Assembly: GCF_937891065.1 (NCBI RefSeq)
Contig: NZ_CALAEQ010000224.1
Span: forward strand, 1-49,020
Length of the DNA stretch: 49,020 nt
DNA from: an uncultured Lutibacter sp.
GTDB lineage: Bacteria; Bacteroidota; Bacteroidia; Flavobacteriales; Flavobacteriaceae
Direction: 5' to 3'
The position numbers were made by a program, and so were the translations under genes. Positions 1 through 49,020 of the stretch are shown here, in pieces. The notes beneath the pieces are model-generated. The model was not told the origin of the DNA, did not search any database, and worked only from the letters and a program-made list of their open reading frames with translations. How positions within the stretch are numbered: the stretch's first letter is position 1; each line of letters begins with the position of its first letter.

Positions 1-1
1 T

Positions 2-898
2 CAATCAGAAAAATATAATTTAGTAGGTTTTTATGATCCTATAAAAGAAAATGCAGTAAAAGTTGAAGCCGAATTTGGCTATAAATCTTTTGAAACCATT
101 CAAGAATTGATTGATGCAGTAGATGTTATTGATATTGTAACTCCTACGCTGTCTCATTTTGATTGCGCTAAAGAAGTCATTGAAAAAGGCAAACATATAT
201 TTATTGAAAAACCAATTACTAAAACTGTTGAGGAAGCTGATGCTTTAATTGAATTATCAAAAAAGCACAACGTAAAAGGTCAGGTTGGTCATGTTGAACG
301 TTTTAACCCTGCGTTTACAGCAGTTAAAGATCTAATCACCAATCCAATGTTTATTGAAACACATAGATTGGCTGAATTTAATTCACGTGGTACCGATGTG
401 CCTGTGGTTTTAGATTTAATGATTCATGATATTGACATTATTTTAAGTGTTGTAAAATCTAAAGTTAAAAGTGTAAATGCAAGTGGTGTTTCTGTAATTA
501 GTGAGACACCAGATATTGCAAATGCTCGTATTGAATTTGAAAACGGTTGTGTTGCAAATTTAACTGCCAGTAGAATTTCTTTGAAAAACATGCGTAAAAC
601 ACGATTTTTTCAACGTGACGCATATATTGCAGTAGATTTCTTTGAAAAAGCAACTGAAGTTGTAAGAATGAAAGATGCACCAAAAGTTCAAGGTGATTTT
701 GATATGGTTTTACAAAATGCTGAAGGCGTTAAAAAGCAAATTTATTTTGAAAATCCGGTTATTGCTAATAATAACGCTATTTTAGATGAATTGGAAACCT
801 TTGCAGATGCCATAAATAATGATACAACACCAATTGTTACTTTAGAACAAGGAACCGAGGCTTTACGTGTAGCGCATTTAATTATTAACGATTTTTAA
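2..898 (+). CDS. Gfo/Idh/MocA-family oxidoreductase (5' end cut by window)
   Basis: The frame is open from base 2, so the gene begins upstream of the window; the first internal ATG is at 107 but the reading before it (NLVGFYDP, then FGYKSFETIQELID) continues the Rossmann domain and should be kept. Visible family features are the DAVDVIDIVTPTLSHFDCAKEVIEKGKHIFIEKP-type segment, in which the EKP motif binds NAD(P) in this family, and GHVERFNPAF. The C-terminal part (LMIHDIDIILSVV, then inhibitor-like beta sheet) is the usual dimer and substrate domain. The family oxidises or reduces sugars and cyclic alcohols; the substrate cannot be read here. The stop at 896-898 is one base from the ATG of the PhzF-like gene, so the two are probably co-transcribed. 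Confidence 0.88.
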   Translation, partial: QSEKYNLVGFYDPIKENAVKVEAEFGYKSFETIQELIDAVDVIDIVTPTLSHFDCAKEVIEKGKHIFIEKPITKTVEEADALIELSKKHNVKGQVGHVERFNPAFTAVKDLITNPMFIETHRLAEFNSRGTDVPVVLDLMIHDIDIILSVVKSKVKSVNASGVSVISETPDIANARIEFENGCVANLTASRISLKNMRKTRFFQRDAYIAVDFFEKATEVVRMKDAPKVQGDFDMVLQNAEGVKKQIYFENPVIANNNAILDELETFADAINNDTTPIVTLEQGTEALRVAHLIINDF

Positions 899-899
899 A

Positions 900-1676
900 A
901 TGACTATTTATCAGGTTGATGCTTTTAACAATGAAATTTTTAAAGGAAACCCAGCAGCGGTAATTCCTTTGAATGAGTGGATTTCAGAAGATTTAATGCA
1001 AGCTATTGCTGAAGAAAATAATTTATCTGAAACTGTTTTCTTTGTTAAAAATGAACAATCTTTTGATATCAGATGGTTTACACCAGCTTGTGAAATTGAT
1101 TTATGTGGGCACGCAACATTAGCTGCAGCACATATTATTTTTACTGAGTTAAATTATGAAGAAAAAATAATAACTTTTAATTCTAAAAGCGGAAACCTTT
1201 CTGTTAAAAAAAATGAAGACTGGTATACATTAAACTTTCCTTCTGAAGAAATTGAAGAAATTGAAACGCCTAAAATTTTAATAGAAGCTTTAAATGTCCC
1301 TATTTTAAGAACGTACAAAGGAACTTGGAAATTAATAGTTGAAGTTGAAGACGAAACTACTATTGCAAATTTAAAACCCAATTTTAGTTTGTTATCTGAA
1401 TTAGAATCAAACGGAATTGGAGTCACCTCAAAAGGAGATAAAGTAGATTTTGTTTCAAGATTTTTCGCCCCAAAACTTGGTATAAATGAAGATCCGGTTA
1501 CTGGGTCAGCTCATACAATATTAATTCCATTTTGGTCCAAAAAGTTAAATAAAACTAATTTGAATGCAGTTCAACTTTCAAAACGAGTTGGTATTTTAAA
1601 ATGTACATTTTTAAACGATCGAGTTGAAATGAGCGGACAAGCAATTACCTATTTAAAAGGAGAATTAAAATTATAA
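900..1676 (+). CDS. PhzF-family isomerase/epimerase-like protein
   Basis: At 258 residues it is close to the usual 260-300 for the PhzF/diaminopimelate-epimerase fold. The N-terminal half carries YQVDAFNNEIFKGNPAAV and NNLSETVFF with the Glu (residue 44) that acts as general acid/base in characterised PhzF proteins, followed by RWFTPACEIDLCGHATLA. The second half has the matching NEDPVTGSAHTILIPFW motif. Most bacterial homologues outside phenazine clusters have no proven substrate, and no other phenazine genes are present, so phenazine synthesis should not be inferred. It starts one base after the preceding stop and ends 9 bases before the next gene, which suggests a three-gene operon. Confidence 0.88.
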   Translation: MTIYQVDAFNNEIFKGNPAAVIPLNEWISEDLMQAIAEENNLSETVFFVKNEQSFDIRWFTPACEIDLCGHATLAAAHIIFTELNYEEKIITFNSKSGNLSVKKNEDWYTLNFPSEEIEEIETPKILIEALNVPILRTYKGTWKLIVEVEDETTIANLKPNFSLLSELESNGIGVTSKGDKVDFVSRFFAPKLGINEDPVTGSAHTILIPFWSKKLNKTNLNAVQLSKRVGILKCTFLNDRVEMSGQAITYLKGELKL

Positions 1677-1685
1677 ATATAAATT

Positions 1686-2573
1686 ATGAAAAATATAGCC
1701 GTTATAGGTGCAGGTACAATGGGTAATGGAATTGCTCATGTTTTTGCTCAAAACAATTACAATATACATTTAATAGATGTTTCTCAGGAAGCTTTAAACA
1801 AAGGACTATCTACAATAACTAAAAATTTAGATAGATTAGTTAGTAAAGAAATAATTTCTGAAGAAATAAAAAGCAAAACATTGGCTAATATTACAACATT
1901 TACTTCTATATCTGAAGGTGTTAAAAATATTGACCTAATTGTTGAAGCTGCTACAGAAAATGTAGATTTAAAGCTTAAAATATTCAAACAATTGGATGAA
2001 GAAGCTCCTGCAAAAGCAATTTTAGCAACAAATACTTCATCTATATCAATTACTAAAATTGCAGCGGTTACAAACCGACCTGATAAAGTTATTGGAATGC
2101 ATTTTATGAACCCAGTACCAATTATGAAATTGGTTGAAATAATTAGAGGTTATAATACGTCTAATGAAGTTACTAAAACCATTATGAAGCTTTCAGAAAG
2201 CTTAAAAAAAGTACCTGTAGAAGTTAATGACTATCCAGGTTTTGTAGCAAATCGAATTTTAATGCCAATGATTAATGAAGCCATTGAAACATTATACAAT
2301 GGCGTTGCTGGTGTTTATGAAATTGATACAGTAATGAAATTAGGAATGGCACATCCAATGGGCCCCTTACAATTAGCTGATTTTATTGGATTAGATGTTT
2401 GCCTATCTATTCTAAATGTTATGCATGATGGATTTAAAAATCCTAAATACGCGCCTTGTCCATTATTAGTTAATATGGTACAAGCAGGTAAACTTGGAAT
2501 AAAATCTGGTGAAGGATTCTATGATTATTCAGAATCACGAAAAGCATCAATCATTTCCAAACAATTTAAATAA
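1686..2573 (+). CDS. 3-hydroxybutyryl-CoA dehydrogenase (3-hydroxyacyl-CoA dehydrogenase family)
   Basis: Single-function 3-hydroxyacyl-CoA dehydrogenase of 295 residues, normal for Hbd/PaaH enzymes. The NAD-binding glycine motif is at residues 8-13 (GAGTMG), the family segment LATNTSSISIT follows, the catalytic His lies in GMHFMNPVP near residue 139, and VEVNDYPGFVANRILMP marks the start of the C-terminal helical domain. It catalyses NAD(P)-linked interconversion of 3-hydroxyacyl-CoA and acetoacetyl-CoA-type substrates in the cytoplasm (fatty-acid, butanoate or phenylacetate metabolism). It is the last gene of the plus-strand run and is followed directly by a strong hairpin terminator. Which pathway it serves is not shown by the neighbours. 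Confidence 0.9.
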   Translation: MKNIAVIGAGTMGNGIAHVFAQNNYNIHLIDVSQEALNKGLSTITKNLDRLVSKEIISEEIKSKTLANITTFTSISEGVKNIDLIVEAATENVDLKLKIFKQLDEEAPAKAILATNTSSISITKIAAVTNRPDKVIGMHFMNPVPIMKLVEIIRGYNTSNEVTKTIMKLSESLKKVPVEVNDYPGFVANRILMPMINEAIETLYNGVAGVYEIDTVMKLGMAHPMGPLQLADFIGLDVCLSILNVMHDGFKNPKYAPCPLLVNMVQAGKLGIKSGEGFYDYSESRKASIISKQFK

Positions 2574-2607
2574 AAAAAAGAGCCGCAAATTGCGGCTCTT
2601 TTTTTTA
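2574..2607. terminator. Bidirectional intrinsic terminator
   Basis: GAGCCGCAA and TTGCGGCTC form a GC-rich stem around a one-base loop (2580-2598). It is flanked by an A run on the left and a T run on the right, so it can end the plus-strand gene above and the convergent minus-strand gene below. Confidence 0.93.
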
Positions 2608-2985
2608 TAGATACTTTAAGAAAAAATCCATCATCCCTTCTTTCAATTCATAATGCATTTTTACAAATGTTGCCATTTCATCTTTCAACATTACTTGTTT
2701 TTCTTGAAATAAAATCTCTGCATTATTTTCAAATTTTGATTGAGCTAATTCTCTTTTCTTCATTCTAATTCTATGTCTTAAATGACCCATCACCTCTCTT
2801 TCACGAATTATTTTATTTTGAAAAGATTCTAACTGCACCAAAACCTCTTTTTCAGGGTTACGAATTGCAATATGCTCTAATTTTTCTTGAAAATAATCCA
2901 TTTCACCTTCCTGAAACTTCAACTCTCTTTTCCAAACATCTAAATTGAAATTTAAATCACTTAAGTAAACTAACTGACTTTCCAT
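2605..2985 (-). CDS. Conserved charged coiled-coil protein of unknown function
   Basis: I do not recognise a family for this 126-residue protein. It starts MESQLVYLSDLNFNLDVWK and is almost entirely predicted helix rich in Glu, Lys, Gln and Arg (ELKFQEGEMDYFQEKLEHI, then REREVMGHLRHRIRMKKREL), so a cytoplasmic coiled coil is likely. There is no signal peptide or membrane segment. It stands alone on the minus strand: it converges on the dehydrogenase gene through the shared terminator, and the efflux operon on the same strand ends 180 bases upstream. Codon use and composition match neighbouring genes, so it is probably a real, lineage-restricted gene. Confidence 0.7.
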   Translation of the reverse strand: MESQLVYLSDLNFNLDVWKRELKFQEGEMDYFQEKLEHIAIRNPEKEVLVQLESFQNKIIREREVMGHLRHRIRMKKRELAQSKFENNAEILFQEKQVMLKDEMATFVKMHYELKEGMMDFFLKYL

Positions 2986-3109
2986 ACGCTATCTGCTTTT
3001 TAAAATTTTAATACTATAAATTTCTAACAATTATTTTAATTTGAATCTGACAAAAATCATATATAATTAAATCAGTACAAATTAAACTAAAAGTATTTGT
3101 ATAAAGATA

Positions 3110-3145
3110 TAAAAAAAGCGATTTAATTTAAATTAAATCGCTTTT
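3110..3145 (-). terminator. Terminator of the efflux operon
   Basis: AAAAGCGATTTAATT is followed by its inverted copy as one long perfect palindrome (3114-3145). On the minus strand a T run follows at 3117-3111. It lies just downstream of the adaptor gene that ends at 3168. Confidence 0.85.
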
Positions 3146-3167
3146 AAATTTTATAAAAAAACACTAA

Positions 3168-4283
3168 TTAGTCATTACCATTTTCCTCTTCTTCTTTTTT
3201 AGATGTTTTATTCCAAATTTTTATTTCATCTTCAATAGTTACTCCCGAAAGTATTTCTACATTAATCCCATCAGAAATTCCTAATTCTACATCACGTTTT
3301 TCAAACGTTTGATCACCTGTTTTAACATCTACATAAGGTAATTCAGTTTTTTTATCAAACTGCAATAAGGCTTCTTTTATTGAAAGAACACTATCTTTCT
3401 TCTCTAAAACTATATCTGCGTTTGCACTATAGCCTGCACGAACAAAAAATTCATCATCTAAAGTTACATCACCTTTTATTTTAAACTGTACTGCTCCATT
3501 TTCTTCAGTACCTTTTGGGGCGATAAAGTTTAATTTTGCAGGATATTTTTTCTTTTCAATAGCTCCCAAAGAAACTTCTAAAACAGTACCTTTTTTAATT
3601 TTCCCAACCTCAGCTTCATCAACTTTTCCTTCAAAAATCATTTTTGTCATATCTGCAATAGTTGCAATAGTTGTCCCTGCATTAAAAGTATTACTTTCAA
3701 TTACTTGTGTACCTCTACGAACTGGAATTTCTAAAATTGTACCAGAAATTTCAGCTTTCACATAAGTGTTTGCAGTTTTCCCCATACCTGCTGCTGATCC
3801 TTTTTTAATAATATCCAAATTATTTTGAGCATTATTTAAATCTTGCTTAGCGCTATTAAAATTTAATTCAGCAGTTTCAAATTCTTGACGAGATACTACA
3901 CCTTTTTCAAATAATCCTTTATTTCTTTCAAATAATATTTTAGTATTATCATAACGAAGTTGAGATGTTTTAACACTTCCTTGAGCACTATTTAATGATT
4001 GCACATTTGGAACTACTCTAATAGTAGCTATTAAATCACCTATTTTTACTTCTGCTCCTTCTTCAACAAATATTTCTTCAATAATCCCTGAGACTTTTGG
4101 CTTTATTTCAGCTTCTTCTAAAGGAACTACTTTACCTGTAGCTACCGTTTTTCTAACAATATTAGTTTTAAATGGTTTTTCTGTTTCATATTGTATTGGA
4201 GATTTGCTATTCTTAACTCCAAACCAGACTAAAACAGCTATAAGTGCCAATCCTATTCCTCCAAAAATTAATGTTTTTTTCAT
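3168..4283 (-). CDS. HlyD/MacA-like periplasmic adaptor subunit of an efflux ABC transporter
   Basis: A 371-residue membrane-fusion protein. An N-terminal anchor (about residues 4-22, LIFGGIGLALIAVLVWFGV) precedes the first lipoyl half (ATGKVVPLEEAEIKPKVSGII). A short helical hairpin around residues 95-165 (SAQGSVKTSQLRYDNTK to NNAQNNLDII) is followed by the second lipoyl half and beta-barrel domains. Adaptors of this type connect an inner-membrane ABC permease to an outer-membrane TolC-like channel. It is the last gene of the minus-strand operon, 86 bases downstream of the first permease. No outer-membrane factor is encoded in the cluster, so one must be recruited from elsewhere. The substrate (macrolide, lipoprotein, peptide or siderophore) cannot be told from sequence. 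Confidence 0.9.
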   Translation of the reverse strand: MKKTLIFGGIGLALIAVLVWFGVKNSKSPIQYETEKPFKTNIVRKTVATGKVVPLEEAEIKPKVSGIIEEIFVEEGAEVKIGDLIATIRVVPNVQSLNSAQGSVKTSQLRYDNTKILFERNKGLFEKGVVSRQEFETAELNFNSAKQDLNNAQNNLDIIKKGSAAGMGKTANTYVKAEISGTILEIPVRRGTQVIESNTFNAGTTIATIADMTKMIFEGKVDEAEVGKIKKGTVLEVSLGAIEKKKYPAKLNFIAPKGTEENGAVQFKIKGDVTLDDEFFVRAGYSANADIVLEKKDSVLSIKEALLQFDKKTELPYVDVKTGDQTFEKRDVELGISDGINVEILSGVTIEDEIKIWNKTSKKEEEENGND

Positions 4284-4369
4284 TTGTTTATTTTTTATTG
4301 AATGATTTAAAAATTTAAAGATTTTAAAAATTATTTATTTATAATTATCAATTCTGAATTGACAATTAA

Positions 4370-5614
4370 TTACTCTTCTCTTAATGCTTCAATTGGTCTA
4401 ATACTTACAGCTGTATGCGCAGGAATTAATCCTATTAAAGTTCCTAACACAATTAATGTTAAGGCCGCAATTAACACTACAGGAATATTAACAGTTGGGT
4501 TTGAAAGTACCGACTCGGGTCCTTGTCCCAAAGTTGCATCAATTAACATTAATACCAAGCCTCCAAAAATAATTCCTAGTGCACCCGCTATACTTGTTAG
4601 AAATACTGATTCTAAAATGATTTGACGTTTTATTTCCCAAGGTTTTGCTCCAATTGCTCTTCTTATTCCTATTTCATTAGTTCGCTCCTTTACTGTTATT
4701 AATAAAATATTCCCAATCGCAAAAACACCTGCTATTAAAGTTGCTATACCTACAAACCAAGTTAAAAATTGCATACCTGTTAAAAATCCTGTTATTTTTG
4801 CTATCTCTTTTCCTAAGTTAAAACTTCCAAATGCTCTATCATCTTTTGGGTGAACTTTATGCAAATTTTTTAATAGTAATTTAATATCTGCTTCAATTTG
4901 AGTAATATCAAATTCAGGTTTACCTGTAATCATCATCCAACCAATACTATCACCTCTATTATACACTTGCTGAAATGTTGTAAAAGGAATATGTATATTT
5001 CCTTGTGGCCCACCAGAACCAACTTGTCCTTGCTTATACATTCCAACCACAATATAATTAATATCATTAATTTTAATATAAGTTCCAATAGGATATTCAT
5101 CTATATCAAATAATTGCTTGTAAATTTCTTCTTCAATTACACAAACTTTTTTCTTTTCCTTTATATCATTATCATTAATAAACCTACCGTAAACTAGGTC
5201 TTTCTTTTGTACTTTATCTAATTCTGGATAGTCTCCAAAAATTCCAAAAGTTCCAGATTTAAAATTATTAATAGCCATCGCCTGAGTTTGATGACGTGGT
5301 ACTACAAATTCTAATCCTTTAATTTCATTTTTAATACTTTCTAAATCAGACATTTTCAGGGTAAGACTTTTACCTTCTTGAAATCCTTTAAACGGTTTAC
5401 TTGTTTGTTGTGCCCAAACAAAAACACTATTTGTTGCAAAACTTCCAAATAATTTATTAAAATTATTTTCCATCCCTCTAGCTAAACCTAATAAAACAAC
5501 CAACAAAAACATTCCCCACATTACACCAATTATTGTAATACCAGTTCGCATTTTATTTTTACGAATGCTACTGTATATTTCTTGCCAGGTATCTTTATCA
5601 AATAAAAACTTCAT
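4370..5614 (-). CDS. MacB-like ABC transporter permease (FtsX superfamily)
   Basis: 414 residues with the MacB_PCD plus FtsX architecture. The first transmembrane helix (about 21-45) follows the typical IYSSIRKNKMRTGITIIGVMWGMF start; a periplasmic domain spans roughly residues 50-275; three C-terminal helices end in IPAHTAVSIRPIEALREE. The segment VKERTNEIGIRRAIGAKPWEI is the cytoplasmic coupling motif of the family. It sits 2 bases downstream of a second, related permease, so the transporter is probably a heterodimer of the two permeases driven by the separate ATPase rather than the single-chain MacB of enterobacteria. Confidence 0.92.
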   Translation of the reverse strand: MKFLFDKDTWQEIYSSIRKNKMRTGITIIGVMWGMFLLVVLLGLARGMENNFNKLFGSFATNSVFVWAQQTSKPFKGFQEGKSLTLKMSDLESIKNEIKGLEFVVPRHQTQAMAINNFKSGTFGIFGDYPELDKVQKKDLVYGRFINDNDIKEKKKVCVIEEEIYKQLFDIDEYPIGTYIKINDINYIVVGMYKQGQVGSGGPQGNIHIPFTTFQQVYNRGDSIGWMMITGKPEFDITQIEADIKLLLKNLHKVHPKDDRAFGSFNLGKEIAKITGFLTGMQFLTWFVGIATLIAGVFAIGNILLITVKERTNEIGIRRAIGAKPWEIKRQIILESVFLTSIAGALGIIFGGLVLMLIDATLGQGPESVLSNPTVNIPVVLIAALTLIVLGTLIGLIPAHTAVSIRPIEALREE

Positions 5615-5616
5615 AA

Positions 5617-6846
5617 TTATTCGTCGTTTAATGCTACAATTGGTTTAATGCTTGCTGCTCTTTTTGCAGGTATATAACCTGCAATTGTTCCTGCAATTAT
5701 AAGTATAATAGTTGCTCCCACAACAACATAGGTTTCAACACTTGGATTAATAATAAAATATTTTTCTAAACTGTCACCAATAGCTCTTAAAGCAAAAACA
5801 CCTAACATTAAACCAGAATAACCTGCAAGTGCTGTAACAAATATAGATTCCATCATAATCATTCCAATAATTGAATTTGGTGTTGCTCCCAAAGCTTTTC
5901 TAATACCCAATTCTTTAGTTCGTTCTTTTACGATATAAACCATTATGTTACTTATACCTATAATACCAGCTATTAAAGTCCCAAGTGCAATAAATATTAT
6001 TAAAATATTAAGAACCAACATAAATTGTTGTACATTTTTAGTTCCTTCAGCATAATTACGAACTCGAATTGCTCCTTGGTCTCTTGGATCAACATTGTGT
6101 TTTTCTTTTAGCATTTTGGTTAACAAATTACTAAAAGCTAAAGCTTCATCAACACTTAATTCTGGATTGAATGTAAGCCCAATATAATCTATTTCATCAT
6201 TTGGCTTATACATTCCTTGCATTGTTGTAAAAGGTGTATAAATAAAACGTTCATCATTATCACCTCCTGGGTCGTTAAATACTCCAACAACTTTATAGGA
6301 AATGCCTTCCATATTAATGTTTTTACCAACAGCACTTAGACTTCCAAATAAATCTTTTTCTACTAATCGTCCCACTGCAGCAACTTTGGCTCTTTTTTCA
6401 ATATCTAAATACGATAAAAATCTTCCATCTTGGATTACAGCAGATTCTAAAGGTTGATAATCAGGATAAACTCCTCTAATAGTATACCTGTTTTGTTCCC
6501 CTTTATAAATTACTTGCATACTACGTTGAATATTTGGGCTGAAATATTGAATTTCATCCTCAAATTTATCATTCATAAATTTAGAATCATCATCTCTAAA
6601 TTGAATTCTTCTACCACTTTGTAAACCCTTATATGGTTTTGTAGTATTCCCAGAATTAATATAAATTGAATTTTGTGAATCTCCCGCAAATTGTTTCTCA
6701 AACGTATGTTTTAAACCATTCCCAATACCAAATAGTAAGGTAAAAAGTAAAATAGCAAATGATATTGTAAAACCCGATAAGGCAGTTCGTAGCTTGTTTT
6801 TACTTATCGCTTGAAAAATTTCGCGCCAACGGTCTAAATCGAACAT
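5617..6846 (-). CDS. MacB-like ABC transporter permease (FtsX superfamily)
   Basis: 409 residues, paralogous to the next gene downstream and of the same layout: MFDLDRWREIFQAISKNKLRTAL start, one helix at about 20-42, large periplasmic domain, three C-terminal helices and the final IPAKRAASIKPIVALNDE. The coupling segment VKERTKELGIRKALGATPNSI is intact. It starts 2 bases after the ATPase gene ends and stops 2 bases before the second permease, so the three are clearly one transcription unit. Family knowledge says such permeases transmit ATPase motion mechanically to periplasmic adaptors instead of passing substrate through the membrane. Confidence 0.92.
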   Translation of the reverse strand: MFDLDRWREIFQAISKNKLRTALSGFTISFAILLFTLLFGIGNGLKHTFEKQFAGDSQNSIYINSGNTTKPYKGLQSGRRIQFRDDDSKFMNDKFEDEIQYFSPNIQRSMQVIYKGEQNRYTIRGVYPDYQPLESAVIQDGRFLSYLDIEKRAKVAAVGRLVEKDLFGSLSAVGKNINMEGISYKVVGVFNDPGGDNDERFIYTPFTTMQGMYKPNDEIDYIGLTFNPELSVDEALAFSNLLTKMLKEKHNVDPRDQGAIRVRNYAEGTKNVQQFMLVLNILIIFIALGTLIAGIIGISNIMVYIVKERTKELGIRKALGATPNSIIGMIMMESIFVTALAGYSGLMLGVFALRAIGDSLEKYFIINPSVETYVVVGATIILIIAGTIAGYIPAKRAASIKPIVALNDE

Positions 6847-6848
6847 AA

Positions 6849-7541
6849 TTAAGCGTTTACATTTTTATTAACTTTCTCATCACTTATTATTACACCATCC
6901 TTTAAACGAACAATTCTGTCTGTTTGCGCTGCAATGTCTTCTTCATGTGTAATTACAAAAACGGTCATCCCCTCTCTGTTAATATCTTTCAATAATTCCA
7001 TTACAGAATCTGAAGTTGCTGAATCTAAAGCTCCTGTAGGCTCATCAGCTAAAACTACTTTAGGGTTTGTTGCCAAAGCACGTGCAACTGCTACTCGCTG
7101 TTTTTCACCACCTGAAAGTTCACTTGGTAAATGGTTGGCTCTATCTTTTAAGCCTACTTTATCTAAATATTTTAAAGCAATTTCTTGACGTTCTTTTCTC
7201 CCCAAACCTTGATAATATAAAGGGAGTGCTACATTTTCTACAGCAGTTTTATAAGTTATTAAGTTAAATGATTGAAATACAAAACCTAAAAATTTATTTC
7301 TAAGTATTGCTGCCTTTTTTTCATCTAAATTTTCAATTAATTGTCCGTTTAAATAATAGTTACCTTCATCATGACCATCTAATAAACCAACTATATTTAA
7401 CAACGTTGATTTTCCAGAACCTGATGAACCCATAATAGCTACAAATTCACCTTCCTTAATATGTAAATCTAGCCCCTTTAATACATGGAGAGAATCTTTT
7501 CCCATTGGGTAAGATTTATGCAGTTTTTCAATCTTAATCAT
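6849..7541 (-). CDS. LolD/MacB-type ABC transporter ATP-binding protein
   Basis: A 230-residue ATPase, the standard size for LolD-type subunits. Walker A is at residues 38-46 (GSSGSGKST), the Q-loop in VFQSFNLITYKTAVENVALPL, the signature LSGGEKQRVA near residue 144, and Walker B as VVLADEPTGALDS, followed by the H-loop VITHEE. It is the first gene of the efflux operon and probably powers both downstream permeases. Upstream (7542-7640) is an AT-rich divergent promoter region shared with the DCC-family gene; I could not place a consensus -7 element for this strand. Confidence 0.93.
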   Translation of the reverse strand: MIKIEKLHKSYPMGKDSLHVLKGLDLHIKEGEFVAIMGSSGSGKSTLLNIVGLLDGHDEGNYYLNGQLIENLDEKKAAILRNKFLGFVFQSFNLITYKTAVENVALPLYYQGLGRKERQEIALKYLDKVGLKDRANHLPSELSGGEKQRVAVARALATNPKVVLADEPTGALDSATSDSVMELLKDINREGMTVFVITHEEDIAAQTDRIVRLKDGVIISDEKVNKNVNA

Positions 7542-7628
7542 TTGGTTTGTTGTTTTAAACGAATTTATGAATTGCTACTTAAAATAGTTATTAATATTTT
7601 GTTAAAACAAATTAAATTTTTTAAAATG

Positions 7629-7636
7629 TAACTTTG
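7629..7636 (+). promoter_or_regulatory. -7 promoter element TAACTTTG
   Basis: Exact match to the Bacteroidota -7 consensus TAnnTTTG, ending 4 bases before the ATG at 7641. The message would be leaderless or nearly so. Confidence 0.6.
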
Positions 7637-7640
7637 TTTT

Positions 7641-8054
7641 ATGAACAATTCTAAAGGTAAATCAATTATTCTTTTTGATGGTGTTTGCAATCTTTGCAAC
7701 TCATCTGTAAATTTTATCATAAAACATGATAAAAAAACACAATTTGTATTTACCTCACTTCAATCAGACGTCGCAAAAGAAATTTTGTTACAGTTCAACA
7801 TAAAAAAATTAAATTTAGATACTATTGTTCTAATAGATAATGGTAAAATTTATGAAAAATCTACAGCGGTATTAAAAATTTTAAAACATTTAAATGGAGG
7901 TTATAAATTACTTTATGCGTTTATGATATTCCCAAAATTCATACGTGATTGGGTATATAGTTGTATTGCAAAAAATCGTTATAAATGGTTTGGTAAAAAA
8001 GACAATTGTATGATTCCTACACTTGAAATTAAAAGTCGGTTTTTAGAATATTAA
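7641..8054 (+). CDS. DCC-family thiol-disulfide oxidoreductase-like protein (DUF393)
   Basis: 137 residues, typical for DUF393. The family-naming motif is present: ILFDGVCNLCNSSVNFIIKHD, with Asp13 and a CxxC pair at Cys16 and Cys19. Conserved downstream segments are FTSLQSDVAKEIL, LIDNGKIYEKSTAVLKILKHL and PKFIRDWVYSCIAKNRYKWFGK. The CxxC suggests a thioredoxin-like redox role, but no biochemical function is firmly established for the family. The gene stands alone between its own -7 element and a strong bidirectional terminator. Confidence 0.88.
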   Translation: MNNSKGKSIILFDGVCNLCNSSVNFIIKHDKKTQFVFTSLQSDVAKEILLQFNIKKLNLDTIVLIDNGKIYEKSTAVLKILKHLNGGYKLLYAFMIFPKFIRDWVYSCIAKNRYKWFGKKDNCMIPTLEIKSRFLEY

Positions 8055-8070
8055 ATATAATTAATTTTAT

Positions 8071-8108
8071 AATAAAAATGAGGAGTTTGTTAGCTCCTCA
8101 TTTTTATT
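8071..8108. terminator. Bidirectional intrinsic terminator
   Basis: A 15-bp stem (AATAAAAATGAGGAG with its complement) around an 8-base loop, T-rich on both strands. It separates the convergent DCC gene and the symporter. Confidence 0.9.
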
Positions 8109-8110
8109 AA

Positions 8111-9418
8111 TTACTGTTTTTTAGGATAATTATCATCCCAATCTTTAACTTTTGGTTTATGAAGTTTTCCTAAAGTTTTGGCCACAATCATAGAAACTGA
8201 CGCATCTCCTGTTACGTTAACAGTTGTTCTACACATATCTAAAGGTCTGTCAATTGCGAAAATTAAAGCCAAACCAGCTTCAGGAATTCCTGCTTGTCCC
8301 AATACAATTACCAACATCACCATTCCAGCTCCTGGCACAGCAGCTGAACCAATACTTGCCAAAGTTGCAGTAACAATAATCCCTAATTGAACTCCTAAAG
8401 ATAAATCCATCCCAAAAGCTTGTGCAATAAATACTGCGGCTACTGCTTGATATAAACTTGTTCCATCCATATTTATAGTTGCACCAATTGGTAAAACAAA
8501 ACTACTTACTTCTTCATCAACGCCTAAATGTTCAGTTACTCTCTCCATAGTTACTGGCAAAGTTGCAGCACTACTACTTGTAGAAAATGCTAATAATTGT
8601 GCTGGTGAAATTCCTTTTAAAAATGTTGCCGGTGTTTTTTTAGTAACAATCCATACAACTAAATTGTAAAACGCTATCATAATTAACAACCCTAAAATCA
8701 CTGTAAAAGCATACCAAACTAATGCTTTAAATAGATCTAAACTAGGAGATTCAACAACCAAAGCTGCTAATAATGCGAAAACCCCATAAGGAGCTGCAAG
8801 CATAATAAGGTCAATAATTTTTAATATAACTTCATTAAAACCATCAAAGAAATCTTTAACAGGCTTAGATTTTTTTTCAGGAATTAATATTAAACCCACA
8901 CCAAAAATTAAGGCGAAAAATATAACTTGAAGCATGTTCTTATTTTCTGAAGCAGCACCAAAAATATTTTCAGGTACAATATCTACTAAAGCCTGCAAAG
9001 GGCCACTTTCTTTTTGTTTTGCTGCTTCCTCTGCATATTTTCCTGCATCTCCACTATAATTTTGAACTAACTCTAGACGTGTTTCTTCTGAAATTGAATT
9101 TCCTGGCTTAATAATATTTACTAATAACAATCCTATAGAAACTGCAACCACAGTGGTAATTATATAAATACCTATTGTTCTTCCTCCCATTTTAGATAAT
9201 TTAGAAATATCTTTTAAATCGGAAACACCTTTAATAAGTGATGCTAATATTAATGGAACTGCAATTAATTTTAAAGCATTGATAAATATTTTTCCAAATG
9301 GTTTTATCCAATCTTGCACTATTTCTTTACCACCTTCAAACTGTGTCATTATTAAACCTACTAAAACACCTACAACCATTCCTAGTAATATTTGCCAATG
9401 TAATGCTAATTTTTTCAT
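8111..9418 (-). CDS. Dicarboxylate/amino acid:cation symporter (DAACS, GltP/DctA-like)
   Basis: 435 residues with the glutamate-transporter fold: eight membrane helices and two re-entrant hairpins. Diagnostic segments are the serine-rich AFSTSSSAATLPVTMERV (hairpin 1), GATINMDGTSLYQAVAAVFIAQ (the NMDGT motif coordinating cation in helix 7) and the hairpin 2/helix 8 region SIGSAAVPGAGMVML to AIDRPLDMCRTTVNVTGDAS, where the Asp and Asn contact substrate. Family members import glutamate, aspartate or C4-dicarboxylates with Na+ or H+; the specific substrate is not certain. On the minus strand upstream of the ATG, TATCTTTC (9447-9440) differs at one base from the -7 consensus. It is a single-gene unit. 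Confidence 0.92.
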   Translation of the reverse strand: MKKLALHWQILLGMVVGVLVGLIMTQFEGGKEIVQDWIKPFGKIFINALKLIAVPLILASLIKGVSDLKDISKLSKMGGRTIGIYIITTVVAVSIGLLLVNIIKPGNSISEETRLELVQNYSGDAGKYAEEAAKQKESGPLQALVDIVPENIFGAASENKNMLQVIFFALIFGVGLILIPEKKSKPVKDFFDGFNEVILKIIDLIMLAAPYGVFALLAALVVESPSLDLFKALVWYAFTVILGLLIMIAFYNLVVWIVTKKTPATFLKGISPAQLLAFSTSSSAATLPVTMERVTEHLGVDEEVSSFVLPIGATINMDGTSLYQAVAAVFIAQAFGMDLSLGVQLGIIVTATLASIGSAAVPGAGMVMLVIVLGQAGIPEAGLALIFAIDRPLDMCRTTVNVTGDASVSMIVAKTLGKLHKPKVKDWDDNYPKKQ

Positions 9419-9481
9419 CTAAAAGTTTTAAAATTCGTGGAAAGATAAATAAAACAAAAAAGCTACGTGAATTATTTACAT

Positions 9482-9508
9482 AAAAAAAAGCACTCAAGGT
9501 GCTTTTTA
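9482..9508 (-). terminator. Terminator downstream of the interrupted barrel gene
   Basis: AAAAAGCAC and GTGCTTTTT pair around a 5-base loop, with an eight-T run on the minus strand. It lies 18 bases past the stop of the interrupted gene and so belongs to the old intact transcription unit. Confidence 0.85.
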
Positions 9509-9525
9509 TGAAATAATCAATCAAA

Positions 9526-9983
9526 TTAATTAAATTGATACCTTACTGACAAGGCTAAATCTAAATCTGTATCTTTTCCATAATCACCTATAATACCTAT
9601 TTCCGGTCTAAAATCAAGGGAAATTAATATAGGAGCTTCAAAGTTATATTCAATACCTATATTTCCATCAGCGTTAATAAATAATCCTTCATCTCCTTCT
9701 CCCATATAACTATTACCATAACTCCAAGAACCAATTCCTGCACCAAAACCAGCATACCAATTAAACCCATCATCAATATTCCAAACCCATTGATATATAC
9801 CTGTTAACTTAAATGCATTATAATCTTTATGGTTTCTATAACCTAAATCAACTTCAAACCGATATTCTTCCGATAATTGACGCTGATAGGAAATTTCACC
9901 ACCAAACCCATCATTATCTCCAAATCTTATCCCAATTGCATGATTTGATATTTCTTGCGAACTCGCTGAAAAACTTACAACGA
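9526..9983 (-). pseudogene. Outer-membrane beta-barrel protein, 3' part, split by the IS110 element
   Basis: Reading the minus strand from the element's edge gives VVSFSASSQE, the end of a signal peptide, then about 140 residues with alternating aromatic and polar residues typical of small barrels: GIRFGDNDGFGGEISYQRQL, EYRFEVDLGYRN, WYAGFGAGIGSWSYG, and a final strand LDLALSVRYQFN ending in Phe-Asn then stop (9526-9528). There is no usable start in this part because the IS110 element occupies the signal-peptide region. The missing start, MNKYVLVSVLLL, is found at 11202-11167 on the far side. Joining both at the shared TC dinucleotide gives one in-frame 163-residue protein. The intact protein would be a porin-like or OmpW/OmpX-like barrel; its ligand is unknown. 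The body shows no frameshift, so the insertion may be recent. Confidence 0.85.
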
Positions 9984-9986
9984 TTT

Positions 9987-10973
9987 CTATGACATAACCA
10001 AACGATTATGATAAAATTCTTGATTTTTAATTAATGCAAATATAATATGAATAATTTTGTTTCTAACTGCGTTTAAAACAAGCATTTTATTTTTACCTTC
10101 TTCAACTTTTCGGTGGTAATAATAAGCCAAATCATTTTCCAATCTTATCGCGCTAAGAGCTCCCATATGCAATATTTTTTTCAGTCCCTTGTCTGCATAA
10201 TTTGACACTTTATTTCTTCCGAAAATTGAAATCCCAGAAGTATTAGAAAAAGGAGCAACCCCTGCATAACAGGCCAATTTTCTTGGATCTGTAATTGTTT
10301 TAAATTCATTTGTTTTTACTAAAACATTCCAACATAAAATATCTCCCACTCCTGGGATAGATTTTAGTTGCTTGTTAAGTGTTTTTAGTGCCTCATCATT
10401 TGAGATTAATTGTTTAATTTCTCTTTCTAATTCTGTTATCTGTTTGGTGAGTTCTTTAATTAATTTATCATTTTTTTTGGTTAGGGTTTTAGCAATAGTT
10501 TTATTGCTTAAAATACTATTTTCTTTATTTTTTGTTTTTAATTGTTTACGTTGTTTTACTTTAAAACGTCTTTCAGAGAGCAGTATTTTCATTAAGTTTA
10601 TTTCTTCTCTTTGTTGTATATATGGTTTAATTTCTTCAAAATTTTTCTTTATAAACTCAGCAATTCTAATAGCGTCAATTTTATCATTTTTACCTCTAAT
10701 TAAACCTAGAGATCTTTTTAAATGTAAAGGGTTTACAACATAAAAATAGCAATCTAGTTCAGGTAATAGTTCCATCAATACCCAAGAATATTTACCTGTA
10801 TTTTCAATACAAACATGGGATACATTCTTATTGGATAAAAGAGTGTTAAAATACTTTAGAATGGCTTTCTTGTTATTTTTAATAACCGTTGATTTTTCTT
10901 CTTCAGAATAGATTCCAATATCTAAAGTATCTTTGCTAACATCAATTCCAATAAATCTTAAATTTGTTTTCAT
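9987..10973 (-). CDS. IS110-family DEDD transposase/recombinase
   Basis: 328 residues from the ATG at 10973; a frame extended upstream to a TTG at 11009 would overlap the second RNA hairpin and lacks homology. The N-terminal RuvC-like domain has Asp11 (GIDVSKD), Glu57 (CIENTGKY), Asp97 and Asp100 (GKNDKIDAIRIAEF), the DEDD set with the spacing known from Piv/IS110 proteins. A coiled-coil stretch covers about residues 130-200. The C-terminal Transposase_20 domain has LKSIPGVGDIL, LACYAGVAPFSNTSG and YADKGLKKIL; the conserved Ser-Gly pair at 246-247 is where the catalytic serine is expected. The chain appears complete, so the element may still be active. In characterised relatives the enzyme works with an RNA made from the element's non-coding end. 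Confidence 0.95.
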   Translation of the reverse strand: MKTNLRFIGIDVSKDTLDIGIYSEEEKSTVIKNNKKAILKYFNTLLSNKNVSHVCIENTGKYSWVLMELLPELDCYFYVVNPLHLKRSLGLIRGKNDKIDAIRIAEFIKKNFEEIKPYIQQREEINLMKILLSERRFKVKQRKQLKTKNKENSILSNKTIAKTLTKKNDKLIKELTKQITELEREIKQLISNDEALKTLNKQLKSIPGVGDILCWNVLVKTNEFKTITDPRKLACYAGVAPFSNTSGISIFGRNKVSNYADKGLKKILHMGALSAIRLENDLAYYYHRKVEEGKNKMLVLNAVRNKIIHIIFALIKNQEFYHNRLVMS

Positions 10974-10997
10974 ATCTTTGTTTTTAGTGAAACAATA

Positions 10998-11131
10998 AGT
11001 TAAACTCAACTCCTTGATAATGGGCTTTAAATCCCTAATTTCTATTTGAGTTTTAACTAAAACGGAAAAGGTCTGTATCGAAGTATAAGTTTTAAAACTT
11101 AGAGTAATTAGATAGTGTACCTTTTCCGTTT
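10998..11131 (-). ncRNA. Predicted bridge RNA (target loop and donor loop) of the IS110 element
   Basis: Read on the minus strand, two hairpins lie between the element's left end and the transposase ATG. Hairpin 1 has a perfect 13-bp stem, AAACGGAAAAGGT (11131-11119) with its complement at 11072-11060, closing a 46-base loop with a 16-bp inner palindrome (11101-11086). Hairpin 2 has a 12-bp stem with one bulged A (11058-11046 with 11009-10998) closing a 36-base loop. In hairpin 1, ATTACTC (11108-11102) equals the left target flank plus core, and the facing ACTTCGA (11084-11078) pairs at 5 of 7 positions with core plus right flank. In hairpin 2, the first eight loop bases ATAGAAAT (11045-11038) equal the element's right end, and the last bases AAGGA (11014-11010 region) complement TCCTT at its left end. 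Ends of the RNA are approximate. Confidence 0.72.
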
Positions 11132-11166
11132 ATAAATTTATTAAATTTATAATTGCTAATCTAAAG

Positions 11167-11202
11167 GAGTAATAATACCGATACTAAAACATATTTATTC
11201 AT
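11167..11202 (-). pseudogene. Outer-membrane barrel protein, 5' fragment (start of signal peptide)
   Basis: The minus-strand ATG at 11202 begins MNKYVLVSVLLL and is then broken by the IS110 element after a TC dinucleotide. Translation into the element would add only Leu before a stop at 11163-11161. It is the missing N-terminus of the barrel gene at 9526-9983; see that entry for the joined product. Confidence 0.8.
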
Positions 11203-11368
11203 ATATACTATTTTTAAAGATTATTTTAATTAATAAACAATTTTTATGCCATTACGTTCACAACGAAAATTCATAATTTATATTTTATGCAGTTAAAATT
11301 AAATAATACAACTCTTCAATATTTTAAATAAATTACTTATTTTGGCTTAAATTAAAATCAAAAACAAA
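11203..11368. other. AT-rich divergent intergenic region
   Basis: It should contain the promoter of the interrupted barrel gene (minus) and that of the DUF937 gene (plus). I find no exact TAnnTTTG element on either strand (the closest is TATTTTGG near 11336 on plus), no hairpin and no further gene. Confidence 0.5.
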
Positions 11369-11992
11369 ATGGCAGGATTATTAGATTTATTGAATAGTGA
11401 TTTAGGCAAAACATTGATAAGCAGCACAAGTAAGCAACTTGGTCAAAATGAATTAAAAACAACTTCAGCATTAAGTACTGCATTGCCTTTAATTTTAGGC
11501 GCCATGAAAAATAATGCTTCAACACCTCAAGGTGCAGAAGGGTTATTAGGTGCACTTTCAGGAAAGCATGATGGTAGTCTTTTAGATAATTTAGGAGGTT
11601 TACTTGGTAATAGTGATATATTATCAGATGGAGCGGGTATTCTTGGACACGTTTTTAGTGGAAAAGAACAAAATATAGCAAATGCAGTTAGTAAAAAAAG
11701 TGGTATGGATTTAGGTTCAGCTATGAATTTATTAAAAATGGCTACTCCATTTATTATGGCCTATTTAGGAAAACAAACTAGAGAGAAAAATGTAAGTGAT
11801 AGCAATGGGATTAGTGATTTATTAGGTGGACTATTAGGTGGAGGCGCTCAGAAAGAGCAAAGTTTAGTTACAAAACTTTTAGATGCAGATGGAGATGGTA
11901 GTGTAGTAGATGATTTAATTGGAATGGCTGCTGGTGGGAAAAAGAAAGGTGGCCTTGGAGGTTTATTAGGTGGATTATTTGGTGGTAAATAA
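11369..11992 (+). CDS. DUF937-domain protein with EF-hand-like loop
   Basis: 207 residues matching DUF937 (YidB-like). It starts MAGLLDLLNSDLGKTLISSTSKQLG, then LSTALPLILGAMKNNA and DNLGGLLGNSDILSDGAGILGHVFSG, with amphipathic Leu/Gly-rich helices throughout. Near residues 171-182 is DADGDGSVVDDL, which fits a calcium-binding EF-hand or dockerin-like loop, and the tail is low-complexity (GGLGGLLGGLFGG). There is no signal peptide, so it is cytoplasmic or loosely membrane-associated. No biochemical role is firmly established for the family. It is a single-gene unit followed by a good terminator. Confidence 0.88.
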   Translation: MAGLLDLLNSDLGKTLISSTSKQLGQNELKTTSALSTALPLILGAMKNNASTPQGAEGLLGALSGKHDGSLLDNLGGLLGNSDILSDGAGILGHVFSGKEQNIANAVSKKSGMDLGSAMNLLKMATPFIMAYLGKQTREKNVSDSNGISDLLGGLLGGGAQKEQSLVTKLLDADGDGSVVDDLIGMAAGGKKKGGLGGLLGGLFGGK

Positions 11993-12014
11993 GACTAAAT
12001 TAGCATAAAATATG

Positions 12015-12047
12015 AAAGGTCAAATTATAAAATTTGACCTTTTTTTA
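12015..12047 (+). terminator. Intrinsic terminator
   Basis: AAAGGTCAAATT pairs with its complement across a 4-base loop and is followed by seven or more Ts. It ends the DUF937 transcript. Confidence 0.92.
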
Positions 12048-12077
12048 TATTGTAATTTTATTTTTCAAATATAAATG

Positions 12078-12085
12078 TACATTTG
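12078..12085 (+). promoter_or_regulatory. -7 promoter element TACATTTG
   Basis: Exact TAnnTTTG match 17 bases before the ATG at 12103. It supports starting the small membrane protein there and not at the ATG at 12034, which lies inside the preceding terminator. Confidence 0.7.
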
Positions 12086-12102
12086 CACGCAATATACTAC
12101 TA

Positions 12103-12414
12103 ATGGAAAAATTAAAACAACGTTGGGGGTTAACATCCAACTTTCAAGTACTATTAATTATAATAGTCTTTTCGGTAAACGGGTCTTTTGCTGCTTGGGT
12201 CGCTAAACCTTTAACTGAATTTATAGGCTTAAATTACGAAACTACAAACCCTTGGTTATTTTGGCCTGTACGCATTATTTTAATTTTCTTTATTTACCAA
12301 CTTACCTTACCATTGGTTGGCTTCTTCTTTGGTCAGTTTAAATTCTTTTGGAATTTCTTTACAAGAAAAATGTTAATGAGAATGGGGTTTAAAAAGTTTT
12401 TCAATCAAGATTAA
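12103..12414 (+). CDS. Small inner-membrane protein (DUF6787-like)
   Basis: 103 residues beginning MEKLKQRWGLTSNFQVLLIIIVF. Two hydrophobic helices (about residues 14-34 and 56-77) are joined by a loop with GLNYETTNPWLFWPVRI; a third amphipathic segment FGQFKFFWNFFTRKMLMRMGFKKF closes the chain. It resembles a small flavobacterial family sometimes mis-annotated as a diacylglyceryl transferase; no catalytic residues of Lgt are present, so I would not assign that function. The last 4 bases overlap the end of the convergent gene on the minus strand. Confidence 0.75.
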   Translation: MEKLKQRWGLTSNFQVLLIIIVFSVNGSFAAWVAKPLTEFIGLNYETTNPWLFWPVRIILIFFIYQLTLPLVGFFFGQFKFFWNFFTRKMLMRMGFKKFFNQD

Positions 12415-12689
12415 TCTTTCTTTTCCTTTTTTATAACATATTTATAGATCCAAGTTAATGTAAAAGTTGGTAAAAAATCGGTTCCAAAAATACCAGCTTC
12501 TTCAACAAAAGAAACTAAGCTTCCTATTTTACCTTCAACACCTTGGTACATTTTATAAATTAAAAAAGCAGATAAGGGAGCCCAAATAATATCAGAAAAT
12601 TCACCAACTAACGGGACTACAAAGGAAAGCATTCCAATGCCATCAAATAGGACACTTAATAAAAGTAATTTATATTTTTTCTTCATCAA
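12411..12689 (-). CDS. Small conserved membrane protein of unknown function
   Basis: 92 residues with two or three hydrophobic stretches (KLLLLSVLFDGIGMLSFVVPLVG; DIIWAPLSAFLIYKMY; TDFLPTFTLTWIYKYV) and a Lys-rich C-terminus (IKKEKKD), suggesting an inner-membrane protein with a cytoplasmic tail. I cannot place it confidently in a named family. It converges with, and overlaps by 4 bases, the small membrane protein on the plus strand, and lies 42 bases downstream of msrA on the same strand, so it may be co-transcribed with msrA. Confidence 0.7.
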   Translation of the reverse strand: MMKKKYKLLLLSVLFDGIGMLSFVVPLVGEFSDIIWAPLSAFLIYKMYQGVEGKIGSLVSFVEEAGIFGTDFLPTFTLTWIYKYVIKKEKKD

Positions 12690-12731
12690 AATTAAATTTT
12701 AAGCGATCTAATAACATACAGCCTATATTAT

Positions 12732-13361
12732 TTATTTCTTTAACTTATTTTTATATTTTTTTATGAATTTTTCTAATTTAGGATTTATTACAGCCATACA
12801 ATATCCTTGAGTTTTATTATTATTGTAATAGTTTTGATGATAATCTTCAGCCTTATAGAAAGCATCAAATTTAGTTACTTCTGTAACAATAAGGCTTTCA
12901 AAAACTTTAGCTTCATTTAAATTTTCAATAAACTCCTCAGAAGTAATTCTCTGTTCTTCAGAATGATAAAAAATAGCAGATCTATATTGAGTACCTCTAT
13001 CATAACCCTGTTTATTTAATGTTGTTGGGTCATGAGTACTAAAAAACACATCTAATATTTCTTGAAACGTTATTATTGTAGGATTAAATTCAATTTGAAT
13101 TGCTTCAGCATGACCCGTTCTACCTGTAATAACTTCTCTATAAGCTGGGTTTTTAATTGTTCCGCCTGAAAACCCAGATTTTACACTTTCAACACCTTCT
13201 AATTGTTGAAAAATTGCTTCAGTACACCAAAAGCATCCATTTGCTAGTGTTGCGGTTTCTAATTTATTTGACATTTTAGTTTTTTTTGTGATTGAAGATT
13301 GTCCATAAAAATTAATAATTCCAAAAATTAAAACTATAATTACTACTACTTTTCGTCTCAT
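12732..13361 (-). CDS. msrA: Peptide-methionine (S)-S-oxide reductase MsrA, exported
   Basis: 209 residues. The catalytic motif GCFWC is at residues 42-46 with the reactive Cys43. Other family segments are GVESVKSGFSGG, NPAYREVITGRTGHAEAIQIEF, FSTHDPTTLNKQGYDRGTQYRSAIF and FYKAEDYHQNYY. It repairs methionine S-sulfoxide in proteins using thiol reductants. The first 20 residues (MRRKVVVIIVLIFGIINFYG) form a signal peptide, so this copy acts in the periplasm or outside the cell, not in the cytoplasm. A fused MsrB domain is absent. Promoter element TAATTTTG lies 39 bases upstream of the ATG. Confidence 0.94.
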   Translation of the reverse strand: MRRKVVVIIVLIFGIINFYGQSSITKKTKMSNKLETATLANGCFWCTEAIFQQLEGVESVKSGFSGGTIKNPAYREVITGRTGHAEAIQIEFNPTIITFQEILDVFFSTHDPTTLNKQGYDRGTQYRSAIFYHSEEQRITSEEFIENLNEAKVFESLIVTEVTKFDAFYKAEDYHQNYYNNNKTQGYCMAVINPKLEKFIKKYKNKLKK

Positions 13362-13399
13362 TATATTTAATATTTTTAAATAAGTCGATTCTTCTTGTC

Positions 13400-13407
13400 C
13401 AAAATTA
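13400..13407 (-). promoter_or_regulatory. -7 promoter element TAATTTTG for msrA
   Basis: Exact TAnnTTTG on the minus strand, 39 bases upstream of the msrA ATG. Confidence 0.6.
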
Positions 13408-13452
13408 CATGTCGTTTAAAAATAATTATCAATTCTAGTTATTAACTTCAGT

Positions 13453-14475
13453 TTAAATATGTTCAATCGTATGTACAACACTTTCTAACATTTCTTCCGT
13501 AAAATCTAAATGTGTTACCATACGTAATTTACCTTGCCCCATTGAAATAAGTTGAATACCTGCATCATTTAAACGACTAATAAAATCTAGTTCATTTATA
13601 GAATCTATAACATTAAAAATTACAATATTTGTCTCAATTGGTTCCACATTTTTAATGAGTTCACAATTTTGTAGCGTTGATCCTAGTATTTTTGCTCTTG
13701 TATGATCTATTGCCAATCTTTCAACATGGTTATCTAACGCATAAATACCTGCAGCAGCTAAATAACCAGCTTGTCGCATGGCACCTCCAAATAATTTTCG
13801 AATTCTCAAAGCTTTTTCCATATGCTCTTTAGTACCCAATAAAACTGATCCAACTGGCGCTCCTAGTCCTTTAGATAAACAAATTGAAATAGTTTCAAAT
13901 ACTTTTCCATATTGCTCAGGTGTTTCATTTTTAGCAACCATAGCATTAAATAAACGCGCACCATCTAAATGAAATGCTAGTTTATTTTCAGCACTAACTT
14001 TTTTTACTTTTAACATTTCTTCAAAACTCCAACAAGCACCACCTCCCTTATTAGTAGTATTTTCAAGAGCTACTAATCTTGAATATGGCACATGAATATC
14101 TGATCTACTTCCTGAAACAGCTTCTTGCAATTGTTTTGCTGTAAACATTCCTCTCTCTCCATCAATTAAAAAAGAAGTTACTCCTGCATTAAAGGCTGGT
14201 CCTCCTCCTTCAAAATTATACACATGAGCCCATTTATCACAAAACATTTTATCACCTGGTTGGGTATGTAATTTTATAGCTGCTTGGTTTGCCATGGTTC
14301 CTGATGGGAAAAACAATGCGGCTTCCATACCAAACATTTCGGCAAGTTTATCTTGTAATTTATTAACTGTAGGGTCTGTTTTAAAAACATCATCACCTAC
14401 TTCAGCATTCATCATTGCTTGCAACATTCCTTTAGTTGGTTTTGTTACAGTATCGCTTATTAAATTTATTTGCAT
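13453..14475 (-). CDS. ltaE: Low-specificity threonine aldolase
   Basis: 340 residues, the usual length for this PLP fold-type I enzyme. It cleaves threonine or allo-threonine to glycine and acetaldehyde. The start [17 protein letters not shown], the cofactor region [11 protein letters not shown] (57-67), [10 protein letters not shown] with the PLP-ring Asp171, and the Schiff-base Lys202 in [13 protein letters not shown] are all present. It is transcribed away from prfB with only 44 bases between the two start codons, so their promoters must overlap. No glycine-metabolism genes adjoin it. Confidence 0.9.
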
Positions 14476-14493
14476 AGTTTAAAAATGAAAGGT

Positions 14494-14501
14494 TATTTTT
14501 G
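14494..14501 (+). promoter_or_regulatory. -7 promoter element TATTTTTG for prfB
   Basis: Exact TAnnTTTG match ending 18 bases before the ATG at 14520. It excludes the longer TTG-initiated reading from 14499, which would start inside the element. Confidence 0.65.
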
Positions 14502-14519
14502 TATTACTTAATTAAAGAA

Positions 14520-15626
14520 ATGATAGCTAACGAACATATAAATAAATTACAAGAACGCATTGGCAAGTTAAAAACTTACCTTGATATTGACAAGAAAATA
14601 ATTGAAATTTCAAACGAGGAAGAAAAAACAGCAAATCCTAATTTTTGGAACAATCCGAAGGAAGCTGAAATGGTCATGAAAACACTTCAATCTAAAAAAC
14701 AATGGATTGAAGATTACAATAAGATAAAAACAAATTTTGAAGAAGTTTCAATCCTACTTGACTTTTATGCTGAAGGTGAATCTTCAGAAGAAGAAATTGA
14801 AAAATTATACAATACTACACTTACTTTAATAGAAAAAATTGAGTTTAAAAATATGCTATCTGATGAGGGTGATAATTTAAGTGCCGTTCTTCAAATTACT
14901 GCTGGTGCTGGTGGTACAGAAAGTTGTGACTGGGCTCAAATGCTAATGAGAATGTATTTAATGTGGAGCGAAAATCAAGGTTATAAAGTTAAGGAACTTA
15001 ATTTTCAGGCTGGTGATGTGGTTGGAATTAAAACAGTCACTATTGAAATTGAAGGGGAATATGCCTTCGGATATTTAAAAGGTGAAAACGGTGTTCATAG
15101 AATGGTACGTATTTCTCCGTTTGATAGCAATGCAAAACGTCATACTACATTTGCTTCAGTTTATGTGTACCCACTTGTTGATGATAGTATTGAAATAGAT
15201 ATTAATCCTGCTGATGTTGAAATAATAACCTCACGAAGTAGTGGTGCTGGTGGACAAAATGTGAATAAGGTAGAAACAAAAGTTCAACTAACTCATAAAC
15301 CATCAGGAATTCAAATTTCTTGTTCTGAAACTCGATCACAACACGAAAATAGAGACCGAGCATTGCAAATGTTAAAATCTCAGCTATATGAAATTGAGTT
15401 AAAAAAACAACATGAAGCCAGAGAAGATATTGAAGCAGGAAAGATGAAAATTGAATTCGGTTCTCAAATTAGAAATTATGTTATGCATCCATATAAATTA
15501 GTCAAAGATGTTAGAACAGCCCACGAAACTGCAAATGTTGATGCCGTTATGAATGGTGAAATTGATGGATTTATAAAAGCCTTTTTAATGGCTCAAGGAC
15601 AAAATGAAACTACAAAAGAATTGTAA
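14520..15626 (+). CDS. prfB: Peptide chain release factor 2 (RF2)
   Basis: 368 residues from ATG 14520. The stop-codon recognition tripeptide SPF (RISPFDS, about residue 199) marks RF2, specific for UGA and UAA, and the catalytic GGQ is in [14 protein letters not shown] (about residue 244). Many bacteria regulate prfB by a +1 frameshift at CTT-TGA near codon 25. Here the equivalent place reads TAC CTT GAT (14577-14585) in one continuous frame, so that autoregulation is absent. The stop overlaps by one base the ATG of the HAD phosphatase gene, so the two are translationally coupled. Confidence 0.96.
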
Positions 15627-16246
15627 TGAACTATGAAATTGATACTATCATTTTTGACCTAGGTGGAGTACTTGTAGACTGGAAACCTGAATATGTTTAT
15701 AGAAAAGTTTTTAATGGAGATGAAGAAAAAGTACAATGGTTTTTAAATACTATTTGCACACCCGAATGGAATATTGAACAAGATGGTGGACGCTCAATTG
15801 AAGAAGGCGTACGTCTTAAAATTGCTGAATTTCCAAAATATGAAGATTTAATTCGGCTATTTTATAACGAATGGGAGCATATGTTTTCGGGACCAATAAT
15901 CCAAAATGTTGAGTTATTTAAAAAACTAAAAATTTCTAAAAAATATAAAATATACGCTTTAACAAATTGGAGTGCTGAAAAATGGGAGTTAGCAATAGAG
16001 TTATTTCCTTTTTTTAATAATTTTGATGGTATAGTAGTTTCTGGACAAGAAAAAACTAGAAAACCCAATCCTGAGATTTATAAAATCTTAATTAATAGAT
16101 ATAAAATTACACCTGAAAATGCAATTTTTATTGATGATAATAAAGAAAATATTATTGCAGCAGAAAATATAGGTTTAAAAGGAATACATTATAAAAATCC
16201 AACCCAATTATTAAGCACACTTAATACTTTCCAAATAGAATTCTAA
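15626..16246 (+). CDS. HAD-superfamily phosphatase (YihX-like)
   Basis: 206 residues of HAD subfamily IA. Motif I is FDLGGVLVD with the nucleophile Asp11 and Gly at the +2 position, as in YihX. Motif II is LTNWSAEKW (Thr and Asn), motif III the Lys of KTRKPNPEIYKIL, motif IV IFIDDNKENIIAAENIG. The helical cap lies between residues 18 and 95. YihX-type enzymes dephosphorylate sugar phosphates such as glucose-1-phosphate, but the substrate here is an inference only. It is coupled to prfB by a TAATG overlap. Confidence 0.88.
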   Translation: MNYEIDTIIFDLGGVLVDWKPEYVYRKVFNGDEEKVQWFLNTICTPEWNIEQDGGRSIEEGVRLKIAEFPKYEDLIRLFYNEWEHMFSGPIIQNVELFKKLKISKKYKIYALTNWSAEKWELAIELFPFFNNFDGIVVSGQEKTRKPNPEIYKILINRYKITPENAIFIDDNKENIIAAENIGLKGIHYKNPTQLLSTLNTFQIEF

Positions 16247-16323
16247 CCTTGAGATCACATTAATTATTAATTCATTAATAAACAGCAATTTAATTTATAT
16301 AAAATGTTATTTATTAACAATAA

Positions 16324-16380
16324 TTTGTATTTTTACGCTTGAAAAAAGATGAAGCTTTCGTAAAAAAGCATAAATACAAA
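16324..16380 (+). other. Imperfect hairpin in the leader of the first outer-membrane receptor gene
   Basis: TTTGTATTTTTACGCTT (16324-16340) and AAGCATAAATACAAA (16366-16380) can pair over about 14 positions with a small bulge, enclosing GAAGCTTTC. It is located 35-91 bases before the ATG at 16415 and overlaps a near-consensus -7 box (TATTTTTA), so it could be an operator or an RNA hairpin. Confidence 0.4.
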
Positions 16381-16414
16381 AAATTGTTACGAATTATTAA
16401 TTTAAAGTTTTTAT

Positions 16415-18808
16415 ATGAGAAGACTATTTTTAGTGCTATTTATTATTTTCCCTTCACTATTAATTGGCCAAGAAAAAAACAATTCCCTATACACAATATC
16501 AGGTAAAATAATTGATGCATCTACACAATTACCCTTAGAGGATGCAACCATTGTGTTTAAAAACATAGATTCCAATCAAGTGAAATTTGGAGTAATTACA
16601 GACAGAAAAGGTAAGTTTTCTATTGAAGTTGAAAAAGGTAATTACAATGCTTCTGTTGAGTTTCTTTCTTTTAAAACAAAAAAACTAAACATTTCTTCAA
16701 TTACAAGAGATTTAAATATTGGAACTATTGAATTAGAAATAGATACCGAATTTTTAGATGAAATAGAAATTATTGGTGAAAAAAGCACACTTGATTTTAA
16801 ACGTAGTAAAGTAATTTATACAGTTGGAAAAGATATTTCTTCTGACGCCGGTGTTGCAACTGATATTTTAAATAACATTCCTTTAGTTTCAGTGGATCCA
16901 AATGGAGGAATAACTTTAAGAGGTTTTGATACTCCTACAGTATTAATTAATGGAAAAACATCTTCACTATCAAAAACTGATGTTTTAAAAACAATTCCCG
17001 CAAGCTCTATTGAAAAAATAGAAGTTCTTACAAACCCTGGGGCTAAATATAAAGCTTCTTCATCGGGGATTATTAATATTATATTAAAGAAAGGCAAAGA
17101 TGAAGGTTTAAATGGTTCTACTACTACAGCAGGTGGTTATAAAGATTATTATGGTGGAATGCTTACTTTAAATCATAAATCAAAAAAAGTAAACTTTTAT
17201 ACAAATGCTTCCTATTTTCATAGAAACCCAATTAAAGAAGCTTCTTATGAAAATGAGTATTTTAATAATGGCATTACAACTTCTTATTTAAATGAAAACA
17301 GCACTAACAATAGTAAAGATAAAGGTTTTTATAGTACCATTGGGGCTGATTTCTATTTATCAGACAAAGCTACATTGTCTTCAAGTATTAACTATACAAG
17401 TATAAATAATGAAGGACTTACCATAACTAATTCTGAAATTTTTGATGCTTCTAAAGTACAAACAGACAGTAACCTTAGAAAACACTTCGGGAATTTTAAT
17501 GATGAAATTTTTGAATTTATTATAGATTATGAACAATTATTTAAAAAAGAAGGACGAAAATTAACAGCCTATATTAAAGTAAATAATGACAACGAAATCT
17601 ACGAAAATACTATTACAAACTCCGATATATTAAATTTCACAAACGAAAATTATATTGAGGATAACAACTTAAAAAATAATGAATTTTCTATAAATTATAC
17701 AAGTCCAATTGGAAAAAAAAGCACCTTGGGAGTTGGTTATTTGGGGGAATTTGGTAAAATTCCTTTCTCTTATGCTGACACTTCGGGTGATAATTTTATT
17801 GATTATGCTGAAGATGTACACGCTACATTTATAGAATATGAAAATGAGGGTGATAAATTTTATTACGGTATAAATATAAGAGCTGAATTTTTAACTTCAA
17901 AAATTAATTACAAAACTTTAAATACTAAAATAGAAAAAACATTTAACGATTTATTTCCATCTGCATATTTAGAATATAGTTTTAGCGATTCTAAAAGTTT
18001 AAGTTTAGCCTATAATCGAATCATTGGAAGACCCAGCTATGGTCAACTACAACCTTTTGAGCAAAAATATAGTGAAACATCTTCTTATATTGGAAATCCA
18101 AATTTAAATCCTATTTATAAAGATAATGCTACATTAACGTACTCTTATAATGGAAATAAACTAACAGTAATTACTTCATTATTTTTTAATAGATTTAATG
18201 ATTATTGGCAAGATGTAACTTATGAAACGGGTGAACAAATAAACGGTATCAGTAAAATTGTTACAACACCTATAAATATAGGTAAGGTAGATACATATGG
18301 AATTAGCTTAACAACTATACTAAAAGCTTCAAACAGCTTAAACTTTACAGCTGCTGCCATTATTTCTAATTTTGACCAGTCTGGTATATTTAATATTATA
18401 AATGATGCCAATCAAAACATTATTATAGATTATAATCATGCTAGTATAAATGGCTCATTTAGTTTATTATCACAACTTAAAATTTCAGAAGTATTTAATT
18501 TTCAAACAAATGTTAAGCATACTTTAATTTCAGAAGGACCGGTTTCTACAAGAAAAGCATATACGTATGCGAATGCTACTGTAACTAAAGATTTATTTGA
18601 TAAAGAAGCATCTATAAGCTTAACCGTTGATGATATATTTTTATCTAATAAAACTGATAGGAATAGATTTGATACCAACTATTTTTCGAAAAGTATTTCT
18701 CAAAATAAATACCGTACTATTATTTTATCATTTACCTATAGGTTTAATCAAAGTAAAAAAGATAGAAAAATAGATTTTGATAAAAAACAAATCAATCCAA
18801 ATTACTAA
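16415..18808 (+). CDS. Outer-membrane beta-barrel receptor (TonB-receptor-like, OMP_b-brl_3)
   Basis: 797 residues. A signal peptide (MRRLFLVLFIIFPSLLIGQ) is followed by a carboxypeptidase-regulatory-like domain (about 28-110, TISGKIIDASTQLPLEDATIVFKN), a TonB plug domain (about 130-225, with VDPNGGITLRGFDTPTVLINGK and IEKIEVLTNPGAKYKASSSGIINIILKKG) and a barrel of about 570 residues ending RTIILSFTYRFNQSKK. The barrel belongs to the OMP_b-brl_3 type common in Bacteroidota. No SusD partner is adjacent, so a polysaccharide-utilisation role is not supported; the ligand is unknown. It is paralogous to the receptor at 19406, with ArsC between them, and is probably a duplicated pair. Confidence 0.9.
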   Translation: MRRLFLVLFIIFPSLLIGQEKNNSLYTISGKIIDASTQLPLEDATIVFKNIDSNQVKFGVITDRKGKFSIEVEKGNYNASVEFLSFKTKKLNISSITRDLNIGTIELEIDTEFLDEIEIIGEKSTLDFKRSKVIYTVGKDISSDAGVATDILNNIPLVSVDPNGGITLRGFDTPTVLINGKTSSLSKTDVLKTIPASSIEKIEVLTNPGAKYKASSSGIINIILKKGKDEGLNGSTTTAGGYKDYYGGMLTLNHKSKKVNFYTNASYFHRNPIKEASYENEYFNNGITTSYLNENSTNNSKDKGFYSTIGADFYLSDKATLSSSINYTSINNEGLTITNSEIFDASKVQTDSNLRKHFGNFNDEIFEFIIDYEQLFKKEGRKLTAYIKVNNDNEIYENTITNSDILNFTNENYIEDNNLKNNEFSINYTSPIGKKSTLGVGYLGEFGKIPFSYADTSGDNFIDYAEDVHATFIEYENEGDKFYYGINIRAEFLTSKINYKTLNTKIEKTFNDLFPSAYLEYSFSDSKSLSLAYNRIIGRPSYGQLQPFEQKYSETSSYIGNPNLNPIYKDNATLTYSYNGNKLTVITSLFFNRFNDYWQDVTYETGEQINGISKIVTTPINIGKVDTYGISLTTILKASNSLNFTAAAIISNFDQSGIFNIINDANQNIIIDYNHASINGSFSLLSQLKISEVFNFQTNVKHTLISEGPVSTRKAYTYANATVTKDLFDKEASISLTVDDIFLSNKTDRNRFDTNYFSKSISQNKYRTIILSFTYRFNQSKKDRKIDFDKKQINPNY

Positions 18809-18812
18809 TTCT

Positions 18813-18820
18813 TACTTTTG
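18813..18820 (+). promoter_or_regulatory. -7 promoter element TACTTTTG for arsC
   Basis: Exact TAnnTTTG match 16 bases before the arsC ATG. It indicates that arsC is transcribed separately from the receptor upstream. Confidence 0.6.
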
Positions 18821-18836
18821 CTCAAAATTTATTTAA

Positions 18837-19175
18837 ATGAAAATATACCACAATCCGCGTTGTAGTAAAAGCCGTGAAGGTTTATCTATTTTAGAAGCAT
18901 CAAAATTAAAATTTGAAATTATAAAATATTTAGAAACACCTACTTCAAAAGAAGAGTTAACTGAAATTATAAAATTATTAGGAATTGAACCAATAGACTT
19001 AGTTAGAAAAAATGAAGTCATTTGGAAAGAAAACTATAAAGGTAAAACTCTTTCCAATTCTGAAATAATAACTGCAATGATTGAGCATCCAAAATTAATT
19101 GAACGTCCAATTGTAATTAACAATGGAAAAGCAATTATTGGACGTCCACCAGAAATTATTAAAACTATTTTATAA
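18837..19175 (+). CDS. arsC: ArsC/Spx-family arsenate reductase-like protein
   Basis: 112 residues, as in glutaredoxin-linked ArsC. The active-site Cys9 sits in IYHNPRCSKSREG, with YLETPTSKEELTEIIKLLG after it and the conserved Arg in HPKLIERPIVINNGKAIIGRPPE. In characterised members Cys reduces arsenate to arsenite with glutathione and glutaredoxin. No arsR, arsB or acr3 is nearby, so the true role may be a different thiol exchange or the protein may be a YffB-like relative. Sitting between two receptor paralogues, it may be a bystander. Confidence 0.82.
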   Translation: MKIYHNPRCSKSREGLSILEASKLKFEIIKYLETPTSKEELTEIIKLLGIEPIDLVRKNEVIWKENYKGKTLSNSEIITAMIEHPKLIERPIVINNGKAIIGRPPEIIKTIL

Positions 19176-19333
19176 AATTTAAGTTTTTTTTAACACCTTA
19201 TAATCACACTAAATAGCTGCTTTTTTTAAATAAATTTCTTTTTAAAACCTTTTAATATATTGATTTTAAAGACAATATATTTACATTGGTTAATTTTACT
19301 TTGTTTAACATTATCTATTATTAATTAAACAAA

Positions 19334-19353
19334 CGTTAACACTCGTTAACACA
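19334..19353 (+). promoter_or_regulatory. Tandem 10-bp repeat upstream of the second receptor (candidate activator site)
   Basis: CGTTAACACT is followed immediately by CGTTAACACA, each containing the palindrome GTTAAC. The repeat period is one helical turn. It ends 19 bases before the -7 element TATATTTG, in the position typical of activator sites that overlap the -35 region. Confidence 0.5.
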
Positions 19354-19372
19354 AAAAGAGTTCTCTTTAAGC

Positions 19373-19380
19373 TATATTTG
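19373..19380 (+). promoter_or_regulatory. -7 promoter element TATATTTG
   Basis: Exact TAnnTTTG match 25 bases before the ATG of the receptor gene at 19406. Confidence 0.7.
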
Positions 19381-19405
19381 CACCATATTAACTAAAAAAT
19401 AATTC

Positions 19406-21859
19406 ATGAAAAATATTGTATTTTTAATTTTAGCAATTTTATTTGTAAACTCAATAAGTGCTAATAATTACGAACCTATTGAAAAAGTTTCAATTTATGG
19501 TAAAGTTATAGACAGCGACACAAAACAACCATTAGAATACTCAACTATAGTAATAAAAAATCTTGAAGGAAAAATTATTACTGGTGGAATTACTGATAGT
19601 AATGGTTTATTTGATATTCCTGTAGCAAAAGGTACTTATAATATTTTTGTTGAATTTATTTCTTTTAAAACAAAATCTTTTTTTAATAAAGAAATTAATG
19701 GGTCAACTGATTTAGGTTCAATATTTTTAGAAATTGATGCTGAATCTCTTAATGAAATAGAAATTATTGCCGAAAAAAGCACTGTTGAAATACGTTTGGA
19801 TAAAAAAATATACAATGTTGGTAAAGATATGACCGTAAAGGGCGGATCAGCTTCTGATGTTTTAGACAATGTGCCTTCAGTTACTGTTGATGTTGAAGGA
19901 AACGTAAGTTTAAGAGGAAACGACAATGTTAAGATTTTAATAAATGGAAAACCATCTGGTTTAGTTGGTTTAAGTGGTACAGATGCATTAAGACAATTAC
20001 CTGCAGATGCCATTGAAAAAGTAGAAGTTATTACAAGTCCATCTGCTCGTTATGATGCCGAAGGAACTGCCGGAATATTAAATATTATTTTACGTAAAGG
20101 AAAAGCACAAGGTTTTAATGGTTCAATAACAGCAAATGCTGGTAACCCAGATAATTTTGGAGCTTCTGTAAATGTAAATTACCGTACAAAAAATGCGAAC
20201 TTCTTTAATAGTACAGGTTATAATTATAGAAATGCCCCTGGAAATTCTACTAGTAATACCAAATATTTTAATGAAAATGGATCTATTTCTAGTTTCAGAA
20301 ATGAAAAAACAACATATGACAGAGAAAACAATAGGTTTAATACAACGTTTGGGGTAGAATATTTTTTATCTGATAAAAGTTCTCTAACAGGTACCGTACT
20401 TTATAGAAAATCTGATGGTGAAGATGTTTCTACTAACATTAATAATACACTAGATTTACTCAGTAATCCAATTAGAACTTACCAGCGTGTTGAAAATGAA
20501 AATGAAAAAGATGAAACTATTGAATATTCATTTAATTTTACACAAAATTTTAAAACGGATGGGCATAAATTAATAATAGATTTTCAATATGGAAAAAGTA
20601 CTGAAAACAGCAATGCTTATATTTCAGATTTTGATACCTTTCCTTCTTTTATTGAAAATAATCCAGAAAAAAATACTACAGACGAAGAATCTAAAGATGT
20701 TTTAGTGAAGGCTGATTATGTGTTACCAATTGGAGAAAATGCTCAATTTGAATTTGGTTTTAAAGCTGATTTAAACAAACTAACAACCGATTATTTAGTA
20801 GAAGATTTTGATGAAGACACCAATCAATTTTTTAATAATACAAATTTTTCAAATACATTAAACTTTGATCAAGATGTATTTGCTGTATATTCTCAATATG
20901 GAGAAAAAATAAACAAATTCTCCTATTTAGTTGGCTTAAGAGCTGAAACTACAGATAGACAAATTAACTTAATACAAACAGACGAAGTTTATAATAAAAA
21001 ATTTACTGAATTATTTCCAACAGTAAATTTAGGATTAGAGTTTAATGATTCTGAAAGTTTAACATTGGGATATAGTAAAAGATTAAGACGTCCTCGTCAT
21101 TGGTTTTTAAATCCTTTTGAATCTAGAACAAGTGAAACTTATATTAGAAAAGGAAACGTAAATTTAGATCCAACTTATACTAATTCATTTGATTTAGGTT
21201 ATTTAAAAAGATGGGAAAAATTCACATTAAACACTTCTATTTATTACCAACATGCCGTTAATAATATTGAAATGGCAATAACTGAAGATGTTAGAGATAT
21301 TGATGGAGTACCTACTTTGGTAATAATTAGAAACCCTATTAACCTTAGTTCACAAGATCGCTATGGTTTTGAATTTACAACAAACTACAATCCATTTAAA
21401 TGGTGGAGACTTAACAATAGTTTTAACTTTTTTAAATCTGTAACTGATGGTGAATTTAATAATATTAGTTACGATTCTGATGATGTAAGCTGGTTTACTA
21501 GAATGGTTTCTAGAGTTACACTACCTGGTAAAATTGATTGGCAAACAACTGGTTTTTATATGGGCCCTTCAGAAGGAGCACAATCTAAAAGAGAAGGCAT
21601 GTTAAGTGTTAATTTAGCATTTAGTAAAGATGTTTTTAAAGAAAATGCAACGGTATCTTTAAATGTTAGTGATTTATTTAATACAAGAAAAAGAAAATCA
21701 ACTAGTTATTCACCAACAACAGAATCTGTAGGTGAGTTTCAATGGAGACAACGTCAAATTATGTTGAATTTTACATATAGATTTAACCAGAAAAAGAAAC
21801 GAGAAAGATCGCAAAACGGTTATGATGGCGGTGGAGAAGAAGAAATGTTTAAAGCATAA
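19406..21859 (+). CDS. Outer-membrane beta-barrel receptor (TonB-receptor-like, OMP_b-brl_3), paralogue
   Basis: 817 residues with the same order of domains as the receptor at 16415: signal peptide (MKNIVFLILAILFVNSISA), regulatory-like domain (SIYGKVIDSDTKQPLEYSTIVIKN), plug (VDVEGNVSLRGNDNVKILINGK; IEKVEVITSPSARYDAEGTAGILNIILRKG) and barrel. The Ser-Ala-Arg-Tyr-Asp-Ala-Glu-Gly form of the plug signature is closer to the usual consensus than in the paralogue. The C-terminus FTYRFNQKKKRERSQNGYDGGGEEEMFKA extends past the last strand with a charged tail. The gene has its own promoter and a very strong terminator. The ligand is unknown. Confidence 0.92.
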   Translation: MKNIVFLILAILFVNSISANNYEPIEKVSIYGKVIDSDTKQPLEYSTIVIKNLEGKIITGGITDSNGLFDIPVAKGTYNIFVEFISFKTKSFFNKEINGSTDLGSIFLEIDAESLNEIEIIAEKSTVEIRLDKKIYNVGKDMTVKGGSASDVLDNVPSVTVDVEGNVSLRGNDNVKILINGKPSGLVGLSGTDALRQLPADAIEKVEVITSPSARYDAEGTAGILNIILRKGKAQGFNGSITANAGNPDNFGASVNVNYRTKNANFFNSTGYNYRNAPGNSTSNTKYFNENGSISSFRNEKTTYDRENNRFNTTFGVEYFLSDKSSLTGTVLYRKSDGEDVSTNINNTLDLLSNPIRTYQRVENENEKDETIEYSFNFTQNFKTDGHKLIIDFQYGKSTENSNAYISDFDTFPSFIENNPEKNTTDEESKDVLVKADYVLPIGENAQFEFGFKADLNKLTTDYLVEDFDEDTNQFFNNTNFSNTLNFDQDVFAVYSQYGEKINKFSYLVGLRAETTDRQINLIQTDEVYNKKFTELFPTVNLGLEFNDSESLTLGYSKRLRRPRHWFLNPFESRTSETYIRKGNVNLDPTYTNSFDLGYLKRWEKFTLNTSIYYQHAVNNIEMAITEDVRDIDGVPTLVIIRNPINLSSQDRYGFEFTTNYNPFKWWRLNNSFNFFKSVTDGEFNNISYDSDDVSWFTRMVSRVTLPGKIDWQTTGFYMGPSEGAQSKREGMLSVNLAFSKDVFKENATVSLNVSDLFNTRKRKSTSYSPTTESVGEFQWRQRQIMLNFTYRFNQKKKRERSQNGYDGGGEEEMFKA

Positions 21860-21863
21860 AACC

Positions 21864-21897
21864 AAAAAAGGGCAATTTAAAAATTGCCCTTTTTTTA
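21864..21897 (+). terminator. Intrinsic terminator
   Basis: AAAAAAGGGCAATTT and its complement with a 2-base loop, followed by a long T run; it may also serve the small minus-strand gene that ends at 21916. Confidence 0.93.
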
Positions 21898-21915
21898 TAT
21901 ATTAAATACCGAAAA

Positions 21916-22083
21916 TTACTTTTTAGGTATCGCTCTTCCTTCTTTTCTATATTTCCAAGATTCTTTAAAATACCCTATTAACCAATAAGGAATAATAAAC
22001 GTGATTAAAAAAATCATTAACCAAAATCCCATAGTGAATATGGTTAAAAATACTAAAAATCCTGAAAATTGTGATAAATCCAT
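21916..22083 (-). CDS. Small membrane protein (55 residues)
   Basis: The minus strand from ATG 22083 reads MDLSQFSGFLVFLTIFTMGF, then WLMIFLITFIIPYWLIGYF and a basic tail KESWKYRKEGRAIPKK, stop at 21918-21916. Two hydrophobic segments and a positive C-terminus suggest a small inner-membrane protein. The frame is intact, it fills a gap that would otherwise be empty, and it shares the terminator with the convergent receptor gene. I do not know a function. It lies downstream of the class I fumarase on the same strand, but a terminator separates them. Confidence 0.65.
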   Translation of the reverse strand: MDLSQFSGFLVFLTIFTMGFWLMIFLITFIIPYWLIGYFKESWKYRKEGRAIPKK

Positions 22084-22248
22084 AACTTATAAATGTTATT
22101 TTATGTTTTTTACAAAATTAGTATTTATTTTTAATTTATCACTCTTCTTTTATTATTTTTTATAAATGACATTTCTTATTAAATTTTTAAAATAAATAGC
22201 ACCTTTTTTACCTATATAGTTCATATCTAGTAATAAACTTTTTTAATA
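22084..22248. other. AT-rich intergenic region
   Basis: About 165 bases between the small membrane protein and the fumarase terminator. It should hold the promoter of the small gene on the minus strand; I see no exact consensus and nothing else. Confidence 0.4.
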
Positions 22249-22287
22249 AAAAAAGACACCAAAGAAACAAAGTTCTCTGATGTCTTT
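22249..22287 (-). terminator. Terminator of the class I fumarase gene
   Basis: On the minus strand AAAGACA pairs with TGTCTTT over a 22-base loop and is followed by seven Ts. It begins about 27 bases after the stop. Confidence 0.7.
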
Positions 22288-22313
22288 AATCTATAAATAT
22301 TGTTTTCTATTTA

Positions 22314-23921
22314 CTATTTAAATTCTGCAAAGAAATCATTCCCCTTATCATCTACCAATAAGAATGCAGGGAAATTCTCAATTCTAATCTTACGAACAGC
22401 TTCCATTCCTAATTCTGGGAAGTCAACTACTTCAACAGATTTAATACTTTGCTTTGCAAGAATTGCGGCTGGTCCTCCAATAGAACCAAGGTAAAAACCA
22501 CCATTAGCTTTACAAGCATCTGTTACTTGCTGCGTACGATTACCTTTTGCTACCATCACCATACTACCACCTACTTTTTGGAAAGGATCTACATAAGGAT
22601 CCATTCTACCCGCTGTTGTTGGGCCAAAACTACCTGAAACCATTCCTTTAGGTGTTTTTGCAGGACCTGCATAATACACAGGATGATCTTTAAAATACTG
22701 AGGCATTTCTTCACCATTTGCTAGCATTTCACTAATTCGTGCATGCGCCATATCACGAGCAACAATTAATGTTCCTCTAAGGTTGAAACGTGTTTTTACT
22801 GGATATTTTGAAAGTTCTTCACGTATTTTATCCATTGGTTGATCTAAATCTAACTCAATAGCATCCTTTAGGTGCGGTGCTTCTTTTGGTAAAAATTGTC
22901 CTGGATTTTTTTCTAATTCTTCTAGAAAAATACCTTCTTCAGTAATTTTACCTTTTACATTGCGGTCTGCACTACAGCTAACACCCATACCTACTGGACA
23001 AGACGCAGCATGACGAGGAAGACGAATAACACGTACATCGTGAACAAAATACTTACCACCAAACTGAGCTCCTACCCCACTTTCTTGACAAATCTTCGTT
23101 ATTTTTTCTTCCCATTCAAGATCACGGAAAGCTTGTCCGCCATCATTACCTTTTGTTGGTAAGTGATCCAAATAACCTGCCGATGCCTTTTTTACTGTTG
23201 CTAAGTTAGCTTCAGCAGAAGTTCCACCAATAACAAATGCTAAGTGATAAGGAGGACATGCTGAAGTTCCTAAATCCATAATATGCTTCTTAACAAAATT
23301 AGTTAAGTTTTCTTCCGTCAACAAAGACTTAGTCATCTGATATAGGTAAGTTTTATTACCAGAGCCTCCACCCTTTGTTATAAATAAGAATTCATATTTA
23401 TTACCAGGTGTGCTATAAATATCGATTTGAGCGGGAAGATTATTTCCCGAGTTTTTCTCTTCTAACATTGTTTGAGGAACAATTTGAGAAAAACGAAGAT
23501 TATCAGTTTGAAAAGTATTGTACACTCCTTTTGAAATGTATTCAGCATCATCTACTCCAGTATACACATCTTCCCCTTTTTTACCCATACAAATTGCAGT
23601 ACCAGTATCTTGACAAGTTGGCAATTCGCCAGCTGCAGTTACCATTTGATTCAACAACATAGTATAAGCAACAAAACGGTCGTTATCTGTAGCTTCTGGA
23701 TCTTTAAGAATCGTCTCTAATTTTTTTAAGTGAGAAGCACGAAGGTAGAATGACACATCATGATATGCTGCTTGTGAAAGCAACTCAAGCCCCTCAGGTG
23801 CTACTTTTAAAATTTTTCGCCCATCAAACTCCACAACAGAAACGTGGTCTTTAGTTAATAAACGATACTTTGTAGTGTCCTTTGTAATAGGAAACGGCTT
23901 TTGATATTTAAATTCAGACAT
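22314..23921 (-). CDS. Fumarate hydratase class I (FumA/FumB-like, [4Fe-4S])
   Basis: 535 residues, single-chain class I fumarase with fused alpha and beta domains. The alpha domain carries the cluster cysteines ([11 protein letters not shown] near residue 122, [19 protein letters not shown], and [15 protein letters not shown]). The beta domain has [26 protein letters not shown] and [28 protein letters not shown]. It interconverts fumarate and malate in the TCA cycle and is oxygen-sensitive in known members because of the exposed iron-sulfur cluster. It is divergent from the class II enzyme gene with 216 bases between them. It has a -7 element TATATTTG 38 bases upstream of the ATG. Confidence 0.95.
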
Positions 23922-23958
23922 TTTATATAATTTTATTGTAATTCATTTTTTACTCCTA

Positions 23959-23966
23959 CAAATATA
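23959..23966 (-). promoter_or_regulatory. -7 promoter element TATATTTG for the class I fumarase
   Basis: Exact TAnnTTTG on the minus strand, 38 bases upstream of the ATG at 23921. Confidence 0.7.
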
Positions 23967-24020
23967 CAATGGTAGATGAAAATAGTTGGTAGAATAAATG
24001 CGATTTTTTTGTTGGACATT

Positions 24021-24038
24021 ATATTAGTAAACTAATAT
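24021..24038. promoter_or_regulatory. 18-bp palindrome between the two fumarase genes (candidate operator)
   Basis: ATATTAGT and ACTAATAT are perfect inverted arms around AA. It is centred about 109 bases from the class I start and 108 from the class II start. AT-rich palindromes occur by chance in such DNA, so this is weak. Confidence 0.35.
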
Positions 24039-24137
24039 TTATAAAATTAATGCTTACATTTAAATAAAAACTTAAAAAAAGATCTAACTAATGATTAATT
24101 CGACTAAAAAACCATTTAAATTGACAAACACAATAAC

Positions 24138-25535
24138 ATGAAATATAGAATAGAAAAAGACACCATGGGACCAGTTAAAGTTCCTGCCGATAAATATTGG
24201 GGAGCTCAAACTGAACGGTCAAGAAATAATTTTAAAATTGGACAGTCAGGTTCTATGCCTTTAGAAATAATTTACGGTTTTGCGTACTTAAAAAAAGCTG
24301 CTGCTCACGCTAATTGTGATTTAGGAGTACTTTCTGCTGAAAAAAGAGATTTAATTTCAAAAGTATGTGAAGAAATATTAGCAAGAAAACATGATAACCA
24401 ATTCCCTTTAGTAATTTGGCAAACTGGTTCTGGCACTCAAAGTAATATGAACTGCAACGAGGTAATTGCCAACAGAGCTCACGAAATTGCAGGGAAAATT
24501 ATAGGCGAAGGCGATCCTACAATACAAGCAAATGACGACGTGAATAAATCACAATCAAGTAACGATACATTTCCAACTGGCATGCATATCGCTTGTTACA
24601 AAATGATTATTGATGTTACCATTCCTGGTATTGAAAAACTTCGTGACACTTTACAAGCAAAATCGATAGAATTTAAAGATGTGGTAAAAATTGGTCGTAC
24701 TCATTTAATGGATGCAACACCATTAACTATTGGACAAGAATTTTCTGGCTATGTTTCACAGTTAAACCACGGTTTAAAAGCATTAAGAAATACATTACCG
24801 CATTTAGCTGAATTAGCTTTAGGTGGAACCGCAGTTGGAACTGGGCTTAATACACCAAAAGGTTATGATGTTTTAGTTGCTCAAAAAATTGCTGAATTTA
24901 CAGGATTACCATTTAGAACAGCTGAAAATAAATTTGAAGCTTTGGCTTCTCACGATGCTTTGGTAGAAAGTCATGGTGCATTAAAATTATTGGCTGTCTC
25001 ATTAAATAAAATAGCCAACGATATTAGAATGATGGCTTCAGGACCTAGATCAGGAATTGGTGAATTAATTATTCCAGCTAACGAGCCCGGAAGTTCAATT
25101 ATGCCAGGAAAAGTAAATCCAACTCAATCTGAGGCATTAACAATGGTTTGTGCACAAGTAATGGGAAATGATGTTGCAATTACTATTGCAGGAACTCAAG
25201 GTCATTACGAATTAAACGTTTTTAAACCTGTAATGACTGTGAACTTTTTACAATCTGCTCGTTTAATTGGCGATGCATGTGCAAGTTTCAACGATAATTG
25301 TGCAACTGGTATTGAACCAAATTATAAACGTATCACTGAACTATTAAACAATTCATTAATGTTAGTAACTGCGTTAAACACAAAAATAGGGTATTACAAA
25401 GCTGCCGAAATAGCAAATACTGCTCACCAAAATGGAACTACTTTAAAAGAAGAAGCTGTACGTTTAGGCTATGTTACTACTGAAGAATATGATTCTTGGG
25501 TTAAACCTGAAGATATGATTGGTCAGTTAAAATAA
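24138..25535 (+). CDS. fumC: Fumarate hydratase class II
   Basis: 465 residues, standard FumC length. It starts [33 protein letters not shown]. The substrate segments are [23 protein letters not shown] and [22 protein letters not shown], with the catalytic His near residue 187; the flexible signature loop [11 protein letters not shown] is near residue 318. It is iron-free and oxygen-stable in known members and carries out the same reaction as the divergent class I enzyme, so the pair could cover oxic and anoxic or oxidative-stress conditions. A strong terminator follows. Confidence 0.96.
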
Positions 25536-25553
25536 CTGACAACACTTTTAACC

Positions 25554-25588
25554 AAAAAAAGCATTGAATTTCTTCAATGCTTTTTTTA
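25554..25588. terminator. Bidirectional intrinsic terminator between fumC and ackA
   Basis: AAAAAAAGCATTGAA and its complement around a TTTC loop, with A and T runs on the two sides, serving both convergent genes. Confidence 0.93.
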
Positions 25589-25605
25589 TATAAATTACCT
25601 ATCTT

Positions 25606-26790
25606 CTAATTTACCAATTCAAAAGATTGTTTAGCTATTTCAACTTCTTCATTAGTTGGAACAATCAAAATTTTAGTTTTTGAATTTTCTTTATGAATTT
25701 CAGTCAATTTTTTAGCTCTAATATTATTCTTTTCAACATCTAGTTCAATTCCAAAGTATTCCATATTAGTACATACTAATTTTCTAATAACATCAGAGTT
25801 TTCTCCAATTCCAGCTGTAAATACTATCGCATCCAATCCGTTCATTGCAGCTGTATAAGAACCAATATATTTTTTAATTTTATAAGCACTCATATCTAAA
25901 GCCAACTGACAATCTTTATTTCCTTTTTCAGCTTCAGCTTCAATATCACGTAAATCACTAAAACCTGTTAAACCAAACATTCCACTTTCTTTTTGGAGCA
26001 TACTATTTACATCATCAAGAGTGTAGCCCAAATTATTTACTAAATGAAAAATAATAGCATGATCTATTTCACCACTTCTTGAACCCATTATTAGCCCTGT
26101 TACAGGTCCAAAACCTAATGAAGTTTCAATACTTTTTCCGTTTTTTACAGCAACCATACTACAACCATTACCTAAATGAATTGTAATGATTTTAGAATTT
26201 TCAATTCCTAAATATTCAATTACTTTTTCAGAAACGTATTTATGACTAGTACCATGAAATCCGTATTTTCTAATCTTGTGTTCTTCCAAAAATTTATTTG
26301 GAATGGCATATTTATAGGCTTCTACTGGTATAGTTTGATGAAATGCAGTATCAAAAACAGCAATTTGTTTTGCATTAGGAAACATCGTTTCTGCAACTAC
26401 AATCCCTTCATAATTTGCTGGATTGTGTTGTGGAGCTAATGAAAATAATTTTTTAATTTGATCTTTAACTTCTTGATTTATAATAGTTGTATCTGAAAAA
26501 GTACTTCCTCCATGAACAACTCTATGCCCTACTGCTTCAACCTCTGAAGTAGATTTTATGACTCCTACTTTTTCATCTAATAATAAGTTTACGACTTTTT
26601 CTAAACCAACTTTATGGTTTGGAATGTCTAAAACTTCATCTATTTTATTATTTTCAGATTTATAGTGAATTTCGGCATCATTTAAGCCGATTCTCTCCAC
26701 TAATCCTGAACATATAACTTCTTCTTGAGGCATATTAAATAATTGATATTTAATTGAAGAACTACCTGAATTTATTACTAAAATTTTCAT
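25606..26790 (-). CDS. ackA: Acetate kinase
   Basis: 394 residues, normal for the family. It starts MKILVINSGSSSIKYQLF with the phosphate-binding NSGSSS, followed by VGHRVVHGG (Arg and His at the active site), FDTAFHQTIP, KYGFHGTSHKYVS (His near 180), HLGNGCSM and FTAGIGENSD. It converts acetyl phosphate and ADP to acetate and ATP, or the reverse. Its ATG directly follows the stop of pta, so the two form the pta-ackA operon for overflow or fermentative acetate metabolism. Confidence 0.96.
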   Translation of the reverse strand: MKILVINSGSSSIKYQLFNMPQEEVICSGLVERIGLNDAEIHYKSENNKIDEVLDIPNHKVGLEKVVNLLLDEKVGVIKSTSEVEAVGHRVVHGGSTFSDTTIINQEVKDQIKKLFSLAPQHNPANYEGIVVAETMFPNAKQIAVFDTAFHQTIPVEAYKYAIPNKFLEEHKIRKYGFHGTSHKYVSEKVIEYLGIENSKIITIHLGNGCSMVAVKNGKSIETSLGFGPVTGLIMGSRSGEIDHAIIFHLVNNLGYTLDDVNSMLQKESGMFGLTGFSDLRDIEAEAEKGNKDCQLALDMSAYKIKKYIGSYTAAMNGLDAIVFTAGIGENSDVIRKLVCTNMEYFGIELDVEKNNIRAKKLTEIHKENSKTKILIVPTNEEVEIAKQSFELVN

Positions 26791-28887
26791 TTAAATCCCT
26801 TGTGCTTGTATTGCTGTTAATATAACTGTGTTAAAAATATCTTCTGTAGTACATCCTCTACTTAAATCGTTGACTGGCTTATTTAAACCTTGTAACATTG
26901 GCCCAATTGCTAATGCACCGGTTTCACGTTGAACGGCTTTATAGGTGTTATTACCTGTATTTAAATCTGGAAAAATTAATATATTAGCTTGACCTGCGAC
27001 TTCTGAATCTGGCATTTTGCTTTTCCCAATTCTAGCATCTACAGCAGCATCATATTGTATTGGTCCTTCAACTTTTAAATCTGGGCGTAATTGTTTTACT
27101 ATTTCTGTTGCTCTACGAACAATATCAACATCTTCACCTTTCCCTGAAGCGCCTGATGAGTACGAAAGCATTGCAATTTTAGGATCTATACCAAAATTTT
27201 TGCTAGAATCTGCAGACGAAATTGCAATTTCAGCCAATTGTTCAGCATTTGGATTTGGGTTAATAGCACAATCGCCAAAAACTGAAACTCTATCTTCTAA
27301 ACACATAAAAAATATTGATGAAACAACTGAAACTCCAGGTTTTGTTTTAATAAACTGTAAAGCTGGTTTTATAGTGTGTTGTGTTGTGTGTGCTGCTCCA
27401 GACACCATTCCATCAGCTAACCCTTTGTGTACCATCATGGTTCCAAAGTAAGAAACATCACCCATTAAATCTTCAGCCATGTCAATAGTAAGTCCTTTAT
27501 GCTTTCTTAATTCAAATAAAGTATTTGAAAAATCTTGAAAGTTTTCTGATTCTATTGGATTTATAATAGCCACTTTATTTAAATCTAATTTTAATCCAAG
27601 TCGAAGAATATTATTTTCAATAGTGTTTCTATCTCCTAAAATAGTTAAATCAACAATATCCATTTCAACCAACCTGCAAGCAGCAGTTATAACACGATCG
27701 TCATTACCTTCTGGTAAAACAATATGCTTTCGTTGAGTTCTTGCACGTTTCATTAAATTATATTGAAACATTCTAGGTGTAATACCAACATTATCTTTAA
27801 ACGAAATTAGTTTTTCGTCCAATTTATCTATTTCAATATACTTATCAAAAGTACTTAATGAAGTTCTTATTTTTTGCTTATTCCCTGCGTACATATGTGA
27901 GCGCACAGCACCAATTTTATTTGCTACCTCAAAGGTTCCTTCTTGTGCTAATATAATTGGAACAATTTGCGATAACCCATCAATTAACTTAATGATAGAA
28001 TCATCTGGAACTATACCTCCAGTTAAAACAATTCCTGATATTTTTGGATAATTAGAAGATACATTTGCTTGTAATGCTCCTAAAATAATATCAGCTCTAT
28101 CACCTGGGGTAATTATTAAACTATCTTCTTCAAGGTGGTTAAGATAATTTCTTAACTGCATTGCACCTACTTTGAAACTAGATGACTGGTTATTAATACT
28201 GTCTTCACCAAATAAAATTTTAGCGTCAATAGCTTTTGCAATTTCTTTAATTGTAGGGTTATTTAATGAAGAAATTTTTGGAATAACATTTACCAAAACA
28301 CTTTTTGGTAAATTTTTCTCAATACCTTCTCTTACTAGTTCAATATTAATTTCTTGAACTTTATTAGCTACTACAGCTAAAACTTCAACATCCTTTTCTT
28401 TAAATGAATCATAGGCCAAATGTAACCCATTAATAAACTCATCTAAAGTTTTACCAACACCACTTGAAACAATAATTGCAGGAATTCCTAAATTTTTTGC
28501 GATTAAAATGTTTGCGTCTAATTCTATAGCAACTCCCTCACCTGAAAAATCAGATCCTTCAACTAATACAAAATCATTTTTTTCTTCAATTGCTTTATAT
28601 TTTTCAATAATTCTATCAAATATTTCACCTTCTTTCCCTTCATTTCGTTTTTTTATAAACTGAGAGCGTGTAAAGGCAAATGCATCATCTGGATTGATAT
28701 CTAACTCGAAATGAGAGATAACTGTATTAATATGATTATCCTTTTTCCCTTTTTTAACATCATCAATAATAGGTCTAAAATACCCAACTTTTGCTGTTTT
28801 CCCTAATAACATTCTCATTAATCCTAACGAAACAATAGACTTACCGCTATTTGCTTCGCTGGTAGCTATGTATATGGCCTTACTCAT
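26791..28887 (-). CDS. pta: Phosphate acetyltransferase (long form)
   Basis: 698 residues. The N-terminal part is a BioD-like P-loop domain (AIYIATSEANSGKSIVSLGL, residues 4-23), then a DRTGG domain around 215-330 (TPGDRADIILGAL), then the catalytic PTA_PTB domain from about 370 (ARTQRKHIVLPEGNDDRVITAA; LADGMVSGAAHTTQHTIKPALQ; MLSYSSGASGKGEDVD). It exchanges CoA for phosphate on acetyl-CoA. It is the first gene of the pta-ackA operon and has a consensus -7 element 16 bases upstream. Confidence 0.96.
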   Translation of the reverse strand: MSKAIYIATSEANSGKSIVSLGLMRMLLGKTAKVGYFRPIIDDVKKGKKDNHINTVISHFELDINPDDAFAFTRSQFIKKRNEGKEGEIFDRIIEKYKAIEEKNDFVLVEGSDFSGEGVAIELDANILIAKNLGIPAIIVSSGVGKTLDEFINGLHLAYDSFKEKDVEVLAVVANKVQEINIELVREGIEKNLPKSVLVNVIPKISSLNNPTIKEIAKAIDAKILFGEDSINNQSSSFKVGAMQLRNYLNHLEEDSLIITPGDRADIILGALQANVSSNYPKISGIVLTGGIVPDDSIIKLIDGLSQIVPIILAQEGTFEVANKIGAVRSHMYAGNKQKIRTSLSTFDKYIEIDKLDEKLISFKDNVGITPRMFQYNLMKRARTQRKHIVLPEGNDDRVITAACRLVEMDIVDLTILGDRNTIENNILRLGLKLDLNKVAIINPIESENFQDFSNTLFELRKHKGLTIDMAEDLMGDVSYFGTMMVHKGLADGMVSGAAHTTQHTIKPALQFIKTKPGVSVVSSIFFMCLEDRVSVFGDCAINPNPNAEQLAEIAISSADSSKNFGIDPKIAMLSYSSGASGKGEDVDIVRRATEIVKQLRPDLKVEGPIQYDAAVDARIGKSKMPDSEVAGQANILIFPDLNTGNNTYKAVQRETGALAIGPMLQGLNKPVNDLSRGCTTEDIFNTVILTAIQAQGI

Positions 28888-28902
28888 TATTTATTTTTTT
28901 TG

Positions 28903-28910
28903 CAAATATA
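28903..28910 (-). promoter_or_regulatory. -7 promoter element TATATTTG for pta-ackA
   Basis: Exact TAnnTTTG on the minus strand, 16 bases upstream of the pta ATG at 28887. Confidence 0.72.
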
Positions 28911-28952
28911 CTTCAATATTCAATGAATTCATTAATAATTAGACTATATTTT

Positions 28953-28968
28953 GGTGACTTTTGTCACC
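28953..28968. promoter_or_regulatory. Inverted repeat GGTGAC-TTTT-GTCACC between pta and hutI (candidate operator)
   Basis: Perfect 6-bp arms with a 4-base spacer, the half-site spacing seen with Crp/Fnr-family dimers. It lies about 31 bases before the hutI -7 element and about 43 before that of pta-ackA, so it could act on either or both divergent promoters. Its G+C content stands out from the surrounding AT-rich spacer. Confidence 0.55.
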
Positions 28969-28998
28969 TTTAATCAAAAAAATTTATTAGAATAGCTG

Positions 28999-29006
28999 TA
29001 TATTTG
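28999..29006 (+). promoter_or_regulatory. -7 promoter element TATATTTG for hutI
   Basis: Exact TAnnTTTG match 23 bases before the hutI ATG. Confidence 0.7.
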
Positions 29007-29029
29007 AACTCCTAATTATATACTAAAAT

Positions 29030-30265
29030 ATGACAACTTTAATCATCAATATAAAAGAACTATTACAAGTTGAAAACTCACCTAAGGAAATGGTTTGTGG
29101 AGATCAAATGAAAATTCTACCTACTCTTAAAAATGCATTTTTATGTATTGAGAATGACATAATAATTGATTTTGGATTCATGAAGAATTTACCAAATTTA
29201 ATTGCTAACAAAATTATTGATGCTACTGGAAGAATTGTATTACCTACTTGGTGTGATAGTCACACACACATTGTATATGCTGGAAATAGAGAACACGAAT
29301 TTGTTGATAGAATTAACGGACTTAGTTATGAAGATATTGCAAATAAAGGCGGCGGGATACTAAATTCCGCAAAGTTATTACAAACAACATCCGAAGAAGA
29401 ATTATACAAACAATCAGCTGTAAGAATTGAAGAAATAATGAAACTTGGTACTGGGGCTGTAGAAATAAAATCTGGCTATGGCTTAACATTAGAAGCTGAA
29501 CTAAAAATGTTAAGAGTTATAAAAAAACTGAATGAAAATTATCCGATTACTATAAAAGCGACTTTTTTAGGTGCTCACGCTTTACCTTTTGAGTTTAAAA
29601 ATAACAAAAGTGGTTATTTAGATGTAGTTATTAATGAAATATTACCAATTGTTGCAAAAGAAAACTTAGCTGAATTTATAGATATTTTTTGTGAAACGGG
29701 TTATTTTTCAGTAGAAGATACTGATCGGTTATTAAAAGCTGCAAGTAATTACGGATTAATGCCAAAAATACATGTAAATCAATTTAATGCTATTGGAGGT
29801 ATACAAGCTGGAGTTAAATATAAAGCTCTTTCTGTTGATCATTTAGAAGAAATGAGAGATGAAGATATTGACGTTTTAAAAAACACTAAAACAATGCCTG
29901 TTGCTTTACCTTCTTGTTCCTTCTTTTTGAGTATTCCTTATACTCCAGCACGGAAAATGATTAATGCTGGTTTACCATTGGCCTTAGCAACAGATTACAA
30001 TCCCGGCTCTACTCCTTCTGGTAATATGAATTTTGTGGTGTCAACTGCTTGTATTAAAATGAAAATGACTCCTGAAGAAGCTATAAATGCAGCAACAATA
30101 AATGGTGCTTATGCAATGGGATTAGAAAAAACTCATGGAAGTATTTGTAAAGGTAAAAAAGCAAATCTTATAATTACTGAACAAATTCCAAGTTATAATT
30201 TTATTCCATATTCTTTTGGAAATAACAACATATACCAAGTTATTATTGAAGGAAAAATTATTTAA
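29030..30265 (+). CDS. hutI: Imidazolonepropionase
   Basis: 411 residues of the amidohydrolase superfamily. The metal motif His-x-His is in DSHTHIVYAGNREHEFVDR (about residues 76-79), then GGGILNSAKLL, GAVEIKSGYGL, the metal-binding His of FLGAHALP and VNQFNAIGG, and the Asp of ALATDYNPGSTPSGNM. The enzyme opens imidazolone-propionate to formiminoglutamate in histidine degradation. The other genes of the path (hutH, hutU, hutG or ftcD) are not in the window, so hutI is an orphan here. It is convergent with the Wzc-like gene, with 5 bases between stops and no terminator visible. Confidence 0.94.
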   Translation: MTTLIINIKELLQVENSPKEMVCGDQMKILPTLKNAFLCIENDIIIDFGFMKNLPNLIANKIIDATGRIVLPTWCDSHTHIVYAGNREHEFVDRINGLSYEDIANKGGGILNSAKLLQTTSEEELYKQSAVRIEEIMKLGTGAVEIKSGYGLTLEAELKMLRVIKKLNENYPITIKATFLGAHALPFEFKNNKSGYLDVVINEILPIVAKENLAEFIDIFCETGYFSVEDTDRLLKAASNYGLMPKIHVNQFNAIGGIQAGVKYKALSVDHLEEMRDEDIDVLKNTKTMPVALPSCSFFLSIPYTPARKMINAGLPLALATDYNPGSTPSGNMNFVVSTACIKMKMTPEEAINAATINGAYAMGLEKTHGSICKGKKANLIITEQIPSYNFIPYSFGNNNIYQVIIEGKII

Positions 30266-30270
30266 ACTAA

Positions 30271-32721
30271 TTAACTCTTATTTTTTTTAAATAATTTTCT
30301 AAAAGTCGATTTTTCTTCATTTTCAGTATAACCATTTGAATATTTTCCATAGCCATATCCGTACCCATATCCGTATCCATAGCCATATTTAGATTTTACT
30401 TTAAAATCATTTAAAACAATGCTAATATTTGAAATTTCCTGCTTACGATACTTATCATTAATCATTTTTAGCATACCTTTTTGAGAATACCCTTGTCTAA
30501 CAACATAAACTGTTGAATCAGCATATTTTATCAACTCTAAAGCATCTGAAACTAAACCAATAGGTGGCGTATCTAAAATAATATAATCATATTCCTCTTT
30601 AAGACTGTTTATTAAATCTTCAGTTGCTGAATTAATTAATAATTCGGACGGATTTGGAGGAACTGGACCAGAAGTTATAACATCTAAATTTTCAATTTTC
30701 GTTTTTTGAATAATACTTTCTTTGCTTTCCTCACCAATTAGATAATTTACAACCCCAATTTTATTCGAAATTTCAAAGTCCCCAAATATTTTTGGTTTAC
30801 GTAAATCCAATCCAACCAAAATGGTTTTTTTACCTCCTAAGGCAAAAACTGTTGCTAAATTTATTGAAACAAATGTTTTTCCTTCTCCACTAACTGAAGA
30901 GGTTATAATAATAGTTTTACATTTATCTTTTGTATTTCTTGCAAATAGAAAATGAATATTGGAACGTAAGGCTCTAAAAGATTCTGAAACCGTGGATTTA
31001 GGTTTTAAAAACACCGCTAAATTATTATCTGCCGTATTTTTTCCAACAACTCCTAATATTGGAATTGGTGAAATTCGCTCAATATCTTCAGCCGTATAAA
31101 TTTTACTATCTAATATTTCTTTTGCAATTATTACAAAAAGAGGTAATATAGTTCCTAATAACAAAGCTATCACATAATTAAATGAAACTCTAGGCAAAAT
31201 AAAACCTTGACCAGTATCTTTAGCTGTATCTAAAACTGAAATATCAGAGACACTCGCTGCAATTGCTATTTCAGCTTCATATCGCTTTTGCATTAAAAAC
31301 ACAAAATTAGATTCTGTTAAACTATACTTTCGTTGAAAGTTTAATAATTTTTGTTCTTTATTTGGAAGTTTGGTTAACTGGTAATTATAAGAATTTAATC
31401 TATTTACACTGTTCGTTAAACTTACATTTGTTACTTTTTTTAAGGATGATATATTCTCAAGCAACACATTTCTTGCCGTTTCAATTTCATCGTTAATTAA
31501 CTTTAATGAAGGATGATTTGAAGTAACTTCACTTGATAATTTTTCTTTTTGAATAGAAAGTTCCGTTAATTTACCTACCATCCCTGCAATAGAACCATCT
31601 TCAATATTTATAATAGCAGGTGCTGGTATTTTAGAATAATTTGAATTGGTCTTAATATAGTTTTCTAAATTTTCAAAATATACAATTCTATCAGCCAATT
31701 GCTGTTGCATTTTGTCAAGTCCCAATGTTTGCGAAAATATTTCTCCGGCTTCCGCAGATAAATTATAAATTGAATTTTGCTCTTTAAATTTTCCAATATT
31801 ATCCTCAATTAATTTTAAACTATCTGATGTGTTTTTAAATTGAGCATCTATAAATTCTTTTGTACTATAAGCATAATTTGTTTTTTGTTCTAATTCATAT
31901 GCTGATAAAACTTCAACCGTTTTATTTAAATAATCGACTAATCTATTTTTATTTGTACCAGTTAATGATAATTCTACAAGTGAAGTTCCTGCAAGTCCAT
32001 TTGCTCTTACATTTTGATATTTCCCCGTTGCTTGACCTATCGTTTTTAACTGTATATAAAACGATTGCCCCATTAAAGGTTTTGAGGTATCCTTAATTTC
32101 AATTTGCGCTTTTAAAAATGGTAAATTAATATATTCATCAATTAAAAATGTTTGAGAAAAGTTCTCATTTTCAACAGTTATTTTTTTAGTAGTTTCATCT
32201 TTATAATTAATTAGATTACTACTAGTTTCACCATTAAAATCTACCGATAATTTAAAACTATTGTTATCAATAAAATCAATTTTAATAAGTGTATTTAATA
32301 ATTGATACTGATTAGGTTGAAGCGTAATTACAAAGTTAGTTTTACCATAAACATCCTCCGTTCTAAAACGTCCATCTTTTAAATAATCTATATAAAATTT
32401 TAATTCCCTTACTACTTTTTCATTGTGAGTTCTTGAGATTAATGCTTTTCTAATTGATTCTACTTTATCGCTTACACCTCCCCAATTAAATGCAATATTG
32501 GTACCTGATGAAAAAAGTGGGTTTTGTTTCTCCTTAACTGCTATAGTTGTTTGTAAACCATATATTTTTTCAGTTGAAATATTGAAATAATAAGCAATTC
32601 CTAAAGCAATAATGATTGAAAATAAAAACCATTTCCAATTCGCAAGAATTCTAAACAGGTAATCTTTTATATCTGATATGTGCTCTGCTCTATTTTCAAT
32701 AAAATTGAATTTATTCTCCAT
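30271..32721 (-). CDS. Wzc-like polysaccharide co-polymerase and tyrosine autokinase
   Basis: 816 residues. A Wzz domain opens the protein: membrane helix at about 33-49 (WFLFSIIIALGIAYYF), a large periplasmic part to about 500 with coiled coil, and a second helix at about 513-533. The cytoplasmic BY-kinase follows, with Walker A near 605-613 (SSVSGEGKTF), Walker A' LVGLDLRKPKIFGDF and Walker B YDYIILDTPPIGLVSD. The tail holds seven consecutive Tyr-Gly dipeptides followed by KYSNGY, a tyrosine cluster that would be the autophosphorylation site. It controls chain length and export of capsule or exopolysaccharide, working with the Wza-like gene 8 bases upstream. Confidence 0.93.
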   Translation of the reverse strand: MENKFNFIENRAEHISDIKDYLFRILANWKWFLFSIIIALGIAYYFNISTEKIYGLQTTIAVKEKQNPLFSSGTNIAFNWGGVSDKVESIRKALISRTHNEKVVRELKFYIDYLKDGRFRTEDVYGKTNFVITLQPNQYQLLNTLIKIDFIDNNSFKLSVDFNGETSSNLINYKDETTKKITVENENFSQTFLIDEYINLPFLKAQIEIKDTSKPLMGQSFYIQLKTIGQATGKYQNVRANGLAGTSLVELSLTGTNKNRLVDYLNKTVEVLSAYELEQKTNYAYSTKEFIDAQFKNTSDSLKLIEDNIGKFKEQNSIYNLSAEAGEIFSQTLGLDKMQQQLADRIVYFENLENYIKTNSNYSKIPAPAIINIEDGSIAGMVGKLTELSIQKEKLSSEVTSNHPSLKLINDEIETARNVLLENISSLKKVTNVSLTNSVNRLNSYNYQLTKLPNKEQKLLNFQRKYSLTESNFVFLMQKRYEAEIAIAASVSDISVLDTAKDTGQGFILPRVSFNYVIALLLGTILPLFVIIAKEILDSKIYTAEDIERISPIPILGVVGKNTADNNLAVFLKPKSTVSESFRALRSNIHFLFARNTKDKCKTIIITSSVSGEGKTFVSINLATVFALGGKKTILVGLDLRKPKIFGDFEISNKIGVVNYLIGEESKESIIQKTKIENLDVITSGPVPPNPSELLINSATEDLINSLKEEYDYIILDTPPIGLVSDALELIKYADSTVYVVRQGYSQKGMLKMINDKYRKQEISNISIVLNDFKVKSKYGYGYGYGYGYGYGKYSNGYTENEEKSTFRKLFKKNKS

Positions 32722-32729
32722 TATTAATA

Positions 32730-33509
32730 TTATATATTTTTAACTAATAATACAGAGCTCACCAAAAACGATAAAACGGTTACAACTGTCGAAAAAGTTT
32801 GAAGTCCTGTAGTTCCTGTTCCCCAAGATTTTTGTTTTAAGGGAGCTACATAAATAATATCATTTGGCTGAATATAAAAATTCTCAGATTCAAATATTTC
32901 AATTTTTGTGAGGTCTAACTTGTATTTTTTAACACCATCTAATGTCTTTCTAATTAATGTTACATCTTCTCTATTCCCCAACTGAGAAATTTCTCCTGCA
33001 TTTGCAATAGCATCAATTATTGAAACCTGATTTTGAGCCAAATTAATAGTACCTGGTGATCCCACTTCACCTGTAACTATAAAATTAATACCCGCCAATT
33101 TTACAGTGACAAAAACCAAATCTGGATTTTTTAAAAAATTACTTAATTCACCTTCAATTTTTTTTCTAACTTCATTTTCAGTATACCCTAATACATTTAA
33201 ATCTCCTATATAAGGTATTCTAATATTTCCATGTCTATCAACGCTATACCCCGAGAAATACAAACCTTGCCCTTTATTTGAGCTATTGTTATTACCTGCT
33301 TCACTCTTAAATAGAGAAACTATCTCAGAATTAACAGATTTAATATCAATATATAATACATCATTTACTTGTAAACGATAAGGTTCATTATTTAGTTTGT
33401 AAATTTCCGATTTCTCAATAGGCTCTCCCTGAAAATAAGTCATTTGTTTTGTAGTAACACAAGAAGACAAACAACCTAAAAGCAATACGTATAAAAAAAG
33501 TTTCTTCAT
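32730..33509 (-). CDS. Wza-like polysaccharide export outer-membrane lipoprotein
   Basis: 259 residues. A lipoprotein signal (MKKLFLYVLLLGCLSSC) has its lipobox Cys at 17. The Poly_export domain (YRLQVNDVLYIDIKSVNSEI) and SLBB domains (VTGEVGSPGTINLAQNQVSIIDAI; DVTLIRK) follow, and the protein ends in a hydrophobic helix (TVVTVLSFLVSSVLLVKNI) that would be the pore or membrane-anchoring segment. It forms the outer-membrane channel for polysaccharide. It is shorter than enterobacterial Wza (about 380), as usual in Bacteroidota. Glycosyltransferase genes are not adjacent. Promoter TATATTTG is 20 bases upstream of the ATG. Confidence 0.92.
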   Translation of the reverse strand: MKKLFLYVLLLGCLSSCVTTKQMTYFQGEPIEKSEIYKLNNEPYRLQVNDVLYIDIKSVNSEIVSLFKSEAGNNNSSNKGQGLYFSGYSVDRHGNIRIPYIGDLNVLGYTENEVRKKIEGELSNFLKNPDLVFVTVKLAGINFIVTGEVGSPGTINLAQNQVSIIDAIANAGEISQLGNREDVTLIRKTLDGVKKYKLDLTKIEIFESENFYIQPNDIIYVAPLKQKSWGTGTTGLQTFSTVVTVLSFLVSSVLLVKNI

Positions 33510-33529
33510 ATAAATTTAGTGGTGTAAGG

Positions 33530-33537
33530 CAAATATA
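33530..33537 (-). promoter_or_regulatory. -7 promoter element TATATTTG for the Wza-Wzc pair
   Basis: Exact TAnnTTTG on the minus strand, 20 bases upstream of the ATG at 33509. Confidence 0.7.
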
Positions 33538-33596
33538 ATTTTAAATAGCAAATTAAAATAATATTTCTATTATTTTCGTGCTAAATTTAGCCTAAT

Positions 33597-34373
33597 ATGT
33601 GGTTCAAAGTTAAGTCATTTATTTTATTTCTATCAAAATCTACCAATCAACATGGAGTACACTCGCCTTTTGTGTATAACTTAGTTACAAAATGTTTCTA
33701 TCAAAGAGCCAACACTTCCAAAGTTAATTTAGTAAATACCGCTAAAAAATGGCTATCTCAAAATAAAAATACAATAACTGTTACTGATTTTGGTAGTGGA
33801 TCAAAAATCTTTAAAAATAACGAACGAAAAATAGCTGATATTGCAAAAATTGCAGGAATTAACAATAAAAAGGCAGCACTTTTACTTAGAATAATAACCT
33901 ATTTTGAAATAAAAAACATGTTAGAAATTGGAACCTCAGTTGGTTTAGGAACTGCAGCACTAAGTATTGGTAACCCAAAAGCAACTATTACAACTCTTGA
34001 AGGATGCGAAAATACAGCAAGTATTGCACAAAAATTATTTGATACTTTTAAATTGAAAAATATTACATTAACCACTGGAAACTTTAAAGAAACATTACCT
34101 TTAGCCGTAAATAACAATACATTCGATTTAATTTATTTTGATGGAAACCATCAAAAAGAAGCAACCCTAAATTATTTTAATTTGTGTTTAGATTCAGCGC
34201 ATAATAATTCTATATTTATTTTTGATGATATAAATTGGTCTTCAGAAATGCAACAAGCTTGGAAAGCAATAAAAAAACATCCAAAAGTAACAATTAGCAT
34301 TGATACTTTTTTTTGGGGAATTATTTTCTTCAGAAAAGAACAAGAAAAAGAACATTTCACAATAAGAGTTTAG
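33597..34373 (+). CDS. Class I SAM-dependent methyltransferase (O-methyltransferase-like)
   Basis: 258 residues. The SAM-binding motif I is in NMLEIGTSVGLGTAALSIG (about 106-124), motif II acid in TTLEGCENTASIAQ, and motif IV in FDLIYFDGNHQKEATLNYF, typical of the Methyltransf_24/O-methyltransferase group. The N-terminal 90 residues (HGVHSPFVYNLVTKCFYQ; TDFGSGSKIFKNNERKIADIAK) form a helical cap found in flavobacterial homologues. The acceptor substrate is unknown. It is divergent from the polysaccharide export genes and is followed 35 bases on by the cobalamin adenosyltransferase gene, so these two may share a transcript. Confidence 0.88.
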   Translation: MWFKVKSFILFLSKSTNQHGVHSPFVYNLVTKCFYQRANTSKVNLVNTAKKWLSQNKNTITVTDFGSGSKIFKNNERKIADIAKIAGINNKKAALLLRIITYFEIKNMLEIGTSVGLGTAALSIGNPKATITTLEGCENTASIAQKLFDTFKLKNITLTTGNFKETLPLAVNNNTFDLIYFDGNHQKEATLNYFNLCLDSAHNNSIFIFDDINWSSEMQQAWKAIKKHPKVTISIDTFFWGIIFFRKEQEKEHFTIRV

Positions 34374-34408
34374 AATCTTATTTTATAAAAAATTAAATAC
34401 TTTAAATT

Positions 34409-34984
34409 ATGAAAATTTATACAAAAACAGGCGACAAAGGTAAAACTTCACTTTTTGGAGGAACTAGAGTCCCTAAATATGATTTAAGAATTGAAGCTTA
34501 CGGAACAGTTGATGAATTAAATTCATACATAGGTCTAATTCGCGATCAAAAAATTGATGCAAATACTTCTAAAATTTTACTAATAATTCAGCATGAATTA
34601 TTCACTATTGGTTCCATGTTAGCTACTCCACCAGAGAAAAAAGTGTTAAAAAATGGAAAAGAACGCTTAACTATTTCAAAAATTAGCAATGAATCAATTG
34701 AACTTTTAGAAAAAGAGATGGACAAAATGAATGAATCATTACCAGAAATGACTCATTTTATTTTACCAGGTGGCCACCCAACAGTGTCATATTGTCATAT
34801 TGCACGTTGTATTTGCAGAAGAGTTGAACGGATAACCACCCAACTAAGTGACGAAAGCAGCATTGAACCACTAATTTTAATGTATTTAAATAGACTTTCT
34901 GACTATCTTTTTGTGCTGGCACGGAAATTGACAACTGATAATAACGCTCAAGAAGTTCAGTGGATTCCTGAGAAAATATCATAA
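34409..34984 (+). CDS. Cob(I)yrinic acid a,c-diamide adenosyltransferase (PduO type)
   Basis: 191 residues, a typical PduO-type ATP:cob(I)alamin adenosyltransferase. The ATP-binding N-terminus reads MKIYTKTGDKGKTSLFGGTRVPK, then KYDLRIEAYGTVDELNSYIGL; the active-site segments CRRVERITTQLS and LNRLSDYLFVLARK are intact. It transfers the 5'-deoxyadenosyl group to cobalamin, making the cofactor needed by enzymes such as methylmalonyl-CoA mutase. No cobalamin riboswitch can fit in the 35-base upstream gap. It probably belongs to one unit with the methyltransferase. Confidence 0.93.
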   Translation: MKIYTKTGDKGKTSLFGGTRVPKYDLRIEAYGTVDELNSYIGLIRDQKIDANTSKILLIIQHELFTIGSMLATPPEKKVLKNGKERLTISKISNESIELLEKEMDKMNESLPEMTHFILPGGHPTVSYCHIARCICRRVERITTQLSDESSIEPLILMYLNRLSDYLFVLARKLTTDNNAQEVQWIPEKIS

Positions 34985-35041
34985 GTTCTTTTAAATACTA
35001 AAAAAAAGTAATAAAAAACTTGACTATTTGAGTAAAAAAAT

Positions 35042-35049
35042 TATTTTTG
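35042..35049 (+). promoter_or_regulatory. -7 promoter element TATTTTTG
   Basis: Exact TAnnTTTG match 22 bases before the ATG at 35072. Confidence 0.65.
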
Positions 35050-35071
35050 CAAAAAATTAATACGAGAACAC

Positions 35072-35293
35072 ATGTATTGGACATTAGAATTAGCATCTTA
35101 TTTATCAGATGCACCTTGGCCGGCAACAAAAGATGAATTGGTTGATTATGCAATTAGAACTGGAGCACCTCTGGAAGTTGTAGAAAACCTTCAAGAACTT
35201 GAGGATGAAGAAGAAAATTTTGAATCTATAATTGAAATTTGGCCAGATTATCCGTCTGAAGATGATTATCTTTGGAACGAAGATGAATACTAA
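35072..35293 (+). CDS. DUF2795-family small acidic protein
   Basis: 73 residues: MYWTLELASYLSDAPWPATK, then DELVDYAIRTGAPLEVVENL and an acidic tail with many Glu and Asp (EDEEENFESIIEIWPDYPS and DDYLWNEDEY). The N-terminal half resembles the DUF2795 helical domain. There is no signal peptide. It sits just upstream of secA but is separated from it by a strong terminator, so it is a one-gene unit. The role is unknown. Confidence 0.82.
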   Translation: MYWTLELASYLSDAPWPATKDELVDYAIRTGAPLEVVENLQELEDEEENFESIIEIWPDYPSEDDYLWNEDEY

Positions 35294-35308
35294 AAAATAA
35301 CAAAATAC

Positions 35309-35336
35309 AAAAAGTCTCGTTGGAGACTTTTTTTTT
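35309..35336 (+). terminator. Intrinsic terminator
   Basis: AAAGTCTC pairs with GAGACTTT across a GTTG loop and is followed by a long T run. It ends the DUF2795 transcript before secA. Confidence 0.92.
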
Positions 35337-35467
35337 GCTTTATTAACTAAAATTTTAATCATATTTTAAGCCTTTTAAAATTAAAATATTTTAAATTCGC
35401 TTACTATTTAGATAACAACACAGATTACACAAACAATAAGTATTCAATAAAAATTGACACATTAATT

Positions 35468-38400
35468 ATGAGTATTATAAATTCAGTACTGAAAGTATTT
35501 GTTGGAGATAAAAAGAAGAAAGATTTAAAAATACTTCAACCAATTGTCACTAATACTATTTCTTTTGAAAAAGAAATTTCAGCATTAACAAACGACCAAT
35601 TAAGAGATAAAACTAATTATTTCAAACTTAAAATAGCAGAAGCTACTAATGAATTTACTTCAAGAATAAAAACTCTAGAAGAAGAAGCTCATGAAGCTAG
35701 TGTTGACAGAAAAGAAGAAATTTATGCTGAAATTGACTCCTTAGCAGATGATTCTTATGAAACTTCCGAAAAGGTTCTAACAGAAATTATGCCTGAGGCT
35801 TTTGCTGTTATTAAAGAAACGGCAAAACGTTTTACTGAAAATGACTCAATTACAGTAACTGCTTCACCTTTTGATCGAGAACTTTCCGCAACAAGAGAAA
35901 ACATAACTCTTGATAATGACAAAGCAACATGGGCAAATAAATGGGATGCTCAAGGAAAAGAAGTTACTTGGGATATGATACATTATGATGTTCAGTTAAT
36001 TGGTGGTTCTGTTTTACATCAAGGTAACATTGCAGAAATGATGACTGGTGAAGGAAAAACATTGGTATCTACACTTCCTGTTTATTTAAATGCACTTACT
36101 GGTAATGGTGTGCATGTTGTAACAGTAAATGATTACTTGGCAAAACGTGATGCGGCTTGGATGGGCCCAATTTTTGAATTTCATGGTTTAAGTATAGATT
36201 GTATAGATCACCACCAACCAAATTCCGACGCTCGTAGAAAAGCTTATAATTCAGATATTACTTATGGTACTAATAATGAATTTGGATTTGACTACTTACG
36301 TGATAATATGGCTCATTCACCAAATGATTTAGTACAACGTCCGCATAACTACGCTATAGTAGATGAGGTGGATTCTGTATTAGTTGATGATGCTCGTACA
36401 CCGTTAATTATTTCAGGAGCAACTGCAAATGCTGACCGACATGAATTTAATGAATTAAAACCAAGTGTAGATAAAATAGTTTCAACACAACGTAATTATT
36501 TAACTGCAGTTTTAGCTGAAGTAAAAAAATTAATTAAGGATGGTGACACGAAAGAAGCTGGTTTTTTATTGCTTCGAGTTTATAGAGGATTACCAAAAAG
36601 TAAAGCATTAATTAAATTTTTAAGTCAGGAAGGTATTAAACTGTTATTGCAAAAGACTGAGAATTTTTACATGCAAGATAACAATCGTGAAATGCCTAAA
36701 ATTGACGAGGAATTATATTTTGTTATTGATGAAAAAAACAATTCTATTGAATTAACAGATAAAGGAATTACATTTTTATCAGGTGATGATGGTGATGAAA
36801 ACTTCTTTATTTTACCAGATTTAAGTACAGCAATTGGCCAGATAGATAGTGACGATTCTAGCGTAGAGGAAAAAACTTCTAAAAAAGAAGAATTATACCG
36901 CGATTTCAGTATAAAAAGTGAGCGAATTCACACCATGAACCAATTATTAAAAGCATACACTTTATTTGAAAAAGATATTGAGTATGTAATCATGGATGAC
37001 AAAATTAAAATTGTTGATGAACAAACTGGTCGTATTATGGATGGCCGACGTTATTCAGATGGTTTACATCAAGCAATTGAAGCAAAAGAAAATGTAAAAA
37101 TTGAAGCTGCTACGCAAACATATGCAACTGTAACACTGCAAAATTACTTCAGAATGTATCGTAAACTTTCTGGTATGACGGGTACAGCTATTACTGAAGC
37201 AGGTGAATTTTGGGATATTTATAAATTAGATGTTATTGAAATTCCAACAAACGTTCCATTAATTCGTGATGATAGAGAAGATTTCGTTTTCAAAACAAAA
37301 CGTGAAAAATACAATGCAGTTATAGATGAAATTGAAAGATTAGTGAAGCTAGGTCGTCCAATTTTAGTTGGTACTACCTCTGTAGAAATTTCTGAATTAT
37401 TAGGTAGAATGCTAGCAATCAGAAAAATTAATCACAATGTATTAAATGCTAAACTTCATAAAAAAGAAGCTGATATTGTTGCACAAGCAGGTAATGCAGG
37501 TATTGTTACAATAGCAACCAATATGGCAGGACGTGGAACGGATATTAAATTATCTGATGAAGTAAAGGCTGCAGGAGGTTTAGCTATTGTTGGTACAGAA
37601 CGTCATGATTCTCGTCGTGTTGACCGTCAGTTACGTGGTCGTGCAGGTCGTCAGGGAGATCCAGGTTCTTCACAGTTTTATGTATCATTAGAAGATAATT
37701 TAATGCGTTTATTTGGCTCAGAACGTATTGCAAAAATGATGGATAGAATGGGATTACAAGAAGGTGAAGTAATTCAACATTCTATGATTACCAAATCTAT
37801 TGAAAGAGCACAACGTAAAGTTGAAGAAAATAACTTTGGAGTTCGTAAAAGATTACTTGAATATGATGATGTAATGAATTCTCAACGTGAAGTTGTTTAC
37901 AAACGTCGCCGCCACGCATTATACGGAGACCGTTTACAAGTTGATATTGTAAATATGATTTTTGACACTTGCAATCTCTTAGTAAAAGAAAATAAATTTA
38001 CCAATGATTTTCAAAATTTCGAATTTGAATTAATTCGATTTTCATCAACTAGTTCTCCTTTTACCCAAGAAGAATTTAAAACATTAACTGAGCAAGAACT
38101 TACAGATCAACTATTTGATGTCGTTTATAAAAATTATAAAGAAAAATTAGAAAGAAGCGCAAAAGCAGCTTATCCTGTAATTAAAGATGTTTATGAAAAT
38201 CAAGGTGATAAGTATGAACGAATTGTAGTTCCTTTTACTGATGGAACAAAAGAATTAAAAGTAGTTACAAATTTAAAAGAAGCTTACGAATCTAATGGAA
38301 AAGGATTAGTTACCGATTTTGAAAAAAATATTACGCTTGCAATAATTGACGATACTTGGAAAGATCATTTACGCCAAATGGATGAGCTTAAACAATCTGT

Positions 38401-38806
38401 TCAAAATGCAACATATGAGCAAAAAGATCCGCTCTTAATTTACAAATTTGAATCGTTTGAATTGTTTAATGGAATGCTTGATAAAGTTAATAAAGAAGTT
38501 TTATCATTCTTATTTAAAGGAGAATTACCATCTCAAGCGGTAAATCAGGTTTCACAAGCAAGAGAGCAAAAAAGAGAAAAAGTTCAATTAAGTAAAGAAG
38601 AATATAGCAACCAATCTGAAAGTGCACAAACCAATCAAACACAACAGCCTCAAATAGTTGAAACAATTGTTAGATCTGAACGAAAAGTTGGTAGAAACGA
38701 GCACGTTACTATAAAAAATGTAATGACTGGTGAAAACAAATCATTAAAATTCAAACAAGCTATTCCGTTAATTCAAAAAGGAGATTGGGTACTTGTAGAT
38801 GAATAA
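35468..38806 (+). CDS. secA: Preprotein translocase ATPase SecA
   Basis: 1112 residues, longer than the 901 of E. coli, as is normal in Bacteroidota. Walker A is AEMMTGEGKTLVSTLP near residue 193, followed by HVVTVNDYLAKRDAAWM; the DEVD box is IVDEVDSVLVDDARTPLIISG near 300. The preprotein cross-linking region carries an insert of roughly 130 residues (NELKPSVDKIVSTQRNYL and onward) known in this phylum. The helicase motif GRGTDIKL and the arginine-finger region RRVDRQLRGRAGRQGDPG are intact. The C-terminal zinc-binding SecB site is missing; the chain ends MTGENKSLKFKQAI and LIQKGDWVLVDE. It drives Sec export at the inner membrane. Confidence 0.97.
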   Translation: MSIINSVLKVFVGDKKKKDLKILQPIVTNTISFEKEISALTNDQLRDKTNYFKLKIAEATNEFTSRIKTLEEEAHEASVDRKEEIYAEIDSLADDSYETSEKVLTEIMPEAFAVIKETAKRFTENDSITVTASPFDRELSATRENITLDNDKATWANKWDAQGKEVTWDMIHYDVQLIGGSVLHQGNIAEMMTGEGKTLVSTLPVYLNALTGNGVHVVTVNDYLAKRDAAWMGPIFEFHGLSIDCIDHHQPNSDARRKAYNSDITYGTNNEFGFDYLRDNMAHSPNDLVQRPHNYAIVDEVDSVLVDDARTPLIISGATANADRHEFNELKPSVDKIVSTQRNYLTAVLAEVKKLIKDGDTKEAGFLLLRVYRGLPKSKALIKFLSQEGIKLLLQKTENFYMQDNNREMPKIDEELYFVIDEKNNSIELTDKGITFLSGDDGDENFFILPDLSTAIGQIDSDDSSVEEKTSKKEELYRDFSIKSERIHTMNQLLKAYTLFEKDIEYVIMDDKIKIVDEQTGRIMDGRRYSDGLHQAIEAKENVKIEAATQTYATVTLQNYFRMYRKLSGMTGTAITEAGEFWDIYKLDVIEIPTNVPLIRDDREDFVFKTKREKYNAVIDEIERLVKLGRPILVGTTSVEISELLGRMLAIRKINHNVLNAKLHKKEADIVAQAGNAGIVTIATNMAGRGTDIKLSDEVKAAGGLAIVGTERHDSRRVDRQLRGRAGRQGDPGSSQFYVSLEDNLMRLFGSERIAKMMDRMGLQEGEVIQHSMITKSIERAQRKVEENNFGVRKRLLEYDDVMNSQREVVYKRRRHALYGDRLQVDIVNMIFDTCNLLVKENKFTNDFQNFEFELIRFSSTSSPFTQEEFKTLTEQELTDQLFDVVYKNYKEKLERSAKAAYPVIKDVYENQGDKYERIVVPFTDGTKELKVVTNLKEAYESNGKGLVTDFEKNITLAIIDDTWKDHLRQMDELKQSVQNATYEQKDPLLIYKFESFELFNGMLDKVNKEVLSFLFKGELPSQAVNQVSQAREQKREKVQLSKEEYSNQSESAQTNQTQQPQIVETIVRSERKVGRNEHVTIKNVMTGENKSLKFKQAIPLIQKGDWVLVDE

Positions 38807-38812
38807 AACTTA

Positions 38813-38856
38813 AAAGCAACTTAAACTTAGAATAATAGGTAAGTTTAAGTTGCTTA
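38813..38856 (+). terminator. Hairpin after secA
   Basis: AAGCAACTTAAACTTA and its perfect complement (16 bp) around a 10-base loop. It lacks a clean T run on either side, so it may end transcription or protect a 3' end. Confidence 0.65.
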
Positions 38857-38881
38857 ATTATAAGATTTTCAAACCTTATTT

Positions 38882-39313
38882 TTATTCGATTTCTTCATGT
38901 TTAAATAAGCTAATTCCTTCATCAGAAATAGTAATTAATTGTTGTCTAAACAAACCACCTACAGCACTTTTAAAAGACTTTTTACTCATTCCTAATTGAT
39001 ATTTTATTTCATCAGGACTACTTTTATCGTGTAAACCAATAAAACCATCATGCTGTCTTAACGCATTTAGTATAATAATTTCATTTTTAACAATAGTATG
39101 CTTAAAACCAACTGCTTGTAAGCTTATATCTAATTTTTCATCTTCACGAATTTTCTTTATATAGCCTACCAATTTTTGACCTTCTTCAATTTTTTGGTAC
39201 AGTTCGTTTTTATAAAGCAATCCTTCAAATTCTTCATTTACCAACACTGTAAAACCCATTCCAGTATTTCTTACTACAATTAAATCTACTTTATCTCCTA
39301 CTTTTAAATCCAT
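38882..39313 (-). CDS. Short CvfB-like RNA-binding protein (S1 domain plus winged helix)
   Basis: 143 residues. The first 65 are an S1-like OB fold (MDLKVGDKVDLIVVRNTGMG, LYKNELYQKIEEGQKLVGYIKKI, EDEKLDISLQ); the rest resembles the C-terminal winged helix of CvfB (ILNALRQHDGFIGLHDKSSPDEI, LGMSKKSFKSAVGGLFRQQLI). Characterised CvfB proteins are about 280-300 residues with three S1 domains, so this is roughly half-length, yet both ends look natural. It lies 3 bases downstream of menD and so is co-transcribed with it. Probable role is RNA binding in post-transcriptional control; the direct target is unknown. Confidence 0.8.
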   Translation of the reverse strand: MDLKVGDKVDLIVVRNTGMGFTVLVNEEFEGLLYKNELYQKIEEGQKLVGYIKKIREDEKLDISLQAVGFKHTIVKNEIIILNALRQHDGFIGLHDKSSPDEIKYQLGMSKKSFKSAVGGLFRQQLITISDEGISLFKHEEIE

Positions 39314-39316
39314 TTT

Positions 39317-40984
39317 TTATTCTTTTAAATTGTTGAAATATGCTTTTAATATTTGATCGTTTTCTTCTCTTGGTGTAAATATTTCTAATAATTTCGGAAG
39401 CTTAGATGTTTCATAAAAATTAGAAAGTTGATTATTTAAATCTTCTTCATTTTTAGCTGTAACATACTCAAAATTATGCATTTTACATAAATGTTCAGCA
39501 GTTAAATTATGTGGTGTTTCAAAATAATCCAGCGCATTTGAATCTTTTGGACCTGGAATAAATCTAAAAATACCTCCACCTCCATTATTTATTACAATAA
39601 TTCTAAAATTATTTGGAATGTAATTATTCCATAAAGCGTTACTGTCGTAAAAAAAACTAATATCACCTGTAATAAATACTGTATTTTCTTTTGATGAAAA
39701 TGCTGCACCAATTGCTGTACTTGTACTTCCATCAATACCACTTGTACCTCTATTACAAAATACACGCAATGTTTTGTTTATATTAAATAATTGCGAATAG
39801 CGTATTACTGAGCTATTACCTAATTGCAATTGTGAACTATTAGGGATTGAAGGTAGCAACTTACTGAATACTTTTAAATCTGAAAACGCACAATTATCAA
39901 TAAATTCTTGATGCTTATTTAATCTAAATTCTTTTTTTCGCAACCAATAATCTTGATAGTGACTTTTGGTTGGTTTGGTTAAAAAGAAAAACTGACTAAA
40001 AAATAATTGTGGCGATATTTTAAAATGATGGTTTAAGCAATGAAACGTGTCAAATGCTCTTTTAGCATCGGCATGCCAATGATGTGTTGGCTTAAATTTT
40101 CTTAAATGTTCCTTTATTTTTTTTGAAACAATTAATCCCCCTAAACTTATTAAAATATCTGGTTGAAATTTTCCCAATTCATCTTCCTCTAAGGGAAAAA
40201 TTAATTTATCAATACTATTTATAAATTTTGGATGTGAAACATTCGCTGTATTCTCTATCAAAACTAAAACCGAAGGATCTTTCAGTAAATATTCTAACTG
40301 AGTTTGCAATAATTCATCAGGAAAATGTTCTCCAACCAATACCATTTTCTTTGTTGAAGCATTCCAAATAGTTGCAAATTTTTGAAGTTCATCTACATCT
40401 AAAGGAATTTCATCTAATAAACTCTCTTTTAGCTCTTCAACATCTTCAATTTTATTATATTCAACTTCTTCAATTTCATACAAAGGGTCATTAAAAGGAA
40501 CATTTATATGTACTGGACCTTTTTTATTTATAGCTGTTTCAATAGCTTTATTAATATTTTCTTCATCATTTTCAAAACCTAAATTAGCATTGTATAAAAT
40601 ATGATTATCAAATACATTTTCTTGTCTAATTGTTTGTCCGTCACCAATATCAATTAAATGAGCAGGTCTATCTGCCGAAATAATTAGTAAAGGAATATTA
40701 CTATAAAATGCTTCCGCAATTGCTGGATAATAATTTAACAATGCTGAGCCCGATGTGCATAATAAAGCTATAGGTTTACGAGTTTGCTGTGCAATTCCTA
40801 ACGCAAAGAAAGCAGCGCAACGCTCATCAACAATAGATAGTGTTTTAATTTCTTTAGCCTCATTAAAACCCATAATTAAAGGTGCATTTCTTGAGCCTGG
40901 TGAAATTACAACTGTATTTACATTAAAATGCTCGCAGCTTTTTACCACTAATTGAGCTAATTTATTTTTTGGGAATTGACGCAT
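39317..40984 (-). CDS. menD: SEPHCHC synthase (menaquinone synthesis)
   Basis: 555 residues of the ThDP-dependent MenD family. The N-terminal segment VISPGSRNAPLIMGF (27-41), the Glu-bearing SIVDERCAAFFALGIAQ and LLCTSGSALLNYYPAIAEA are present; the C-terminal cofactor region has FITGDISFFYDSNALW and IVINNGGGGIFRFIPG. It condenses 2-oxoglutarate with isochorismate in the classical menaquinone path. It has its own consensus -7 element (41014-41007), so it can be made independently from the menF operon upstream. Confidence 0.95.
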   Translation of the reverse strand: MRQFPKNKLAQLVVKSCEHFNVNTVVISPGSRNAPLIMGFNEAKEIKTLSIVDERCAAFFALGIAQQTRKPIALLCTSGSALLNYYPAIAEAFYSNIPLLIISADRPAHLIDIGDGQTIRQENVFDNHILYNANLGFENDEENINKAIETAINKKGPVHINVPFNDPLYEIEEVEYNKIEDVEELKESLLDEIPLDVDELQKFATIWNASTKKMVLVGEHFPDELLQTQLEYLLKDPSVLVLIENTANVSHPKFINSIDKLIFPLEEDELGKFQPDILISLGGLIVSKKIKEHLRKFKPTHHWHADAKRAFDTFHCLNHHFKISPQLFFSQFFFLTKPTKSHYQDYWLRKKEFRLNKHQEFIDNCAFSDLKVFSKLLPSIPNSSQLQLGNSSVIRYSQLFNINKTLRVFCNRGTSGIDGSTSTAIGAAFSSKENTVFITGDISFFYDSNALWNNYIPNNFRIIVINNGGGGIFRFIPGPKDSNALDYFETPHNLTAEHLCKMHNFEYVTAKNEEDLNNQLSNFYETSKLPKLLEIFTPREENDQILKAYFNNLKE

Positions 40985-41006
40985 TTACACTATAAAATTA
41001 AAGATG

Positions 41007-41014
41007 CAAAGTTA
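41007..41014 (-). promoter_or_regulatory. -7 promoter element TAACTTTG for menD
   Basis: Exact TAnnTTTG on the minus strand in the 95-base gap between menF and menD, 22 bases before the menD ATG. Confidence 0.65.
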
Positions 41015-41079
41015 CGGAAAGTAATTTTAGAAATTATTGAATAAAAACAAGTATTATTACACATCAAAATTATGAAATA

Positions 41080-42150
41080 CTATAATATTTTTTTCATAAC
41101 CTTTGCTTTAGAAACTGTTTCTTCCCACTCATTTTCAGCAATACTATCTATCGTAATTCCACCACCAATATAAATTGAAACTATATTATCATTTAATTGC
41201 ATACAACGCAAATTCACAAATAAACTAGTGCAATTATCAATATTCAGCTCTCCTAAATAACCCGTATAATAAGACCTATTATATTCTTCATTTTCTAAAA
41301 TAAATTTAATTGCTTTATCTTTAGGCAAACCACAAACCGCAGGTGTTGGATGTAGTGAATCTATCAAATTGCTAAGTGAGCTACTCGATTTTAATTTTCC
41401 AGAAATATCTGTTCTAATATGCAATAAATTTCCAGCCTTCACGGTATATGCTTCTGAAACTTTAATAGTATCAATACTCAATTTTATATTTTCTAAAATA
41501 TAATCAGTTACAAATTGTTGCTCTTGTTTTTCTTTTTCTTTCCAAACAACATTGGTGGAATTTTCATATAGTTGAGTCCCCGCCAGAGCCATTGTTTTAA
41601 ATTTATTATGGCTTACACTTATCAATTGTTCAGGACTTGCACCCATCCATAATCCAACACGTGGATGATACCATAAATACACAAAAGCATTTTTGTAGCT
41701 ATTCAGCATTTTTTTTAAGGTATCAATAACATCAATCTTATCAATTTCTAGCGTTTCCTTTCTTGATAAAACAACTTTTTTTACATTATTATTTTGAATA
41801 AAATCAATTCCTTTATTTACTAATTGAATATGATTTTCTTTTGAATATTCATTAGAAATAATATTAAAATTCGAATCGTTTCTCTTTATTTTTAAATCAG
41901 CACTCTCTGAAACTTCAGAAGTTAGAAGTGTACATTCATTTATAGGAAATAATAGTTCTTTTTCATTCTTATTAAATGGTGCAAAAACGAAACCTTGATC
42001 TTCAAAAGAATTTAAATAATGTAGTTCGTCATTATTTTGAATATATGCAGTTATGCATGCCTCATCCGGCTTTCTAAAAACAACCAATGGTGTATTTGAG
42101 TTATAAAACTCAGAAATTTCATTAAAAAAATTTATAATTTCTTTTTGCAA
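41080..42150 (-). CDS. menF: Isochorismate synthase
   Basis: 356 residues of the chorismate-binding family (ADIC/isochorismate/anthranilate synthase fold). Family segments are NNVKKVVLSRKETLEI, FVYLWYHPRVGLWMGASPEQLISV, KTMALAGTQ, HLRTDISGKL, LHPTPAVCGLPKDKAIKFI, YNRSYYTGYLGEL and IYIGGGITIDSIAENEWEET with metal-binding Glu residues. It turns chorismate into isochorismate. The neighbouring menD makes the menaquinone role more likely than siderophore synthesis. Its start is 6 bases downstream of the alpha/beta hydrolase gene, so the two are in one operon. Confidence 0.9.
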   Translation of the reverse strand: MQKEIINFFNEISEFYNSNTPLVVFRKPDEACITAYIQNNDELHYLNSFEDQGFVFAPFNKNEKELLFPINECTLLTSEVSESADLKIKRNDSNFNIISNEYSKENHIQLVNKGIDFIQNNNVKKVVLSRKETLEIDKIDVIDTLKKMLNSYKNAFVYLWYHPRVGLWMGASPEQLISVSHNKFKTMALAGTQLYENSTNVVWKEKEKQEQQFVTDYILENIKLSIDTIKVSEAYTVKAGNLLHIRTDISGKLKSSSSLSNLIDSLHPTPAVCGLPKDKAIKFILENEEYNRSYYTGYLGELNIDNCTSLFVNLRCMQLNDNIVSIYIGGGITIDSIAENEWEETVSKAKVMKKIL

Positions 42151-42156
42151 TTGATT

Positions 42157-43017
42157 TTAATTTAACTGTTGAAGTAGTACGCTTTTAATTTCATTAAAAT
42201 TAGACCAAACCAATCCGTGTCCGGCATGATTCAAAGTTACTAAATCAAATTGTTGTGAAGAAAATTTTTCTTTTAAATATAATGAATTTTCAAACGGAAC
42301 AATCCAATCTTCATTTCCATGAATACTTATAATTTTTGAAGGATTCTCATTCCAAGTAGTATCAAAATTTTGTAAATCTTTTTTATGTGATAACTTTTCT
42401 TTTGAAGCTGCTTTCCAAACTTTTGGCAATAACCATCTTGTTGCAGTCCATTTATAAAAATTAAGAGCCCAAGGCATTGGTTCTACTTTTGAATATACCG
42501 CAGGAGCTAACAATATTATTTTTTTATATTCATTCTTGGAAGCTAAAGCAATTGGGCCACCATAAGAATATCCAACCAAAATTGTATTTTTTTTTATCAA
42601 ATCTTTGGTTAAATCTTCCAATAAATCGGTTTCAAAAGCAATAGATTCTTGAACATTTCCTGTTTGTTTTGTACCATAACCAATTCTATCATAAGAAATT
42701 AAATTAGCTTTCTTATTCAACTCAATATCAACTAAATACTTTTTAAAATCTAACGCTGATCCTATAGAACCATGAATAAACACAATGATCGGAAGTAAGG
42801 TATCCATTTCTTTTTGAGTTTCTATAACTCTATATTTAAACTCTTTAAATGTATGTTCAGATATATAAACCTGACTATTACTTTCAACAAAATCATTTAT
42901 AATTTTTTTATCAGATTTAGGAATTGAAAAACGATAAAACGTAATTATTAAAGCTACTAAAAGAACACTTAAAAAAATTGCAATAATTTTTAAAATCTTT
43001 TTAAATTTTTGCAACAT
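42157..43017 (-). CDS. Membrane-anchored alpha/beta hydrolase
   Basis: 286 residues. The N-terminal segment KKILKIIAIFLSVLLVALIITFY (about 6-28) is a signal anchor, so the catalytic domain lies in the periplasm. The oxyanion region is VFIHGSIGSALDFKK; the nucleophile elbow is GYSYGG (Ser near 151); the acid is Asp in HGNEDWIVPF and the base His in NHAGHGLVW. It sits between the hotdog thioesterase and menF and is probably co-transcribed, but MenH (SHCHC synthase) is cytoplasmic in known systems, so I do not call it MenH. Substrate unknown. Confidence 0.85.
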   Translation of the reverse strand: MLQKFKKILKIIAIFLSVLLVALIITFYRFSIPKSDKKIINDFVESNSQVYISEHTFKEFKYRVIETQKEMDTLLPIIVFIHGSIGSALDFKKYLVDIELNKKANLISYDRIGYGTKQTGNVQESIAFETDLLEDLTKDLIKKNTILVGYSYGGPIALASKNEYKKIILLAPAVYSKVEPMPWALNFYKWTATRWLLPKVWKAASKEKLSHKKDLQNFDTTWNENPSKIISIHGNEDWIVPFENSLYLKEKFSSQQFDLVTLNHAGHGLVWSNFNEIKSVLLQQLN

Positions 43018-43023
43018 AGCTAA

Positions 43024-43440
43024 TTATTTCGCTAAAATATAATTCGTTATTTTACAAATTGAAATCACTCTTTCTCTTTCATCAACAACTTTAATTTCAA
43101 CTAAATGAATTGTTTTTCCTTTATGAATAATTTTAGCTGTAGCAGTAACAATTCCACTTTTTACACTTCTTAAATGGTTTGCTGAAAATTCAATACCTCG
43201 AACACTATATTTTTCTCTATCAATTGCTAATAATGAAGCTGGACTTCCAACACTTTCTGCCAAAGCCATGGTTGCTCCTCCATTTAAAATTCCATCAGGC
43301 TGATGAACTCTTGAATTCACAGGCATTGTTGCTACTAAGTAATCTTCACCAAAATCTACATACTTAATTTCTAAAGTTTCCATCAATGTATTTTCACACA
43401 TCTTATTTAACATTGTTAATGTTGCTGTTTTATCACTCAT
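43024..43440 (-). CDS. Hotdog-fold thioesterase (PaaI/MenI-like)
   Basis: 138 residues. Hotdog motifs: YLVATMPVNSRVHQPDGILNGGATMALAESVGSPAS with the catalytic Glu of the central helix and the Gly-Gly turn, and GIEFSANHLRSVKSGIVTATAKIIHKGKTIHLVEIKV. Members hydrolyse aryl- or acyl-CoA esters. As first gene of the group leading to menF and menD, a role as 1,4-dihydroxy-2-naphthoyl-CoA thioesterase (MenI) is a reasonable inference. The ATG at 43440 faces the divergent gene at 43519; the promoters share 78 bases. Confidence 0.87.
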   Translation of the reverse strand: MSDKTATLTMLNKMCENTLMETLEIKYVDFGEDYLVATMPVNSRVHQPDGILNGGATMALAESVGSPASLLAIDREKYSVRGIEFSANHLRSVKSGIVTATAKIIHKGKTIHLVEIKVVDERERVISICKITNYILAK

Positions 43441-43487
43441 AAAAAAATTGTTAGGCCGTAAAAATAAGAATTTAAAACTTTAAATAG

Positions 43488-43495
43488 TACCTTTG
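43488..43495 (+). promoter_or_regulatory. -7 promoter element TACCTTTG
   Basis: Exact TAnnTTTG match 23 bases before the ATG at 43519, supporting that start over a TTG at 43504. Confidence 0.68.
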
Positions 43496-43518
43496 CAAAC
43501 TAATTGTATTTTATTAAA

Positions 43519-44019
43519 ATGGCTTACAGAATTAGAATTATTTTAGATGTTAAGAATGATGTGATTAGAGATCTAATTGTAGATAAAACTATAAATTTAG
43601 AAGAATTACATTTTACCATAGCAAAAGCTTTTGGCTTTAAAGGGCAAGAAATGGCTTCATTTTACGAGACTGATAATAATTGGGAACAAGGAGATGAAAT
43701 TCCGCTTATCGATATGTCTGAAGAAGATAACTTACAAGAAATGAATACTTTATTAGTTTCTGACATTTTCAAAAAAGTAGGCAATAAACTAATCTATGTG
43801 TATGATTTTATGGCAATGTGGACATTCTTTGTTGAATTAGCTGAAATTATAAACACTCCTGAAGAAGGCTTACCTAAAATAGCTTTATCATTTGGAAATA
43901 CACCTGATGAAGCACCAGAGAAGAAATTTAAAGCCGAAAAATCAATGGATGATTTTGACGCTTTTGATGACGAAAGTTTCTTAGATAATATTGATGATGT
44001 GGACTTTGACAATTATTAA
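43519..44019 (+). CDS. pRiA4b ORF-3-like / IS1096 passenger-like protein
   Basis: 166 residues from MAYRIRIILDVKNDVIRDLIVD, similar to the plasmid pRiA4b ORF-3 family. The family's LEELHFTIAKAFGFKGQEMASFYETDNNW core and VGNKLIYVYDFMAMWTFFVEL are seen; the C-terminal tail after about residue 120 is very acidic (SMDDFDAFDDESFLDNIDDV). The name comes from mobile elements but nothing mobile adjoins it; it is probably a chromosomal house protein of unknown function. It has its own promoter and converges on the gene at 44049 with a weak hairpin (AAGGA and TCCTT, 44022-44041) between. Confidence 0.8.
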   Translation: MAYRIRIILDVKNDVIRDLIVDKTINLEELHFTIAKAFGFKGQEMASFYETDNNWEQGDEIPLIDMSEEDNLQEMNTLLVSDIFKKVGNKLIYVYDFMAMWTFFVELAEIINTPEEGLPKIALSFGNTPDEAPEKKFKAEKSMDDFDAFDDESFLDNIDDVDFDNY

Positions 44020-44048
44020 CTAAGGAATTTAAAATCTCCTTTAATATT

Positions 44049-45113
44049 TTACCTAATAATATAAGTATTTACATTTTCATAGTTCCTAGTAACAAAATCG
44101 AAAGCTACTCTTAAAATATCTCCCATATTATTACAATTTTTAAAATTTTTATCAAGAGTATATTTTTTAAGACCCATTTTAAGTTCATAAATTTTCTCAG
44201 GAGTAGAAATGTCATCATTACACATACAATCTAACAAATCATTCACTCTATCCTGAGAGCCTCTTAGCCTTCTCGCAATAGCTGAACGCTCCTCTTTTTT
44301 ATATTGTTCAATAGATTCTTCTTGTAAATTATCAGAAACCATTTTTACAAAAGGGTAATTTTCTTTAAAATATTGAGGAAAATACACTTTTAAATTTCCT
44401 TCAAAACTTTGCTGATCAAAATCCATTGCACGCATACGGTATTCTACTTGATCAAAATCATACGAAGCAACAATTACATAATTATAAGACCGCATATCAC
44501 CTAACATACGAATCATACAACGTTCATTAAATTTTACAAATTCTTTTGATAACCTTTTTTTACCTCTAATTGAAACCATATCCATATTTTCAATTAAAAA
44601 TTGATCCCCAGGAATTCCTAAAACATGCTCCTCTATTAGCGTATCTTTATATATTAAGAAATTGATACTATTTGGCGATAATATATGTTCTAATTCTAAA
44701 CCGTAAACTCTAGAAGCATCCGCTTTTTTAATATAAATATACGTGTGATTATCATTTAAAATATTTCTAATTTTAACTCTAAAAGGTTTTGAATTCCCAA
44801 AAGTACAGTAGTCAATTCCATCAATAGTTAAAAAAGGCATAGAATCTTCCGTACCATCACCGTGCAAAATTAAGTACATTCGCTTCAAACTCAAATCAAT
44901 TTCTTCACGTTCATGCTCCGCATAATAAACCCGAATCCATAATGTATCTATACCATTTTTATCATACACTTCAATTGCTCCCGCAAAACGAAGTAAGTCA
45001 TCATAAAATACTGGAATTTTAATATTTCTGTTGTATTCTGTTAAATAATTATACAAGCGTTCATTAATTGGATACGCTGGTTTTTTCTTCGACATTAATT
45101 TTTCTTCCTCCAT
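44049..45113 (-). CDS. Conserved flavobacterial protein of unknown function (354 residues)
   Basis: I do not recognise a named family. It starts MEEEKLMSKKKPAYPINERL (an alternative ATG at residue 7 is possible) and has no signal peptide. A beta-rich N-terminal half (TLWIRVYYAEHEREEIDLSL, YIYIKKADASRVYGLELEHI) is followed by SYNYVIVASYDFDQVEYRMR and AMDFDQQSFEGN; the AMDFDQ stretch after two beta strands recalls the metal-binding Asp of kinase-like folds, but no Gly-rich loop or HRD motif is evident. A helical C-terminus (KKEERSAIARRLRGSQDRVN) closes it. It is a single-gene unit with a consensus promoter. Confidence 0.75.
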   Translation of the reverse strand: MEEEKLMSKKKPAYPINERLYNYLTEYNRNIKIPVFYDDLLRFAGAIEVYDKNGIDTLWIRVYYAEHEREEIDLSLKRMYLILHGDGTEDSMPFLTIDGIDYCTFGNSKPFRVKIRNILNDNHTYIYIKKADASRVYGLELEHILSPNSINFLIYKDTLIEEHVLGIPGDQFLIENMDMVSIRGKKRLSKEFVKFNERCMIRMLGDMRSYNYVIVASYDFDQVEYRMRAMDFDQQSFEGNLKVYFPQYFKENYPFVKMVSDNLQEESIEQYKKEERSAIARRLRGSQDRVNDLLDCMCNDDISTPEKIYELKMGLKKYTLDKNFKNCNNMGDILRVAFDFVTRNYENVNTYIIR

Positions 45114-45132
45114 AAATATCTTGATTTTTAGC

Positions 45133-45140
45133 CAAATTTA
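45133..45140 (-). promoter_or_regulatory. -7 promoter element TAAATTTG
   Basis: Exact TAnnTTTG on the minus strand, 19 bases upstream of the ATG at 45113. Confidence 0.65.
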
Positions 45141-45201
45141 GTATATTGCTGTAACAATTTTCAATAATAATCGTCTTAATTTAATACTAAACTACAAAAT
45201 A

Positions 45202-46101
45202 TTGGAAACAATTATATCGCTTAACAATCTTAATAAAAAATTTGGAAATATTCATGCCGTAAATAATTTATCCTTTGATATAAAAAAAGGAAATGTATAT
45301 GGTATTTTGGGCCCTAATGGAAGTGGAAAATCAACTACCTTAGGAATCATTTTAAATGTAGTTAATAAAACCTCTGGTAATTTCAGTTGGTTTGACGGTA
45401 ATTTATCTACTCATCAAGCATTAAAAAAAGTAGGTGCTATTATAGAACGGCCAAATTTTTATCCATATATGTCAGCTATCCAAAATTTAAAGTTGGTATG
45501 TAAAATAAAGGAAATTCCTTTTTCCAGAATTGAAGAAAAACTAAAAACTGTTAATTTATACGAACGAAGAAATAGTAAATTTAAGACTTTTTCTTTAGGG
45601 ATGAAACAGCGTTTAGCAATTGCTTCTGCCCTACTAAATGACCCAGAAATTTTAATTTTAGATGAGCCTACAAATGGCTTAGATCCTCAAGGAATTCATG
45701 AGATTCGAAAAATAATTAAAGATATTGCAAGTAATGGAACTACTATTTTATTGGCTTCACATTTATTAGATGAAGTTGAAAAAGTTTGTTCTCACGTGGT
45801 TGTAATTAGAGAAGGTATTAAATTATATTCGGGAAGAGTTGATGAAATGACTGCTTCACACGGTTTGTTCGAACTTAAAGTTGAAACCGATTCAGAAAAA
45901 TTATTAGAATTACTTTCCAGTTTTGAAGGAATTGCTTCAATTAAAAATGATGATGACACCATAATTGCAACCTTAAGCAAACCTATTTCTGCAACAGAAA
46001 TAAATAGCTTTTTATTTAAAAATGGAATTGTAGTATCTCATTTAGTGAAACGCAAACCAAGTTTAGAACAACAATTCTTATCACTAACTAACAAAAACTA
46101 A
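45202..46101 (+). CDS. ABC transporter ATP-binding protein (ABC-2 type exporter)
   Basis: 299 residues read from a TTG start; no in-frame ATG exists before the Walker A, and the reading METIISLNNLNKKFG is the natural beginning of an ABC domain. Walker A is at residues 37-45 (GPNGSGKST), the signature SLGMKQRLAIASAL near 133, Walker B ILILDEPTNGLDP and the H-loop LASHLLDEV. A C-terminal extension of about 80 residues (ELKVETDSEKLLELL onward) is the usual regulatory domain of the NatA/CcmA group. The permease follows after 2 bases. Substrate unknown. Confidence 0.93.
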   Translation: METIISLNNLNKKFGNIHAVNNLSFDIKKGNVYGILGPNGSGKSTTLGIILNVVNKTSGNFSWFDGNLSTHQALKKVGAIIERPNFYPYMSAIQNLKLVCKIKEIPFSRIEEKLKTVNLYERRNSKFKTFSLGMKQRLAIASALLNDPEILILDEPTNGLDPQGIHEIRKIIKDIASNGTTILLASHLLDEVEKVCSHVVVIREGIKLYSGRVDEMTASHGLFELKVETDSEKLLELLSSFEGIASIKNDDDTIIATLSKPISATEINSFLFKNGIVVSHLVKRKPSLEQQFLSLTNKN

Positions 46102-46103
46102 TA

Positions 46104-46931
46104 ATGTTTAGACTCTTAAATATAGAAATCCATAAATTAAAACATAGCAGAGCAAGTAGAGTTTTAATATTAATTTATTTTATTTTATTAACTTCAATAG
46201 CATTAATTGCTGCAATTAAATTTGATATTGGTCCCATAAAATTTCATTTGGCTGAACAAGGTATTTTTAATTTTCCTTATATCTGGCATTTTAACACCTT
46301 CATGGCTTCCATCTTTAAATTTTTCTTACTATTAGTAATTGTTTCAATGATGGCTAATGAATACAGTAACAAAACATTAAAGCAAAACTTAATTGATGGA
46401 TTAAGTAAAAAAGAATTTGTATTATCTAAATTTTATACTGTTATTTTATTGGCATTAATTTCTACAATATTTGTATTTATTGTATCTATTGTATTAGGTT
46501 ATATTTATTCTGATTTTAATGAATTTTCAATTGTAACCACTGATTTAGAATACTTACTTGCATTTTTTATAAAATTGGTTGGTTTCTTTTCATTTGGATT
46601 GTTTTTAGGAATCTTAGTAAAACGATCAGCTTTTGCTGTTGGTGCAATGCTAGTTTGGGCCATGATAGAAGGCTTTGCTAAAGGAATGAGCTATTGGAAA
46701 TTAAAAGACTATGTAGATGAAATTATGCAGTTTTTTCCATTGGAAGCAATGGCTAATTTAATTAAAGAGCCTTTTACAAGATTAGATGCGGTTAAAGCTG
46801 TTGCAAAAACTGCTGGTGAAGATTTATCAAAAGACTTTTCTGTTCAGCCATTAGATATTATAATTGTACTCGTTTGGACAGCTATTTTTGTCTATTTATC
46901 TTATGCTTTACTTAAAAAAAGAGATTTGTAA
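46104..46931 (+). CDS. ABC-2 type transporter permease
   Basis: 275 residues with six hydrophobic segments (about 20-40, 67-85, 107-132, 150-173, 180-200, 250-268). The segment SMMANEYSNKTLKQNLIDGLSKKEFVLSKF is the typical cytoplasmic loop of ABC-2 permeases that reads E-x3-G/N-T-L-x-Q, and the last residues are LLKKRDL. It is translated from 2 bases after the ATPase stop, forming a two-gene transporter. Homologues in gliding Bacteroidota include GldF-like proteins, but the sequence alone does not support that call. Confidence 0.88.
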   Translation: MFRLLNIEIHKLKHSRASRVLILIYFILLTSIALIAAIKFDIGPIKFHLAEQGIFNFPYIWHFNTFMASIFKFFLLLVIVSMMANEYSNKTLKQNLIDGLSKKEFVLSKFYTVILLALISTIFVFIVSIVLGYIYSDFNEFSIVTTDLEYLLAFFIKLVGFFSFGLFLGILVKRSAFAVGAMLVWAMIEGFAKGMSYWKLKDYVDEIMQFFPLEAMANLIKEPFTRLDAVKAVAKTAGEDLSKDFSVQPLDIIIVLVWTAIFVYLSYALLKKRDL

Positions 46932-46962
46932 TTAATTTCTAAATTTAAACGTGAGTAATTTT

Positions 46963-46970
46963 TATATTTG
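46963..46970 (+). promoter_or_regulatory. -7 promoter element TATATTTG
   Basis: Exact TAnnTTTG match 24 bases before the ATG of the surface protein at 46995. Confidence 0.7.
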
Positions 46971-46994
46971 GGGATTGTAACAATTATTTCCTGA

Positions 46995-49020
46995 ATGAAA
47001 AAACTACTCACATTTATATTTCTAATAAACAGTTTAATTATTTTTGCTCAAGGCGAAGCTAATATTTGGTATTTTGGTGAAAATGCTGGTTTAGATTTTA
47101 GCAGTGGATCTCCTACTTCTTTAACTAGCGGTAAATTAAATACTTTTGAAGGGTGCTCAACTACTTCTGATTCAAACGGAAATTTATTATTTTATTCTGA
47201 CGGAACTACAGTATGGAATAAAAATCATGCTATCATGTTAAATGGTACGGGGTTGAAAGGAAATCCATCTAGCACACAATCTGCTATGATAATTCCAAAA
47301 CCTGGAAGCACCACTGAATATTATATTTTTACTGTAGGAGCTAGTGTTGGTGGTGGTGAATTTGGGTTTAATTATTATATTATTAATATGACTGCTGATG
47401 GTGGTTTGGGTGCTGTAACAAATGGACCTAATAACTTGTCAGGCTTTGATTCTGCCCAATGGACAGAAAAAGTCGCTGCGATTAAAGGAGGTGATTGCAA
47501 TACATTTTGGGTATTATCCTACGCGAAAAATCAATTTTATGCATATAAAGTAACAAGTGGTGGTGTTACCAGCACTCCTAAAATTTCGTTAACTACACAT
47601 TTTGCAGAAGATAGACGTGGTTATTTAAAAATAGCTCCTAATGGAAAAAAAATAGCTATTGCACATATGGCTGATTCACAGTTCTTACTGTATGATTTTA
47701 ATAATCTAACAGGAGATGTAACAAATGGAAAAAGCCTCCCTTTAGTTGCTCCTATCAACAAACCTTACGGTGTTGAATTTTCTTCTAATAGCGAAAAATT
47801 ATATGTACACGCAACAAATGATTTTTATAGCAGCATTTCTACGGAATGGGACAATCCAGTAAATCATCTTTCTACCTTATACCAATTTAATGTAAGCTCA
47901 AACGTAACAACTGAAATTATAGCTTCAAGAAAAATTATAGATTCCCAAAATCTGTTTAGAGGCGGATTACAATTGGGTCCAGATCAAAAAATATATAGAG
48001 CACTTTCAAAAACCTATAATCAAGGAATCCCATTTTTGGGCGTTATTGAAAACCCCGAAAATGATGGTGTTGCTTGTAATTATAAACATGAAGAAATTTC
48101 ATTAGGTGGCAAAAATTCAACACAAGGATTACCTCCTTTTATCGCTTCTATTTTCTCTCAAATAGAAATTACAACTAAAGATACTGATGGTAATACCATT
48201 GTTTTAAACGATCAAACCACCAATGTATGTACTGGTGACAGTTTTGATATAAACCCAGAACCTTTAACTGGAACCCCAATTTATAAATGGTACTTTAATG
48301 GAGCTTCTACTCCTTTTTCAACATTAAGAGACTTATCGTTTTCAAATGTTACATCAGCTATTAATGGTGTTTATTCTCTAGTTGTTGAACAAACTGATAT
48401 ATGTGGTATCTCAAGTATTTTAGAAGGTAGTTTTACAATTGAGGTTTTTAACAACCCGTCTATAAACCAACCTTCAAATATTAAACAATGTGATGATAAT
48501 AACGATGGTTATTATACTTTCAATTTAAAAAATTTAAAAAATGTTGAAGTTTTAAACGGCCAAAGTTCTACAGAATTTGAAGTATTATACTTTAAAAATC
48601 AAACGGATGCAGATAATAACACGGATGCAATTACTATTCCGTATACAAACACTGCTCCTTATAGTTCAGATACAATAATTGCCCGTATTCAAAACATTCA
48701 CAATTCTACTTGTTTTGAAACTGAAAGTTTTACAATTGAAGTATTTGAATCTCCAACTCCTCCAACATCAATAGCTGTTTTAGAAAAATGTGATTCAAAT
48801 TTAGTTGGGACAGATACAGATGGTATTGAAATTTTTGATTTAACACAAAAAATAACTGAAATTTTAAACGGACAATCAGCTTCAAATTTTACAATTTCGT
48901 ATTTTTCAGATGCAGGATTAACTGCTCCTATAAACCCTAACTCATTTCAAAACTCAACTCCTGGTGGACAAACTATATATGTTCGTATCACTAATAATCT
49001 GTATGCTTCTTGTTCTACTG
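46995..49020 (+). CDS. Large secreted surface protein, probable type IX secretion cargo (3' end cut by window)
   Basis: The frame is open for 675 codons to the window edge with no stop. A signal peptide (MKKLLTFIFLINSLIIFAQ) is followed by a propeller-like domain of about 380 residues with repeating blades (NIWYFGENAGLDFSSGSPTS, GNLLFYSDGTTVWNKNH, RRGYLKIAPNGKKIAIAHM, KPYGVEFSSNSEKLYVHATN, FRGGLQLGPDQKIYRALSKT). Then comes an Ig-like unit and at least two tandem units of about 100 residues that begin with QCDDNNDGYYTFNL or KCDSN and contain VLNGQSS or ILNGQSA before a Cys near the end. This layout is typical of flavobacterial proteins ending in a type-B T9SS sorting domain, which would lie outside the window. 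Confidence 0.88.
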   Translation, partial: MKKLLTFIFLINSLIIFAQGEANIWYFGENAGLDFSSGSPTSLTSGKLNTFEGCSTTSDSNGNLLFYSDGTTVWNKNHAIMLNGTGLKGNPSSTQSAMIIPKPGSTTEYYIFTVGASVGGGEFGFNYYIINMTADGGLGAVTNGPNNLSGFDSAQWTEKVAAIKGGDCNTFWVLSYAKNQFYAYKVTSGGVTSTPKISLTTHFAEDRRGYLKIAPNGKKIAIAHMADSQFLLYDFNNLTGDVTNGKSLPLVAPINKPYGVEFSSNSEKLYVHATNDFYSSISTEWDNPVNHLSTLYQFNVSSNVTTEIIASRKIIDSQNLFRGGLQLGPDQKIYRALSKTYNQGIPFLGVIENPENDGVACNYKHEEISLGGKNSTQGLPPFIASIFSQIEITTKDTDGNTIVLNDQTTNVCTGDSFDINPEPLTGTPIYKWYFNGASTPFSTLRDLSFSNVTSAINGVYSLVVEQTDICGISSILEGSFTIEVFNNPSINQPSNIKQCDDNNDGYYTFNLKNLKNVEVLNGQSSTEFEVLYFKNQTDADNNTDAITIPYTNTAPYSSDTIIARIQNIHNSTCFETESFTIEVFESPTPPTSIAVLEKCDSNLVGTDTDGIEIFDLTQKITEILNGQSASNFTISYFSDAGLTAPINPNSFQNSTPGGQTIYVRITNNLYASCST

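What the first reader, a model, noticed from the sequence alone, without database searches (positions are those of the whole stretch)
10998..11131. IS110 non-coding end folds into two hairpins with the layout of a bridge RNA
Seen: upstream of the DEDD transposase, on its strand, a perfect 13-bp stem closes a 46-base loop, and a 12-bp stem with one bulge closes a 36-base loop. Known: IS110-family enzymes use a bridge RNA made from the non-coding end, with a target-binding loop followed by a donor-binding loop. Inference: this is such an RNA from a Flavobacteriaceae-type element. It is compact and AT-rich, which differs from the well-studied enterobacterial IS621 RNA.
Basis: partly seen in the sequence, partly recalled or inferred. 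Interest (0 to 1): 0.85.

Follow-up and report, generated by a model that had tools for sequence, protein, structure and literature searches.

The report
Bridge RNA of a flavobacterial IS110
The two hairpins lie in a jumping gene of a flavobacterium and look like a guide RNA that pairs both with the element's own ends and with the DNA site it jumps into; RNAs of this kind are already known, but here the pairing can be read out base by base.

Summary
The hairpins are real and fold far better than chance (z -4.40). They lie in the left end of an IS110-group element (window 9982-11166, minus strand) that has inserted into the signal-peptide part of a host gene; 15 relatives keep that gene uninterrupted. 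Both ends carry the core TC. Loop 1 matches the left and right target flanks; loop 2 matches the two ends of the element. Across related elements the guides follow the insertion sites better than swapped pairings (1 of 200,000 left, 3 of 40,320 right; other flavobacterial IS110s, right guide, 0 of 200,000). Stem 1 has compensatory changes at 10 of 10 positions counted, and the 'handshake' base follows target position 7. The transposase keeps the five catalytic residues of IS621. By sequence this is a bridge RNA; transcription and activity are untested, and the window's own target match is imperfect (3 of 14 bases differ). It is a new member of a known kind. Less usual: the right non-coding end is 3 bases, so the donor half-site overlaps the stop codon, and Bacteroidota-type promoter boxes meet at the circle junction. 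The left end is not more compact than that of IS621.

The parts
9982..11166 (-). IS110-group element (1185 bp with one core copy)
   Evidence: Ends shared with related elements; 15 relatives of the genus keep the host gene without it
9987..10973 (-). DEDD transposase/recombinase, 328 aa
   Evidence: PF01548 and PF02371 above cut-off; 27.7% identical over 289 aligned residues to IS621 chain 8wt6_A, with D11, E57, D97, D100, S246 at the catalytic positions
11167..11168 (-). core dinucleotide TC, left side
9982..9983 (-). core dinucleotide TC, right side
11167..11178 (-). left target flank GTATTATTACTC (core included)
9974..9983 (-). right target flank TCGTTGTAAG (core included)
11156..11163 (-). 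-7-like box TAGATTAG (consensus TAnnTTTG) in the left end
   Evidence: consensus from passages of PMC9723704 and PMC7366714
9999..10002 (-). -33-like box TTTG inside the end of the transposase gene; 20 bases from the -7 box only if the two ends are joined
11132..11152 (-). AT-rich 5' hairpin; inferred RNA start near 11151
   Evidence: fold; start inferred from the -7 box position given in PMC9723704
11119..11131 (-). stem 1, 5' arm
11102..11112 (-). left target guide TCTAATTACTC (last 7 bases equal the target)
11087..11100 (-). inner hairpin of the target-binding loop
11078..11085 (-). right target guide TACTTCGA (reverse complement TCGAAGTA against target TCGTTGTA)
11076..11077 (-). handshake bases of loop 1 (positions 81-82 in IS621 numbering)
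   Evidence: numbering from PMC11208158
11060..11072 (-). stem 1, 3' arm
11046..11058 (-). stem 2, 5' arm
11037..11045 (-). left donor guide ATAGAAATT
   Evidence: matches right end ATAGAAATC, last pair G-U
11011..11019 (-). right donor guide TATCAAGGA: 7 of 7 pairs with TCCTTTA of the left end if its third and fourth bases flip out, as in IS621
   Evidence: IS621 pattern in PMC11208160 and PMC11208158
11009..11010 (-). handshake bases of loop 2 (positions 166-167)
10998..11009 (-). stem 2, 3' arm
9982..9990 (-). left donor half-site ATAGAAATC, overlapping the transposase stop codon (9987-9989)

Best explanation
The left non-coding end encodes a bridge RNA of the IS110 group. When the element leaves as a circle, its right and left ends meet at the TC core; this places a TTTG box 20 bases before a TAnnTTTG-like box and should start the RNA near 11151. 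The RNA binds the recombinase. [quoted passage not shown] Shown from sequence: element ends, stems, all four guide matches, guide-target tracking across relatives, handshake tracking, catalytic residues, junction boxes. Inferred from IS621: transcription, circle formation, protein binding, recombination.
For: Stable fold. Stem 1: 116 Watson-Crick and 2 G-U of 120 cells in 12 distinct RNAs from 9 genomes, compensatory types at 10 of 10 positions; swapping arms gives 64 on average, 0 of 10,000 as high. Left guide: own target 5.0 of 7 beyond the core against 2.42 for others', n = 10, 1 of 200,000 permutations; right guide 4.25 of 6 against 2.07, n = 8, 3 of 40,320. Other flavobacterial IS110s: right guide 4.375 against 1.75, n = 16, 0 of 200,000. 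HyVt-579 element: left guide 10 of 10, right guide 8 of 8, core included. Right donor guide 7 of 7 in 22 of 22 copies. Position 166 can pair with target position 7 at 22 of 22 sites. Window site: left 6 of 7, right 4 of 6; 0 of 4,560 TC sites in the host part of the window reach both values, 2 reach the same sum. Catalytic residues kept. TTG 20 bases before the -7-like box at the joined ends in 16 of 21 elements, in 0 of 21 host flanks.
Against: No transcript, circle or recombination was tested. The window's own right guide differs from its target at two of six positions beyond the core, and 3 of 14 bases differ over the whole site. In its draft genome no site lies within one mismatch of the ideal target, and two-mismatch sites are not enriched (56 against 93 for the reversed pattern). 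Some copies match poorly on the left: G089a 2 of 7, G089b, G016a, G016c and G293c 3 of 7. Loop 2 and the element ends hardly vary, and most further copies were found by a loop-2 pattern, so the donor side rests on complementarity, not covariation. Rfam has no match. One full copy only was found in its draft genome.
Confidence: 0.94

Rival explanations
1. The hairpins are a 5' leader that only regulates translation or transcription of the transposase, with no guide role.
For: They lie directly upstream of the gene and are stable.
Against: Loop sequences follow the insertion sites across relatives and match both element ends, which a leader would not need. A second, regulatory role is not excluded.
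Confidence: 0.03
2. The window's copy was a working bridge RNA but is now decaying: target guide and target have drifted and the copy no longer moves.
For: One full copy; 3 of 14 target bases differ, and no site in the genome is within one mismatch of the ideal; the -7-like box has TTAG in place of TTTG. In the published set most guides have zero to two mismatches to the consensus target (PMC11208160 section 7).
Against: Transposase frame and catalytic residues are intact; both donor guides match the ends; TAGATTAG also occurs in other elements.
Confidence: 0.2
3. The stems are chance AT-rich palindromes.
For: The region is AT-rich.
Against: z = -4.40 with dinucleotides kept and compensatory change at 10 of 10 positions of stem 1.
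Confidence: 0.005

Closest known systems
IS621 bridge RNA and recombinase (PMC11208160: sections 5, 6, 7, 12, part of the extended-data legends and passages read; PMC11208158: section 11 and passages read)
   Same: RNA in the left end; two loop hairpins in the order target, donor; four guides that include the core; nine-base right donor guide that pairs discontinuously with seven donor bases; handshake base 166 with target position 7; DEDD plus serine residues; promoter across the joined ends.
   Different: Core TC instead of CT; 27.7% protein identity; promoter boxes of Bacteroidota type instead of sigma-70 type; right end 3 bases with the donor half-site over the stop codon (a 52-bp part of the right end is mentioned for IS621).
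ISEc21 seekRNA, IS110 type (PMC11187229, passages read)
   Same: Non-coding region upstream of the transposase gene, promoter made where the ends abut, guide RNA needed for movement.
   Different: Other host group; not aligned here.
IS1111 group (PMC11208160 section 12, PMC11187229 passages)
   Same: DEDD transposase with a guide RNA.
   Different: RNA mostly in the right end and subterminal inverted repeats; here the RNA is in the left end and the right end has 3 bases.

Membership tests
IS110 group (bridge-RNA element) | Recombinase with PF01548 and PF02371 domains | tested here: met
   E 1.3e-19 and 5.3e-18, both above cut-off
IS110 group (bridge-RNA element) | DEDD residues and nucleophile serine | tested here: met
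   D11, E57, D97, D100, S246 aligned to IS621 D11, E60, D102, D105, S241, taking the solved chain to carry two extra residues
IS110 group (bridge-RNA element) | Structured non-coding RNA in the left end with two loop hairpins | tested here: met
   (structure only; transcript not tested)
IS110 group (bridge-RNA element) | Loop 1 pairs with both sides of the target | tested here: met
   imperfect in the window's own copy
IS110 group (bridge-RNA element) | Loop 2 pairs with the joined element ends | tested here: met
   Right donor guide 7 of 7 in 22 of 22 copies; left donor guide against the right end; complementarity only, the ends hardly vary
IS110 group (bridge-RNA element) | Same core on both sides, no target duplication | tested here: met
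   TC on both sides read without a key in the window copy and 10 loci; joined host frame has 20 residues before QEIS, as in the relative
IS110 group (bridge-RNA element) | Circular intermediate with junction promoter | tested here: inconclusive
   Boxes at a constant spacing in silico; circle and transcript not testable
IS110 group (bridge-RNA element) | RNA-dependent recombination | not testable with these tools
   needs a bench assay
IS1111 group | Bridge RNA in the right end | tested here: not met
   right end has 3 bases between stop codon and core

The most novel reading that the evidence does not exclude
In this Flavobacteriia lineage the right end has been absorbed into the recombinase gene: the stop codon is part of the donor half-site read by the RNA, and the last leucine codon supplies the -33 box of a phylum-specific promoter that exists only in the excised circle. 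RNA supply is thus gated by excision, and the end of the gene serves as protein code, guide-pairing site and promoter box at once.
Probability: 0.5. Interest if true: 0.5.

Novelty: new member of a known kind. Interest (0 to 1): 0.4.

Why it matters
It adds Flavobacteriia elements with readable guides, a TC core and signs of natural retargeting (two copies in one genome with different target loops, and a repeat-targeting element in many copies) to the bridge-RNA set. Recombinases from Bacteroidota with their own promoter type could suit tools for that phylum. The elements collected here give a ready test set for guide rules, including the handshake position.

Tried and rejected
Rfam: no match at gathering score in the window or up to E = 1 around the hairpins. 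Viral contigs: no relative by protein or by pattern. The first guide-target script took the wrong loop start for the G089 and G336 rows and is superseded; with its error it gave 22 of 362,880 (left) and 3 of 40,320 (right). Ideal target of the window's RNA in its own genome: no enrichment. A pattern made from the G016 sites found one further copy only, with one mismatch, so repeat targeting is supported for G293 (12 unoccupied copies, 0 for the reversed pattern) and not for G016. An uninterrupted relative of the split host protein has no Pfam match; calling it barrel-like is from its look alone. No covariance model was built and no structure was predicted.

Rows left out: 12 of 31 rows were skipped because an end or loop was not recognised by my patterns, three further copies (L074, L076, L079) were left out of the permutation, and 16 entered. 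In one search, of 32 elements nine gave no ends (L006, L010, L022, L057, L059, L063, L065, L069, L070), two lay too near a contig end (L008, L009) and 21 were counted. In one search the right end was not in hand for four of 22 copies (G089b, G336a, G336b, G604a), and for the other G293 copies one flank was cut by the contig end. The patterns for ends and loops were made after looking at the sequences.

Literature: searches (listings) showed nothing on Bacteroidota junction promoters of IS110 or on a donor half-site over the stop codon.

Full report
Observation. The 134 bases fold 4.4 standard deviations below dinucleotide shuffles, none of 200 as low.

What it sits in. The gene at 9987-10973 (minus) has both IS110 domains, 27.7% identity to IS621 over 289 aligned residues, and all five catalytic residues (residue numbers from PMC11208158, passages). 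Its draft genome (276 contigs) has one full copy. The genus is probably Lutibacter, family Flavobacteriaceae: contig G002:C8 of the same genus has the length of a Lutibacter agarilyticus record. Seventeen other genomes of the genus have the neighbouring DUF937 gene, and in all 17 the symporter gene lies on the other side. Fifteen of them keep the gene in between without the element; L042 and L044 lack that gene too. The split gene codes for a secreted protein of about 163 residues. With the element left out, the host frame is open with 20 residues before QEIS, as in the nearest relative, which fits a junction at TC.

Ends. Related elements found by protein search (L031, 70% identity; L032, 65%; G016, G293, G059, G089) show, without any key, a left end TC|CTTTAGAYT and a right end CATAGAAATC directly at the transposase stop codon (10 loci and the window). 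A pattern for the donor loop was then found in 5 of 397 family genomes and 3 of 395 order genomes (two of these three already in the first set); the reversed control gave none in the rows listed. It added G336 and G604 and further copies in G089 and G293. Viral contigs gave none.

Guides. Loop 1 of the window's RNA holds ATTACTC, equal to the left flank, and the reverse complement TCGAAGTA against the right flank TCGTTGTA. Loop 2 holds ATAGAAATT against the right end ATAGAAATC (last pair G-U) and TATCAAGGA, which pairs with all seven of TCCTTTA of the left end if two bases flip out; this is the nine-against-seven pattern described for IS621 (section 7 of PMC11208160; passages of PMC11208158). 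It holds in 22 of 22 copies, but the ends hardly vary.

Tracking. For ten distinct RNAs from nine genomes the left guide matches its own target at 5.0 of 7 positions beyond the core and others' at 2.42 (1 of 200,000 permutations). For eight, the right guide scores 4.25 of 6 against 2.07 (3 of 40,320). With the less favourable copy chosen where a guide has several sites, the counts are 57 of 200,000 and 6 of 40,320. Rows are related, so these are not exact probabilities. In 16 other flavobacterial IS110 elements, 14 with AC and two with GC as right-side core, the right guide scores 4.375 against 1.75, 0 of 200,000; there the left-side core often differs in its first base. Against: G089a left 2 of 7 (its right is 6 of 6), and G089b, G016a, G016c and G293c left 3 of 7; G016 right 2 of 6.

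Window site alone. Left 6 of 7 and right 4 of 6. Of 4,560 TC sites in the host part of the window, 10 reach the left value, 127 the right value, none both, and 2 the same sum. Over 14 bases the site differs from the ideal at three; the genome holds no site within one mismatch and no excess at two (56 against 93 for the reversed pattern).

Stems. In 12 distinct RNAs (some share the same stem), counted outward from the loop without gaps over 10 pairs, 116 of 120 cells are Watson-Crick and 2 are G-U, and each of the 10 positions has compensatory types. Exchanging 3' arms among RNAs gives 64 on average, 0 of 10,000 as high. The G293 row was shifted by one pair. Stem 2 pairs in each of the 12 but with changing register and mismatches, and was not counted in this way.

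Handshake. Position 166 can pair with target position 7 at 22 of 22 sites: 11 G-C, 10 A-T (G293, G059) and one G-T (G089a). Nine of the 22 are G293 copies, four of them with only three bases of left flank. The tree puts G293 and G059 in different subclades (supports 90/87 and 94/93, moderate), so two changes are likely. Position 81 is T in all 22, opposite the donor's A at position 7. The role of these positions in IS621 is from section 11 of PMC11208158.

Junction promoter. Joining right and left ends puts TTG exactly 20 bases before the TA of the -7-like box in 16 of 21 elements with usable ends (full TTTG in 11) and 21 bases before it in two more; three have neither. In the host flanks of the integrated copies none has it at 20, one at 19 and one at 21. 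A looser first count gave 18 of 27. The elements are related and share these ends, so this is conservation, not 16 independent cases. The Bacteroidota consensus, TAnnTTTG at -7 and TTTG near -33, is from passages of PMC7366714 and PMC2483708; [quoted passage not shown] johnsoniae. The window's own boxes are TTTG and TAGATTAG.

Right end. In the TC clade (one side of a branch, support 100/99) three bases lie between stop codon and core. The TTG is a leucine codon of the transposase in 8 of 8 genes read, against 52 of 257 other leucine codons of the same genes, and the stop is TAG in 8 of 8, against 5 of 33 long ORFs in the window (this gene among the 5) and 2 of 26 other IS110 rows, one of which runs off its contig. 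One of the eight, L098, gave a frame of only 219 codons. L058, outside the TC clade in the tree with weak placement, also has a 3-base right end, so this is not confined to the clade.

Verdict. By sequence this is an IS110-group bridge RNA. Its kind is known: a bridge RNA was predicted in 85.7% of IS110s (PMC11208160, section 12). In the listings and the passages cited I saw no Bacteroidota junction promoter of IS110 and no donor half-site over the stop codon; most subscription papers and ISfinder were not searchable, so this says little.

Noticed in passing
L086 and L083 (genome G089): Two copies in one genome with the same stem 1 but different target guides in loop 1: a sign of natural retargeting. 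The right end of L083 was not found.
   Followed up: partly
genome G293, loci L084, L087, L089-L096: 18 copies of the donor-loop pattern; the target-like sequence GAAACAAGTTCAGNATGACG has 12 unoccupied copies there (and 7 in G016), so the element aims at a dispersed repeat.
   Followed up: partly
window 9526-9981 and 11167-11202: Two pieces of a host gene for a small secreted, perhaps outer-membrane protein, split in its signal peptide by the element.
   Followed up: partly
L022 (G000:C60): A second, distant IS110 transposase in the same genome (35% identity) with a similar upstream region.
   Followed up: no
L007, L055-L077: In other flavobacterial IS110s the left-side core is often GC or TC while the right-side core is AC, so the first core base seems loosely kept.
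   Followed up: no
L005 and L020 (genome G016): Each shows a second donor loop about 1.4 kb downstream of the first, so two copies lie close together.
   Followed up: no
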